NCBI GenBank assembly: GCA_963678675.1
Contig: OY783200.1
Location: forward strand, 17,848,603-17,912,602
Direction: 5' to 3'
Source: Xiphydria camelus
Lineage: Eukaryota; Arthropoda; Insecta; Hymenoptera; Xiphydriidae
DNA length: 64,000 bases
Shown here: positions 1 through 64,000 of the stretch, one piece after another
Layout of the letters: each line of letters opens with the position of its first letter
Position numbering within the stretch: position 1 is the stretch's first letter
Program-made: the position numbers and the translations under genes
The notes under the pieces: generated by a model
What the model saw: the letters and a program-made list of their open reading frames with translations, nothing else
Told to the model about the DNA's origin: nothing
Database searches by the model: none

Positions 1-390
1 TTGAATATTCCATGCATTTTTGTGACAAATCGCCGCGATGATGACTGACGATGATCGATGAGAGTCTCTCGGTGCTGGCCTCTGGCATTTTTGCACGTTC
101 GTTCTTCTCGCTGAGTCTTCCTCCATTCCCTCTTTTTCTTCTTCTTCGTTTCTTTGCCTCAGCGCAGTTTCCTCATGTGGGGTGAGAGGTGCGGGAGTCG
201 AGGTCCGATGCGAGGGTCTTCCTTAAGGTATGATTACACTGCTATAGTGTTCGTGGTCTAATGTATTGAACTATAGAGATTTGGTGGATGGTCTGTAATG
301 TTGGTTATTTAACAAACGGATTTTGTTGAGAGAAATGGAATTGATTGAACAACTTTATTCACTAACATATATGCACCAAAAGAATTTATT
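1..390. other. Intergenic, no gene seen
   Basis: Mixed-composition DNA with a pyrimidine-rich patch near 110-165. No long reading frame and no recognisable repeat edge. Confidence 0.5.
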
Positions 391-568
391 ACAGTTGTGA
401 AGACTATTCGGGTTTGGTTATTGGTACTAGTTTTCATGGCTGTCGCAAATGTTATGCTTATTTACTGGAATTAGAAACATAGTTGAGATACTATAAAGAA
501 TTAGTACTGATCACCAAACTTGAATAGTTATTATTGAAAAATATGTAGTTAAAACAACTATTTTTTTC
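391..568. repeat. Dispersed palindromic repeat, copy 1
   Basis: The left half contains ACTATTCGGGTTTGGTTATT and the right half ends CACCAAACTTGAATAGTT, its imperfect reverse complement. The same mirrored sentence (CTATTCGAGTTTGGTTATCAG-like outer parts, AACTA/TAGTT inner parts) recurs at least eight more times in the window. The best copies are at 52.1-52.8 kb and 56.9-57.1 kb. It has no coding capacity and is probably a MITE-like foldback family. Confidence 0.75.
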
Positions 569-3269
569 TCATTGTTAGTATATATTGGAAATTGGTCCAA
601 ATTCAGTTATGCAAAGTTTGTCAGTTGAAGATTTTAATTAAATGCTTGCATTGGTAAATTATTTTAAAGACTTTCTGTGCTGTGAGTGGATCATTTAATA
701 CAAACTCTTTATGATTTTTCATTATTATTATTCACTACTTCTTATAGTTCTTCCTTCATACTAATGGCTTCAAAATAGTTACTATATAATTGTCAAATAA
801 TGCTCATTTTTCAGTAAATGGAGCACTGTATGCTATAGTTATTGTACCAAGTTTAGGAAGATAAATATGGCGTTATGAATAGGACTGAAGAAGACGAATA
901 ACAGGATTATGAGGAACAATATACGATGTACATGTTGATATCCATTTCAATCGTAATCATTTTGTTATCTGTGAATTTTAACACAAATTACGTTATAGAA
1001 CTCTTCTGCGCCTAAATCGAAATATAAATCTACTAAATGAGGTCGAAAGTTCAGTCGAAATAAGAAGTAAAAATTAAGAGAATACCTAATTCCCACATTG
1101 CTCGTTGTTGTTCTAAAGTACCTAAATATATACCTATATAAGTCCTTCTTTCTCCAGCTATTCCTCATCATCGCCCCTCCCACCGCATATCCTCTCGCCT
1201 AGAAATTCCTAGTAGGTGAGCTCGCTCTACTCGATTTGCTTTATTTTTTATCAAGTTACGTGCAGCATCGCGTGATTCCGAGAGCGTGAGAGACCCACTG
1301 AATTGATACTCACCGTTCCTCCGCGAAGGCGTTACCTACCACCGTTCGGTTCTTCTTCCCACCAACTACTTCTCCCGCGGTTATTTCCTTTATTCCATCA
1401 CCGCACGCAGCCGTCGTCACCGATATTACCGTTAGTTCTTCTTTCTCTTGTTTGGGCCAGTGAGAGAGAGAGATACGGTCTATTCTATTTTCCATTTCAA
1501 TTTTCCTTTCGTTATTCATTATTAAAAAGGACTTTAGAAATGAAGAATCATAATCATAACGTTTCTACCAATCTCTCTTTTTATTAATTATTATTTATCC
1601 GCTTAAGTCTTTTCGTTTTTTTGCTCATTCTTCTTCTCATCAACTGCTTCCATAATTTTGTTTCCTTCGTTACCTTAATTCGCGCAGCTTTTCTCATTGA
1701 TAATGCTATTCTTCATTTTCTTTTTAATCATCTTCTTCATCTTTATCTTCTTCCTTATTTTCCTCTTCATTATTATCTTCTCCATCTTCTCTGCCTGCCT
1801 TTCAAATCGATATTATATAGGTGTATTTTTCTATAATAATTTCCTCTCGCTACATTTAACCGCACGTTCCCATTCCTACCAATTATTTCCTGCTTATTTC
1901 TTCCATTCCATCATTCATTTCTCTTCCCACCGTCCACTTCTTTCATCATTCCCTTTATTCCTTCACCTCACGCAGGCCTCGTAACCGATATTATCATTAG
2001 GCCTTCATCGTTATCATCTTCTTCTTCTTTCCATATTATAATATTTTTCCTTGCCAATTTCCTTTTCTCGCACTCGTCAATCTCGTACAAATTCGGGATA
2101 GTGACATTTTCTGGCACTCTCGACCGCCAAAGATCGACTGAAGAAGAGACGCGAGGGAAAGCTTGAAGAGCACGAGAAGGTGGGAGGAGGAGTCGAAACC
2201 GTAGCAAAGCGCAGACTGATGGTATGCCGAGCTGGTCCATGGTCCCTGCAGTAAGAAGGCATATGATTATTGCCACACGGCACGGCATAATATTATGTCA
2301 TTGCGGTTTCATCAGCTCGACTCGGCAGTTGCCCCTAGGGCTTCGAGTCCCAACACCAACCTCACTTCTCATGCCGTACCGCGTTCGTCGCGTCGTTCGT
2401 TTCTTCGTTGCTCAACGCGCCAAGGAGCTCTTCGCTCGTTCTATGCAAGAAAGAGGTGGGAAAGGGAGAGAGACAGACGGAGGGATCCTTAATAGCACGT
2501 TCCGGTCCTAACCTCTGTATCCCGAGGAGGAGAGTCGGTTGAGCAACCTACGAGGATGTACAAGTAGTCTCTGGTAGTAGTCTCTCTTTTGGGATATCGT
2601 TCAAGCGCGCGGGACGTCACTGCACGGACGCGTGTCCTTGTAGGAATCGAGTCAACGTGGTTCCGCGTTTCACCGATCTCACGCGTCAGTCTCTAATCCG
2701 GCGAAACGACGGCGGGTTTTCATTTCTATCGCTTTTGGAGGACCGCCGATTCGCTCTGGTATACCATTCTTTGGAAGGATTTAACCGTGGATGTTATGCG
2801 TGAATTTTCGTAATGTTTGAGCCGAGCTGAATGACGCATACACTCGCGTGGGTGTGTATGGAGGAATCTTGAGAACTTTTCATTCAGGTGGGAACGTAAG
2901 AATGTTTCTGTGGGTACTATCCGGTAAGCTGGGGCATGAGAATGTAGCTGTACGAATCGATGCAATAATTCAGGTTGTGATAATGATCATTAAATCGGTG
3001 AGAAGTAAGAATGGGAAGATAAATATTATCTATTATGCTCTGCATTTACTTCTATAGTTATTCTGCTAACGAAATAGTATATGATTATTTAAACCAACCT
3101 CTTTGGTGTCTGCGACTAGGATTTCGTGGCTTCTATAGTGGAATACTCTTTTCTATGGTACTCACGCAAACAAACATAACGTTTCCATTGTTGGAATGTA
3201 GTTGCATGGATCAATTCAATAATTTTGATGTCGGGGAAATTTATTAAGATAATATCTGATTTTGTTATC
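569..3269. other. Intergenic; pyrimidine-rich then moderately CpG-rich
   Basis: About 1320-2040 is strongly C/T-biased on the plus strand (repeated TTCTTC and TTTCTT), which opens several spurious frames rich in Phe, Leu and Ser. About 2090-2700 is richer in CpG. The 95-codon frame at 2224-2511 shows no domain I recognise. No splice-supported gene was found. Confidence 0.45.
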
Positions 3270-3545
3270 GTACACTTCGGGAAGAAATAGTTATGATAAC
3301 TATAAAAATTCTAATTACCGTATTCTAATAATTATTGTAAAAATAATTGCGGAAACTATTTTGACGACAATCGTTATAATATGGTAACCAATGCTATAAC
3401 TTTTTATATTTGACTCAATAATTATTTTAGCTCCACAAACCGGAAATACTTGCGATAACTTTAAAAAACTAGTGCTGATTGTTAAATTCGAATAATTGTC
3501 ATCAAAATAGCTGTCATAACTATGTCTAATTCTTTCAGTGTGAAC
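3270..3545. repeat. Dispersed palindromic repeat, degenerate copy 2
   Basis: Right-half landmarks of the family are present: CTAGTGCTGATTGTTAAATT, then TCGAATAATTGTCATCAAAA near 3468-3505. The left half is diverged. It ends near TTTCAGTGTGAAC, resembling the CAGTGTGAA-type outer edge of other copies. Confidence 0.55.
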
Positions 3546-4507
3546 ATTAAGTCGATGACAAATGAAAACGAAATGATACATATAAGTACCTATCATATGT
3601 TGTGTTATTTATACTCATCATCGTCGTTATCATTTCAACCAGCCACATGTCGGCACAACCAGAACTCTAGCTTCTCTACATAATGAAACGAGTCTTTCCA
3701 CGAGACTCGAGTATACTTACACAATAACACCTGACATTCGCACGAATCTAATCAAAAAAATCATTAACCTCACGCCGGCTAATTCAGCCCCATCGGCTCT
3801 TCCAGCGTGGGCTGCAAGTTACAACTTATCGAGATTCATTCTCCGGACTCAAAGTGCTCGTCGCGCTGCAGGTGATCGCATAAATAGCGCGCGTTACCTT
3901 TAAAGGAAGATTTTTAATAACGAGTTGCCACGTTAACGCGCCAATTTGCGTCCTTGAAAATCTAATCGGTCACTTAGCCATCCAGGATCTCTGCCTGGGA
4001 CTCGTCATCGTCCACGTATCGGCCGATTTTTGATCTCCGCGTCCGCGCGGTTTCGATTCCAGATTCGTCGGGTCCTGACCCGCGTACCCTTGAGCCGTCA
4101 GTCCTGCCGCCGTGCGTGTGTGTTTTTCAGGGATCTCTCTCTCTTACCCACCGTCCCGTATCCTTGGGCATTGCTATGAGTGGCCCGCAGCCAATCGATT
4201 ATAATATGCACCTTCTACGGGGAACCGTCTCTACGGAAATTCAGGTCGAGAGATGTCGTAATTTTTTTTCCAAAAAATTACGCGAGGCGCGATGAGGAAA
4301 AGGAGAACGATGCGAAAAAGCATGAATTAACTATCAAAATGTCGCAAGTTGTGACCCTTCAAGTAGCATCAGTTTCTTCTCAAATGCCTTTCTTAACAAA
4401 TAAAAGGTATGCCTATGCCTTCCTTATCATATGCCAATAAAATTATTTCGCGTTTCCTTCTACTGAGTTTCGTTTCTACATTCGAAAAATCAAATTCAAC
4501 TCTGTAC
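3546..4507. other. Intergenic, no gene seen
   Basis: About 3830-4170 is richer in CpG and includes a short CT run near 4132-4144. The 86-codon frame at 4180-4440 is low in complexity (many Lys/Glu from A-rich DNA) and has no recognisable domain. Confidence 0.4.
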
Positions 4508-4645
4508 ACTAAGAGAATTGAGTATAGTTGCGAAAAACAACTATTTTTGTGACAACTATTCATGCTCGGTAATTAACAATATTTGTTATAGTTAATATAA
4601 CTATTTTTAGTTACCGGGACTGAAATAGTTATTGCGATAACTAGG
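4508..4645. repeat. Dispersed palindromic repeat, partial copy 3
   Basis: Contains the family's inner vocabulary (AACTATTTTTAGTTACCGGG, then ATAGTTATTGCGATAACTA) and its left edge CACTAAGAGAATTGAG. The right outer half is missing. Confidence 0.5.
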
Positions 4646-6470
4646 GGAGCTAGGGGCTAAAATTAACAGAGGTAAGTATTAACATGTTTATAACTATTAA
4701 TAAAGAGCAGATAGAAATATTATGTAAAAGAGACATAATGGCCACATGTAAACTGTTATTTGTTCTGACTTGTAGTAGGACAGCACCGCCGTTTTAATAT
4801 GTCAGCGAATGTTATTCCGTGTATTGTGATTTCATCAATGTTCATGCAATTTATGCGTTCCTATATTTTTGGTCAAATTGCGTAGTAAATATACATTATA
4901 ATATGGTAATTGTAATATTCTATTCTCTACAGGATGTTCACGTTCAGGCTTCGAGGCTGGGCGGAGCTTGTTTCATATGTGCCGCATACGTGGACCAATG
5001 ACTTGGTTAGCTTTTCCTACTATCACTACGGCCATCTATTAATTGGAAACCGAATTGCATAGATCTCGAGACGTCGAAATTATCATCTAATCGAGCAATG
5101 TAACCTGTCAATAAAGTGTCAGCATAACCAAAAATCATAACCCGTACCTGCTCTGTGACTCAGTGGTTGTTTTTATTCTTTAAATACGTATCTGCCGCGA
5201 AGTGAACGAGTAACTTCAGAAGGGAAGGCGAATTTATTTTGGATACTCATAAAGGTAAAAACACCCATTTCTATGTCATCCTAGACGAACACGTTCAAAA
5301 CACTACCTTGAGAAGTGTATCAGCTACAAATTGTATCAACAAAAATCTCAATAAAAGTTGCACGCCATATTGCGCCCCATAAAAAAAGTATTGATATCCA
5401 GATATAGTACCAAGTACCTACAGTGTTTTTCAATCTGGACGAGATAGGGGATACGAGAGTACGAACGACACTCTCTTTCTTTGACTAATCTTTCAGACAT
5501 CTCTAAGTCACTCCTAAGTCACCCATTGTGAAAATTACTCGATACAATCAAAAGTGACCGAGACCGAAATGACAAATGACTATATCAAAGTAGGCCACCA
5601 ATGTTTGACGTGGTAATTGGCCGGTTCGTGCCTGAAGAAATTGTAGAGAAGAATAATATTATAGTGCATAATAAATACTGCATATTATCGAATTATATCA
5701 CATTAATTCTTATAATTAGAAGATACCTCAGCCAGTATTCACAAAGAAATAATTAACAATACTTATCTCATCGAAAAACTGTAATACTTTACTACTAAAT
5801 GGGACAGGTAGCGAAGAATTGATTCTCAAGTTGGTCAATAAGGGTTTGGTGAATCTGAGAGAAAAGTTAAAGAACTCAAATACTACTTCGACGTTACACT
5901 ATAAACCGGCGTCTCGATAAAACGTCTTAAAGTAATACGGAAAAATGTCTTATTGACGTAAAATAAGACGGATAAATGTATTGATCAGAAATTCAAAACA
6001 CGAATAGTGTCGTATTCGAAGACGTTTTTCTGTCGTTTCTCAAGAAGACATTTATTTTCCGTCTATAATCACAAGTCACATGGTACTGTCTTAAGATAAA
6101 GGACCTTAGTCGTCTTAAAGTAAGACACTTCTTCAGGTGTAAGAAATTTAAATAAATAAGTTGCTTAAAATAGTAAGACACTTACACAAATAATACACTT
6201 CAAACGTCTTGTTACCTGTGACGTCAAGCATCATTATTCACATATTAACCTTAGATATATCTAGATTATAATCATATCGCATTATCATTTTTAAATTCGA
6301 TGACTCGTTAATGAAAAGCAAGGAATATAAGTATATATAAATATAGTAATTTATATCAATAAGTATAATACCACTACTAGCATTCAATAGTGTATTAATG
6401 TTCAGTACACGTATTAAATACAAGAAATAATTATTATCCATAACATTCTGAACGCTCGTGGTTGATTGAG
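4646..6470. other. AT-rich intergenic DNA
   Basis: No gene. Between 5925 and 6220 a short motif (GTCTTAAAGTAAGAC or GTCTTATT variants) recurs several times in both orientations and reappears near 7855-7870, suggesting an old, eroded repeat. Confidence 0.4.
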
Positions 6471-6608
6471 GGCCCGTTTAGACGCTTATGCAATTTGCGC
6501 CAATTGGCTTGTCCAAGTAAATCGTTGTATATGTATTCAAAGATTTACTTCTGTGTATTGGCTTGCACAAGCCAATTGGTGCAAATTGCATGAGCGTCTA
6601 AACGGGCC
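6471..6608. mobile_element. 138-bp palindromic MITE
   Basis: Ends GGCCCGTTTAGACGC on the left and GCGTCTAAACGGGCC on the right. Inner arms continue as CAATTTGCGCCAATTGGCTT mirrored by AAGCCAATTGGTGCAAATTG. The whole unit is a hairpin with a loop of about 40 bp and no coding capacity. A clean target-site duplication is not visible (TTGAG left, TTAAC right). Confidence 0.8.
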
Positions 6609-7570
6609 TTAACAGAATGAACTTTGCGTTAGCGATTTCGAACAATGATAAAGGATGCGGAAATAACATGCTCACAGTATTGATAACTCGTTTTGAACCT
6701 CTACTGATTTTTCAATTCTATACCTGGAAAACCTCATTTCTTTGAAGTATTGGTTTGTTGCTGTAGGTGTAACTTTAATTTCTTGATCATCGTGCTCAGA
6801 TGATCACGAACAGGTTTTAATTAGAATTTGAGTATACTTCCAACTCTAATTTCGACCTGCTGGACCTCAGACAAAATTGAAACTCTATTTTCAGCCTCAT
6901 TATTCTACATAACAGACGTTCTGATGAAAAGTCATTACAATTTATAAATAATCAGTTTCACAGATTCCAAAATTTGCTATATTATAGCAAACCTATTATC
7001 AGATTTATAGAATTTTAACAGCTGAATATTACTGACAGTAATACAGAGAATAGTTTATACTTTATATTAGTACACTGTGTGTGTGAGTGTATGTGTGTGT
7101 TATGGAGAATATCAAAGTGAACTATTATCTCTCTCTTTCTTTGCTTTTAATTTATATTCACTGTTATAACCCCGATAGCAAAGCGTGCATTTGCACGCTA
7201 AAAGCACGCAGTGATACGTAATGGTATCACCGTAGTGTGTTCGTGAGACCCAGTGTTTAAACTCAGTGCAGTGTCACGGAGGCTTAACGACGTGCAAACA
7301 CTTCGTAAATTTATTGTGAATGCACTGTGTCTTCACAAAATTTTTAAATTAAAAAATAACAAAATTGGTATAATAATGATGTTTCAAACAGTGCAAATTG
7401 TACCGAATTATTCCATAAATAATGAATGATTAATTATCATAATCGCTACTATTTTGAAAAAGAAAGTCTCAAATTATTTTATAAAATTTAATGAGAAGAA
7501 CCTTCGAGAGCATTCACTGTCATGATCGGTTTCTATACATATATGACTGGAGTCGACCGACACCAATATT
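6609..7570. other. AT-rich intergenic DNA with GT run and small hairpin
   Basis: An interrupted GT repeat lies near 7075-7101. A perfect 18-bp palindrome, AGCGTGCATTTGCACGCT, sits at 7182-7199. No gene was found. Confidence 0.45.
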
Positions 7571-7690
7571 GAAGAGTCGGTGGCTCAATTGGTAGAGTGC
7601 GAAAGCATTCCCAGTTTCGAAGCAGCTCGTCCTGAAGACCGCAGCTTCGAGTCCCGGTAGGGTATGAAAAAAAAAACCGACACCCCACTA
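7571..7690 (+). mobile_element. tRNA-derived SINE-like unit
   Basis: A perfect match to the Pol III A-box consensus, TGGCTCAATTGG, is at 7581-7592. A 10/11 B-box, GCTTCGAGTCC, is at 7644-7654. The roughly 60-bp spacing is longer than in most functional tRNAs, and the sequence between them does not fold into an obvious anticodon arm. An A-run at 7667-7676 follows. I read it as a tRNA-derived SINE or tRNA pseudogene. A genuine tRNA with a long variable arm is less likely. Confidence 0.6.
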
Positions 7691-8616
7691 GTCGGGTTGG
7701 CAGGCGGGTCGGCAGGTAGCAGTGTAAAGTCACTGCGTGCGTTCCCTCTTTAGACTCGGGAAGTGTTTCATTGGAAGACAATTACAGTGTCTAACGTATT
7801 AAGACGGTATTAAACATCTGAAAAGTAACCTCAAGTTTAAAAACATGTAGGTATCTTAAAATAAGACGGCTGAGTTTTAGTAGTGTACGTTATATTTTTC
7901 TTTGAGTGAATATTCACTAAGTTGGCTAGTAAATATTTGGCCTCCAGTTATATTCTTACTAGTACGGCAGCTCGTAACCAAATTGTTCTGTTACCCCGCT
8001 TTAATCTAGTGTATGACCAATCCATAGATTAAGTATTTAAAAATAGAAAATAATTTCCCATATGTAAAAGTTGTGAAACGCTGCTTTTAAACGGGAGAGT
8101 ACTTTCAGTCCGTAAAAAAGAAAATAGTTTTTTTGTTATAACGCAATGTCCGTTTTCGATAAAATGTGATTAAAAATGTAAAAAAATACATAAATTCGTC
8201 TAGAACGGACGTTTTGTGTATTAAACAATTTCAACAATTTAAATAAAAGTCGTCAAAAAAGGTGATATGAAGAAGTTACAGCGACGAGAATAAGATTTGT
8301 TCTATATAATAAAAAATATTCTCAGGAATGATGAGTACTGTCGAACTGATATTTTCCATGTTGCGCAGCTGCAGGGAGTGGTTCATGTGGCTCCCGCCGT
8401 CGCACTTGCAAAGGCACGTGTGGCGTTCCAATGTTTGTGTCGATATTTGAGTGTTATTGTCATTCGGTTAATGCTATACTTATCAGAGGATGAAGACTGA
8501 CACACGATTTTTATAATTTTATCTCTCTATCTCTCTATTATATAAAATAGGTTTCGCATAAATGTGTCGCCAAAAATTCGGCGACTTCGAACCAGATGCG
8601 CGAAGCACGGACGGGT
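7691..8616. other. AT-rich intergenic DNA
   Basis: No gene. The phrase AATGTCCGTTTT at about 8145 recurs downstream of the GAC tract near 9602 and 9737, so the tract may lie inside an older AT-rich repeat. Confidence 0.4.
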
Positions 8617-9437
8617 GTTGGAGGAGGAGGAGGAGGAGGACGAGGACGAGGACGACGAGGTCGACGGGGACGACGATGACGAGGACGGCGACGACGAGGA
8701 CAGCGATGACGAGGAGGACGACGACGAGGACAACGACGACGAGGACGGCGACGACGAGGACCACAATGACGACGAGGACCACGATGACGAGGAGGACAAT
8801 GAGGACGGCGACGACGAGGACGACCACGACGACAAGGACGAGGACGAGGACGAGGACGACGAGGACAATGAGGATGGCGACGACGAGGACGAGGACGAGG
8901 ACGGAGACGGGGACGATGAGGACAATGAGGACGACGACGACGAGGACGACGAGGACGAGGACAGGACGGCGACGATTAGAACAACGACGACGAGGTCGGC
9001 GACGACGAGGAGAACGGAGACGAGGATGATGATGATGAGGACGACGACGAGGACGACGACGAGGACGACGACGATGAGGACGGTGACGACGAGGACCACG
9101 ATGACGAGGATGGCGACGACGAGGACCACGACGACGAGGACGGCGACGATGAGGACGGCGACGACGAGGACAGCGACGACGAGGACGGCGACGACGAGGA
9201 CCACGATGACGAGGACGACGAGGACGAGGACGATGACGACGACGACAACGACGACGAGGACGACGACGACGAGGACAACGATGACGAGAACGGTGACAAC
9301 GAGGACGACGACGATGAGGAGGACGACGACGGCGAGAACGAGGACGGCGAGGACGAGGACGAGGACGAGGACGGCAAGGACGAGTTCGGCGACGACGAGG
9401 ATGGCGACGACGGGGACGGCGACGACGACGTGATGCT
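8617..9437 (+). repeat. GAC/GAG trinucleotide tract, about 820 bp
   Basis: Nearly unbroken GAC, GAG, GAT and GGC triplets. The plus strand starting at ATG 8564 reads through a short leader and then well over 100 Asp/Glu codons, losing the acidic frame near 8962. A one-frame change lets acidic reading resume near 9015-9437. The minus strand reads as Val/Leu- or Ser-rich frames, which are artefacts of the triplet composition. GC content is far above the flanks. It could be a genuine Asp/Glu-rich coding repeat, but the frame break and lack of flanking domains favour an expanded microsatellite. Confidence 0.85.
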
Positions 9438-9455
9438 GCTGCAAAAGCTTGGGGA

Positions 9456-9535
9456 AGCGCCGCGGTAGCGGCGCAGGGGCGATAGCCCCTCGGGGGTTGA
9501 CGAGCGAAGCGAGTAGGGGGCGCAGCCCCCTAGTA
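9456..9535. repeat. Cluster of GC-rich short hairpins
   Basis: Three compact inverted repeats lie in tandem: GCCGCGGTAGCGGC, AGGGGCGATAGCCCCT and AGGGGGCGCAGCCCCCT. GAGCGAAGCGAG sits between the second and third. The block directly abuts the GAC tract and is unlike the AT-rich DNA that follows. The GAGCGAAGCGAG word recurs in both orientations in the 41.3-42.0 kb inversion cluster. Confidence 0.7.
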
Positions 9536-9537
9536 TC

Positions 9538-10325
9538 AAATAAAAATAAATATTTTTCTGTTACTGAAAACGGCTTTGCTTAAAAGTATATCTATAAAAA
9601 AAATGTCCGTTTATATTTTTCCCATATTTTCAGAGCAGTAATACATGTTATCCAACAGAAAACTAACGTGGCGGGATCACTTGGACAGCTGTCAAAAATT
9701 AACATGTCAGAAATTCAACTTATAGTTCGTGTCGTGATGAAAATGTCCGTTTTAATTTTTTGTACTAATAAAACATAAAAAATAGGCTATGACCAGTGAA
9801 ACTGAACATGGCGCTGTAACTAAAATTTTTCCTCGACTGCAAATTTCAATTTTTCATGCATCATAACCAATGACAGCACGGAAAATGTCAGTTATCATTT
9901 TTTATATTTTCACAAGTGTCCTTTTCAGTAGCAAAAAACAGAAACGGATAAGGCGCGATAACTTATTTGGCCATTTTTTTTACAAATGTAAATGTTTTTT
10001 TCAACCATATCGCAACGTTGCCATTGTCAGTTAACTTGAACTTTTATCCTCAACTATTTATAAACTAACTAAAGAAGCCGAAAGTCTTTACGGTGCAGAA
10101 GGTCTGAAATCCTGACTATGAGCTACCGTACTATACCATTGTCGATATGATAAGCCTTGTCGAAATGAAATGTAGGATAGACCGAAGCGAATCGGATCAG
10201 AGGGTAATCAATAACATAACACTAGGACGCCGAGCTGATCAATAAGTAAGAGTGGATGCCTCGTTAGAATTATTGACGAATTACCGATTTACTTTGCAAA
10301 ATATTTCGTACATTTTTTACTAACA
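9538..10325. other. AT-rich intergenic DNA
   Basis: Repeated AAAATGTCCGTTTTAATT-like phrases near 9602, 9737 and 9885. No coding sequence. Confidence 0.4.
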
Positions 10326-12035
10326 TACAGGGTGTCCCATTTGAAACAATCCACCTAAATATCTTCTGAGGGGGGCAAGTGACAGGAAATTTTTGAGACA
10401 CAGGTTGTAGGGTTTCGAGGGGGACATTTGATGCACGCATTTTTTTGAACTTTCAAGGCCATGCTTGCAAGCTGCAAGCACAAGGAGCTTTTTTTCAAAA
10501 GGCAATCGCATTTTTCTCCCCAATGAAACTTGTCCGTCTTGATGAGTTGTTTTCAAATACCTCATCATTTATGTCAATTCCTTCGATTTTACTCGAAAAA
10601 TGCGACGAAAATGAGTTCTGGTATCAAAATGAAGATTCAGACTTTCTTAGCATGGCCCAGCATGCACCACGTGGAGGTAAAGTCTGCTCGCATCCCTTGC
10701 GTTAAAAAAAGGAGAAAAAAAAGCGCAAACATGTGTGGAAGTTCATGCGCTCATGAGTTCACGAGTTGTTCAATGTTCCCACCGTTGACTTGCAAGCATA
10801 ACTTAATTCGGCGCCGAAAATTTCCAACAACCCTTCGAAGAACTTAGGGCGTAATGCTTGCAATAGCCTCTCTGATACGTCTCTGTAAGTCTACCGGAGT
10901 GGTCGGCCGATTCACGTAAACAACGTATTTGACGAAGCTCCACAGGTAGTAATCAAGTGGTGTAAGATCCAGTGACCGTGGAGGCCATGGAATGTAAAGA
11001 CCCCGACCAATCAAACGATTCGGGAAGGCACCATTCAGATGATTCCTCACAGCTTGATCGAAATGAGGTGGAGTGCCATTCTGTTGAAACCACATTCTCT
11101 GTCTCGTCTGCGAGTTCACGTTCTCCATTAGAGTGCTGGTAACTGATTACGCAAGAATTCCAGGTAATTCTGACCGGTGACATTACCATCAAAAAAGTAT
11201 GGATCTATCACTTGCTCATCGACGATACCGCACCACACGTTCACTTTCCAACGATGCTGATGATCAATGTGTTGACTCCAGCGAGGATTTTCCCTTGGCC
11301 AATAATGACAAATGTGTCGATTCAATGAACCAGTACGGAACGTTGCCTCATCACTGAAGAGAACGTACTGGAAAATTTCGGATCTTCATTCAGTCTTTGC
11401 AAGGCCCAATTACAAAAGTCGACACGATTCCGTCGGTCTTGCGCGGACAATGCTTGAGTCAACGTTATGTGATAGGGATGGTAGCGGCCAGATCGGAGGA
11501 TTCTTTGAACGGTCCTCTGTGGTACACCTAAATCTCTTTCGATTTCTCTCAAACTGATGTGCGGATTCATGTGAATCATAGCGAGAATGGCAACAGCTCG
11601 AGGATCATTATAATTAATGCCTTGTTGCCGTCGTCGATAAATTCGTCCTCTCCTACAATTTTGTTCAATGTTGCGAATTACTGCATGTGTGGAATGACGT
11701 CGACGATTAGGGTACCGTTCTCGATATGTCCGGGCAGCGGCTCGATAGAATCCTCGGCACTCTCCTAATACGAGCCACAATTTCACTCGCTGAGTACATC
11801 ATAATGTGTTTAATGAAATTACAGGCGATACTAACTCGATTCTGGTTGAATTGAAATTGTTTTGAATAACAGAATCCTCGAGGTACTGGGGAATTCTTTG
11901 TTATTGTTTACACTCCATTAGTACGGTTGGTGAATGGATTAGCGGAACAATCATCCACGTCAACACGCATCAAGGGTATGTGAATCTTCAGTTTGATATC
12001 AGAACTCATTTTCGTCGCATTTTTCGAGTAAAATC
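10326..12035 (-). mobile_element. Decayed Tc1/mariner-superfamily transposon
   Basis: The left edge is likely at CAGGGTGTCCCATTTGAAAC, a form also seen at other element ends in the window. A subterminal inverted repeat pairs 10585-10638 with 11980-12035 (GATTTTACTCGAAAAATGCG and its complement). The matching outer right end is absent; a 133-bp tandem duplication begins at 12037, so the right end appears truncated. The transposase relic lies inside on the minus strand. Confidence 0.7.
10844..11803 (-). pseudogene. DDE transposase relic (Tc1/mariner superfamily)
   Basis: The enzyme would have cut and joined transposon ends. The start ATG is near 11803, and at least three frame changes (about 11755, 11325-11380 and 11128) break about 310 codons. 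Visible parts in order: an N-terminal helix-turn-helix region (SLREIERDLGVPQRTVQRIL), the first catalytic Asp in FSDEATF near 11350, the second catalytic position in WFQQNGTPPHF near 11070, and the third in SLDLTPLDYYLW near 10960. The second position reads Asn where relatives have Asp. The C-terminus ends at a stop at 10844. It is clearly dead; the superfamily assignment rests on the DDE spacing and the LTPLD motif. Confidence 0.85.
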
Positions 12036-12036
12036 C

Positions 12037-12242
12037 CCGAAACTGACCACTGCCTTGTACTGTTAGCCTGCTTCAAGCTTGTAATAACAGAGAGATACCA
12101 GGTTTGTGTGTAAGGTTAAGCTGCAAGGTTAATACAGGGTTGCTGCAAACCTGTCTGTTCCTTGCATAGCCGAAACTGACCACTGCCCTGTACTGTTAGT
12201 CTGTTTCAAGCTTGCAATAAGAGAGAGATACCAGGTTCGCGC
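12037..12242. repeat. 133-bp tandem duplication
   Basis: CCGAAACTGACCACTGCC starts at 12037 and again at 12170. Both are followed by the same TGTACTGTTAG, CTTCAAGCTTG and GAGAGATACCAGGTT phrases with few mismatches. It abuts the truncated right end of the transposon. Confidence 0.8.
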
Positions 12243-12481
12243 GGCAAGGTGAATACAAGGCAAATACAAGGTTATGCCGGCAGCTTCGTGAATAGATGTC
12301 ATAAAAATCCGCGGCGTCGCATGCAAATAGCCTCAGCTGTCAAAAGTATGTCCGCGATAAGTTCGGTTCACGCGTGATTTTTTGGTTAAGAAGCCGTCAG
12401 CGTTTAACGTTAACGTGCGTTACTAATTAGAACATCCGAACGAGCAGGAAATAAGGATTATCCAGATTCCTGCATAGAAAG

Positions 12482-13012
12482 GTAAGTATTAATTGATAAT
12501 AATTTAATGAAATTATCTGCAGGAGGCAAATACATGAAAAGTTTCTTTATTATCTCTTATGCTCGTCTTTCACAGTTGCAGATCCAGCGTCATTGATGCA
12601 GCCAGGATGCAGGATGCAGGATGGAAAAATTACCTGGAGGAGGTACGCGAGGTTCAGGAAGGCCAGATATTCTCTCGACTCGGAGGCGAAGTAATATAGA
12701 AAGGAGACCGCAGGCATTGGTCAGTCTGACAGCTCGGCTATCGAGTAAGTAGCATCCCTGAGATTAACAGTAGGCAGCGAAAAAAAAGTTAATATCTTAT
12801 AAGGAGTATTATATCGAATTCGTATTTCAGATCAGAGGAAGAAGCATAAGATCCAGGGCCCCACAGGCTACGTCGTAGGACCATGCAGAGCAATCCAGTC
12901 GTCATTGAAGATTTGGCTCCACATCTCCCAAAGACTCCTCGACAGCGATATCTGGTTCCATTTGAGAGGAATTTGCATGTTTTCTCCAGTGTCATTAACC
13001 AATTTAGTCTGA
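12482..13012 (+). CDS. Candidate small spliced gene, 101 codons, unknown product
   Basis: Two intron-like intervals are visible. The first runs 12482-12575 (donor AAAG|GTAAGTATT, acceptor CTTTCACAG). The second runs 12745-12830 (donor TCGA|GTAAGTAGC, acceptor GTATTTCAG). Translation from ATG 12621, in a GGATGG context, gives 41 codons plus one base to 12744. Joined to 12831, the frame stays open to TGA 13010-13012. The product would be Arg/Lys-rich at its start (MEKLPGGGTRGSGRPDIL) with no domain I recognise. Exon 3 also holds a different, protein-like frame from ATG 12883, so the phase is uncertain. It may be a host gene remnant, a TE passenger or chance. Confidence 0.3.
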
Positions 13013-13072
13013 ATCCTCATAGATTACTACATAATCGAAATTGAACAAGTCACCCGTCAAATTGACAGGGTT

Positions 13073-13403
13073 CCCTAATTTAGTGTAAAATGTCATAGAT
13101 TCTTAAGATAATATTACTTCTGTTGCCTGTAGTTTATTAATTTAACTTAACTTTTATTAGGTAATAATCAGGCCAAAAACAACAGAAATAATTGCACGTC
13201 TGACGTTTCGGTTCCTCTTCGAACCCTCTTCAGAAACGTAATGAAAGATTCGTTCGACGAGGAATCGAAACGTTAGACGTGCAGTGATTTTTGTTGTTTT
13301 TTGGCCTGATTATTACCTAATAAAAGTTAAGTTAAATTAATATTAAACTACAGGCAACAGAAGTAATATTATCTTAAGAATCTATGAGATTTTAGACTAA
13401 ATT
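13073..13403. mobile_element. 330-bp hairpin element
   Basis: Arms of about 125-150 bp pair: TCATAGATTCTTAAGATAAT with ATCTTAAGAATCTATGAG, and GTAATAATCAGGCC with GGCCTGATTATTAC. The central loop holds CGAAACGTTAGACGTGCA and its mirror. The outermost words (CCAATTTAGTC, CTCATAG) resemble 13004-13025 in the adjacent candidate exon, so the hairpin may have grown from or copied local sequence. Confidence 0.85.
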
Positions 13404-13429
13404 GGTGGAATACTTTTCCGTACATTACA

Positions 13430-15169
13430 CCCCCACAAAAACAGATTCTCTGTAAAAAAAGGCGGCATGTTCATTCAGTGCCAACAAAAATTGATACCTA
13501 CGTAAAATACTCTCCAAAAAAGATTTAAATCAATTAAGATCGCCATGTTCAAGATTTATATATAAAAAGTAAAAGGCATCATTTGAAAGGAAAGTTATTG
13601 TAAATCAAGTTACTAAAAAATTCGACTAAAAAATTTATAAACAAATTTTAATAAAAAAGAACTTGCCGCGTTTAAGTTTTCATATTTAGTCCACTATACC
13701 GAATAATTGGCAGTGCTTGGACGGTGTTAGAATAATTCATAAATTGCACTGCCGAAGTCAAATTCAGAGAAATTCAGAAGGCCCCCGCCTGATTGGTTTC
13801 CCGTGCGACATTCGATATACTGGTGATATCATATAAGTGTATGAATTTATTTAAAATCATAAGTGCATAAACATCGAGTATAATTCTGTCTGAATTTTTT
13901 ATTTTGAAGGAAAAAAACGCGGCAAGTTCTTTTTCATTAAAATTTGTTTATAAATTTTTTAGTCGAATTTTTTAGTTACTTGATTTACAATAATTTTCCT
14001 TTCAAATGATGCCTAATTGGGTCATTCCATACCAAATCGGACACTTTTTGGAGTAACATTTCGAATTTTGCTCAAATTTGGATATATTGTAGTCTTTGTC
14101 GATGTTTAACCGTATCTCGAAGGATTTTTCAAAATTTTGAAAATTGTTGATTTTACAGCCACTTGAAGAATAACGCTGCTTTTTTTTCATTAAATTATAA
14201 TTATCAAACCGGTTGTCGGCTGAGAATAATCTTTTGGATACTAAAAGTGAAAGAGTTGAAAAACCAGAGAAAAATTGCATCAATCAAAAAAAAAATTTTT
14301 TTAATAATTTTATTTGCAATTGATTTAAACAAATGACGTATTTTCATAGCTGGCCACTTTTTAAAAATCTGAAAAAAAGCAAGCATATACTTTGATATCC
14401 TCTCTTTAACGACAAACAAACAAAAATAACGACACTTTAAAATTGACGACACAAAAATTAATTGAAGTTGACGCCGCGTCGGAATTGGCACGTCGACCCC
14501 GCCGCCAGCCACCGGTCGGTGGGTTCGACTCGCTTGGCGACACGCTGGTGGCGGGGCCGACGCGGCGTCAACTTCAATTAATTTTTGTGTCGTCAATTTT
14601 AAAGTGTCGTTATTTTTGTTTATTTGTCGTTAAAGAGAGGATATCAAAGTATATGCTTGCTTTTTTTCAGATTTTTAAAAAGTGGCCAGCTATGAAAATA
14701 CGTCATTTGTTTAAATCAAGTGCAAATAAAATTATTAAAAAAATTTTTTTTTTGATCGATGCAATTTTTCTCTGGTTTTTCAACTCTTTCACTTTTAGTA
14801 CCCAAAAGATTATTCTCAGCCGACAACCGGTTTGATAATTATAATTTAATGAAAAAAAAGCAGCGTTATTTTTCAAGTGGCTGTAAAATCAACAATTTTC
14901 AAAATTTTGAAAAATCCTTCGAGATACGGTTAAACATCGACAAAGACTACAATATATCCAAATTTGAGCAAAATCCGAAATGTTACTCCAAAAAGTGTCC
15001 GATTTGGTATGGAATGACCCCTAGTTTACTTTTTATATATAAATCTTGAACATGGCGATCTTAATTGATTTCAAACCTTTTTTGGAGAGTATTTTACGTA
15101 GGGATCAATTTTTGTTGGCACTGAATGAACATGCCGCCTTTTTTTACAGAGAATCTGTTTTTGTGGGGG
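13430..15169. mobile_element. Foldback element with about 245-bp arms, interrupted by a second palindrome
   Basis: Left arm 13430-13672. The right arm is split into 13915-14013 and 15024-15169. The left arm runs without a break from CCCCACAAAAACAGATTCTC through ATATAAAAAGTAAAAGGCATC to CTTGCCGCG. The right arm mirrors this but is interrupted exactly between the ATGATGCC and TTTACTTTTTATATA parts by the 14016-15021 insertion. The loop (13673-13914) has no gene. Confidence 0.85.
14016..15021. mobile_element. 1.0-kb palindromic element nested in the foldback arm
   Basis: Ends read GGGTCATTCCATACCAAATC and its complement just inside both edges, each flanked by TA (14014-14015 and 15022-15023). 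Arms of about 467 bp (14016-14483 and 14556-15021) are nearly identical, with a GC-rich 72-bp spacer. The spacer edges read CCCCGCCGCCAG and CTGGTGGCGGGG, giving another stem at the centre. Because the arms mirror each other, opposite-strand open frames of 130 codons appear as twins. They are a symmetry effect. The TA flank fits Tc1/mariner-type insertion. Confidence 0.88.
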
Positions 15170-15787
15170 GATTTCACTACTTTTTGGAATTTATTCATGA
15201 GGAGAACGTACATGCAGAAGAATAGCTTTCTATTACCACAAAATTAAAGTCTCACATTTTGTACCGATACGAGCCAATTAATTATAACCACGTTACTTTT
15301 GATTTATTCTCGTGATATTTTGAAAGGGATTTATAGACTAGAGAGCCCTTATATTTTTCACTTTGCCTTAGTATTTTGGAGAAATAAAACATAGGTACCG
15401 CTTTCGAATTTACAGGTCATCGGATTTTTCTTATATTTTGGTCGTCTACAGAAATCCATGAAGACGTTTTACCTTCAACTCTCTCTCTCTCTCTAAGTAT
15501 ACTCTTCCAATGACCATGACGAATTGTTTCATCACATGTAAAGATACCACTTATGACAGTATATATGTTGTTACATACTCGAGACGTTGGAATAGTTTTA
15601 AGAAATCCTTTTGCATGTACCGCTGAAATTCCGACCTTACTCATAAATAAATTTAATTTAATTATTACTACATCATTTACAGCTTCGATGCTGACCTTAC
15701 GACTCATTTCAATCCGAGTAGAACATTCATTGCAAATATCATCATAAGCATGCCAATGCGAATAAAGATCATCTATTAACTGTTGCA
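15170..15787. other. AT-rich intergenic DNA
   Basis: A short CT run lies near 15480-15494. No gene or repeat edge is recognised. Confidence 0.4.
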
Positions 15788-15899
15788 GATCAAGTATTCC
15801 GTTGTGGTGGGTGTCCTGATTGGTCTATTCGCAAAGATGCGTATACGTTTCTTAGCGAGTAGACCAATCAGGATCCCCGCCGCAACGGAATACTTGATC
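15788..15899. repeat. 112-bp hairpin
   Basis: GATCAAGTATTCCGTTG pairs with CAACGGAATACTTGATC. Inside, CCTGATTGGTCTA pairs with TAGACCAATCAGG. The loop is short. It sits 20 bp left of the long-arm element beginning at 15920. Confidence 0.8.
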
Positions 15900-16339
15900 C
15901 TGGTTGGTCTCTTAGCTGACAAGGGGACCCTTCGAAAGTCGGAGCACCGATTGTAATGAATTTTTTTTTATAAATAAAGGGAAGTCCCCTGAGTAACGCT
16001 CATACTTTACTTTTGTCCAATGCGCCTTTGTTTATTTAAAAAAAAAGAAATTGTTTTGACGCGTAAAGTGTGTACTGTAATGTAATACTCGGTATCCAAG
16101 ATAACGGCGTGGCGCAGTCGATTCCCGTGCATGCACTCTTTTTTTTTTTGCCAATTTCGAACTTTTTCACTTTTTTTATTATTCAAACTATTGCTACTAA
16201 TCTTTAGAAGTAAAATAAATCTAGGTAACGTGAATAAAAAAATTTTTTGCATTTAAAACTATATTTTGAACGATTGTTACTAATCATTCGAAGGCAAATT
16301 AGTGAAGTTTTGGTGACAATTTCTATGCTTCACATTAAA

Positions 16340-16576
16340 TGACGTCAATGCCGGGTAAGTGCAAATTACTCATTTTCCTACGAAACATTCATTAAATTTG
16401 GTGGTAATTCACTCGTGACGTCAACACCGGGTAAGTGTCATTCGAAGGCAATTAGTGAAATTTTGGTAACAATTTCTATGTTTCACATTAAATGACGTCA
16501 ATGCCGGGTAAGTGCAAATTACTCATTTTCCTACGAAACATTCATTAAATTTGGTGGTAATTCACTCGTGACGTCA
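16340..16576 (+). promoter_or_regulatory. Four TGACGTCA (CRE-type) sites at 76-77-bp spacing
   Basis: Perfect TGACGTCA octamers start at 16340, 16416, 16493 and 16569. The first three continue as ACGTCAAYRCCGGGTAAGTG. The octamer is the classical CREB/ATF binding site. Spacing of 76, 77 and 76 bp reflects a tandem repeat: a 154-bp unit (16284-16437 and 16438-16590) that is itself a diverged doublet. The array lies directly upstream of the 16632 ORF. Each GGGTAAGTG is also a consensus splice donor, and TTCATCACCAG at 16620-16630 is a plausible acceptor. The regulatory role is inference. Confidence 0.5.
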
Positions 16577-16631
16577 ACACCGTCAATCTCGAGAAGACGC
16601 AATCAAGATCCACTCAATTCTTCATCACCAG

Positions 16632-16919
16632 TTGAGTGCGCCCGCATTCACCGAGATGATTAAATATGCGTGGTTTGCGTCTAAATTGATAGAAGAAAGA
16701 CCTTTTTTCAATAATATAAATGATGTCTGTTTCCCATTGAGCAATTTGAAACAAAAATGTAACTGCGGTTCTGTAACGTTTATGAAATGTGCTTGGTGTA
16801 AAGAGATTTTGTGTTTTAAGTGTTTATATGATATTTATCATCCTAAAGTATGTAAGATGTCGGCCCCAGAATCACCATCGGAATCGTCCGATGGAATTAG
16901 CGATAAGTATACCAATTAA
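16632..16919 (+). CDS. Small cysteine-rich (RING/zinc-ribbon-like) ORF in a TIR element
   Basis: The open frame runs 16632-16919. The first AUG is at 16656, giving about 87 residues. A splice acceptor-like TTCATCACCAG ends exactly at 16630, so it could instead be a terminal exon. Counting from 16632, metal-ligand candidates are C43, C45, C53, C56, C61, C64, H70 and C74 (QKCNCGSV, MKCAWCKE, LCFKCLYDIYHPKVC). This spacing suggests two zinc sites. A short acidic, Ser-rich tail follows. Similar Cys/His-rich tails terminate some cut-and-paste transposases, so it may be the last remnant of one or a stand-alone DNA-binding product. I cannot name the family. Confidence 0.55.
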   Translation: MSAPAFTEMIKYAWFASKLIEERPFFNNINDVCFPLSNLKQKCNCGSVTFMKCAWCKEILCFKCLYDIYHPKVCKMSAPESPSESSDGISDKYTN

Positions 16920-17089
16920 ATTTAAAATTTCACTTGTTACGAATAAATGAAAATGCTTTTTGTAATTGAACGTGTTTAAATTTTGTTTTTTCGCCTTACC
17001 TAGATTTATTTTACTTCTAAAGATTAGTAGCAATAGTTTGAATAATAAAAAAAGTGAAAAAGTTCGAAATTGGCAAAAAAAAAAAGATA

Positions 17090-17168
17090 GTGCATGCACG
17101 GGAATCGAACGCGGGACGCCCGCGTGGTAAGTCTATGCCTTAGCCGACTGCGCCACGCCGTTATCTTG
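17090..17168 (-). tRNA. tRNA-like (SINE or pseudo-tRNA) inside an inverted-repeat arm
   Basis: On the minus strand, TGGCGCAGTCGG (17155-17144) matches the A-box consensus exactly and CGTTCGATTCC (17111-17101) matches the B-box at 10 of 11. Spacing is tRNA-like at about 32 bp between boxes. The T-stem pairs poorly (CCGCG against CCCGT), so a functional tRNA is doubtful. The mirrored left arm (16102-16137) keeps GGCGTGGCGCAGTCG fused to ATTCCCGTGCATGCAC. It lacks everything between, consistent with deletion at a shared TCG. Confidence 0.45.
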
Positions 17169-17497
17169 GATACATTACAGTACACACTTTACACGTCAAA
17201 ATAATTTCTTTTTTTTTAAATAAACAAAGGCGCATTGGACAAAAGTAAAGTATGAGCGTTACTCAGGGGACTTCCCTTTATTTATAAAAAAAAATTCATT
17301 ACAATCGGTGCTCCGACTTTCGAAGGGTCCCCTTGTGAGTCGCGTGCACGCAAAGATACGAGTGACTCGAGAAAGGCCCCCCTGATCTCCCGGTAGCTGT
17401 CAATTCGGGAGATCGAAGCATGTAACCTCGAAATCAAGTATACAAGTGATAAGATAATAATTATTCGGGTTTCTTCGGTGAGTTTCCCCAAGTGTTT

Positions 17498-17684
17498 AAA
17501 GTAGTTACTCCATTATTGTAATCCAATTCCATTATATCTCTTATTTTTCTGCCACGACTTTGATTGTTGATAGTGGATGGATCAGCTAATAAATTTGATT
17601 TTTATTCACTATCAACTATCAAAGTCGTGGCAGAAAAATAAGGGATAAAATGGAATTGGATTACAGTAATGTAGTAACTACTTT
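17498..17684. mobile_element. 187-bp hairpin MITE
   Basis: AAGTAGTTACT at the left pairs with AGTAACTACTT at the right. Long inner arms pair GTAATCCAATTCCATT with AATGGAATTGGATTAC in order, and CTGCCACGACTTTGAT with ATCAAAGTCGTGGCAG. A left-half copy lies at 19449-19520. Confidence 0.85.
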
Positions 17685-17753
17685 ATTATTATTTTTTCTT
17701 TGTCGATATATTTCCTCTCTTTCGTATTATACTATCCCAAGTTCGAATTTATA

Positions 17754-18566
17754 CCGTATGTCCTATGGCCAACCGCGCAGGTGAGCTCCGACCTGAATTC
17801 TTGACTTCGGCAGTATTTATGGTACAGTTAGAGTGGGCTTCAGACGAGTGCGCTGCATAAGAACGAAAAGTGTCGACTGCTCTTCTAATAGCTGTCAATT
17901 CGGGAGATCGAAGCGTTTCGTGTAACCTCAAAATCGTGAAGTTTTGAAAATTAGTAGTGAATAATTTGTAGAAGTGATGAGAAATAATCATAAATAATCT
18001 TCCGAATTGACACCTTAAGTATCGCTCACGCCACTTCGCAAAACTACTTCCTAGACACGCGCGGTGCTAGCGCGGAAATAATTTCTGAAACAAATAGGCA
18101 TGAGGCGTGTAATTCGGTTGGACATCGAAAAAACCCGAATGATTATTAATTCTCACTTCTGAACATTACTTACCATTTATTCAAAGATTCACGATTTCGA
18201 GCTTAGACTTCGATTTCCCGAATTGATAGCCATCGGGAGATCAGACGTTTCACACTTTTCGTAAGAACGCAGCGTAAGAGCGAAAAGCGTCGTCTGATTT
18301 CCCGATGGCTGTCAATTCGGAAGATTATTTATGATTATTTCTCATCACTTCTACAAATTATTTACTACTAATTCAAAACTTTACGATTTTGAGGTTACAC
18401 GAAACGCTTCGATCTCCCGAATTGACAGCTATTAGAAGAGTAGTCGACCCGTTTCCTTCTTATGCAGTGCACTCGTCTGAAGCCCACTCTAACTGTACCA
18501 TAAATACTGCCGAAGTCAAGAATTCAGGTCGCAGCTCACCTGCGCGATTGGCCATAGGACATGCGG
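17754..18566. mobile_element. 0.8-kb long-TIR element, copy A
   Basis: TIRs begin CCGTATGTCCTATGGCCA (left) and end TGGCCATAGGACATGCGG (right), flanked by TATA on both sides. Arms of about 257 bp (17754-18010 and 18308-18566) frame a centre with its own hairpin at 18218-18320. The arm-derived frames that read SPELTAIRR in both orientations are mirror artefacts. A nearly identical copy lies at 62922-63722, about 45 kb away. TATA is self-complementary, so a TA or a TATA duplication both fit. Confidence 0.9.
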
Positions 18567-18881
18567 TATACCGACCTGTCAAACGTGAAGTGTACATGTA
18601 CATCACTTTTATTTCATCTCTTCTTCGCTTCTGGTATAATCATTTACATCCCACCAAGCACGTTTTTGCAAGTAACTTTTCTGTAACATTCCTGCGATAT
18701 TTTGCAATATTCGTGAATACTACCGTATGTTAGAAATATATATTTCTTGATAAATTCGCGAATGTTGCAAAATATCATAGAAACATTTCGGAATCATTAC
18801 ATCGAAAGATTTCCTCAATAAGGTACAGCTCGATAAGATTGCACTTGTCAGAGCTGAATTATATGGGAGGGGGTTGAAATA

Positions 18882-19277
18882 ATTATTTTAGGAAGTCCCA
18901 GAAGAATACAGATGCAGCATAATATAGATCTGTGCTAGAAAGAATAAGGAACAACCTTCGACGAGCATTCGGGCTGTAGCAACAGAGGTTAGAATCAGCA
19001 AGATCATGACAGGGAGGATATTGAAGGATGAACGCACGTCCATGCACTCGAGGCAGCAGATTTAACCCACCGAATAAACTAATGATGCTAGTTCATGCAA
19101 CAACAAGTGGATGATCCTTCATTCGAAAGAAATCCCCTCGTGTTCGCATACGATCTGTAACAAATTGTAAATAACAATCATATGGGGTTTTTGTAATTAT
19201 TTTAGGAAGTCCCAGAAGAAAACAGGTGCAGTAAAATATCGATGCTGTGCTAGAAAGAATAAGGAATAACCCTCGAA
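18882..19277. repeat. Direct repeat pair, about 85 bp each
   Basis: TTATTTTAGGAAGTCCCAGA at about 18881 recurs at about 19197. Both continue through GTGCTAGAAAGAATAAGGAA and CCTTCGA/CCCTCGA. The copies lie about 315 bp apart and differ at scattered bases. Confidence 0.75.
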
Positions 19278-20426
19278 CCCTAATCGATATCAGTGATTCC
19301 TCATTGACTGTCGTTACAACGGAGATGAAGAACAGATGAAATAGAAGTGAGGTACATGTATACTTCAGTTTTGACAGGTCGGTGTGTAAATTGGAACTTG
19401 TAATAGTACGAAAGAGGAAATATATCGATAGAGAAAAAATAATGATTAAGTAATTACTTGATTGTTGTGATCCAATTCCATTGCATCTCCTATTTTTCTC
19501 CCACGGCTTTGATTGTGACAGAGAAGGAAAGGCCATCAATTCATCTCGTGCTCGCATGACGCTAAAACAAAAATAGATTTATCACAAAGATAATTGTCCT
19601 TCCATCGAAAGTGAGGTTAAAGCTGTCAGGTGGCAATTAAACTTATCTGATAGTAATTCTTCTGAGATACTGCCATCTCCTTTCCTGCTCTTTATGCACA
19701 GGCAACCAGAGAAACACAGCACTGCATCCGTTCACTATCTCGATTATCGAAAAAAAAACAAACAATTATTAAACTATACGGAGCGTCTGTCACATTCACC
19801 ACTATTGAGATTCATAACTCCGATTACACTGAATTTTTACATTTTATTAACAAGCGCGTCCGAGGATCGAAATAAACGCGAGATTAATTGCGTTTCGCGA
19901 ATGGAAATATTTTATTAACTTTGAAAATACCCAAACATTTAAGGAATATATTCTTTCACACACTCTCACATACCTTTGATGGCGTATGCGTGTGGCCGTA
20001 TCTGTGTACATATTTCCGATCATGGCCGACTATCGCCGAAGGTAGGCGGAATTTTTGTGAGATTTTGACATATATATATCGCCCGAGAAATCGGATTCTC
20101 GACTTTTAGGCGCAAGGAGCGTGGCTTCGCGTTGCTAAGGAAAAATCTCTGTTAATATGTAACTTATAACATTTATTCTGGTCTCCATCAATAGAGAATA
20201 GTCAATTTATATGGCGTAACTAAGCATAGTTTTGGTTATAACCGTATATTTATTGAGAAAATTCGATGTAAAAATTGAGGGGTGCAGGGGGCAGACATTT
20301 GTGGTGTAAAGAGACACGGGTGCGCGCGCGCTCGCGACATCGGCGCTGTCGTGTCTGAGCGCGAAACTACTTGAATGAACATGCCGCGAGACACTGCCGT
20401 GTCTCTTGATGAGGGCCGTACGAGGG
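19278..20426. other. Intergenic DNA with one partial MITE
   Basis: 19449-19520 is the left half of the 17498-17684 hairpin. About 20300-20420 is CpG-rich. Short frames at 19694-20109 have no recognisable domain. Confidence 0.4.
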
Positions 20427-20745
20427 TTAAGGGGTGAAAATCACTCCTAAACTTGGCCCCCTAAAACCAATTTTCTACGATTTCCCAAAAACAAAGTTGA
20501 ATTTTTTAATGAAACGAATTGAATACCTATTATTCCTTATCGAAAGACGATCACATGTGAAGTACTTTTCTGTAGAAAATCATAGAAAATTGGTTTTAGG
20601 GGGTCAAGTTATGGGTGATTTTCACCCCTTAAATGGCCGAATTAGCACGTACAAAAAAATACGTGTCTAATGTTTTTTGATATACTACATCGTATCGCAG
20701 AATGAAAAAAATTGGTGAGGAACACCTCGGGTACTTTCCTTGTAG
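20427..20745. repeat. Hairpin-bearing dispersed repeat, copy 1
   Basis: A 198-bp hairpin (20431-20628; GGGGTGAAAATCAC against GTGATTTTCACCCC) is bounded by TTAA on both sides. Homology to the reverse-oriented copy at the window end (63882-64000) continues through 20632-20745. The repeating unit is therefore larger than the hairpin, and the TTAA pair need not be a target duplication. Confidence 0.75.
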
Positions 20746-21049
20746 AGTCATTCGAATTAAGTGTGTACAGTGGATAAGTATACGCTTATAAGTTTTCTGC
20801 AAGCATACGATAGCTTAACAAATGGAAGTTTCCAAAGTTTATTGTCATTTAATGTGGCTGCCAGAAGTACGTCAAACTTCTCCGCTCCACTTTGACATAC
20901 ATATTTAGTAGGTAGAATGTTATTTCTTGTAGTGTCACGTTCTGACGTAGCCGTATTCATGAGATTGATAGAAATAAGACGCGGCAGCGGCGAGTAAGCG
21001 ACGGGTAAGTCCCCGTAACGAGATAAAGAATAGGCTAGACCGAACTTAT

Positions 21050-21213
21050 CATCCTTCCCTAAAACAAAAGGGATGGATTCCACCTGAGAAGCAAATTATA
21101 ATCCTTTCCTAAACGGAGATGGATTCCACCTCGAGCAAATAACTCTAGACCATATGCATATTTTCCTTTCCTAAAATCAAGGGAATGGATACCACCCGGA
21201 GCAAGTGGTTCGC
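21050..21213. repeat. Three imperfect 50-60-bp tandem units
   Basis: Each unit has TCCTTTCCTAAA-like sequence followed by GGGATGGATTCCACC or a close variant, at about 21050, 21100 and 21165. Confidence 0.7.
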
Positions 21214-21238
21214 CACGAGCAAGAGTTGTCCTCTTTCA

Positions 21239-22015
21239 GGGCCGGTTTGTCAATGTCCAGTTAAATGTCTTAACTGGTGAATAAAATTAAAGTGGTAGCT
21301 AAACTGTTTATCAATATACACAGCTAACGTTTACTGAGAACTTAAATTAAGATAACTGGAAGTAAATTTAACTAGAAGGTACTGGCGCCAGATACTGAAT
21401 AAACTAGCGGTTATCGCAATTTATAGGTTAGAGTTATCTCTGGTTTTGTGTTCGTGTGCAGTCTAAAATGGATAATATTCGAGATAATATTGGAGACTTT
21501 TTGGAAATTAGCGACGACGCGACGGTGAAAAAATTGTTGAATATGTACAACACGAAAGAAGAACGTACACAGTTTTACCACGGGAAGAACATTTGGTCCA
21601 GCGCTGGCGAGAGAGTTTTCCGCGAAGGGACCGTAAGATAAGCTTCTCGCTATTCTCGGGCCATGAGAACATGGCAGCATCCTCTCTTCTCCCTACCTAC
21701 CCTATCTCATCCCTCGAGTGACCTTCCTTCTACAGGAATATACGCATAAAGAAAGAAATATGTCAACGACGAGGATTTCTAATGCATGAGTTTTAATTTG
21801 AGGGACCTTTGAATAGCCCGCATTCTTTAGCGGAAATTAAACCAATCGAATTGCTTCAAGACAGTGTTGCCTAATTGTCACATCGCTAAACTGGCAGTTA
21901 CAGAACTGACAGATAAAACAGTATTGAAATACGCTACTATTCGGATAACTGTCAGATAAGAATAACTGTTAGATAGCTATCTGACACATTTAACTGGACA
22001 TTGATAAACCGGCCC
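21239..22015. mobile_element. TIR element with TWA-like flanks and a 57-codon ORF
   Basis: Ends GGGCCGGTTTGTCAATGTCC and GGACATTGATAAACCGGCCC, about 30 bp of near-perfect inverted repeat continuing into CAGTTAAATGT. Flanks are TCA and TTA, which would fit a degenerate TWA duplication as in PIF/Harbinger. The superfamily is inference from ends only. The core holds the ORF at 21468. Confidence 0.75.
21468..21641 (+). CDS. 57-codon ORF inside TIR element, unknown
   Basis: Starts at AAAATGG (21468). The product begins MDNIRDNIGDFLEISDDATV and has a mixed acidic/basic composition expected of a soluble helical segment. It ends at TAA after GTAAGATAA, so a splice donor-like GTAAGA overlaps the end and the frame might be a first exon. 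I do not recognise a domain. The upstream 220 bp inside the element could hold a promoter, but I see no TATA box. Confidence 0.35.
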   Translation: MDNIRDNIGDFLEISDDATVKKLLNMYNTKEERTQFYHGKNIWSSAGERVFREGTVR

Positions 22016-22770
22016 TTAGAGAAGGGATAGAGATAAAAGGGCTGGAAATCCTCCCTAAATGGGCCATTTTTCTTCTTAGCTTCAGTGCAGTCGGTTATTG
22101 TTAAAAATTCATATCGGTCACGCTGTAGTTTTTATCTAAAGTAAAGAGTGTAATCGAACTTAGATTCAGTGCGTTTTAATTCATCGCCGATGATCGAATT
22201 CTCTCGGCGTCCTTGCCAAAGAGAATTTAAAATAACCTGGAAGGAAGACCGAGAGAGAGAAGAAAGGGAGAGAGAGAGAGCTGGATACCCAAGGGCAACG
22301 AAACGCTATAGGGGTATATAAGATTCATAAATTCTCTTTTCAATCTAACGTGAAGAATCGCAAAACTCAAATTGATTCCTAATCCGAACCCAATAAACCC
22401 TGGAGTAGACCGCTGAGGATTGAAAGTAGAGTAGCTAGTAGATAATTTCCTGTAGTAACCTCGGTTTCTCTCCTTAATTCCGGTAATTAGTTGTAAACCC
22501 TGTAATTATCATGGGGATCATGGTCCGAATAGCATTAGCTAAGTACAGTGCTCTCGTTTGAGTTAGTAGGCCCTTCGCTTTCTCTGCTTGACGATAAATA
22601 GTCATATGTCACTCCCCAAGACGTGACAGTAGTTTCCTTATTTATTTCACGATTATTCAGCAATGAGTGATTAATATATGGAATGACTTTAGACCAGAAA
22701 AAAGGTATATGACCATCGTAGTCGGCATTCATTTATTGTTATATTATACGTATAAAATGTTAACACCGGA
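22016..22770. other. Intergenic DNA with GA-rich run
   Basis: A GAGAGAGAGA-type run at about 22245-22280. No gene. Confidence 0.4.
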
Positions 22771-22939
22771 CACCGCCGCAATTAAATGATTTTTCCTCAC
22801 TCATGCCCATTTCGAGGCCTTTTCCAGTCTACTTTTAGACTGCAAGATGGCGCTTTTCCCCGCTTGACACCGACTGAGAGTCCGTAGGCTATTAAAAACA
22901 TTTTACTCGGACTGATGCGAATACTCACAATCAGTCGAA

Positions 22940-23095
22940 GTAGGTCCTTTTATCAAATTGACGAGCGGAACGTGAAATGAGTAGAGTATAGCTAACTCAC
23001 TTTGTCAGCTGACACTGTTGCAGTCTGATTGGTGCGATTGCTTAGTTCGAAATGGGCCTTTTTCAAATTGACGATCGCAACGTGAAATTAACCGT
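22940..23095. repeat. Short direct repeat
   Basis: ATCAAATTGACGAGCGGAAC near 22954 and TCAAATTGACGATCGCAACG near 23065. Both continue into GTGAAAT and lie beside CCATTTCGA/GAAATGGGCC words that may be eroded inverted ends. Confidence 0.45.
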
Positions 23096-23168
23096 ATCGA
23101 ATCGATTCTTTCGAGTCGACTGACGGACGCACGAGAATATACCGAACCTGTAAGTGTAAAATCACAAT

Positions 23169-23399
23169 ATGGAGAGAAAAAGCGCCATTATCCGGAACAG
23201 CGATGAAGAAGGCGACGAATTTCAAAATAACATGAAACAATAGCTGGATTGTACTTCGACATCGAGTGTAGAGATAAATTTACATTCGTTGAGTTATCAA
23301 GAGAATGTAGAAAGCGATAATAACCTCGCTGACGACAACAACTTTCCGCAGCATGTCTTCAATGAAGCTCGTGAGGCTGAGTTTATAAAATTGCTTTAG
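23169..23399 (+). pseudogene. Possible transposase-leader relic, 77 codons with one stop
   Basis: From ATG 23169 the frame is acidic (NSDEEGDEF) and continues through one internal TAG near 23241 to TAG 23397-23399. About 160 bp downstream, 23560-23680 translates across a frame change into a Cys/His-rich stretch (HCCYCGKNVRG, then THGFKCTLHEGSPFVC). An acidic N-terminus plus a Cys-rich C-terminus resembles internally deleted piggyBac-type ORFs, but the middle is gone and this is a weak guess. Confidence 0.25.
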
Positions 23400-23415
23400 A
23401 TTTTTGCCATTTTTT

Positions 23416-23460
23416 CAATGGGGGGGGGGGGGGAGCCCTCCCAACCCCCCTCCTCCTCCT
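23416..23460. repeat. Poly-G run and purine/pyrimidine tract
   Basis: About fifteen consecutive G (23419-23433), then C-rich CCTCCTCCTCC. Potential G-quadruplex and a likely assembly weak point. Confidence 0.7.
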
Positions 23461-23819
23461 CCCACCACTCTCCGTAAATGGACATTCATGAGGAAAAAGA
23501 GTATACGTCATTCAGATTACCACCTTATGACATAATAAGATACTACTAATGTTTCTTTCACTGTTGTTACTGTGGGAAAAATGTACGGGGAGTAAGAGCA
23601 CGCATGGTTTCAAATGTACCCTCCACGAAGGAAGTCCGTTTGTGTGTGACCTTTGCAACTAAGTGGACAGAAAATGGTGCACATACTTTTCCCCACAGAA
23701 ATGTTTACTTATCGCACGTATCGGGCAAGTGTGTGCAAAACGTCTGAGTCTTATTATTAATTTATAATTCATCATGTTGGTGACAAATGTTTGTTCTTCG
23801 AATTTAAATATTTAAATAG

Positions 23820-24059
23820 ATGTCTACTGATAATAAAGACATAATAAATAACATTTTGATGGCCACAGCACTTCAACTGGGTAGAAGCTATGGCATTCAA
23901 AATAGGGCCTCGCGTTGCGAATTAAAATTTTACTTCTATTTTGATCGCCAGAGCCCCTTCACTGTGTCAGTTTCGGACTTAGAATATTTTCAACATGACG
24001 AACGGGACTTAGAACAATTTCGATCTCCTGCATATAGGGACATGAAAATTTATTTGTAA
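23820..24059 (+). CDS. 79-codon ORF, unknown
   Basis: Starts MSTDNKDIINNILMATALQL and ends at TAA. Composition is protein-like, with no runs, but there is no motif I recognise. It lies just downstream of the possible Cys-rich relic. It could be a TE fragment or chance. Confidence 0.2.
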   Translation: MSTDNKDIINNILMATALQLGRSYGIQNRASRCELKFYFYFDRQSPFTVSVSDLEYFQHDERDLEQFRSPAYRDMKIYL

Positions 24060-24460
24060 ATAAATGGACAAAAATTGTAATTTGTTCAATTATTAAATCA
24101 ATAATTATTTGATTTTAATCCCCAGAGTATATCCGGGATGTGTTCAGCAAGTTATGAACTATATTTTTCATTAAAACGCACAGATTGTTATAATAAATCA
24201 AAGACAATCAATTAATGTAGGATGAATAAACATTCACATAAAATTATTTATGTATTAATATCATAATTTGCGTCTATGCAAGAATATTTATCAAAAGATA
24301 CAATCATAAATTTAGAAAAATGTTGAGAAAAGAATAATACAATTATAAAATCTCATTTATTCCAGCTCTTTCTTGTTGACTGGAAAAGCAACACACATTT
24401 GTACATCAAACTTCATATGAACATCAATAGTGATAATATCGCAGGAGCGTGCAGTAGATG
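24060..24460. other. AT-rich intergenic DNA
   Basis: No gene seen. Confidence 0.4.
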
Positions 24461-24550
24461 AGAACTCGAGGCCATCCACCGATCAACGAAGATAAGCAGC
24501 AGAAAGTGCGGACAGTAGTTGGATGGGTGACGGCTGACAATGAAAACACT
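24461..24550 (+). mobile_element. 5S rRNA-derived fragment (5S pseudogene or SINE3-like)
   Basis: ACCGATCAACGAAGATAAGC followed by AGTAGTTGGATGGGTGACGG closely follows the 3' two-thirds of insect 5S rRNA. It includes the internal A-box-like AAGATAAGCAGC and the C-box-like TTGGATGGGTGAC in correct order and spacing. Substitutions and the divergent start argue against a working 5S gene. 5S-headed SINEs are known in animals, which is the other reading. Confidence 0.6.
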
Positions 24551-25440
24551 AGACCATTTGCATGCGCAAGCGCGCGCCTAAAACGTATTTCATAATGACA
24601 TTTACCTTTACTTTAACACTAATTTTATCAAATTGAATTTCCCCGCTTTAACTATCGAATACCATATCGATATCGATTATCAAATAACCAATGGGGATAG
24701 GTGGCCACGACTTTTGATTATCGATATATCGATTATCAGCTAACCAATGGTGATAGGTAACTACGACTTTCAATTATATCACGCTGGCTTTTATTGGATA
24801 GGATATGCGAATAATTTACAGGCTATTAACACATTCCATGAATGCACGTCCCGTGCGCGGAGTCCCTGTGTGCGTTATAAGATTCGAGGCGTTGCAAAAT
24901 AATTTCGCAAATGCATCAGCTGGTAGGTGAAGCTCCGCGCGCGCGGCGTGTGCGATCACTATAATTATTTCGCCGCTCGTTAAGTATAATAGACAATGGG
25001 GAGAATTGTCCTGTTGAAATTGGCACGGCGCGATCTTCGGCTCCTTGGAAGACGTCGCCAAGGTATTTGCGAACTTCTCGTCAGGCGATCACGCCGATGT
25101 ATCTTCATACGTGATTTTATCATTCCTCTTCTACACTTTGCTATTATAGATGACGATGTGACGCATCCTATATTCGTATAGCTAATAATGCCGGGTTATA
25201 TTAGGAGGTTGCATTGAAAGCCGCTATTCTCCTGTATTTGTAGATGGCTCTAACTACTCATGTCATGCGCAGCGACTAATACTTCTTATATCACTCAAAA
25301 TTCTGGACATTTCTCATTAAGATTTACTCATCAAACTGCCATTTTTGATTAATATAAGTCTATGCCTAAAACAAAAGGAAATAGAATACGACAAGTTGTT
25401 TTTTCGGTGTGTACTTCTACACTACTTTTATTTTTTTTTT
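24551..25440. other. Intergenic DNA with short direct repeat
   Basis: Near 24660-24775, TATCGATTATCA, AACCAATGG and GATAGGT recur in order twice. About 24830-25090 is CpG-richer. No gene. Confidence 0.4.
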
Positions 25441-25441
25441 A

Positions 25442-25823
25442 AAGTGCTGCGGCTCATCAATTACTTGTCCAAACTTATGCTGAATCTGTTCGACCAAAAA
25501 CAGTATGTAGAGACTGGTTTTACCGCTTCAAAATTAGAAACTATGATGTTCACGACAAGCAACGGCCAGATCAAACAAAGAAGTTCGAAGATGAACAACT
25601 GCAAGCTTTATTGGAAGAAAACCCTACTCAAACGCTCAAAGAGTTAACTCAACAGCTTAAAATCGATACAAATCTACAATTTCACGACGTCTACATACCA
25701 TGGGAAAGATTGAAAAAGAAGGAAAGTGGCTGCCACATGAATTGACCGAAAATGTCACTGCTAATCGTCTGAACATCTGGATTTCTTTGTTTGCAAATCA
25801 TAAAATGAAAAGAGCTCTTTCAC
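25442..25823 (+). pseudogene. Mariner transposase fragment (N-terminal region)
   Basis: Family hallmarks in order: CRDWFYRFK (25505-25535), KKFEDEQLQALLEE, KELTQQLK, then after a frame change near 25685, HTMGKIEKEGKWLPHELTEN and NHKMKRALSH. These correspond to the paired helix-turn-helix DNA-binding half of mariner transposases (SETMAR/irritans type). The catalytic DDD domain is absent: sequence ends before the first Asp. It is a 5' fragment with no intact frame. Confidence 0.85.
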
Positions 25824-26366
25824 ACGATCCGTTTTTTAACGGACCGGTGAAACTAACGAAATGGTGAAACTACAGGACGCGCAACGTGAGCTCCCTTTCA
25901 CGTTATTCGTTTTTTTCAAGGGACCGGTAAATTGACGGACCGGTGAAAATCATACGTTTCCAGTGAATTTTGATATATTTTTTTTTTGAAACATGGAGAA
26001 AAAAGTTCATATATACAAAGTTGTTTATGCCATTAATAATACGCTTGAATCTTTAAAGTTAAAATTTATTTTTCAAATCGACGTATACCATTAACGGCGC
26101 GTGAAAAAAATCTAAAAAAATTCAGGTAATGTTTTTTCATCAAGTATGACTATGTAAATAAAAATCAGATTTTTTCTGAAACCCTCATGAAGAAAAGTGG
26201 CTGTCTTGACACAGAATGCCCCATATATAAAATTTAGGCTTGCTACTATGACGTAGGTTACCTAATTTTTTTACGAACTTTAAAGCGTCTGGCGGAAGTT
26301 AGGGCTCACGGAAAGTGTCTGGCAATAATGAATGTTGGTTTTTAACAATATTGTGTAAAACACATA
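25824..26366. other. Intergenic DNA with short GGACCGGT repeats
   Basis: ACGGACCGGTGAAA occurs near 25840 and 25935, with AAGGGACCGGTAAA between, all close to the end of the mariner relic. No gene. Confidence 0.4.
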
Positions 26367-26618
26367 TGAGGGGTATAGATGCAAAACCCGCCAACTCACA
26401 TTTAATAGCAATTCACAGGAGACGTGAAAAACTAATACAGACGGCCATTGCCTTGCACGTATAAGCGTATTTTCTACCTTATATTATTAACAGTTTAAGG
26501 TGGAATTTGCACCTAAATTATGTTCGACCTTATGCACGTACTTATAAAGAACAAATTCCCGTATCTAACTCAAATTTCACAAAAATGGACTTAGCGGATT
26601 TTGCATCTATACCCCTCA
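26367..26618. mobile_element. 252-bp MITE with TA flanks
   Basis: Ends TGAGGGGTATAGATGCAAAA and its complement TTTTGCATCTATACCCCTCA, each flanked by TA (26365-26366, 26619-26620). No coding capacity. A TA duplication is typical of Tc1/mariner-mobilised MITEs. Confidence 0.8.
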
Positions 26619-27125
26619 TATATAAAAACCAGCTATCATACTAACTACTATTTAGGTTTTAACAAGACGTCGCGCAATTCCAACATTTCCTTTTCTGAGT
26701 CTTGTTTCAATCTCCTTCACTTCCTCCTCCTCCAGTAGCTTAGGTCAAATTTTCAGTTTCATGCCTATGCTTTCTAATATTCTCATTTGCATACTGGCTT
26801 TGACACATTGTTAGCGAAGTTCGTTCCGAGAGCAAAATAAACAAAAGCAAACCCTTTTCTTCCTTCTCTCTTCCTCTTGCTTATCGCAAAACGCATTAAT
26901 AATTCACAGTCAATTGCAGATCGTGATGTACAGCAACACCAGGGTAGTTGACCGCTGATCAAAGGATCACCTCCAAAACTAACTGCCGCTTAAATTTTAA
27001 TAACACCCCGCGACAGTTCCAACTCTTCTTTCCTTCACTTCCCCCTTAATTCCCATCTCTCCTTCTCCCTCTCTCTCCCTCTCCCTCCCTCCCTCTCCCT
27101 TTCTCTCTCTCTATCCCTCATTCAC
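26619..27125. other. Intergenic DNA ending in a CT-rich tract
   Basis: About 27055-27125 is almost pure C/T (CTCTCCCTCTCCCTCC). No gene. Confidence 0.5.
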
Positions 27126-27850
27126 TCCCCGAGCTCTCCCAAGCCGCGTGCACATTTCGCGTGCGAAGACGCGCCCCGTAACTCACCGAGTCCATATCTC
27201 TCCGCGCTCATCTACCGAGAGCTCGCCTCCTCTTTGCCGAGCCCTCCTCCTCTCACGGAGTACTCGGTTATCTGCGTGACGTATGCGCGCGCGTGACGTT
27301 TCGTTAATATACGGTTAACGAAACGGCGCGAGAGTCGCGCGGGCCGCCTTAACCCCGGGCTCGCAGCGCGATAGAGGGCACTGCGGTCGGCGGTCGTGCT
27401 GCCGCAGTAGAAAGACCGCGCAGCGGGGACAATGCGTAATCCGTACGGCGGGCGCTCTCTCGCGTTAGCGCGTGCGGGGAGCGCGTGTGCACACATACGC
27501 GATTCATGAATTACGGTCCAGATAGAGCCGGCAAATATAGGCGCGTTAGACGAGAGAGGCCGTGATTCATCGTCTCTGAACGTCTCTTTACCCGCTTCGT
27601 CTCCTTATCCCGCCGAGGCGCGGCAATAGCTCGGAAGGCAACAAACTATAGGCGGCTATACCTACGACGCGGTATTGCGTAGCCGGAGAAATGACCGAAG
27701 GACCCTGCAATCCTCGGCGCGGGCTTTCGAAGTACACCCGATGAGCCTTTTTGTTGTATTTCTTTGTTTCACGCCACGCCGCGTGTAGTGGTGTTTCAGG
27801 GCGGGCAACGATCACTGGGAGATCTCCTTAGAACGGTGCTGTGTCGAGGA
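27126..27850. other. CpG-rich islet, possible promoter region
   Basis: Dense CpG with GCGCGCGTGACG, GTCGCGCGGGCCGCC and similar words. It contains a small palindrome, CGTTAATATACGGTTAACG, near 27300. Such islets often overlap insect transcription starts, but no exon or core promoter can be assigned. Open frames here are composition-driven. Confidence 0.35.
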
Positions 27851-28536
27851 GTAACGAGCTCGGATTATCTGCCGTTAGGAGCCCATAAATAAAGGGAGCC
27901 ACCTCGTGAAGTCTACGGTGACTCGCTAATAAGCTGGTAATGAAACTTTCCTCAGGACTGTTACGGTGTGTCGCGTTTGTGCTGCAGGAATTATGTGGCG
28001 GGTGCTAAGCGATCTCTCTGTCGCGTTATGAGGAGATAATTGATAGTGGAAAATGGAGCGAAGTTAATAGAAGTCATGATGCGTTGGCGGTACCTGTTTT
28101 GGCTTCTGGTAAAAGATTTGTACCTGGGAAACAGTGGCGCAGGACATTTTTCTAAAATAGTACCCTCTAGTGGTATATCTCGATACAGTAATTTTTAAAA
28201 TACATTTCATTGGAAAGTAGGGTGAAAAAGGAACAAACGCTCCAGTTTTGGTTCAATTTTGAACGTGATTGTCTCGGAACACTGTGTTGTACAGATAAGT
28301 GAAAAATCGAACTCTTTTCTCATGTAAAAGCACAAACATTTCTCATTTAAACTTATTTTCGATATCTCCAATCGTTCTCAAGATAATCGACTTTGAAAAT
28401 GCATGTTGTGGCGACCCATCACGCTTCGACGGCCTGCCGCCAGATGGCGCCGACCCTCTCGGCCATTGACTCCGCGGCTCCCGGCCCACGACTCTCGGCT
28501 TCTCGTTAGTGGTCCAACAACGGGCAAGTTACTATA
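27851..28536. other. Intergenic DNA
   Basis: Contains CAGATGGCGC near 28441, a word seen again at about 29551 and 30899. No gene. Confidence 0.4.
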
Positions 28537-28993
28537 CAGGGTGATTCGAAATGGGCGCACTTCCTCTCGTAGAGAGATTCTTCGCAAAAAACTGAACCGA
28601 AAGTTCCTGTACAAAATGTTTGTGCTCCGCCTAGTTTACAAGATAATCCAGTTCGAAAATATCCAATCCAAAGTCAGATTCAAGGGACAACCAGGGCCGT
28701 GATAACTGGGGTCAACTTCATAAGACTGACAGACAAATTATGTATCGCGATAAAGTCGAATGCGAAACAGATAGGACTAACTATAGAATGCTTACTCACT
28801 AATCTTATGAAGTTGGCCCCAGTTATCACGGCCCTGGTTGTCCCTTGAATCTGACTTTGGATTGGATATTTTCGAACTGGATTATCTTGTAAACTAGGCG
28901 GAGCACAAAAATTTTGTACAGGAACTTTCGGTTCAGTTTTTTGCGAAGAATCTCTCTACGAGAGGAAGAGTGCGCCCATTTCGAATCACCCTG
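28537..28993. mobile_element. 457-bp palindromic MITE with TA duplication
   Basis: Ends CAGGGTGATTCGAAATGGGC and its complement, flanked by TA at 28535-28536 and 28994-28995. Arms 28537-28725 and 28803-28993 are almost identical, and the loop is about 77 bp. The CAGGGTG terminus is shared with the elements at 10326, 31609 and 60749. Confidence 0.9.
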
Positions 28994-30244
28994 TATAAGA
29001 CCGTAACTGCCCGTCTCTCACGGAGGACCACAGAGCGTCTAAGGCAGGAGTCGGCCTCGCCTTACTGACGAGTCCATGGGCCGACTCCAGGACGAAACGC
29101 TCCGCCACGAGTTGGCGAACTCACTTTTCGTTCGCCACAATGTCAACTGGGGTTTTTTATGTCATCCTTATAATACTTGTACTTGTATTAGTTAATTAAC
29201 TGATATAGTATTTTTGCAGAGATCTTAACTCCATCTTTAATTTTAAGGCTACTGTGTGTTAGTCACGAATGATTGACACATAATGGTATTTCTAGACCAA
29301 TCGCTAATACGACACATCAACAAACTCAGTAGAGTTTCGCATCGAGGACTAAAGAAACCTTTTTTTTTTTTAGATTTACAGCCATACGAGACCGACATGA
29401 ACCAACCGCTCGATCTTAAATATTCGCAAAAAGCTTCGCGGTCGGGCGAAAGGAACGGTTCGAAGGAGACGCGAGGGCAAGAACGAAATGTTACTCTCCC
29501 GCGATAAGTCCCCTGTATGATATTGGTACAAAAGTACCAATCCAACCAACAGATGGCGCTGCGAATATGCAACTATACAATCCCAGGTGAGATCATACGA
29601 TTGGCTCAATATCGGCACAATATTGGGAATCGGCATCACCAACATTGGCGTGATATCAGCTCTTGATATTGATCCGGTACTAGCAGCATGCTAGAATAAT
29701 AAGATAGATGCGATATCGAATGCCTACATTAGCTTTATGCTAGAAAATGGCATTGATCCAATGTTGGAAGACAACGTCGATTTCACTTTTTCGAGTTAAC
29801 TATTTTGTTACGACAGTTTTCTGCGAATTAATGTGAACACGGCATAATATTGTCAATTCTGCAAGTTATTTCCACGTGAATTACATATTACATAACCTGT
29901 ACACAGTATTTCATTTGTGTTAATGCGAGTTACATATTTATAGATTACTTTGAGTCGTTTTTTGTCTTTTTGTTGATCTTATAAGAAATATTGATATTCA
30001 TAGTTTTTAATGGTTATCTAACGTAATGGATATCACGCCTATATATATATATAAAAAGGGAAAAAATTATTACACTGAATGAACACACATCAATGACGCA
30101 GAGAATTATTGCAAAAGAGTGTTTTGTGAGTCTGGAAGCTGTAAACAAAATAATGAAGCAGAAAAGGGAGAATAGATGAGTGGAAGTGAAATGAAAAGGA
30201 AAATGTTGAAGAAAGAGAAAAACAACTCCTCGAGGTGAATGTTT
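28994..30244. other. Intergenic DNA
   Basis: Short words around ACAGATGGCGCTG and CATACAATC-like sequence near 29545-29585 recur at 30890-30935, hinting at an old repeat spanning the Tc1 fragment. There is a TA microsatellite at about 30042-30052. No gene. Confidence 0.4.
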
Positions 30245-30515
30245 TCTTTTACGCAATAGCAAACTGAACCTCGGAAAAACGAGCTTTAATCTTCAACAAG
30301 ACTTAGAAAAGGCTGAAGTGAAAATTCATGACTCTACAGTTTGTAGACGACTACTAGAGGGTGGAAGAAAAACCTTAAGACCGCAGAAGAAATAATTCTT
30401 GACGTCTGCTATGATGAAGAAAAGGCTAGCTTTGACCAAAAAATATGCTCACTGGGCTGCAAAAGACTGGAGAAAAGTATTATTTTCCGATGAGACATAC
30501 TTTCTAGTATAATTT
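30245..30515 (+). pseudogene. Tc1-like transposase fragment
   Basis: Translation shows the end of the DNA-binding domain (VKIHDSTVCRRLLEGGRK), then LTSAMMKKRLALTKKYAHW and the first catalytic Asp in KVLFSDETYF. This order is diagnostic of Tc1-family transposases. Stops occur near the start and just before FLTSAMM. Sequence after the first Asp is unrelated, so only about a quarter of the gene remains. Confidence 0.85.
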
Positions 30516-31032
30516 TCATACTACTTGTTAGGGCTGGTGTTTTCAGATATTATATCGTTACTAGCCCGATATCCTTCAACTATTTAAAGTTCAGTATGGA
30601 TATTCCTGGACCACTTCGATAGTGATCTGGTTGAATATGAATAGTTCAACACTGGGATGCCTTCGTAACTTTCATACTGACGTGGTACCGCATTAATGTC
30701 GAAAAACTAATATCGACTATCAATACTGGCCATGTAAAGGAATAATATTATCGCCAATATGGCTCCAATATTGGCAGACGATACTGGATTGCTAATGCTA
30801 AAACAGTACTGACCCGCGTTACCAATGTCGGAAAACCCTACCTGGGATCATATACTCTCGCTAAAGTATAACAGTGAGCATGTACCGACGTATCAAACAG
30901 ATGGCGCTGGGGATATGCATGTGTACAATCACATACGCTCACTAAAGCATGACAGTGTTTGTACGCATATAGCGAAGATGCCGTTCATGGAGTTTAGAAG
31001 TCCCTCGCAGTACGTCCCACCATAAGGTCTGT

Positions 31033-31172
31033 TCCAACCGAGCCGAAAACCGTACACCGAACGGTACACGTCAGGCGCAGTAGAGAAGGTGGAATGGATT
31101 TTCATTACTGTGCATGACTGTTTCTCTACTGCGCATGACGTGTACCGATGTACGGTTTTCAGCTCGGTTGGG
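31033..31172. repeat. 140-bp hairpin
   Basis: CCAACCGAGCCGAAAACCGTAC pairs with GTACGGTTTTCAGCTCGGTTGG, both read in shortened form here; inside, GCAGTAGAGAA pairs with TTTCTCTACTGCGC. No coding capacity. Confidence 0.8.
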
Positions 31173-31608
31173 CAGGTATAGTCACGGCGATGACGAGATC
31201 GCATGGATGCGTTCTCCGTACGGGTCTTCAGGTGGACATAAAGGTAATTGCAGTATTTAGTGCGAGGCATTAAACATTCACGTATCTATCGCCTCTTGCT
31301 CGGACCGATCCTCCGCGCCCTAGCGCCACACATCCCCCATACCGCGAGGGACTCATCCTCTCCTCTTCTCGCGCTCCGCGGAACGCGCGCGTACGCGGGA
31401 TGAGGAGAGGGTTGGCGAATGCAGAAATGCAAGAGAAGTACGGGTATGCGCGAGTACTAACAATAAGTGAGTTATGGCTCTCGAGCAGATATATCAACTC
31501 CTTCATTTCCGCCGCAGACTCGGTAGGGTCCGCGTGCGGGACTATAGGCGTTCGTATCCCGGGTTCGGCGGCGCACGGTCTTTGCTCGCGGATACGCGTG
31601 TGAATATA
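31173..31608. other. CpG-rich stretch
   Basis: GC-rich with many CpG between about 31290 and 31600. Frames on both strands appear composition-driven, and I see no splice-supported exon. Confidence 0.35.
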
Positions 31609-32020
31609 CAGGGTGTTTCACCTATCTTGACCACCTCAAATATCACAGTAGTCTTTGATGATATGAAAAAGTGTTGAGAGGAAAAATTGTTCGATACAAA
31701 GGGGCAAATACTGTTTAGTCCGGTCAAAATAGACATTCACCCTTGCATAAATTCCCAAGAAGCTGAAAATTTACATGAATGTTAGGGATACCATTATAAT
31801 AAAATTGTGAAAAGTCCCCATCGATCCCGTGTGTGCAAAAAATTTTATGGAAGGTCAAAGTTCGCAAAAATGGGTTTCTTGGATTTATTAGCGAAACGGT
31901 TAGCGCGCTTTATGATAAAAATAGTTCAGACAAAAATTGTAAATCATGCAATTCTCTACAAAAATTGTTGTTACACTTTCTTCCTATGATTCACCATTTC
32001 TGAGAAAAAGCCGTTCTAAA
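31609..32020. repeat. Single-ended CAGGGTG-type element relic
   Basis: TACAGGGTGTTTCACCTATC marks a terminus like those of the palindromic MITEs, followed by about 400 bp of AT-rich DNA without a matching second end. The 60-codon frame at 31807-31989 has no recognisable domain. Confidence 0.45.
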
Positions 32021-32251
32021 GTTGTATTCTCCATAACATGCATGACTACGCTGCCTATGTACATCACATTGGACGTATAATATAAGTAAAACTATTCTGT
32101 TGGTGCATAATTATTGCGGCTTTTTTGGCGGCTTCTTTTTCTTTAAAAATTGGCATTTCGTTAATTTTTTTTCATTAAAATAATCTTCTCTATTTAGTTA
32201 ATAAAATGCGTGTCGAAAAGCATGTCCATATTCGTCATACCGTGAGTGCAC

Positions 32252-32796
32252 CGGTATCCGACCGTGTATGGGTATCCGTCCACCGAAGGTCGGTTATGAA
32301 AATATCTAATATTTAACATTTTTAAATGTTTAAAATTTATTAATTTGTTTCGATGTGTGGCGCTAACATCATGCTTTGAATGTATTTCGTTAGAAGAGTA
32401 GGTTAGGATTGGAAATCAGTAGTTCAGATGGATACGACAAAATGTAAGTAACAAACATATTAAAATATGTTTAAATCGATGAATAATATATTGTAATATA
32501 AATTAAAATTATTGGAAGTGCTGAAAAAGACATTTTATTATTGTAAAATTACGTTATTCGGTACCGGCGCGGAGCGAAAACAGACGGTCGAATACTGACC
32601 TTTTTGACCCTTCACTTTAAAATTTTATTATTTAATTATTATGAATCCCTTTTTAAATTTAAAAATTTTTTTTATTTATGAAAAAGAGTCCATCATTGTA
32701 TTATATTTACCTACTCTTCTTCCTATATTTGGCCATGGTAATTAAATATTACATTTCCCGCTAAAAAAATCTTACATGGACGGATACCGGTGCACA
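32252..32796. repeat. Possible TIR pair around 0.5 kb
   Basis: TGCACCGGTATCCG (about 32254) and CGGATACCGGTGCA (about 32780) form a 14-16-bp inverted pair around AT-rich DNA with a GGTACCGGCGCGG word near 32561. There is no obvious target duplication. Confidence 0.4.
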
Positions 32797-32802
32797 CACA
32801 TT

Positions 32803-33005
32803 ATGCTCTACCACTTCGAGAAAGAATGGAAGGCGGCACAGTCATTTCACAATCTTAACGAATTTTTCGGCGAGGGAACAATCAGCAAAATCCAAATTGA
32901 AAGATAGTTCAAAAAGTTCAAAACGGGCGATACAAACCTTACAGATGACGAAGGAAGAGGTCAACCATCTGATTTCGACGACCAGGCACTTTTGGCAGGG
33001 GTGGC
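32803..33005 (+). pseudogene. Mariner transposase N-terminal fragment
   Basis: Starts MLYHFEKEWKAAQSFHNLN and continues with FFGEGTISKIQIER, a stop (TAG, where relatives have Trp), FKKFKTGDTNL, DDEGRGQPSDFDDQALLA. This is the first helix-turn-helix module of a mariner transposase. It runs straight into the tandem repeat at 33009 and has no catalytic region. Confidence 0.85.
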
Positions 33006-33008
33006 GAT

Positions 33009-33428
33009 CGGATTATCATCTGCCATATTGGATCCGCCATCTTTGATTTGAAAATAGTCCGATTTGGATATCAGTATCGTAATGAGCGACCCAAAAAACC
33101 CCGAGTAACAAGTTTCGGGCGATAATCTTCAAATTCTAAAAATGTCTGGAATTCATCATCCGTCATATTACATTCGCCATCTTGGATTTGAGTATAGATC
33201 GATTTGGATATCAGAATCGTAATAAGTGACCCCGAAAGCCCCCGAGTAACAAGTTTCGGGCCATAATCTTCAAATTCAAAAAGTTCTGGAATTCATCATC
33301 CGCCATATTGCATTCGCCATCTTGGATTTGAGTATAAATCGATTTGGATATCAAAACCGTAATGAGCGACCTCGAAAACCCCCGAGTAATAAGTTTCGGG
33401 CCATAATCTTACCATTTTGATAAATATC
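33009..33428. repeat. Three tandem units of about 140 bp
   Basis: Units start at about 33009, 33147 and 33289. Each has CATCATCCGYCATATT-like sequence, CGCCATCTTGGATTTGA, GATTTGGATATCA, CCCCGAGTAA and AAGTTTCGGG(C/G)CATAATCTT. Copies 2 and 3 are closest. A partial fourth start (GGAATCCATCATCCGC) follows. Confidence 0.85.
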
Positions 33429-33479
33429 TGGAATCCATCATCCGCTGGTCGATATATCGACCACCCCGGGCTCTAAAGG

Positions 33480-33801
33480 TTAAACACTTTGGACTTCAGG
33501 TAACCCCAAAAGAAAAAAGTCTAGTGCCGTCAAATCTGGTAAATGGACAGGCCATGGAATATCGCCATTTCTGCCGATGAGACGACCAGGAAAAGCAAAT
33601 CCATTTAAACATTGGCAATGTATGGCTTTTTGCACCATCTTGCTGGAAGAGTGTTTCATCATCAGGATCATATTCATCGATTCCAGGCAGACCAAAAGTT
33701 ACCAACATGTTAGCATAGCATTCAGAGTTTACAGCAAACGCACGTTGTTTACTAGACCAACGTTCCATGGCTACTAACAGTTTCACTTGTCTAGACGTCA
33801 A
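33480..33801 (-). pseudogene. Mariner-type transposase C-terminal fragment
   Basis: On the minus strand: SECYANMLVTFGLPGIDEYD, then the second catalytic Asp in ETLFQQDGAKSH. After a frame change come RLIGRNGDIPWPVHLPDLTA and LDFFLLGL, which contain the third catalytic Asp. It resembles the 10844-11803 relic in the PDLT-LD region but keeps QQDG rather than QQNG. Both ends are missing. Confidence 0.8.
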
Positions 33802-34082
33802 GTCGGGTCTTCACTGCGCGAAACTATTTCGCGAAACTAGTCTCGCCTCGTGTACACTTTGTACTCACCCCGAAACTTGCTTCGCGAATATGTTTCGAAC
33901 TAAGTCAGTCGGTTTTCGGTCGCGCATCAAAGAGCTTCCCCTTACAAGTTGCCGCCAGTGTGAACATGCACCGTGTGTTTCGCCGGCACCATTATCTCAC
34001 GCAAACTGGCGGCTCACCTTATTTTCGCCTGGAGCCCGAAACGTTTCATCCGACACTCACGGAACATTTTCGCGAAATATTT
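33802..34082. other. Short GC-richer stretch
   Basis: Contains repeated TTCGCGAAA words (about 33820-33835, 33880 and 34070), so a short foldback is possible. No gene. Confidence 0.4.
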
Positions 34083-34940
34083 TCTACAACTGTTCAATCG
34101 GATTTAGGTCGGGACTATATGCTGGCCACTCCATAACCCGAAATTCGACTTCTGTAATGTAATCTTGCACGATTCTTTTGGTGTGCGGCCTCGCATTGTC
34201 ATGCATAAAAATAAATTCGTCTCTAAGGTAGTCGACGTAAGGTACCACATGAATTGCTAAACTCTCCTCGATGTATCTAGCACCCGTTAAACCTTTTCTC
34301 TCGTGACCACGGTCGCCCCTGCGGATGAAAACAGGGTCGGTTCGTGCTTCCATAGAAATTGCACCCCAGATCATGCAGGAACCACCTCCATAAGTACTCC
34401 GCTCTTCTATACAGCATACTGTAAATCACTCTTTCGGTCTTCGGTACATTTTTCTTCTTCGGTTACTACCATAGAAGCATATTCTGGTCTCATCTGAGAA
34501 CAGAACAGACCCCCATTGTTCCAATGTCCAATTCAGATGATCCCGTGCAAAACGCAGGCGTGCTTGATGATGAGCTGGGGTAAGTTTTAGACCAGTCGCA
34601 GGTATTTTAGGGATTAGGTTACTTTCCTGCAGTCTTCGTCTTACTATCCACTGACTAATAGCCACTCTTCATACTTCACGGAGCTGTTGTTGCACTTGAA
34701 CCGTATTAAGGCGGCATGTCTTAATGTTGTTGACACAATAAAGCGGGCATCACGACCCGTTGTAAATCGCTTTCTGCCTTTTCCAGGTCGTCTATGAAAG
34801 GATCCAGTTTCTTGATAACGTTGGCACACTCTTCATACCGCTGCGCATGTCATATCCAGTTGTTGAGCAACAGCTCGCTGGCTAAGTCCATTTTCGATTA
34901 AAGCAATAACTTGGGCGACTTTTTACGGTGTGGTATGCAT
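34083..34940 (-). pseudogene. Tc1 transposase, broken but with catalytic residues visible
   Basis: Start ATG at 34940. The N-terminal helix-turn-helix (IALIENGLSQRAVAQQLDM) is interrupted by TAA and TGA. RYQETGSFHRRPGKGRKR is the linker. The second HTH reads QWIVRRRLQESNL. Catalytic triad: Asp in LFSDETRICF, Asp in FMHDNARPHTKR, Glu in YSPDLNPIEQL. Frame changes lie near 34660 and at least one stop lies between 34374 and 34426. It is the most complete transposase in the window but cannot make a full protein. Confidence 0.9.
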
Positions 34941-35254
34941 TAAACTAACACGCTTGAAAACTAATCACACTATGAAAAACGAATAATGTGCAAATTTTAA
35001 TTGCAAAGGCAACAATTTCAATCTTTCACGAGTTTGTTATTCTCGTTATAACCACCACATGAACACGTTTCATTGGTTTACCGGTTGCTACGCATATAAA
35101 CGATAAGCATTCTTGACAGATTTAAACTCATATTAAAGCATATTAAATTGTCTTTCAAACAGCACATTTCTTTTTTGATCTGATGAATAGTTTCTAAAAA
35201 ATATACAGTTAAAGTCAAAAGTTTACAGTGGGCCGATTTCTATGCACGCAAGTG
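34083..35254 (-). mobile_element. Tc1-like element, 3' end truncated
   Basis: The 5' terminus is intact at 35254: reading inward it begins CACTTGCGTGCATAGAAATC, a typical Tc1 end, with TA outside at 35255-35256. The 3' terminus is missing, since homology stops at the coding end near 34083. The right flank begins directly with LINE coding sequence, so the Tc1 may have landed in an existing LINE copy. Confidence 0.8.
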
Positions 35255-35256
35255 TA

Positions 35257-36670
35257 GATGCTTTCCGAGTGCTTGGAAGAAATCTATTATCCTACCGATC
35301 GGCAAAGTCCCAGCCCCATCTACAACTAATGACTATCGACCCATCTCGCTGCTGCCCATACTGAGCAAGGTCTTTGAGAGACTAATCTACAACCAAGTGA
35401 TCGCATATGTCAATCTACACGATCTCTTAGATCCGTTCCAGTGCGGTTTGCGCGCTGGTCATAGCACTCAAACGGCCTTGGTTAAACTTGTCAACGACAT
35501 CAGACACAGTATGGCCAAGAGGCAAGTCATGGTGCTGGTACTGTTCGACTTTGCCAAGGCCTTCGATACAGTCTCGCATGGTTTGCTATTACTCAAACTT
35601 AAACGTCTGGGCTTTGCTGATCACACTGTCCGATGGTTCGCGTCACACATGCAGGGATGATGGCAGGCAATCAAAAAATGTGATGGCACTCTCACTAGCT
35701 GGATGGCCACCAATACTGGAGTTCTACAGGACTCCGTTCTGGGTATGCTGCTATTCTCTATCTTTATTAATGATATTGGGTCAGTCATAAAAAATGCTAA
35801 GAGGCTAATTTACGCGGATGATCTACAAATCTATCGGAGCTGTCGCTCTGAGGAGATTGATAGTTGTATTATGAGTCTCAACGAGGACATTGGCAGAATT
35901 AAACGATGGGCTAGTGTCAATTCGCTGAACCTTAACATCAGCAAAACCAAAGCGATTATTCTTGGAAATAAGCGACTCATTAACTCGCTTAAATCCTCGG
36001 ATCTCCCACCGTTAAGTTGTAACTCTGAGCTTATACCTTTTGTCTACTCTGTCGAAAACCCGGTGTAATCCTCGACTCCAAGCTCACTTTCAAGGAGCAC
36101 GTTCAACATGTCACCTCCAAAGTCAACCGAGTCTTCTATCAGCTGCAATAAATGAGGCCATATACCGATTCAGACCTACGGAAAACTTTGATTAATTCTC
36201 TGATTTTACCTCATTTAGAATACTGCTCAATTTTTCTCAATGGCTGTGGAGCCACCCTTGACCTCAAGCTACAACGACTCGTTAACCGTGGTATTCGCTA
36301 CATCTTTGAACTACCACGCGATACCTCAATCAGCTCCCATAGAATCAAGCTTGGCTGGCTGTCAGTTGAAAATCGACGCAAACTACACCTAGCAATCCTT
36401 ACTTATAAGGTTCTCAACACGAGAGAACCTGAGTTTTTGGCCGATTTACTCTTTTACTACACCACGCGAGCCACCAGTCTCTCTACACATGCCCTTACAT
36501 TAACTACTCCTCCTCATCGGACAGACTCTTATAAAGCTTCTTTTGCTATCCCTGCCCCCTAGGTGTGGAATGCCTTCCCTAGGGAAGTTCTCGAGGCTCT
36601 CTCACTCGGCTCTTTTAAGATTAAAGCTCAACGGTGGCTACTGGACGCTGATAGAAACTGTAGTTAATTA
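35257..36670 (+). pseudogene. LINE reverse transcriptase, frameshifted
   Basis: Visible RT blocks: NDYRPISLLPILSKVFERLI, FQCGLRAGHSTQTAL, motif A FDFAKAFDTVSH (Asp near 35546), then a frame change at about 35658, TGVLQDSVLG (Asp where Gly is usual), motif C YADD at 35811-35822 with both Asp intact, then SLNISKTK-like region. A second frame change near 36055 leads to VILDSKLTFKEHVQHVTSK, a TAA at 36149 and the C-terminal LPHLEYCSIFLNGC and RLVNRGIRYIFELPRDT. A stop at 36562 precedes VWNAFPREVLEALS. No endonuclease domain is present. Confidence 0.9.
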
Positions 36671-36815
36671 TCAATAGTCAATATTTAAGCTAATTGTCAA
36701 TATTTTACGCCTTCACCTTGTGCTTCTGCTTGTTGAATTGACTTCTTTCTACTGATTTTATTTAATTGATTTTATTTAACTGTTTGTTTTACCAGCGTGT
36801 TTATATTTGTTACTC

Positions 36816-37265
36816 CTAAATGAGAGATCGCTTATATATTATGCTTACACTATTACTTTGTTATTATACTCACCCTATCACTTTGTTACTACACTCACAC
36901 TTTTATTTTGTTATTATGCTTACGCTTACACTATTACTCTGTCATTATGCTTATAGTTTTTATGTACCCGCTTAAAATGTTATTATATATGCTTACACTA
37001 TTCTTACATACCCGCGCTTATACGATTATTATGTATGCTTTATACCCTGCGCTGTTGCCTTTTGATTTTTTACCCTTACTCTTAAATGAGAGATCGCTTA
37101 TACATTATGCTTACACTTACATTATTACTTCTGTTATTATGCCTATAGTTTTTATATACCCGCTTAAAATGTTATCATATATTTACACTATTCTACATAC
37201 CCGCTTATACGATTATTATGTATGCTTTATACCTTGCGCTGCTGCCTTTTGATTTTTTTTTACCT
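36816..37265. repeat. Tandem duplication in LINE 3' UTR
   Basis: AAATGAGAGATCGCTTATA occurs at about 36823 and 37082. Both are followed by GCTTACACTATTAC-like, TACCCGCTTAAAATGTTAT and GCTTTATACCYTGCGCTG in order. Units are about 259 and 190 bp. Confidence 0.8.
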
Positions 37266-37372
37266 GCATGCTCACCACAATTGTATGCTATATGCTTGCT
37301 CTGATTTCAGAGGATTATTATTTTGTTCTATTTGAATAATAAACATTCCATCAATCAATCAATTAATCAATC

Positions 37373-38040
37373 ACCTTCGTGCGTCACTAATATACCTATT
37401 ATAATTGAACAGATGCTATGGACCGGGATGACCCGGCAAAGTCACTAATCATCAACGTCATACTATTTTACGTCATATTGTATTCACTTAATAAATAAGA
37501 CCACTCTTGTTGTGCACCTACCTAATTTATAGTAAAAAAAAATTTTATATCAATATTCAATTTGATGGAAAATATGTCGTTCTCGATGCGATTCAAAAAT
37601 GTGATCCGAAGAATAGGAATATTATGACCTTAATATAGTCCATATTTTTGATCATAATCTATTTTCAATTTGATGACGATATTTAAGAAGTACTTAATAA
37701 ATTTAAGATTATCACTTCCATTTTCAAATTAAAAGTAGATCAAAATGTGACATAAAAATCGATATAGGTAAATGAGATAAAAATGCATCACATTAAGATC
37801 ATAATATTTGTATCCTTTGGATCATACTTTGATTAAATCGACGTGAAATTGATTTACCCGGGATTATAAAAATTAGGATTTTCGTTTGCTACGTATGTTG
37901 TTACGTTTGCTACGTTTAGGCATTTAGTATGCTACGACAGAGCAAACTGCAAATATTTTGAAAACGAATGGATTTATCGAAATAAAACAAGTGTGCATTT
38001 ATGGTGTTAAAAGGTTTTAAGAAGAAATTTATTTCGTCAA
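37373..38040. other. AT-rich intergenic DNA
   Basis: No gene or repeat edge is recognised. Confidence 0.45.
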
Positions 38041-38360
38041 AAGCCACATACAGTGTAGCACAAAAAAGTTGAGACATTTGTAATAACGTTAAGGCTTGCA
38101 TGTGGCGCCCTCTTCAATATTCAACAAAAAGGTCATCAAATTTCGATTCCTTGTCCCAAGAAACCCCTGTATACCAAATTTCGTGAAATTGTTTTGCGCC
38201 CATCAAAGGATATTATTGAAAACTTTTTGAAACATTCAATTTTAACACCCTGTATATTCTAAACGGTGAGGCGTAGAAAAAATTTCATTTAACTTTTTTT
38301 AATATTTCGACAAGATCTATAACATAATAAATTTGTGCCACTTGTTTCTGAATCACCCTG
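38041..38360. repeat. Two CACCCTGTAT-type element right ends
   Basis: ACACCCTGTATATTC at 38245-38259 and TCACCCTGTATAAG at 38353-38366 each match the right terminus of CAGGGTG palindromes elsewhere. No left partners are found, so these are eroded half-elements. Confidence 0.45.
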
Positions 38361-39354
38361 TATAAGTGGCATGTTGAATTGTGTAGTTCTTGCAATGAAA
38401 GACAGGTATTTACACTGTAAAACGGTATTCTGTACTATTTTGATCCCGCGGATAACTTATATTATGTGAAATATTACTAATTACTCCATTTATTAAGTAT
38501 TTTGTACTAAATTCTGTGTTTTCTGTGTACAGTTCACAATATAATCTCACCAAATGAAGCACCTTACATTACTATTACTTTCTCAGCCAAGACGCGCATC
38601 TCGACCGTCATTTTCGCAATAACGTTCGTCCTATAAGTGTGTTAAACAGTACTACGACGGCATCGTAGATAAATACTCGCTTCCCCTACTAGTCCAAGAG
38701 CCAGAGCCAAAAAAGGTCTCTGAATTTAATAAGCCCAGTTTTTTTATAGTTTATTACAGTGGTTGTGTAGACAAACATACTGCGGTCAGTCAAGCGAAAG
38801 CTGGGGCATATGTCTCAGGGACGCTATCAAAGTTGTCGTTCCTGCCGGGGTAATAATTTGAATTTAATAAGGTTGAAAATCGGTATACAACTTGTATATT
38901 GCATATAAATAAAGGTTACGAAGTCAGTCAGCTGAATGTGGGGGCGGAGCTGGTCAGTCAGCAAAAAAAGAAATGTTAATTTCGCGCGCGCTCGGCGTTG
39001 CAGGCGATTTCAAATCAGAGTATAGAAAAGAGCGCAGGTATACTCGTAGGGGGGGTAAGAGACAATAGCTCGGGGTCTGTTCCGTCGCACCGAGCGTACA
39101 CATAGGTCGTAAATATCACGGACAATTCGTTAACAGCCATCTCCCGCAGTACCCGCTTTGACCGGTACCGTCATAAAAGTGATCCGAGCCGGCTAAAGGA
39201 GAGGAGTGTCCGATGTAGACGATGAACAATTGGGGAATTTTGATACTTAGTTTTTCCATTTCGCCAGCGTCATCGACATCCTTCCCCTGGCCGATCAGGG
39301 TGCGTCGCGTCGCGTCACGTTAGCCCACGCTATCCCTTCCATTGGGCTACGATG

Positions 39355-39395
39355 CGAATATATAAATCGGGGCTAAAAGCGTGTCCTTCAATGTA
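39355..39395 (+). promoter_or_regulatory. TATA-type core promoter candidate
   Basis: ATATATAAATCGGGG at about 39358-39372 is a good TATA box and lies about 115-125 bp upstream of the ATG at 39484. A start near 39390 would leave a leader of about 95 nt. The box lies at the inner edge of the inverted arm, so its mirror in the right arm points the other way into the core. Confidence 0.4.
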
Positions 39396-39483
39396 CTATC
39401 AACCATCAAGTGTCGTGTCTCAATTCGTGTTGTATTGAACAATGGTTAAACCGTAGTGAGTGACGCATGTGTTTCGTTTCAAA

Positions 39484-39873
39484 ATGAACAAAATTTGTGT
39501 ATTCTGCCTCAAGAAGTATCAGCTATTAATATCATTTACAGAGAAGACTTTAACAAATTGTAAAGCAATTTTACGAATTCGTGCAAAATATAATTTAACG
39601 TATGACAATATATCTTTGCCGTCGAATCCAGGACAAATTGAGTGCTACCATGTAGTTTGCTACAGAAAGTTTACGGCTTTAAGTAAAAAGTATAGACAAG
39701 AGTTAAGGTAAGATACAATTCAATATAAACATTTTGTGCATGCTCAAAATAGTTTATTTCGTACTTATTATCGATATGACTTGAACACCTATTGAAGTAA
39801 GAAGTTGCGTTGTTGACGTTTAAGCGAAATCAACGAATTTGATGATTCGGAGGCAGAATTTGATAATGAATGA
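39484..39873 (+). CDS. Two-exon small zinc-finger-like protein in long-TIR element
   Basis: Exon 1 runs 39484-39707 (an in-frame upstream ATG is at 39460). The frame would stop at 39709, but the stop overlaps a strong donor, AAG|GTAAGA, at 39708. Acceptor GACGTTTAAG ends at 39824. Joining 39707 to 39825 keeps the frame for 15 further codons to TGA 39871-39873, for 90 residues with an acidic tail (EINEFDDSEAEFDNE). Metal-ligand candidates are C5, C8, C54, H56 and C59 (KICVFCLK, IECYHVVCYRKF). A C2HC-type finger with a long loop is plausible. Family unrecognised. The intron is 117 bp. It may bind element ends, but that is speculation. Confidence 0.5.
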
Positions 39874-40647
39874 GTTATTAAAATATTATTTGTAATGTCT
39901 ATTCTGTACATATATAATACATTTTCAATATTATTATATTATAATTAATTAATAGCCTATTGAATCTAGTTCGTTAAATAATAATTTATATATTCGTATC
40001 GTAGCCCAATGGAGGGGATAGCGTGGGCTAACGTGACGCGACGCGCCCTGATCGGCCAGAGGAGGGATGTCGATGACGCTGGCGAAATGGAAAAACTAAG
40101 TATCAAAATTCCCCAATTGTTCATCGGCGGCATCGGAAACTCCTCTCCTTTAGCCGGCTCGGATCACTTTTATGACGGTACCGGTCAAAGCGGGCACTAC
40201 GGGAGATGGCTGTTAACGAATTGTCCGTGATATTTACGACCTATGTACGCTCGGTGCGACGGAACAGACCCCGAGCTATTGTCTCTTACCCCCCCTACGA
40301 GTATACCTGCGCTCTTTCCTATACTCTGATTTGAAATCGCCTGCAACGCCGAGCGCGCGCGAAATTTACATTTCTTTTTTTGCTGACTGACCAGCTCCGC
40401 CCCCACATTCAGCTGACTGACTTCGTAACCTTTATTTATATGCAATATACAAGTTGTATACCGATTTTCAACCTTATTAAATTCAAATTATTACCCCGGC
40501 AGGAACGACAACTTTGATAGCGTCCCTGAGACATATGCCCCAGCTTTCGCTTGACTGACCGCAGTATGTTTGTCTACACAACCACTGTAATAAACTATAA
40601 AAAAACTGGGCTTATTAAATTCAGAGACCTTTTTTGGCTCTGGCTCT

Positions 40648-41324
40648 CCGACTATACCGCGTAGTTCCCTGAAACTGAAGAACATTTGCGATAATGCTAA
40701 TTTTATTTTCCACACCCCGCAATTGGGGATATATAGCCTCGTCATATTTAAAAATGTGCATAATGGTCCCTCGACATGTTTGTGTATACACTGCACGCGA
40801 GAGAGACAGAGAGAGAAGGAAAGCATACAAGAGAGGGCGATACGATACGAGCGAATGGTCTGTGCCTACCTGCTTACCTCCGCGCGCGGATTATTGGGGA
40901 ACGGAATATAAGATGATACGACTCTTGCGCGGTATACACCTCGGAGAAGTCGTGCCGAGGGATTAAAAATCCTGGCATTTTTTTTGTGCGGGGAGATCGT
41001 AAATACGCGATTTGTCCGGGACAGACTTCACCTTGGCGGTGCACCGGTTAAGTTAATACGTCCCTACGTCTCTTCCTGAGTCTTTTCTATGCCGCGGCGC
41101 CAGGGAGGAGGGTGGAGGGGGGGGGGGGGGGGGGCTTAAGTCGTGAAACCCGCATCGCGCACTTCTTAATCGCTCGTCGATGCCACTTTTTCGAACGACC
41201 AATGCGCGATGACTCGATGGCCGTGACCTCGCTAATAAATTTTGCCCGCGCGGTTTGTCATCAGAAATAAGAGGGAAAAGGAATTTTGTTTTTTTTTGGA
41301 TCGATGTCGTTTATATTAGCGTCG
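40648..41324. other. CpG-rich stretch with poly-G run
   Basis: A GAGAGACAGAGAGAG run near 40800-40815 and about nineteen consecutive G near 41117-41135. CpG-dense around 40880-41240. No exon is assignable. Confidence 0.45.
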
Positions 41325-41990
41325 AATAAATAGATATTTTCGTTATAAGGGCGTTGACCGCCGTTTTTAACGAGTGTGAAGTTTTCCGCAGGAGCGAAGC
41401 GAGTGCGGCAATCACACGAGTTAAAACGACGCGAAACGCCCTTATAACGAATTCTATTTTTTGTCACTAAGTGTGAAATACGAGGTTGACGGGGTTGAGG
41501 ACGCCCGTGAAACCGAGTTTTACGCACTGAGTGACGAAAATGATATTTTTGTCACTCAGTGTCAAACACTCGGTTTCATGGGCGTCCTCGACGCATGTGA
41601 AATCATCTTTCACACACCAATTCGTGAAAAGTTGCGCGGTGCGTGAAATAACCTGAGCAGTGCGTGAAATCGTCAATCTCGTGTTTGACACTTAGTGACA
41701 AAAAATAGAATTCGTTATTCGGTTGTTTCGCGCCGTTCTAACGAGTGTGATTGCCGTACTCGCTTCGCTCGTGCGGCAAACTTCACTCTCGTTAGAAACA
41801 GCGCTTCACGCCCTAATAACGAAAATAACTATTTTGTCACTCAGTGTCAAATACTCGGTTTCATGGGCGTCCTCGACGCATGTGAAATCATCTTTCACAC
41901 ACCAATTCTCGCTTCGCTCGTGCGGCAAACTTCGCACTCATTAGAAACAACGCTTTACGCCCTAATAACGAAAATAACTATTTTTCGATA
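41325..41990. repeat. Cluster of nested direct and inverted repeats
   Basis: Direct pair 41551-41625 and 41836-41908 (GTCACTCAGTGTCAAA, CGGTTTCATGGGCGTCCTCG). Second direct pair 41761-41832 and 41910-41983 (CGCTTCGCTCGTGCGGCAAA). Inverted pair 41446-41476 and 41688-41719 (ATAACGAATTCTATTTTTTG). The 41333-41450 block is an inverted copy of the CGCCCTAATAACGAAAAT unit. GAGCGAAGCGAG and its complement mark four places. No gene. Confidence 0.8.
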
Positions 41991-42823
41991 ATTGAGATAC
42001 GGCGAAGAGCATTCAATTTCGTTGGAAATTGAATACGAATAGATAGAGCTGTTTTTACTCAGATGATTGGTTAATTGATATATTTCATATTAAGACGATA
42101 CAGTCAAATAAAGTATTAGCGTAAAAAAAATAAGTAGGTACATAAATAGTAATAAGTATATATGATTATGGGGCTATGTAAAGTGTTTTATTTTAATAGT
42201 AAGAAAATTAAAAATTAAACAGAACTTGAACCCAAGAATTGTAAAGAAATGCTAATTAAATCTAGACTACATAGAAAAAAAAGAAGTGGTTATTGGGAAT
42301 CGACATTGGCGCCTCGCTATCTGGTGGCAGAAAAGGGCATACTATTGTTATAGCACGGAGATTTACTGTGGAGCCTGCTTTAAGGTATTTCTATGGTTTT
42401 GCGTTTTTCTTACGAATCTCATGAAATTTTACCAATCAAAAGACTTAAATATTACCCATCGATTCCCAAATTTTCAAAACGCTGAACCATATAGTTTTAA
42501 AAAAAATTTAATTTAATGAAGCATTTTCTACACTGACTTTCAATGGCTAACATGCAGAAGAACGGTACCTCAGTGACGTTTTGAGTTATAACTACAAAAC
42601 TAATCTTACAATGTTAAAAAAAAACTAACGGTGAATGAAATGATATTATAGGATTATTTTCACAAAAACTGGAAGTGCTGAGCCATATAGTTTCAGAGAA
42701 ATTATAATTTAAAAACTGAGATTTTTCTTGACACTGCAAAATGGTGGGAACGAGTAACTGTGATGTGGCAACAGTGCAAACAGCTGTTTTTAGAAGGCAG
42801 GTAGGAAAAGCCAGGACCGCGTC
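41991..42823. other. AT-rich intergenic DNA
   Basis: No gene. CTGAACCATATAGTTTTAAA near 42481 and CTGAGCCATATAGTTTCAGA near 42679 are a diverged direct repeat about 200 bp apart. Confidence 0.4.
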
Positions 42824-42826
42824 TAA

Positions 42827-43644
42827 TGGCTCCTCTCCACGTTGGCCAATGCGTTCGCCAATGCGTTGGCCAGCGTGCTTGCCAACGCACTGGCAAGGAC
42901 ATTGGAAACTTGTCTACACGCTGGCCAATGCGTTCGCGAATGCGTTCGCCAATGCTCCAACGCACATGGAACACATGGAGGACATGGAATTCAGTTTGTT
43001 TCGACGCAGGCCAATATGAACAACTGCACTGCAACAATTTGAAGTCACAAAATTGGCAAATAAATAATATATTTGTCACTTTAATTGTTGACAAACCCTT
43101 AATCCTTATCGTACAAATATAAATAATTTTATTGCTAAATTCTTTTAACAGACCTATCAAGTAGTCCTGTACTTTTTGCGGAGTTTACATAGATCGCATA
43201 CATCTTTAACACATCAGTGTTAAATTGAGTATAATTTTGCGTTCTAAAACACTGACTTGATCCTGCTACTACTGAAAATAGAATTATGTAGTCTCTCAGA
43301 ATTCCGTCTCGGAGAAGTGTTAAAATCAGTGCCATTTTAATATGGACATGAACACTTCTTTAAATCGAACATACTGCTAGTGCAATGAAAATTAGCAGTG
43401 TCTTCAATGCCAAAATGAACATACAAATTTCGCCTCGGGTGCGACAGCTATTCACATACTAGGCCAATGCAGCCAACGTGTGGACGCGACACCAACGTCC
43501 GCCAGCTCCAAGGCCAACGCCTTTGATGTGTCGTCAAAAACCGACACCGCGACGGATCGGTCGCCAACGCTTGGCCCAGCCAACGCCCAACGCTGGTGCC
43601 ATGCCGCCAATATCATCAATATCAGCCAACGTGTAGAGGGGCCT
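42827..43644. mobile_element. 818-bp TIR element with TAA duplication
   Basis: Left end TGGCTCCTCTCCACGTTGGC, right end GCCAACGTGTAGAGGGGCCT, flanked by TAA on both sides (42824-42826, 43645-43647). Subterminal sequence is full of GCCAATGCGTT and GCCAACGC words in both halves. TAA fits the TWA preference of PIF/Harbinger. No transposase is present. Confidence 0.8.
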
Positions 43645-43647
43645 TAA

Positions 43648-44262
43648 CGGGGGGTCATTTCGTGCCACGCACGAAGGCGCACCAGCCATGGGACGCCAAA
43701 AGGCCTCATACTTTCTCTAGAAAAGGGCGCTAAAATTGCTCTCGCACGAAAGCGTCTCATCATCTAGAAGCGGCCCTGAGAAAAGCATACAAATTCAAAT
43801 CAGTATTTTATTGAACTTGAAATATTACTGAGCTACAAGCGACCATATTTCATTTCTCCAACAAGATATCTGCGACGGACCCCCCACCCGATTTTATCAC
43901 AGCCAATCGGAGTGACTCGTCGCGTCGGTACAATGAAACAGGCCACTAAGGAGAGAGAAGCACTGTTGCCACGATTATCGTGCCAGTCAGTGCATATGTG
44001 TGAGACACATTTGTATACAGAAGGTATCTGTGTAGCAAGGAGTCCAGAGAGAGAGTACAGGTTTATTTAGCTTCGAGTTTGATAGTCACGCACCTCGCGA
44101 TTGAAATGTGAAGTTAATTATGTTGGATTTAAATTGGTGGCAAACGAATTCACACCTGCCAACGGAGCTACAGTGGCCATTTGGGTGGTATTTTATTTCA
44201 TGTTTAATGTCATTATTACTCTTGAAAACGCAATAAAAGTTTTCAAACAATTTTTTTTAATA
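43648..44262. other. Intergenic DNA
   Basis: No gene seen. Short GAGAGAGA words lie near 43951 and 44047. Confidence 0.4.
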
Positions 44263-44265
44263 TAA

Positions 44266-44547
44266 GGTGAGGTGGGGTAAGAGCGTACAAAAAAATAGAC
44301 GGGGCAAGTGCGTTATATCAACATATCAACAAAAACAATAATTTAGGTTTAGGTAGGTTTAGGTTTAGGTAATTTATCAACTGCGGAAATACCTCTTAGT
44401 TTAGAAAAACAGTTTCATTAACATAGGTACTCACCAAAAATTACAAATTAAAGATGGCAGCACTATTCGCTAAGAAACTTGAATAAAAATTGATATAAGG
44501 CACTTGCCCCGTCTATTTTTTTTTGTACGCTCTTACCCCACCTCACC
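44266..44547. mobile_element. 282-bp MITE with TAA duplication
   Basis: Ends GGTGAGGTGGGGTAAGAG and complement, flanked by TAA (44263-44265, 44548-44550). Arms continue through GTACAAAAAAATAGACGGGG and CACTTGCCCCGTCTATTTTT. The loop holds TTTAGG repeated about four times (44342-44371). Confidence 0.85.
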
Positions 44548-44664
44548 TAATACTGTTTTTTTTTTATAATCTAAAATTCAAGTTCTTGTTGGGACACTCT
44601 TTATATGACTAGGTGTTATACGACGTCATATTGAACAAATTATGCTTCCATGACGATTCCTAAT

Positions 44665-44935
44665 ATAGCAACCAATTTTATCACAACTATTCGAGTTTGG
44701 TTATCAGAGCAAGATTATTGTAGTTAGTATATTTATTGTTTAGCTCTCTAATTAAGAAATAGTTGTGAATACTGTAATGGACTAAAACATAATTATAACA
44801 ACTATAACCATAATAATATTGGTTATAGTTTTCAAACCTGAGCGATTGTGATATCTATAATATTTGGGTAATTCTCAAGTTACAGAAACTATTGTAATTG
44901 TTATTATTACTAAACAAAAAAATTGTCGTACACTA
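44665..44935. repeat. Dispersed palindromic repeat, copy 4
   Basis: AACTATTCGAGTTTGGTTATC at the left (shortened here to its family word) with ATAGTTGTGAATACTGTAAT and TTATAACAACTATAACC following. Two imperfect half-copies appear joined, and the right part is diverged. Confidence 0.6.
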
Positions 44936-44946
44936 AAATTCATTAA

Positions 44947-45460
44947 CCCTTTCGCTCACGACTTTTTTTAATTCACGATAAAATTCTGAAATTAAATTCT
45001 GTGGCTAGAGAATATTTTTTTATAATTGTTAAACAAAAGAGGAAATTTTGTAGTCCGTTTTTGAGTTTTATTATGCATTCAATAAATTGAAAACTGATTT
45101 TTATGGCAAATTTCCCAAAAATCAGGAAATGTTATTGTTCAATCGCTAAATTTAATCGAATGTATTGCTTTCTAAACGAAATATATTAATCACCACTCAA
45201 AAATATTACAGTATTTTAGAATTATGTGGTAATCGCACGATACACGTTTGACCTCAAACGGTAATAAAGTAAACTGCAAATTTTAAATCACAGTTATGCT
45301 TCCAAACCGACAACATAAATGGCGACACGGAGTTTTTACTTGATAGCAAAGAAGTGAAATAACGATGAGAAAGTTGTTAATTAAGCAAATAGTTTTCTAG
45401 ATGGCGTTTAAAAATGTTTAAAACTGGTGTATTCATTTGAATACCTGGTGGGCGAAAGGA
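44947..45460. mobile_element. 514-bp MITE with TTAA flanks
   Basis: Ends CCCTTTCGCTCACGAC and CTGGTGGGCGAAAGGA (complement TCCTTTCGCCCACCAG), flanked by TTAA at 44943-44946 and 45461-45464. TTAA is the piggyBac and Kolobok target, and the CCC start favours piggyBac-like. AT-rich interior without an ORF. Confidence 0.7.
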
Positions 45461-45464
45461 TTAA

Positions 45465-46199
45465 CTTCATTTATATGTTCCTCGCTACAGATCGCTAATC
45501 CGAACTGGGTATATCGGGTCCCACATGGAAAACAAATTTGTTAGTATAACATTATTTAAGTTACCGTAATAAATATTTGAGTTAACATAGTGACAATAGA
45601 TCTATTTGTTATCATAACAAATCGATTTGTTATAGTAACGAAAAAAAAGAAAGAAAAACAGTGATTTTCATCGTAACCAAGGAAACCTATCAAATATTTT
45701 CATCGCAACAGCAAATTATTTTTGTTACAGTGCCAAAAAGTGTTGCTATAATAATCGATTTTCGATGTCGTTACTAAACCAAAATTAGTTTTTTCCATGC
45801 AATACGATAAAGAATCACCCGTCGTCGACTCACCCGAGCCGCTACCTTCGGTCTCGCGTCGTGTCTCGTATATAAATAAACAACAGTATCTCATTCAATT
45901 AACAATTCAATACCTTTCTTGAAAATGAAACAAAACGCAAACTCATGACATCGCAAAATCCAGTCCAGAACCTACCCTCTCATCGCTTACAGTCATCGCT
46001 TCAAGAGATTGACGCCTTAAAAATATGGAGACATCTATTTATATCCCCGATTTTTCATCGCAGCAGATCGCCATCATCGCATCGGAATTATCGCGAAGGA
46101 TGTATCGGTCGTCGATCCGAATTAACGCCGAGTTCCAGCGAGGGATGAGGTATCTATTGCTCACCGATACACCGGAGCTCGCTCGCTGCCTTTGGCCTC
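45465..46199. other. Intergenic DNA
   Basis: Repeated GTTATAGTAACG and TAACAAATCGATTTGTTA words at 45600-45640. CpG content rises after 45820. No gene. Confidence 0.4.
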
Positions 46200-46202
46200 T
46201 AA

Positions 46203-47565
46203 AGGCGCGTCCTGACTGAGTCGACTCTGTCGATCGACACTTTCGACTAGAATTTGTCGACTGGATTTTGTCGACCGGCATGTCGACTGGTTTGTCGGTA
46301 AGCATCAAAGAGTAGTCGAGTCGACGGGTCTACAAGGCGGGCGGTATGTTCCGACCCTCGGCGTAAACGGGCCCCCGGTTGGATTGCTCTTCCCGAACGG
46401 TCATCTATTGAATTCGTCATTCTCTCCTTTACAAGACAGATTTAGTATTCCACGCATAGCGGTATCGATTAAAATTTTCGGGAAATGTGCGGGACTGCAA
46501 GCGCATTTGCCGCTTTCGCCGAAATATATCGTTTGCTAGTGAGGTATTCAGATCGCGGTGCTATCGAACGGTACGAATCAATATTCTGAATTCCGTCTAT
46601 CGTGCGATGGAACACAAATAAAAAAAGAAGCATTCGAGCAAGAGCCAAGTAATTTAGCGTCTACACGAAGTGAACAGTTTGGGGCGGCCTTTGAGCATCG
46701 CCAAAAACCAGCTCAGACGACACAGTACACGAAATTCGTGGGCTGAGCCGGCTAAACGCATATTGTCACGCACAGTTGTGTTATTTCCTGCGTAAAGTAA
46801 AGTCATGGAAAATTATTTGATAAAAAAAGTCTTAATTCATCTCGGTGAATAAAATTCGAGCGAAATAAACAAATAAACGAAAAAAACGGTGACGATAAAC
46901 GTCATTTCATTGAAATAATTTTTTGCGAATTCTTCTTGCTTTGCCATGTGCAATTTCCCTCAAGTTCCCAACAACTTATAGCGTCTTTCACTACAGAATA
47001 GCCTACATTTTAGTTAAATTCTCTTCCTCTTGTAACTATACAATGAAATTGCAATATAAATAGAAAAAATTATAAGTAATACATACATTACGCACCAAGA
47101 AAACATTTTATTCGTAGTTAATAAATGTTTGCTTGAACATGGCAAAATAGTCATTTCGGTGGACCAAATAAATATTCATTAACTATTACAATTTTTTATT
47201 TGACATAATAAAATCTTTTAAAGCAACTGTTAAGGCAACAAAATAAACATTTTAATGATTAACATACGTATATTTTCTTGTCCTAACGAGAAATATTTAT
47301 TTCGCAATACTTGAAATTACATTTATTAACTAACGATAAATTGTTTTCCCATGTCACCACACCGCTGCCGAAACAACCGCCCGCCTTGCCGAATCCTCTG
47401 CGTTCGACTCGACTACCTTTGATGTTTACCGACAACTCGTGGAAACCCAGTCGACATGTCGATCGACAAAATGTCGATCGACAATGTCGACTCAGTGAGG
47501 ACGTGGTTTTCGATGTCCTGGTCGACAGTGTCGATCGACACTGTCGACTCAGTCAGGACGCGCCT
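46203..47565. mobile_element. 1.36-kb TIR element with TAA duplication and GTCGAC subrepeats
   Basis: Ends AGGCGCGTCCTGACTGAGTC and complement, flanked by TAA at 46200-46202 and 47566-47568. About 110-150 bp inside each end is packed with TCGATCGACA and GTCGACTGG words in both orientations. The 62-codon frame at 46558-46746 has no domain I recognise. The rest is AT-rich. TAA suggests a PIF/Harbinger-type mover. Confidence 0.85.
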
Positions 47566-47568
47566 TAA

Positions 47569-48010
47569 CGCGCGCGACACCCGCGCGATTTACAGGCTAA
47601 AGAGAGTTTCCACCTCTCGCGCGCGCGCGCGCGAGACGGCATGCGGCATCGCGCTCCGCCGTAGCGCGCTTCGCTCGGATGATTTGCGGAATTGAAACGA
47701 AACACGGCTCTGCGTTTCGCCCGAGTCATTCGTCCGCGCGCGTTCCTTTCGCCCGCGCGTAGCCCACACACGCATAACGATACGAATGACTGATGATTCC
47801 GAAGCGCGATGTAATTTCACGGATATACTCGACGAATGGACTCGCGGGTCTCACGCGCCGGGTGGCATCCGTGGCGCGCTTTGATCGTCGCGCGCGCGGT
47901 CCTGCTTCTTCGGGTTTCGTAATCGTTTAATCGCGAGCGAAGCGATAGGAGGCAGATTTCGTGATGATTGAGATGGCGGGAGGAGGGAACGGGGAGAGTC
48001 CGACGGTTAT
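47569..48010. other. CpG-rich islet with alternating CG run
   Basis: CTCGCGCGCGCGCGCGCGAG-type run near 47614-47633, which can form a perfect hairpin or Z-DNA. CpG is dense to about 47900. Overlapping frames on both strands look composition-driven. Confidence 0.45.
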
Positions 48011-48799
48011 TGCCGAGGAATAGCAGAGAGAGAGGAGATTAATCGTTTCTTGGAAAATTTCGGTTTAAAATCCTAAACTCAAATTTTCTAGAATAGATAA
48101 AAAGTATTAGAAATAGCTAAAATAAGGATTAGAAATAATTCCAACACGTTAATATACAAGGTGCACTGGCTTCTTATGGATTATTTGGCGAGAATTTATC
48201 AAATTCGAATAAGATACGACCACGATACGAAATTCCCTCAATTCCTTAATTCGTATCTTAAACGAGTTTCATTGTATTAGCTTAAACTAATTCCAAGTAT
48301 TTGACAAATTTAAGTAGGTACTTATTATGAGGAACAGAAGAGAGTCAGTCTTAGAATATTTTTACAGTAAAGACTATTAAATTCTTTTTGCCGTGTGCAC
48401 AGTTTAACGCCGATTTGTCGGTAATCCGCGGAGCGGTATTATACGGCGTGTATATAGCGGTCCCGACTCGACCTCTCGTAATCGTTCTTCGATCGAAGCT
48501 CTCGCTCGGCAGGTGGCAATCTTTCAAGAGCTCAAACTACCGTAATGTTCTAAATACCTTGGCCTTCTCGCACTGTGCCTCCTCCTCCTCTCGCTCGTCC
48601 TATTTGAATGAAAATAAAAGGTACAGTTATTGGCGCCTGTAAGATTTAAACTTGAATTAGACTACGATTTTTCAATTTACTACATTTTGATTTGATAGAA
48701 AGAATCTGTCTACCAATTCGAAGTATGTATGTAGCAGTCTAACGGAGACGAAAGAGAGCCAATTAACATGCTTTTCAGCGAAAGTCTTATTTCTTAAAC
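48011..48799. other. Intergenic DNA
   Basis: The 84-codon frame at 48388-48642 has no recognisable motif and no clear splice context. Confidence 0.35.
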
Positions 48800-49468
48800 T
48801 AGTCCAGGCGTCAGGGGTTTTATTGACCCAAAAATTCGTAATGGAGATTTTTTGTTTCTATTGCTTCTTTTCATGTTTAAGTAGACAAATATCAAAAACG
48901 GCCACCAAAATTCGGTCCGGAACACATTGTTTAAACAAATGGAAGGGGAAATTTTATTGTTTTCGTAGATATCTCCGAAAATATTTATTCTACGGAAAAA
49001 TTATAAAAAAACTACATTGTTCAATACTAAGTTCTCCACAAAAAAGGTATCTACATTTTTTTCAATCAGAGCAATAGTTTTAAAAATATAACCCTGCGAA
49101 AGAGGCATGCGGCGCTCAAATTCTTGCATCACGCCAGTGGAGGAGAGTGCTTCGATCGAGTGAGTCTACGATATATGGAAAACAGTTTAAATAATTATTT
49201 TTTGGGAAGGAATTTCAAAGGAAAAAAATTAGTAGAATAACGGAACAGTATTCGATCTATTCAAAATATGTACTACACAAAAGCCCTTTTTTTACTCAAT
49301 ATTTCTTCTCTTTCGTTAAGGTTCAAGCTGCGGCGATAGTGCCAGAAGTTCTACCATCAGTTCCAGATGCCCCAGTTTCCTCAATTCCCTCCATTTCTTC
49401 AGTTTCTCCAATGTCTTCAGAGTCTTCAACCTCGTCATCGGACATATAAATGGTCAAAAACTCTTCTA

Positions 49469-51096
49469 CACTGTTAGAAGTTTCTATTAGGAAATCACAA
49501 TAAATGTAATGGAAGCATTTTTACAAACACGAGTGTACAGTAAAACTAATGCATAATGAGGTGTTAGGAATTCCGAAATCGTTGTATTTTAAAATCACAA
49601 CACTCTTTGTGTGGAAAAGTAGAAGCGCTCTTCGGTACTGTGAAATTCAAAAGATGAGGTGTTGTGAAATCACAATACTCGTTTTACGAAACCGAAGTAC
49701 TCGAGTATACCAGAAAAAGTACACATGTGTATAGAAAATTATAAACGCGTGTTATATATATATAAAATATTGCAAGACGTTGACTAAAATCGATATACAA
49801 TTGTGCATTAATTATAGCATACGGGTATAGTACTTTTCGTACCACTGCTATGAATTTGCCACCCGTATGATGTCTATGGAATTTACTATACACATGTAGT
49901 GAGAAAGTAAGGACTGTAATAATATAAATAGCAAAAATTCTTTTAAAAATATTTATATTCAAGAATTTTTTTACACCAATTCTTCGACAAGATCTTCTAT
50001 TGCATCTGTGCGATCACGCAATGCATCGCACAGTTTTTTGACCGCAGGTTCGTATATAGTTCCTTTTCTCTTCGATCGAAGCGGTCTTTTATTTCCTGTT
50101 GGGGGATTTATGTCCAAAAGCCATCTGGAAAATAGAAGAAGGCATTTTTTCATAATGTATCGAAAATATATATTTATTTATTAATAATATTAATTAATAT
50201 TAATATTATTAATATTTATTTAAAAATGTTAATGAAGTTTAAGAGATTAAAAGAAAATTAAAATTAACATAAATTCTGATATCGTATTAAAAGTGTAAAA
50301 TATGTATAAAACCGTTTTTTACACAATTTTTAAAGATCTTAGTTTTCTAATTTTTCCCGAGAAAAAAATAATTGTGCAATTTAAGATGATCAACAAAAAT
50401 TATTTTGATATAAAAATTGAAAATTACATACCTTCTTTGTATGAATTCCAAGGATTTTGTTAAACCTTCTGGATAACGAATTCCAAATACAAAATATGTC
50501 AAGAAACTGACAAGAAATCCCCCAAGAAGGTATAACGCCTTCTTTAACGCTGCATGAACACACAATTGTACACATGGCATATGCATATGAATATCACAGT
50601 CATACTCGTAAGTAAGAATAATGTACTTACCTATTTTATTCCTTATTTCCTATTTTGGAGGAGCAAGTGATAAAAATCGCGCACAAACTTTTTCGTCTTC
50701 AATGCGATGCGTTGCAGTGGACACGCAAACGCAAACTAAACCGACGACGCTACTGAAACATCACAATGTATTGTGAATTCAAAAGAGCCGTTTTAGGTTT
50801 TTCCCATACATGTTTTAAAACCAAATATGGGTATTATTTTTTCAAACGCTGTTGTGAAATACAAACACGACGTTAGGAATTCAGAGTGAACGTTGCTTAT
50901 TTAAAGAGATAGTGATTAAATAAAAGTACGAGTTTTTTATTTCCTAATATGTGTTTGGAAATCAAAACGAAATTTGTGATTTTTAAAGTTTTGTAGTGAA
51001 TTCAAAGTTTGCTTATTAAAATTAAAAATGTATTTTTGAATTTCCTACACATCCGTATAGTGTCATATTGTGAAATCACAAACACTTCTAACAGTG
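49469..51096. mobile_element. 1.63-kb CACTG-ended element (CMC/CACTA-like) with TA duplication
   Basis: Ends CACTGTTAGAAGT and ACTTCTAACAGTG, flanked by TA (49467-49468, 51097-51098) in the host ORF. The 250-300 bp inside each end carries many copies of GTGAAATCACAA-like and GAATTC-like short motifs in both orientations. Such subterminal repeats are typical of CACTA/EnSpm relatives. The interior has a candidate spliced gene on the minus strand but no transposase. Mirage-type CMC elements use a TA target, a tentative match. Confidence 0.7.
49971..50586 (-). CDS. Two-exon candidate gene inside the CACTG-ended element, 102 codons
   Basis: Exon A runs 50586-50432 and exon B 50124-49971. The donor is AAAGAAG|GTATGT (50432/50431) and the acceptor ATTTTCCAG|ATGG (50125/50124). 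Joined, the frame stays open: 51 codons plus AG, then an A completing Arg, then 50 codons to TAA. The first half is hydrophobic (ALYLLGGFLVSFLTYFVFGI), compatible with one membrane segment. The second is charged (NKRPLRSKRKGTIYEPAVKK, RDRTDAIEDLVEELV). An upstream intron is also possible (donor at 50630, acceptor at 50550), but then no start codon remains in frame. Function unknown. It might be a TE passenger or a captured host fragment. Confidence 0.4.
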
Positions 51097-52059
51097 TAGA
51101 TCAATATCAATGGCTTCGTCGACGTCTTCTTCTATCTTAATTTCTATTTTCTTGACATCAGTGCAACTTTAATCCTCGCAATGGGGGCAGATAATCGAAC
51201 AATTTAAGCCAAGCTTACGACAACCGCACTGTCCCTTGCATCCACTTCGGCAACTGCAACTTATCATCTTCAGCAATGCTGGTAGTGCAGCTTCCTTCTC
51301 CATGGTTACTGGGAACAAACCGTTGACAGTACGTTTTCAATCCCATTCTGTTGGTTCCAAATGAACGTCTTGCCACAGCTCTGTATTTTATAGTAGACTC
51401 TATATGAATGTTGCCGTGCTGCTGTCCGAGTAGGTGGCAAAGAAGCTAGATTGTATGATTTTTTGGATACTGCATTTTTGAAGCACAGAAATCTCCATTC
51501 ATCCAAGTAATACCTATTTTTTGTTCGTGCTCCATATAAAGCAATATGTAATAAATTTTTCCCAAGCGATTTCTAGGAAGTTTCGAAGCCCACGCGGCGC
51601 GAGAGTTACTGAGTCGGACGCGAGCGGCCTCTCTCTCTTTCGCAGGGTTATATCTTTGAAACTATTGCTCCGATTGAAGAAAATGTAGATACTTTTTTGG
51701 TGGAGAATTTAGTGCCGAACAATTTAGTTTCCTACCATTTTTTCGTAGAATGAATATTTTCGGAGATATATGCAAAAAAACACTAAAATCTACCCTTTCA
51801 TTTATTTAAACAATATATTCCGGATCGAATTTTGGTGCCCGTTTTTGATATTTGTCTACTTCAACATGAAAAGAAGCGATAGAAAAAAAATCTCTCTTAG
51901 GAATTATTCGAACCATCGACTGATTTTAGACCTCTGACGCCTGGACTAAACGTGAAATATTCACTCTTCTGGAGTGGAAATTCACTCCAAATAACATTGG
52001 CCTACTTTTTACTCCATAAGAGTGGCTTCCATATAGTCATGAAAGCTCTATTCCGATAA

Positions 52060-52240
52060 TAATTAGGTATTATTTGAGTTTGGTAATCAGCACTAGTTAT
52101 TACAGTTTTCGAAACTATTTTTAGTTATCGGAAGTAAATAAATAGTACCAAAAACTATTAAGAACAGTGTTGATTATCGAACTCGAATACGTAGTTGTCT
52201 CTAAAATAGTTGCCCTCTCTTTAACAACTTCTCAAGTGTA
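52060..52240. repeat. Dispersed palindromic repeat, copy 5
   Basis: ATTTGAGTTTGGTAATCAGC and CACTAGTTATTACAGTT on the left; GTGTTGATTATCGAACTCG and AATACGTAGTTGTCTC on the right. First of three copies in 700 bp. Confidence 0.8.
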
Positions 52241-52334
52241 AAAAATATTAAAAATACATAGATAAATTGCACAAATGAAACGTTTACTTATCTAAAAGTA
52301 GTGTCAGGCATTAAAAGAAAAGATGCAATTATGG

Positions 52335-52510
52335 CAACCATATTTTGGTCACAACTATATTCGAGTTTAATAATCAGCATCATTTCATTATAATTCCCAA
52401 AACTATTGTTAAATTCCGTTAACTAGAAATAGTTATGTAAATAGTAATAGATTGATGCCGATTATCAAACTTGAATAGCTGTCATCACAGCAACTTTTTT
52501 TTTCGAGTGT
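52335..52510. repeat. Dispersed palindromic repeat, copy 6
   Basis: ACAACTATATTCGAGTTTAA left and TTATCAAACTTGAATAGCTG right, in the same order as copies 5 and 7. The interior has AACTAGAAATAGTTATG. Confidence 0.8.
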
Positions 52511-52599
52511 AAAACATTTCTGTGTGAAGCACGTAGATAAGTTCGTAAATGAAAAATTTAAATACCCGAAAGTGGCCACACACACAGAAAGAAAAGAAG

Positions 52600-52770
52600 C
52601 AGTGTAGTAACTCTATTTTGTTCACAACTATATTCGAGTTTGGTAATTAAAACTAGTTTATTATAGTTCCCACAACTACTTTTAGTTCCGTTAACTAGAA
52701 ATAGTTATTTCAGTAGTAATAAACTAATTCTGATTACCAAACTTGAATAGTTGTGACTAAGGTAATTTCC
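52600..52770. repeat. Dispersed palindromic repeat, copy 7
   Basis: ACAACTATATTCGAGTTTGG left; CTGATTACCAAACTTGAATA then GTTGTGACTAAGG right. Close to copy 6 in sequence. Confidence 0.8.
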
Positions 52771-52879
52771 ATAAATACAGTGTGAATCCAAGAATTTGGG
52801 CACCCAGAAATTTGGGCATCCACTACTTTCGCGCCCCTCTCCGGTTATTCTATCGGTATTCAAGCGAGGGGCACAATAG

Positions 52880-53247
52880 GGGGTCGTCCATTCATCACGT
52901 GAGGTCCGAAAGGGGGAGGTGTTCGGCAAGAATCACAAAAAAATACAAGGGGGGGGGGGTGTAGTGAGATATCACCTGTATTTATTTTTTCGTTGAACGC
53001 GCGAATCTTTATTATTTTTATGCCAGTCAAAAACAACCTGCAACCTTAAGGTTAATGTCTGGATATTTTTATCACGGTCCTTAATTTTCCAGAATTAAAT
53101 TAGATTATATTTACCTGTAATTAAAGATAATATTCTAAAATTTTGAAGATACTTTTTGTACTAAGAAAATACACGTGATCTTGGGAGGGGGGGGGGGGGG
53201 GGGGGTAAAAAATGCTAAAAAGCATCACGTGATTAATGGACGACCCC
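52880..53247. mobile_element. 368-bp MITE with TAG flanks
   Basis: Ends GGGGTCGTCCATTCATCACG and CGTGATTAATGGACGACCCC, flanked by TAG on both sides. Poly-G runs sit just inside both ends (52951-52960 and about 53186-53206). It lies within a looser inverted pair, AAGAATTTGGGCACC at about 52790 and GGTGCCCAAATTTATTCTTT at about 53388, which may be an older element. Confidence 0.75.
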
Positions 53248-53250
53248 TAG

Positions 53251-53687
53251 TTGGGACGGCCCACTGCAGCATACACACTTCTATTTCGAAAATGTCTACG
53301 TGCATTGATAGCATACGTGCAGTATTCCCATCATTCATGAGTCACGCCTACGAGAGCGGGCTTCAAAATCTGGATAGTCCCAACGGTGCCCAAATTTATT
53401 CTTTGATCCCCAATGTACTTTTTCCCTTCCCGTATAACAGTAGTCATCTCACCAGAAATTGGTCCCGCGTGTCAAGGATCTCACAGTTCGGATCTTTGTA
53501 TTTCTTTACGCGCGGGTAAAATAATAAAGGTCCAGCGGATTTGGCCAGCCCTGCTCAACGCTTCGGGCCCACCACGCCTCGCGTATGCGCGTCAATACGC
53601 GTCCGTATATACTTATTCATAATGCGTCGAGCGCGTACCACGTAGTAACGCGTGCACATACGTGTGGGATACGTATATAGGCAACTC
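53251..53687. other. Intergenic DNA
   Basis: CpG-richer after 53560. The 114-codon frame at 53175-53519 begins in a poly-G run and has no domain I recognise. Confidence 0.35.
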
Positions 53688-53945
53688 CCCCCCCCCCCCC
53701 GCCTCGGAAATGCTATTCCATTCCACACACATATAATTAAGAGCCCTAAATCGCGCGAGATCGCGCCTCGAAGGGCGTATCCACTCCACTCGACCACCTA
53801 TCCATCCCACAGCTATCGGACTTCCCCCAATCCCTATCTCTCGCTCTCTCTCTCTCTCTCTCTTTTTCTTGGAGAAGAAGAAGAAGAAGAAGAAGAAGAC
53901 CACGCAGAAGAAGAAGAAGAAGAAGACCACGGAGAAGAAGAACGA
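53688..53945. repeat. Microsatellite cluster: poly-C, CT and GAA runs
   Basis: A poly-C run near 53689-53701, CTCTCTCTCTCT near 53837-53862, then GAAGAAGAAGAA from about 53872 with two ACCACG interruptions to about 53945. Reading frames on both strands here (Lys/Glu or Phe/Leu runs) are composition artefacts. Confidence 0.85.
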
Positions 53946-55264
53946 AGAGGAATCTACCTTCCTTTTTTATTCTCTCTCTCCCTTCTCCTTCATCTCTTAC
54001 TCTGGAGCACATCCCTTGACGTTGTTCAGGTCGTATACAGGGTTACTTTACATTCGCGTGTCCGGTCGTCAAAGATTTTAATTGTGGGATAACTCGAGAG
54101 GTAATTTTTATTATCGTGAAATTAGTTAATCATACGAGGGATGCCCTAACTGAAGTTGAACGCTATATTTTACGAACACCCTGCTTCAGCCCTTAAGGGC
54201 TACTAGATTTCGAATCGAACATTTTTTTTTAACGAAATACAATTTCACAAACCCGGCGTTGATTTGATAAGAAAATAACATTCTGTCTTATACTTTACTC
54301 TATTTTTAGATCAGTTTGCATTCTGCTGTATTCAGTTAGCAGAAATTTTAATTGTGAGATAATTCGAGAGAACTTTTAGCAATCGTGAAATGAAATTAGC
54401 ACCATTTTTAAAATCAAATATTACATTTTACACATAATCTATACTTTTAATTCAAAGGATAATTTTGCTACCAGCTAAAGTTCTTTTATGAAGTAAAACT
54501 TCGAGTTGTTTAGCGCATACTCGATATAATTTTAATAAATACCTATATGTGCCTCGCTTTAGATAAAGCAGTATTAACCTTTAAACGGAACCCTACCAAA
54601 ATACTACGTTAACGGTACCCCGCGGTCTGTCAGACCGCTATTTCGTTTATAGCGTAGTATTCGTTGGTTTAAGTCGAGGAATCTATTGTTATTAAATGGT
54701 CAAAGGGTTAGTTCTGAGGGGCAAGGAAAGGGGATGTGTCAAACATTGAGGATAAAATTTTTAATCATGCTCTGATTCAAGAATTTAATCTGAGTCTGAA
54801 TCAGAATAGGAGTCATCATCAGTTTCAAAATCATCCCCGGTCTTTTCCTCTTCCTCAAACTCATATTTACTTAGTGTTTCTAAAACGAAATTATAATTCT
54901 ATAAACTAAAACGAAATTATGAGAAATTGATTGTTGATAATACCTAATTAATTTATTAATAATTAATTAACTTGTTAGTTAAAAAGAAAGATTTTATACT
55001 TACGAAATAATCAATACTCAGATACCAACTGCACTGTCACACGGTGTGTTATTGAGGTTATGGCATCCGTCAAACGCGTAAATTTAGTTACACTTCGGCG
55101 AGCCTTGTACCCTCACCATGCCTTGTGTCACGACCTAATTAAACACAGTCTGAAAAAATCGAGGATTACCGCCTAATGACATAAGATACTATTTCAAAGA
55201 ATTAAAAAATGACAATTCTTTTTTTCATTTTAACGGCTTGCTTATCAGAAGTGCATGCATTGCT
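53946..55264. other. Intergenic DNA with possible TE tail relic
   Basis: GCGGTCTGTCAGACCGC (about 54623-54639) is a near-perfect hairpin. On the minus strand about 54868-54787 reads as an acidic peptide ending DDDSYSDSDSD then a stop. TTAA followed by CCTTTAAACGGAACCC at 54574 looks like a left end of a TTAA-targeting element, but no right end is found. Confidence 0.35.
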
Positions 55265-55268
55265 TTAA

Positions 55269-55996
55269 GGGGGAAAGCCACTGTGATATGTTCAAAAAAT
55301 AGATTTTTTTATTTTTACATTTTCTTAATGTTCGAGGTTTCAAGAATCTGTTCCCTAAGTTTCAAACCGAAATTCGAAAATTTTATGGAGTTATGAAAGG
55401 TTTTGTGTGAGTAAGCGCATACGCTCGAACTTGACCGCGCGGTTTTAAAGGCTTTTATCTCGAAACTACATTTTTCCAACTGGGCGCCATCATAACTCAG
55501 TCAATTTTTATCCGATTACCTTGAAATTTTCACAGAATATTTTTAAAAGAATTATCTTCAGTTAAGCGTATGATTTTTTCGATTAAGCGATTACTTGTTG
55601 AGATATAATTAAAAAACTGAGCAATTTTTCTCTACATTTCGAAGTTCTATCTTTAAACATGCGTTACTTTGTTAAAAATTAAAATTTTTATAAATCCGTA
55701 CGCTTAACTGAAGCTAGACTCGTGTAGTTTAAGAAAATGATTGATTTTTTTTGTTTGGATATACCATTCGGACACAGCAATGGCGCCCATGCGCCAAACA
55801 TTTTTCAGAGAAGCTTTACGGCATCGCGTATTATTGTGTAGTTTATTGATATTATGTATTGCTTTTTTTTTCTAATATACTAAAATATATGTACCTTCAT
55901 GTAGTTGTAAAAGTTTTTTCCCTCGTTTTTTATTTTAATCAGAAAAAATTCACAAAGTTATTCTACATTTTCCGGTCATCACAGTGGCTTTCCCCC
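55269..55996. mobile_element. 728-bp MITE with TTAA flanks
   Basis: Ends GGGGGAAAGCCACTGTGAT and ATCACAGTGGCTTTCCCCC, perfect over 19 bp, flanked by TTAA at 55265-55268 and 55997-56000. The interior is AT-rich, with no ORF of note. The target fits piggyBac or Kolobok; the G-rich start fits Kolobok better, but this is inference. Confidence 0.85.
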
Positions 55997-56000
55997 TTAA

Positions 56001-56820
56001 TGGTGGAAGGAGGGAGAAAGGAGGATTCCCTGACCGAAGTCGAAGTTCATCGAGGAGGCCCGGCGCCGCGCGCTCCGATTGATTTACAACGCGAAATGGA
56101 TTTCGCGAGAAGGCGAGGCACCGACAGGCCCCGGTTACGCTCAATTTATTTCGAATTTATCGCTGAGCAATTATCGGGGCCGCTCGCGCACGTCGTAGAG
56201 TAAATCGAAGGAATCCTATATAGAAGGTGGTGCCGGATGCATTCGGACATGCGTTTATAGAGAGTGAGATGCGAGCGGCGAGAAGAAGGAAGAAGAAGAA
56301 GAAGCGGCAAGCCGACTAACGCGCGGCGGTCACCTTAGTTGCGCGCGTTTATCGGGTTCTCTCCGTAGATGCGCCAGATGTGTTCTCAAATTTCCCTGAA
56401 AATTATGCATAGCTCGCACGCGGCCTCTAACCCCGTCGCCCCCTCACTGCTTTTCTAGGATAGACTCAGTCTCGCGTTCGCTTATTAAACCGCCCTTCCG
56501 GCAGCGCCTGGCCTAACGGCGTGGCGAGAGGAGGAAGGAGAAAATGGAAAGCGCCGAAAATAGGACCCGGGGGGCCGTGCAGCGTTGTGTGGCTGCGTGC
56601 CCCGGCGCGTATAATTACGCGCGCGTGGAGCGTGACTCCACGGCCGCCGATGTCACGTGTCTCCGCGTGCGCGAAAGTTTCTTCGCCGGAAATGGGTTTT
56701 CGCCGAAGATGGCTCGTGTGGGAATGAGACTGGGCGCTCACGTGTCGCCACGGGATGATGTGACGATATAGGGGATGTGCTTGATTCGATCGTTGAGCTT
56801 TCCGGTTGTATTTTCTTTCT
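56001..56820. other. CpG-rich islet
   Basis: Dense CpG from about 56030 to 56760 with GAAGAAGAAG near 56281-56303. Overlapping frames exist on both strands and none has a recognisable domain. A promoter-proximal role is possible but unsupported. Confidence 0.35.
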
Positions 56821-56894
56821 TGTGCTGCACAGAGTATACTCGGTGATATGAGAAATATCGTCGCTTATATAATACCGTTCACGGAAAAAAAGAA

Positions 56895-57120
56895 AGTGGA
56901 GGTGTCGACTATTTATATCACAACTTCGAGTTTGGTTATCAGAAGCGGTTCATTATAGTTGGTACAACTATTATTTAGTTTCATCAACTAACAAATAGTT
57001 TTGATAACTATAAGGAAATGAAAAGTAGTCGTAGCAACTATAATGAGTTGGTTCTGATTATTAAACTCGAATAGTTGTGATAAAAATAATTGCCACAACC
57101 ACTTCTTCTTTTTTCCGTGT
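56895..57120. repeat. Dispersed palindromic repeat, copy 8 (most complete)
   Basis: ACAACTTCGAGTTTGGTTAT then CAGAAGCGGTTCATTATAGT left. CTGATTATTAAACTCGAATA then GTTGTGATAAAAATAATTGC right. The centre reads CAACTAACAAATAGTT. The right edge is ACCACTTCTTCTTTTTTCCG, shared with copy 9. Confidence 0.85.
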
Positions 57121-57654
57121 TGTGGTTTCAGAAATGTATGTTTTTTTTATTTATGTGTTCTCTGAATCGGAATCTATGAGAATAACTAGAAATCAGTATA
57201 TAGGCCATTCGTGATATCAGACTTAAAAAGTGACAGCTTGGAAAATATACCTACCTATAAAATCTCCCTAGCTACGAATACGTGCTCAAACATACGGCTT
57301 CCGGTAATGAAATTGATTTTTCTTTTAAGAAGCGTTGTCATTCAGAAAAACTTATTGTTTAGCATACAGGTTCATTGCAGAAATATTATACGTAATGCTG
57401 TTCGAGAGAATGTTACTCCTATTTAATGAGAAGAGATATCAGGGTTATTATAATACGACTGAATTTTTGTCTCCGACGAGTTTGTATCCCTTCTAAAACT
57501 ACGGAGAGTCCGGTGAAGCCGTCAGTGACGTACTGTAAATTTGTGTCATCATGGGAACCTCACGAATAATGATAAATATTAAAAAACATTGTATCTCTAT
57601 ATACAAGAACTTTCCTATCTTTTAAAATTGAGAAATTCTCTGTTGAAATACGCC
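57121..57654. other. AT-rich intergenic DNA
   Basis: No gene seen. Confidence 0.4.
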
Positions 57655-57656
57655 TA

Positions 57657-57863
57657 GGTGTACAACTTTGCTTCCGTCGTTTTTCCGAAATTCGAGGTTT
57701 TATTGTAAAAAACTGGTTATACATTTATGAATCAAAGTATTGTCCATCGCTGGCCACTACTTTTTTCCATCTTTCGGGCAGCTTGCGAATCCCGCGTTGA
57801 AAAAACTGGCCATCTTTTGAAGCGATCCACGAATCGAAAACGGCGGAAGCAAAGTTGTACACT
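57657..57863 (-). mobile_element. 207-bp mariner deletion derivative
   Basis: Ends GGTGTACAACTTTGCTTCCG and CGGAAGCAAAGTTGTACACT, flanked by TA (57655-57656, 57864-57865). Between them the minus strand still encodes the C-terminus of a mariner-type transposase (WIASKDGQFFQRGIRKLPER, then WKKVVASDGQYFD) in one open frame joined directly to the 5' TIR. It is a clean example of a MITE formed by internal deletion. Confidence 0.85.
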
Positions 57864-57865
57864 TA

Positions 57866-59510
57866 ATAGTTTGAAGGAAATATATGTGAATAAGAATTAT
57901 ATAATTTTATGTTTCATTGAGGGTTCTTCAATACTGAGGATTTACGGGACTGTGATGCCTGATCGCTCAACAGTATTATACGTAAGAAAAATAGTTTCTA
58001 ACATTGCTAGCAACTCACGAGTCTGATGTCGCGAATTAACTACATGTACGGAAATTTTATGTATATGTGGTCACTGTAATTTCAGTAAGCTTCTATTTAC
58101 TGATTTTCAGTGATTTTCACCGATTTGGATTAAGAGAGTGAGATATTCCCATCGAAATAATAATAATTAGTAATTAGACTTGTTAACCAAAAAATCATCA
58201 CAATTAAAACTAAATGTATTATATGTAGTTCTCGAAGTATTGACCTAACATCTTTTTTCCATTTCATTCTAATACGTTACGTTTTTGACAAAAAATGAAA
58301 AGGAAGTCATGAAAATCGCATTTCCAGACGTTCCTTCCTTCCTTTTTCTGAAAAACTTAACGTGCACCGTTATTTTTTTTCTCCGTGTTTCAAAGTCTAT
58401 GAAAAGCATTGATTGCTTTTTACAATGTAATACAGCTGAAACAATAATATAAGCTAAATTTCACTAAAGTGTATACGATGCTACTCGTGTATGGTGATCA
58501 CCTGTTATTTTTTGATTAAAAGTTTGATGTGCCAACCACTTCATGTTTACGAATTTGAATTCAGTATACAAAAATTGATAGTAATATCTGATTGTTTCGC
58601 AATGCAACTGAGTTCAAAAAAATAGACCAAATCTCATCGTGCACGTATATCCCAACACTGACAACAAAATTATTTCATCTAAATAAACGTGTTTTTGAAC
58701 AGTCCTGAGAGCGCATTTAATCGGTTCGAAGGAATATCGATTTGATTCAAGTAATATTCAATTAGATTGTATAAATCTGCTCTTAGGACTATCAAATAAT
58801 GCGTTTATTTCGTCCAATTAAATTTTTTTCTCAATGAATGAAATCTGATCTAAATTTGATGGAAATTTGTAGCATCACAAAATATAATCAACAGCTAATA
58901 CAGATTCTTTAACATTGAATTCGAATTTAGAAGCAAAAAGTGGTTAGCAATTGTTATGTTATGGCAAGTTGCTAGTGATGTTATGTTAAGTAAAATTAAA
59001 TTTCACTGGTAGAGAGACTAACTTCGAATTTTTTTCAAGTGCATAATTACGACGGATATGTTTAAAATGATGCACATAGTTTCATTTATCAATATTTTAG
59101 AACCTTTGAAAAAATAATCCGAATTAATAATAGCCAAAGATCCGGTTCATTATATTGATTGATAACTTTCGCGACGATGATCGAATAAAGCACGTTTTAC
59201 ACGTATACATCTGTATACAGGATCCCGTCCTACAATTCATTTAACGAGCCCCGAAAACCTCACCGCAGATCCCCTGGATGCCCACAGCAATCTCGCCTTA
59301 ATATCACTATTTACATTGGCAGACAAGGGGTGAACGATAGTGCTTCTGCGTGACGAGAGGATGCATGTGCAATAACATTCAGGTACACAACTTAATATCT
59401 CCAACGCGCTCGGAACGCCATCTAAGAGAATAGCCGATAATCCCGCCCGGAATATACGAGTAAATCAGGAGCCTCGACAGAGTCTCGCGCCAAGGACTAA
59501 CAATAAGTAA
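57866..59510. other. AT-rich intergenic DNA
   Basis: No gene. About 59210-59500 is CpG-richer and contains CGAGAGTCTCGCGCCAAGG-like sequence (GACAGAGTCTCGCGCCAAGG at about 59475) that recurs near 62412. Confidence 0.4.
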
Positions 59511-59688
59511 CGATGCAGACGAGGCCACTTTTAGTGGCGAAAGCGTGCGATCGTCACTGGCCACTGCGAAGTAACGTGGGCCACAGCAGTGGCCAAGTAT
59601 GCATGCACCGATTCAATTCCATAGTTTTCCACAAGAGGCCAGTGGCGATCGCACGCGTTCGCCACTAAAAGTGGCCTCGTCTGCATCG
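59511..59688. repeat. 178-bp hairpin
   Basis: CGATGCAGACGAGGCCACTT pairs with AAGTGGCCTCGTCTGCATCG. Inner arms pair TTTAGTGGCGAA with TTCGCCACTAAA. The loop repeats CAGTGGCC and GGCCAC words. No coding capacity. Confidence 0.85.
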
Positions 59689-60058
59689 GGTCTAAAGCGA
59701 AGCGCCCGTTCGACGGCGAGACTCAGGAGGCTATAATATACCTATCCACTACATTCGGATATCAATACTTTTTGAGGGAGGCGGGGCGAAACACAGCGTT
59801 CAATTTTTGTCAGGGTTATTATCGACACAATTTGGAATGGATACATTTTCGAAGGTACCTTTTTTGGGGACAGGGAGGAAGCCAAATGCAGTTTTCGTTG
59901 GGCTTTATAAAGTTAAAACGATTTTTAGTGTTTCAATTTTTTAAGGGTATGTATAGGTATACCCTGGGGCGTAATCCCTGCCGGCGGCAGCCACCCTCCC
60001 TAACCGTCGAGCGTCCATGCATACCTAGCTCATTGTCAATGCCGCTTCTCGTTTTCAG

Positions 60059-60182
60059 TTCTGAGTACCAGAGCCACTACTCCTCCTCTTCTTCACCTCG
60101 TAAATCGAACTCGAACGAACCTTCTTCGCCGATGGAAGCGTCGCTGTCGCTCGAGGTTCTCCGGACGTTTACGGCTTTTTAA
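60059..60182 (+). CDS. Possible terminal exon, Ser-rich, very tentative
   Basis: Preceded by a good acceptor (CCGCTTCTCGTTTTCAG ending 60058) in a CpG-rich region. The open frame reads SEYQSHYSSSSSPRKSNSNE and then PSSPMEASLSLEVLRTFTAF to TAA 60180-60182. Codons are C/G-ending. An AATAAA lies at about 60453. No upstream exon is seen in the window, and the peptide has no recognised domain, so chance remains likely. Confidence 0.2.
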
Positions 60183-60746
60183 TCCTCGTGACAATTGAAT
60201 TACGACTTGTGACCGCGCGCGTCGCCTTCGTTACCACCGCCCGGATAATTCGGGCAGATCGAGAGAAGAACAGTGGCGATCGCTTTCAATCGCAGAGCTC
60301 TTCCACTGGACTTTGCGCGCGCGGACTCTCGGCTATGCGGAGCGAGCCGACGGGCTTAGTTATGACTCGGTCACCTGCCACCGGCCCACCGTTAATGAAA
60401 CATGAATTTTACGATCAAATCTGGTGGTGCTGCTGCTTTGCCTCTGGTCGTAATAAATAACGGGTGGTCCGTAGATCTGGCATAATGGCGTTCGAGGGAG
60501 CGGACGTCCGTACCCTCTGCCGGCCGCGCGGAGAGACGGTCGCGTCGTCTCGGATGTGTTTTGCCTCGCTGCATTTCTAGAAGAGAGGCCATCAATGAGC
60601 AGCTATCCGATCGGGATCGGTACGTCGAATTCTGATCAGTGGGAATGAAGGATATTGGAAGAGAAAGAATAAGGTGGTGAGATCTCGAAAAAGGGAGAGG
60701 GTGGGATATATTTGGGGCACCCGTACAGGTAAATCGCACTTCGCAA
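60183..60746. other. CpG-rich intergenic DNA
   Basis: Frames on both strands at 60188-60790 overlap each other and look composition-driven. Confidence 0.35.
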
Positions 60747-60748
60747 TA

Positions 60749-61464
60749 CAGGGTGTTACTTAATGATAGGCCGTAATTGCAAGGGCACATTACTGAATCA
60801 ATTTCCAGTAGAAAAGTTCATATTAACATGTGTCCTAAAATGTCTGGTTTTCAAGATACAGGACGTTAAAGTTTAAAAAAATCGGTTTTTTTTAATAATA
60901 TCTCAAAGATCCTTGTGCCGATTTTATTGACATTTGGCACTGTTGTTTTTTGTAATAAGACGCTAAGTTACAAATGAACTAGAAGATAATTATGAGTTCC
61001 AGTGGCGTCCCGGGGGACAGTCTCACGAATAATAATTTTTTCCTCAAAAACAAAGTGAGGTACGAAGTAATGTCAAGAGACAAAAAAGTTGTATTTTTAG
61101 CTGCTTAATCTGAAAAAAATATAAAATTTTTTAAAAAGTCAGTGGCGCACACTTTTTTTGTCAATATTATTCGTGAGACTGTCCCCCGGGACGCCACTGT
61201 GGAACTCCTAATTAGCTTCTATAACTAGCGTCTTAGCGTCTGCTAACTTAGCGTCTTATTACAATAAATAACAGTGCTAAATGTCAACAAAATCGGCACA
61301 AGGATCTTTGAGATATTATTAAAAAACCGATTTTTTTTTAACTTTGACGTCCTGTATCTTGAAAACCAGACATTTTAGGACACATGTTAATATGAACTTT
61401 TCTACTGGAAATTGATTCAGTAATGTGCCCTTGCAATTACGGCCTATCATTAAGTAACACCCTG
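60749..61464. mobile_element. 716-bp palindromic element with TA duplication
   Basis: Ends CAGGGTGTTACTTAATGATA and complement, flanked by TA (60747-60748, 61465-61466). Arms 60749-61035 and 61163-61464 match over their whole length (TCTGGTTTTCAAGATACAGG, GATCCTTGTGCCGATTTT, CCCGGGGGACAGTCTCACGA). The right arm carries a short extra CTAACTTAGCGTCTTA duplication. No ORF. Confidence 0.9.
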
Positions 61465-61591
61465 TATAAAGAAAAGAGTCTCGTTGTATGATGCTTTGTC
61501 TTAGAACAAGATCCGGACATCAAATTCTGCTTATAAGAAAAAAGGGTTCCTTGTAATATTTATGGCTTTAAGGAAGAATTCTGGCATTTAA

Positions 61592-61865
61592 CCCTTAATA
61601 GCTACTCATGGGTCAAAATGACCCGACGATATCTGACAACCTCGCGTCGACAGACAGTCGTCAATGTGCCAAAAATGTGTGCCCAGATTGTATCTAAATT
61701 ATATTCTTGTCATCAACAACTTTGTAAAGGTCTACTCTTTTAGGACTGTTTATTTAAAAAACCTTTTTCAATTATTTAGTGTTTTTATTTGCGTCTTAAT
61801 TTGAGGGTCAGTTTGACCCATGGGTAGTGGCAATTGATCGTCTTTGGGTGAGTAGCTGTTAAGGG
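61592..61865. mobile_element. 274-bp piggyBac-like MITE with TTAA flanks
   Basis: Ends CCCTTAATAGCTACTCA and TGAGTAGCTGTTAAGGG, flanked by TTAA at 61588-61591 and 61866-61869. Subterminal TGGGTCAAAATGACCC and GGGTCAGTTTGACCC are small internal hairpins. The CCC start plus TTAA target is the piggyBac signature. Confidence 0.85.
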
Positions 61866-61879
61866 TTAAAGAAAAGACA

Positions 61880-62055
61880 TGGTTATAGCAACCATTTCTG
61901 TCACAACTATTATTTAGTTCCCTTAATTAATAAATAGTTGTGATAACTATAATAATCTAAAAAAGGTTATAACAAATATGATTAAATAGTTCTGATTAGC
62001 AAATACGAATAGTTGATAAAAATGGTTATCACAACCACTTCTTCTATTTTTGTGG
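61880..62055. repeat. Dispersed palindromic repeat, copy 9
   Basis: GGTTATAGCAACCATTTCTG then TCACAACTATT left, CTGATTAGCAAATACGAATA right and ACCACTTCTTCTATTTTTGTG edge. Immediately follows the TTAA-flanked MITE. A further left-edge fragment lies at 62370-62405. Confidence 0.7.
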
Positions 62056-62468
62056 ATGATTCGATAATTGGTGAACTTATATACTTTGCATTCTGCTTAT
62101 GGGAAGTGAGTGAAGTGTAAGAGAAGTCTGATGAGATACTTCCGGCTTCATGGATTTTGTCGTTAGTAACTTTTTAAAATATCATTTTTAAACGTACTAA
62201 CCAATGAACAATTAATTCGTACGCTTTCGTTAGCCAGGGCAAACACTACCGTAGCTAATAAAAGTATGAGAATTGATTAAAAAGTCGTCAGCGCGACAGA
62301 ATCCGTAACGCTGGGAGTACATAGATACCAAGTAAGGGAATGGATTTGGTTAAGTCGATCTAGTACGCGGAAAGAAAATAAGCAATTGTGGCAACTATTT
62401 TAAGAGCCTCGATAGAGGCTCGCGCCAAGGGTTAAAAGCATAGTGCTCGAAGCGAGGCTCACAAAGGG
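62056..62468. other. Intergenic DNA
   Basis: Contains GCTCGCGCCAAGGGTTAA near 62418, related to 59475. No gene. Confidence 0.4.
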
Positions 62469-62672
62469 TTAACTCTCGCTAGACTGGGTTACTCTATTTA
62501 GCCGACCAAATGGATTGAAATCTCTCTGGCAGCAAATTTGTATCGTGTGTCCACTGCAATCTAGCTAGATTTCTTTTTCTCTACTGAGATCCTAGACTAA
62601 CTCTCACTGGACTGCTCTCAACGCTGTGTCCACTTGTGAGTTAAGTGTCGGACAGATCTAGTGAGAGTAAAT
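62469..62672. repeat. Degenerate TIR pair, about 200 bp
   Basis: TTAACTCTCGCTAGACTGG at the left and CAGATCTAGTGAGAGTAAA at the right are imperfect inverted ends. Related CTCTCACTGGACTG and CTAGATTTC words lie between. No intact target duplication. Confidence 0.45.
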
Positions 62673-62917
62673 CTATGCAAAAAGTCTACAGTGTACATGC
62701 ACCTTGGGCCTACATAGGTTGCTCTGATTTAGCCCTGTGTAGAAATTCTTTTCGGGTTTTAATAAGGGCCTGACCGTTTGGCTTCATTTATAGTCAGGCT
62801 TCGATGAGGAAAAATAATGAGAGCCCTGAGAGATACATTAAAAAACACCTATACGGGACCCTCTGCAAAGATAATGTCGTTAAGTACCACTGGAATTTAA
62901 TTGATGCAGTTAAGCTA
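62673..62917. other. Intergenic DNA
   Basis: No gene seen. The overlapping short frames extend into the inverted arm to the right. Confidence 0.4.
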
Positions 62918-62921
62918 TATA

Positions 62922-63722
62922 CCGCATGTCCTATGGCCAACCGCGCAGGTGAGCTGCGACATGAATTCTTGACTTCGGCAGTATTTATGGTACAGTTAGA
63001 GTGGGCTTCAGGCGAGTGCGCTGCATAAGAACGAAAAGTGTCGACTGCTCTTCTAATAGCTGTCAATTCGGGAGATCGAAGCGTTTCGTGTAACCTCAAA
63101 ATCGTAAAGTTTTGAAATAATTTGTAGAAGTGATGAGAAATAATCATAAATAATCTTCCGAATTGACACCTTAGGTATCGCTCACGCCACTTCGTAAAAC
63201 TACTTCCTAGACACGCGCGGTGCTAGCGCGGAAATAATTTCTGAAACAAATAGGCATGAGGCGTGTAATTCGGTTGGACATCGAAAAAACCCGAATAATT
63301 GTTAACTCTCACTTCTGAACATTACTTACCATTTATTCAAAGATTCACGATTTCTAGCTTAGACTTCGATCTCCCGAATTGATAGCCATCGGGAGATCAG
63401 ACGTTTCACACTTTTCGTAAGAACGCAGCGTAAGAGCGAAAAGCGTCGTCTGATTTCCCGATGGCTGTAAATTCGGAAGATTATTTATGATTATTTCTCA
63501 TCACTTCTACAAATTATTCACTACTAATTCAAAAGTTTACGATTTTGAGGTTACACGAAACGCTTCGATCTCCCGAATTGACAGCTATTAGAAGAGCAGT
63601 CGACACTTTTCGTTCTTATGCAGCGCACTCGTCTGAAGCCCACTCTAATTGTACCATAAATACTGCCGAAGTCAAGAATTCAGGTCGCAGCTCACCTGCG
63701 CGGTTGGCCATAGGACATGCGG
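62922..63722. mobile_element. 0.8-kb long-TIR element, copy B
   Basis: Ends CCGCATGTCCTATGGCCAAC and complement, flanked by TATA (62918-62921, 63723-63726). It matches copy A (17754-18566) along its whole length, including the inner GATAGCCATCGGGAGATC hairpin, with only scattered differences and one short deletion. Different flanks show two independent insertions. Confidence 0.9.
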
Positions 63723-63726
63723 TATA

Positions 63727-63881
63727 TAGGTTGCTTCTTATATCAAACGATTCAACGCGACTACTGCAGTCAATGTCCAGAAATGTGCTTGGCGGGCCCG
63801 TGCCTCAACAAATTGGGAAATGTATCATAACTTTATTACAATATTTTTCATGCTACTGGGGTACTTCTTACAGTTAAAGTA
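63727..63881. other. Short unique stretch
   Basis: Open in one plus-strand frame that begins in the TIR arm of the neighbouring element. No domain. Confidence 0.4.
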
Positions 63882-64000
63882 CTCGAGGTGTACCTCACCG
63901 ATTTTCTTCTTTCTGCGATATGTTGTAGTATATCAAAAAACATTAGACACGTATTTTTTTGTACGTGCTAATTCGGTCATTTAAAGGGTGAGAATCACCC
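63882..64000. repeat. Hairpin-bearing dispersed repeat, copy 2 (cut by window end)
   Basis: Reverse-oriented copy of 20632-20745: AGTACTCGAGGTGTACCTCA, GATATGTTGTAGTATATCAA, TTTGTACGTGCTAATTCGG and the first bases of the hairpin (GGGTGAGAATCACCC). It continues beyond the window. Confidence 0.8.

Follow-up and report, generated by a model that had tools for sequence, protein, structure and literature searches.

A probable internally deleted derivative of an AcademX-type DNA transposon in Xiphydria camelus, and a longer copy that retains both sides of its deletion

Structure of the element

The window, a stretch of 64,000 nucleotides of the Xiphydria camelus genome, contains an inverted-repeat element of 1,965 bp (38690-40654) that starts with TAGTC, finishes with GACTA and is flanked on both sides by TAC, a 3-bp target-site duplication (38687-38689 and 40655-40657). 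The left arm (38690-39367, forward strand) opens with TAGTCCAAGAGCCAGAGCC, and the right arm (39984-40654, reverse strand) reads TAGTCGGAGAGCCAGAGCC from its outer end inward; both were delimited by alignment of the arms, by copies elsewhere and by a search with the element end. The arms measure 678 and 671 nt, align with two gaps over 678 columns at 96.9% identity, and enclose a core of 616 nt with 30.5% GC (39368-39983, forward strand). These values agree with a preliminary description of near-identical arms of about 670 bp around a 0.6-kb core. That description was right about the existence of an inverted-repeat element, but its bounds (38697-40647) fell 7 nt short at each end, the ends being set here by other copies. 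The TATA box that it placed in the core region is represented by TATAAA at the core-facing end of the left arm (39361-39366, forward strand), a possible promoter motif, and, as it had stated, the window copy contains no transposase frame.

The core holds an open reading frame of 75 codons (39484-39711) with CVFC and ECYHVVC, in line with the 74-codon first exon with C-x2-C and C-x-H-x2-C ligands that had been proposed. Its coding part (39484-39707, forward strand) corresponds to exon 1 of an AcademX-type transposase gene and would specify a C2HC zinc-finger-like N-terminal domain (P0001). By its length alone the frame would be weakly supported, because the whole window has 49 ATG-started frames of at least 75 codons; of 5,000 dinucleotide-shuffled cores, 3.6% had an ATG-started frame this long, 1.5% a looser Cys/His pattern and 0.1% both together. 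Across eight genomic exon-1 sequences C5, C8 and C59 are invariant, H56 is replaced by Tyr in one (L075), and C53, the first cysteine of C-x-H-x2-C, varies; in a 15-sequence alignment C8 is missing from P0128, and both C5 and C8 are missing from the truncated P0129. The predicted structure of the domain is compact and confident (pLDDT 87.4). Foldseek returned nothing for it at E 0.001 (best E 3.6), and a comparison with the insect ZAD (zinc-finger-associated domain) gave 10% identity and a Z score far under the reliable level.

Exon 1 is followed by an intron-1 donor, GTAAGA (39708-39713, forward strand; phase 2, placed by eye), that contains an in-frame TAA. The donor, whose overlap with the apparent stop was already pointed out in the preliminary description, is ancestral; the same arrangement occurs in six of the seven families compared, the window family counted (donors placed by eye). 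Further along the forward strand lie the leftover 5' portion of intron 1 (39714-39823), a deletion junction with one shared A (39823-39824), 15 codons plus a stop contributed by the gene's 3' end, most likely the C-terminal tail of the transposase (39825-39873), and a 3' untranslated part that derives from the parent, as judged by comparison with L092, a piece of a longer copy (39874-39983). Joining 39707 to 39825 in frame gives a product of 90 residues, for which Pfam yielded two matches far under cut-off and the protein collection and the PDB sequences nothing useful; searches of viral contigs and Rfam gave no useful match.

Spread through the genome

The genome searched was the window's own (357 Mb, 38 contigs). 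A search with the left arm gave 715 candidates, and each of the 40 scored matches extends over the full arm at 98-100% identity. An exact 27-nt element end occurs 93 times in forward and 87 times in reverse orientation (reversed control, 0), and about 90 copies therefore have exact ends. The exon-1 protein produced 150 scored matches of 270 candidates, and the matches listed include about 99 window-family copies (hand count) together with related families at 45-54%. The derivative of the window family has spread to about 90-100 copies and is young. A perfect 3-bp duplication surrounds all 43 fetched window-family copies in which both ends fit the pattern, TAA/TTA being the duplication in 19 of these, and all four such copies of a related family (L073); the counts took in pattern-fitting ends only, and altered-end copies such as L010 fell outside them. 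The proposals of a mobile unit and of multiple copies are borne out by these observations, the family being far from single copy.

The search with the 27-nt end also gave the spans C10:16789045-16806370 and C6:28278212-28281081. Two loci, L031 on contig C1 and L041 on the small contig C3, have the same breaks and the same match coordinates, like a duplicated or unplaced haplotype piece.

In 8 of 35 near-full-length copies (35 of the 40, five being omitted as too short) the outermost arm parts have changed places with respect to the core, an outcome to be expected if long inverted arms recombine with each other. With their long inverted ends, their lack of autonomy and these swaps, the copies resemble foldback or long-TIR elements and MITEs, from which they differ by a traceable parent and a coding remnant. 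MITEs are short elements without coding sequence, and an element of 1,965 bp with a transposase exon falls outside that definition. Inverted ends, high copy number and non-autonomy would also suit an ordinary MITE or a chance palindrome, a reading that the length, the 670-nt arms, the coding remnant and the traceable parent make improbable in the extreme; the preliminary description had likewise set the element apart from ordinary MITEs.

Longer relatives and their transposase

In two related families (L078/L079 and L075), long transposase frames come after exon 1, and the succession of exon 1, gap and long frame recurs at L082 and L084-L087, L086 being nearly the same as L084. L078 opens with TAGTCGGGGAGG, closes in GACTA and has GTA at both flanks; it spans 7,603 bp by arithmetic, and 627 columns of its two arms align with 93.9% identity. 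Because this 7.6-kb relative has them all, the TAGTC ends, the 3-bp duplications and the long arms are traits of the group and not the derivative's own. The earlier picture of a compact gene protected in a giant palindrome must consequently be abandoned: the long arms come with the group, and the gene is what a deletion has left.

One protein piece of L078 (P0002) has 316 homologues in the protein collection, and the 120 listed include proteins of ants, beetles, butterflies, sawflies and a limpet. In a butterfly protein (P0014), the exon-1 domain and the transposase can be recognised by eye in one chain. The modelled transposase of a full-length relative contains, in its predicted fold, both a DDE/RNase H-type transposase with a P-element-like core and, joined to it, an EXO1/FEN1/XPG-like nuclease; the transposase profile gave one chance-level match among PDB sequences. 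AcademX was reportedly defined in a paper by Kojima in 2020, and we take the nuclease associated with it to be of the XPG type. Judged by the 3-bp target-site duplication and the predicted transposase/nuclease architecture, the source is most probably an AcademX-type transposon. Target duplications of 3-4 bp are an AcademX trait, and 3 bp are found in 43/43 window-family and 4/4 L073-family copies and, as GTA, on the 7.6-kb relative. The likeness to AcademX as described in PMC10045372 comprises the 3-bp duplication and the DDE-like core with a nuclease in the full-length relative's transposase; the difference is that the window copy lacks a transposase.

Conceivably, the core might instead harbour a host-like or captured zinc-finger gene that travels as cargo and is kept for a function of its own. 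The frame is open in most copies, and short predicted proteins of the exon-1 domain exist in the protein collection (P0123-P0129), although these may be mere gene calls of exon 1. However, the domain starts the transposase gene in L075, L078, L079, L082 and L084-L087 and forms the N-terminus of P0014 (by eye), and a decayed longer copy has both sides of the deletion, which contradicts an origin as cargo. We consider this reading very improbable. Sequence homology, which is directly observed, identifies the gene in the core as the first exon of a transposase gene.

Origin by internal deletion

The longer, decayed copy of the window family is located on contig C29, in two pieces (L091 and L092) that are 9,490 nt apart. 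L091 matches element positions 1000-1134 at 98.5% and then runs on, with one in-frame stop, through further intron sequence and into transposase exon 2. The match of L092 begins at element position 1134, has 96.6% identity and stops 97 nt into the right arm; across the junction point it reads ...TSDRESEIKEFDDSEAEFDNE-stop. The two pieces meet at element position 1134, which is window position 39823/39824, and since they match both sides of this point, the element was made by an internal deletion, and the second exon proposed earlier goes back to the transposase gene's 3' end. In L092 this tail adjoins the conserved ending ...FDWFKGDQLP... but in another frame, so that the two must be separated either by an intron, for which ACAG is a possible acceptor, or by a break in the frame of this decayed copy. 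A transposase piece with two stops is found between L091 and L092 (C29:17943381-17944469).

A similar relation holds for the L073 family, a 1.8-kb inverted-repeat element that equals the 5' end (98.0%) plus the 3' part (96.6%) of the longer L082/L083, compared without the longer element's outer 171 nt at the 3' end; 4,868 bp are absent, and 30 nt at the junction are unmatched. The C29 copy has probably received an insertion, because 9,490 nt exceeds the roughly 5 kb absent from L073.

We conclude, with a probability of roughly 0.93, that the element descends from an AcademX-type DNA transposon by internal deletion and is non-autonomous. The full-length relatives have long TIRs starting with TAGTC and A/T-rich 3-bp target duplications, and their transposase comprises a zinc-finger-like exon 1 and, later in the chain, what by prediction is a P-element-like core and an XPG/FEN-like nuclease. 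Through the deletion, intron 1 (39823) was fused to the gene's 3' end (39824) at a point 15 codons ahead of the most likely transposase stop. With both ends kept, the derivative could be excised and inserted by transposase supplied in trans, and this is presumably how it moved. What appeared to be the puzzle of a gene in a palindrome becomes the documented birth of a non-autonomous element, and a single genome holds the junction, a longer though decayed copy with both its sides, and young offspring numbering about 90-100. These copies make up a new, internally deleted AcademX-type family, and the origin of this family is unusually clear; a partial literature search found no report of Academ derivatives that keep exon 1.

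Other loci were considered as parents and rejected. L014 and L029, which break at the intron end, instead contain a nested element that encodes a PF20700 transposase and was inserted at TTAA; in the C6 copy (L029:1150-3938) this 2.8-kb element sits in the intron-1 remnant, has the ends GGGGTAAGGCCACCATG and is presumably a Kolobok. The long end-to-end distance at C1:27134150-27143180 is due to a nested element of roughly 7 kb in the right arm (L089:639 to L090:1446), with the ends TAGTCTAGTCAAATGG, an ATA duplication and a nuclease-like frame with KEDADT; by its sequence features this element also belongs to the TAGTC group, in which it is more remote. At C1:20617506-20624606 exon 1 is split over two places, and only the start (L032) was read.

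What does the deletion mean for the proposed spliced gene? The acidic, in-frame 15-codon segment described earlier is real, but it originates from the 3' end of the transposase gene, and its supposed acceptor AG is the deletion junction. The deletion may still have created a working acceptor at 39823-39824, such that a spliced protein of 90 residues, a zinc finger with an acidic tail, is a real product. The donor, of phase 2, also occurs in the relatives, and a join between 39707 and 39825 puts the tail back into its own frame, its Ser codon included. An in-frame match is, however, a 1-in-3 chance, the AG came about incidentally when the deletion junction formed, its pyrimidine tract (TTGTTGACGTTTAAG) is poor, and a 75-residue form is complete without splicing. 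We regard the spliced product as doubtful. If the exon-1 protein is made at all, it would have 75 residues when unspliced, or 90 if the junction AG is used.

Coding capacity, selection and a possible repressor

Selection on exon 1 was assessed mainly in 36 arm-ascertained copies with a whole core, after removal of 5 partial cores and 14 duplicates. Their 5 synonymous, 8 nonsynonymous and 2 stop changes fit no selection (P 0.27-0.47), and purifying selection was not detectable among these 36 copies. Exon 1 is intact in 26 and broken in 10; several broken copies have one stop or one frameshift in common, and broken versions have therefore been amplified too. Distinct changes number 15 in 224 sites of exon 1 and 40 in 338 sites of the non-coding core, a difference that is not significant (P 0.059). 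A pooled set of 52 copies looked as if under purifying selection (11 synonymous, 9 nonsynonymous, 2 stop) and was set aside, 16 of its members having been chosen via a protein-similarity table. Single-copy occurrence and decay of the frame like that of flanking DNA had been named beforehand as grounds for rejecting a mobile gene unit; neutral-like change in exon 1 is largely what we find, whereas the family is multicopy. Among the 150 exon-1 matches listed, 24 have a TGA of the L076/L077 kind and 19, at 49-54%, are without that change (hand count).

The P superfamily makes target duplications of 8 bp. The 3 bp found here in 43/43 copies, the 670-nt arms in place of 31-bp repeats and a different N-terminal domain separate the window element from P and KP of Drosophila. 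In common with KP it has an internal deletion that spares both ends together with the zinc-binding N-terminal portion of the transposase gene, and its parents share with the P element an intron whose retention shortens the protein and, by fold prediction, a P-like catalytic core. According to PMC7776569, a retained intron in P elements leads to a 66-kDa repressor, and short P elements can encode repressors, for example the 207-aa KP protein.

With this precedent, the exon-1 protein, made by the derivative or by intron-1 retention in full-length copies, might bind or poison the transposase, damp the family and have aided the derivative's spread. Because an in-frame stop lies inside the intron-1 donor, as it does in 6/7 families, intron retention would yield an exon-1-only protein. 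The domain is confidently modelled as compact, exon-1-only derivatives have been amplified in two families (window and L073), and 60 of the 83 near-complete window-family exon-1 matches listed are stop-free (hand count). Against this, inclusion of the 16 truncated or frame-broken matches listed leaves only 60/99 intact (hand count), the changes among the 36 copies are neutral-like with broken forms amplified, and the first CxxC has been lost by small changes in L074, L076, L077 and L080 of the L073 family. To a KP-like repressor role of the window element selection lends no support, and we hold such a role to be possible but unlikely.

Still more tentatively, AcademX-type transposons in general may carry a built-in brake, whereby intron retention or internal deletion would give rise to an exon-1 protein that pairs or competes with the full transposase. 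If true, this would be a second, independently evolved self-limiting circuit in the style of P and KP, in a group with a P-like catalytic core. Two related families with the same first exon, and the stop within the donor in 6/7, make a P/KP-like model testable outside the P superfamily.

Other repeats in the window

The window has a total of 43 inverted-repeat pairs of at least 40 nt. Two near-identical foldback elements of 821 bp (17750-18570 and 62912-63732) are 44 kb apart and have arms of about 260 nt that are 94-95% identical; further long inverted-repeat structures occupy 13430-15169, 15916-17339, 48800-51948 and 60746-61467. Reverse-transcriptase-like pieces at 35187-36562, with RPISLLPILSKVFERL and YADDLQIY, presumably belong to a non-LTR retrotransposon, and a long GAC/GAG-type tandem repeat at 8620-9430 has several open frames on both strands.
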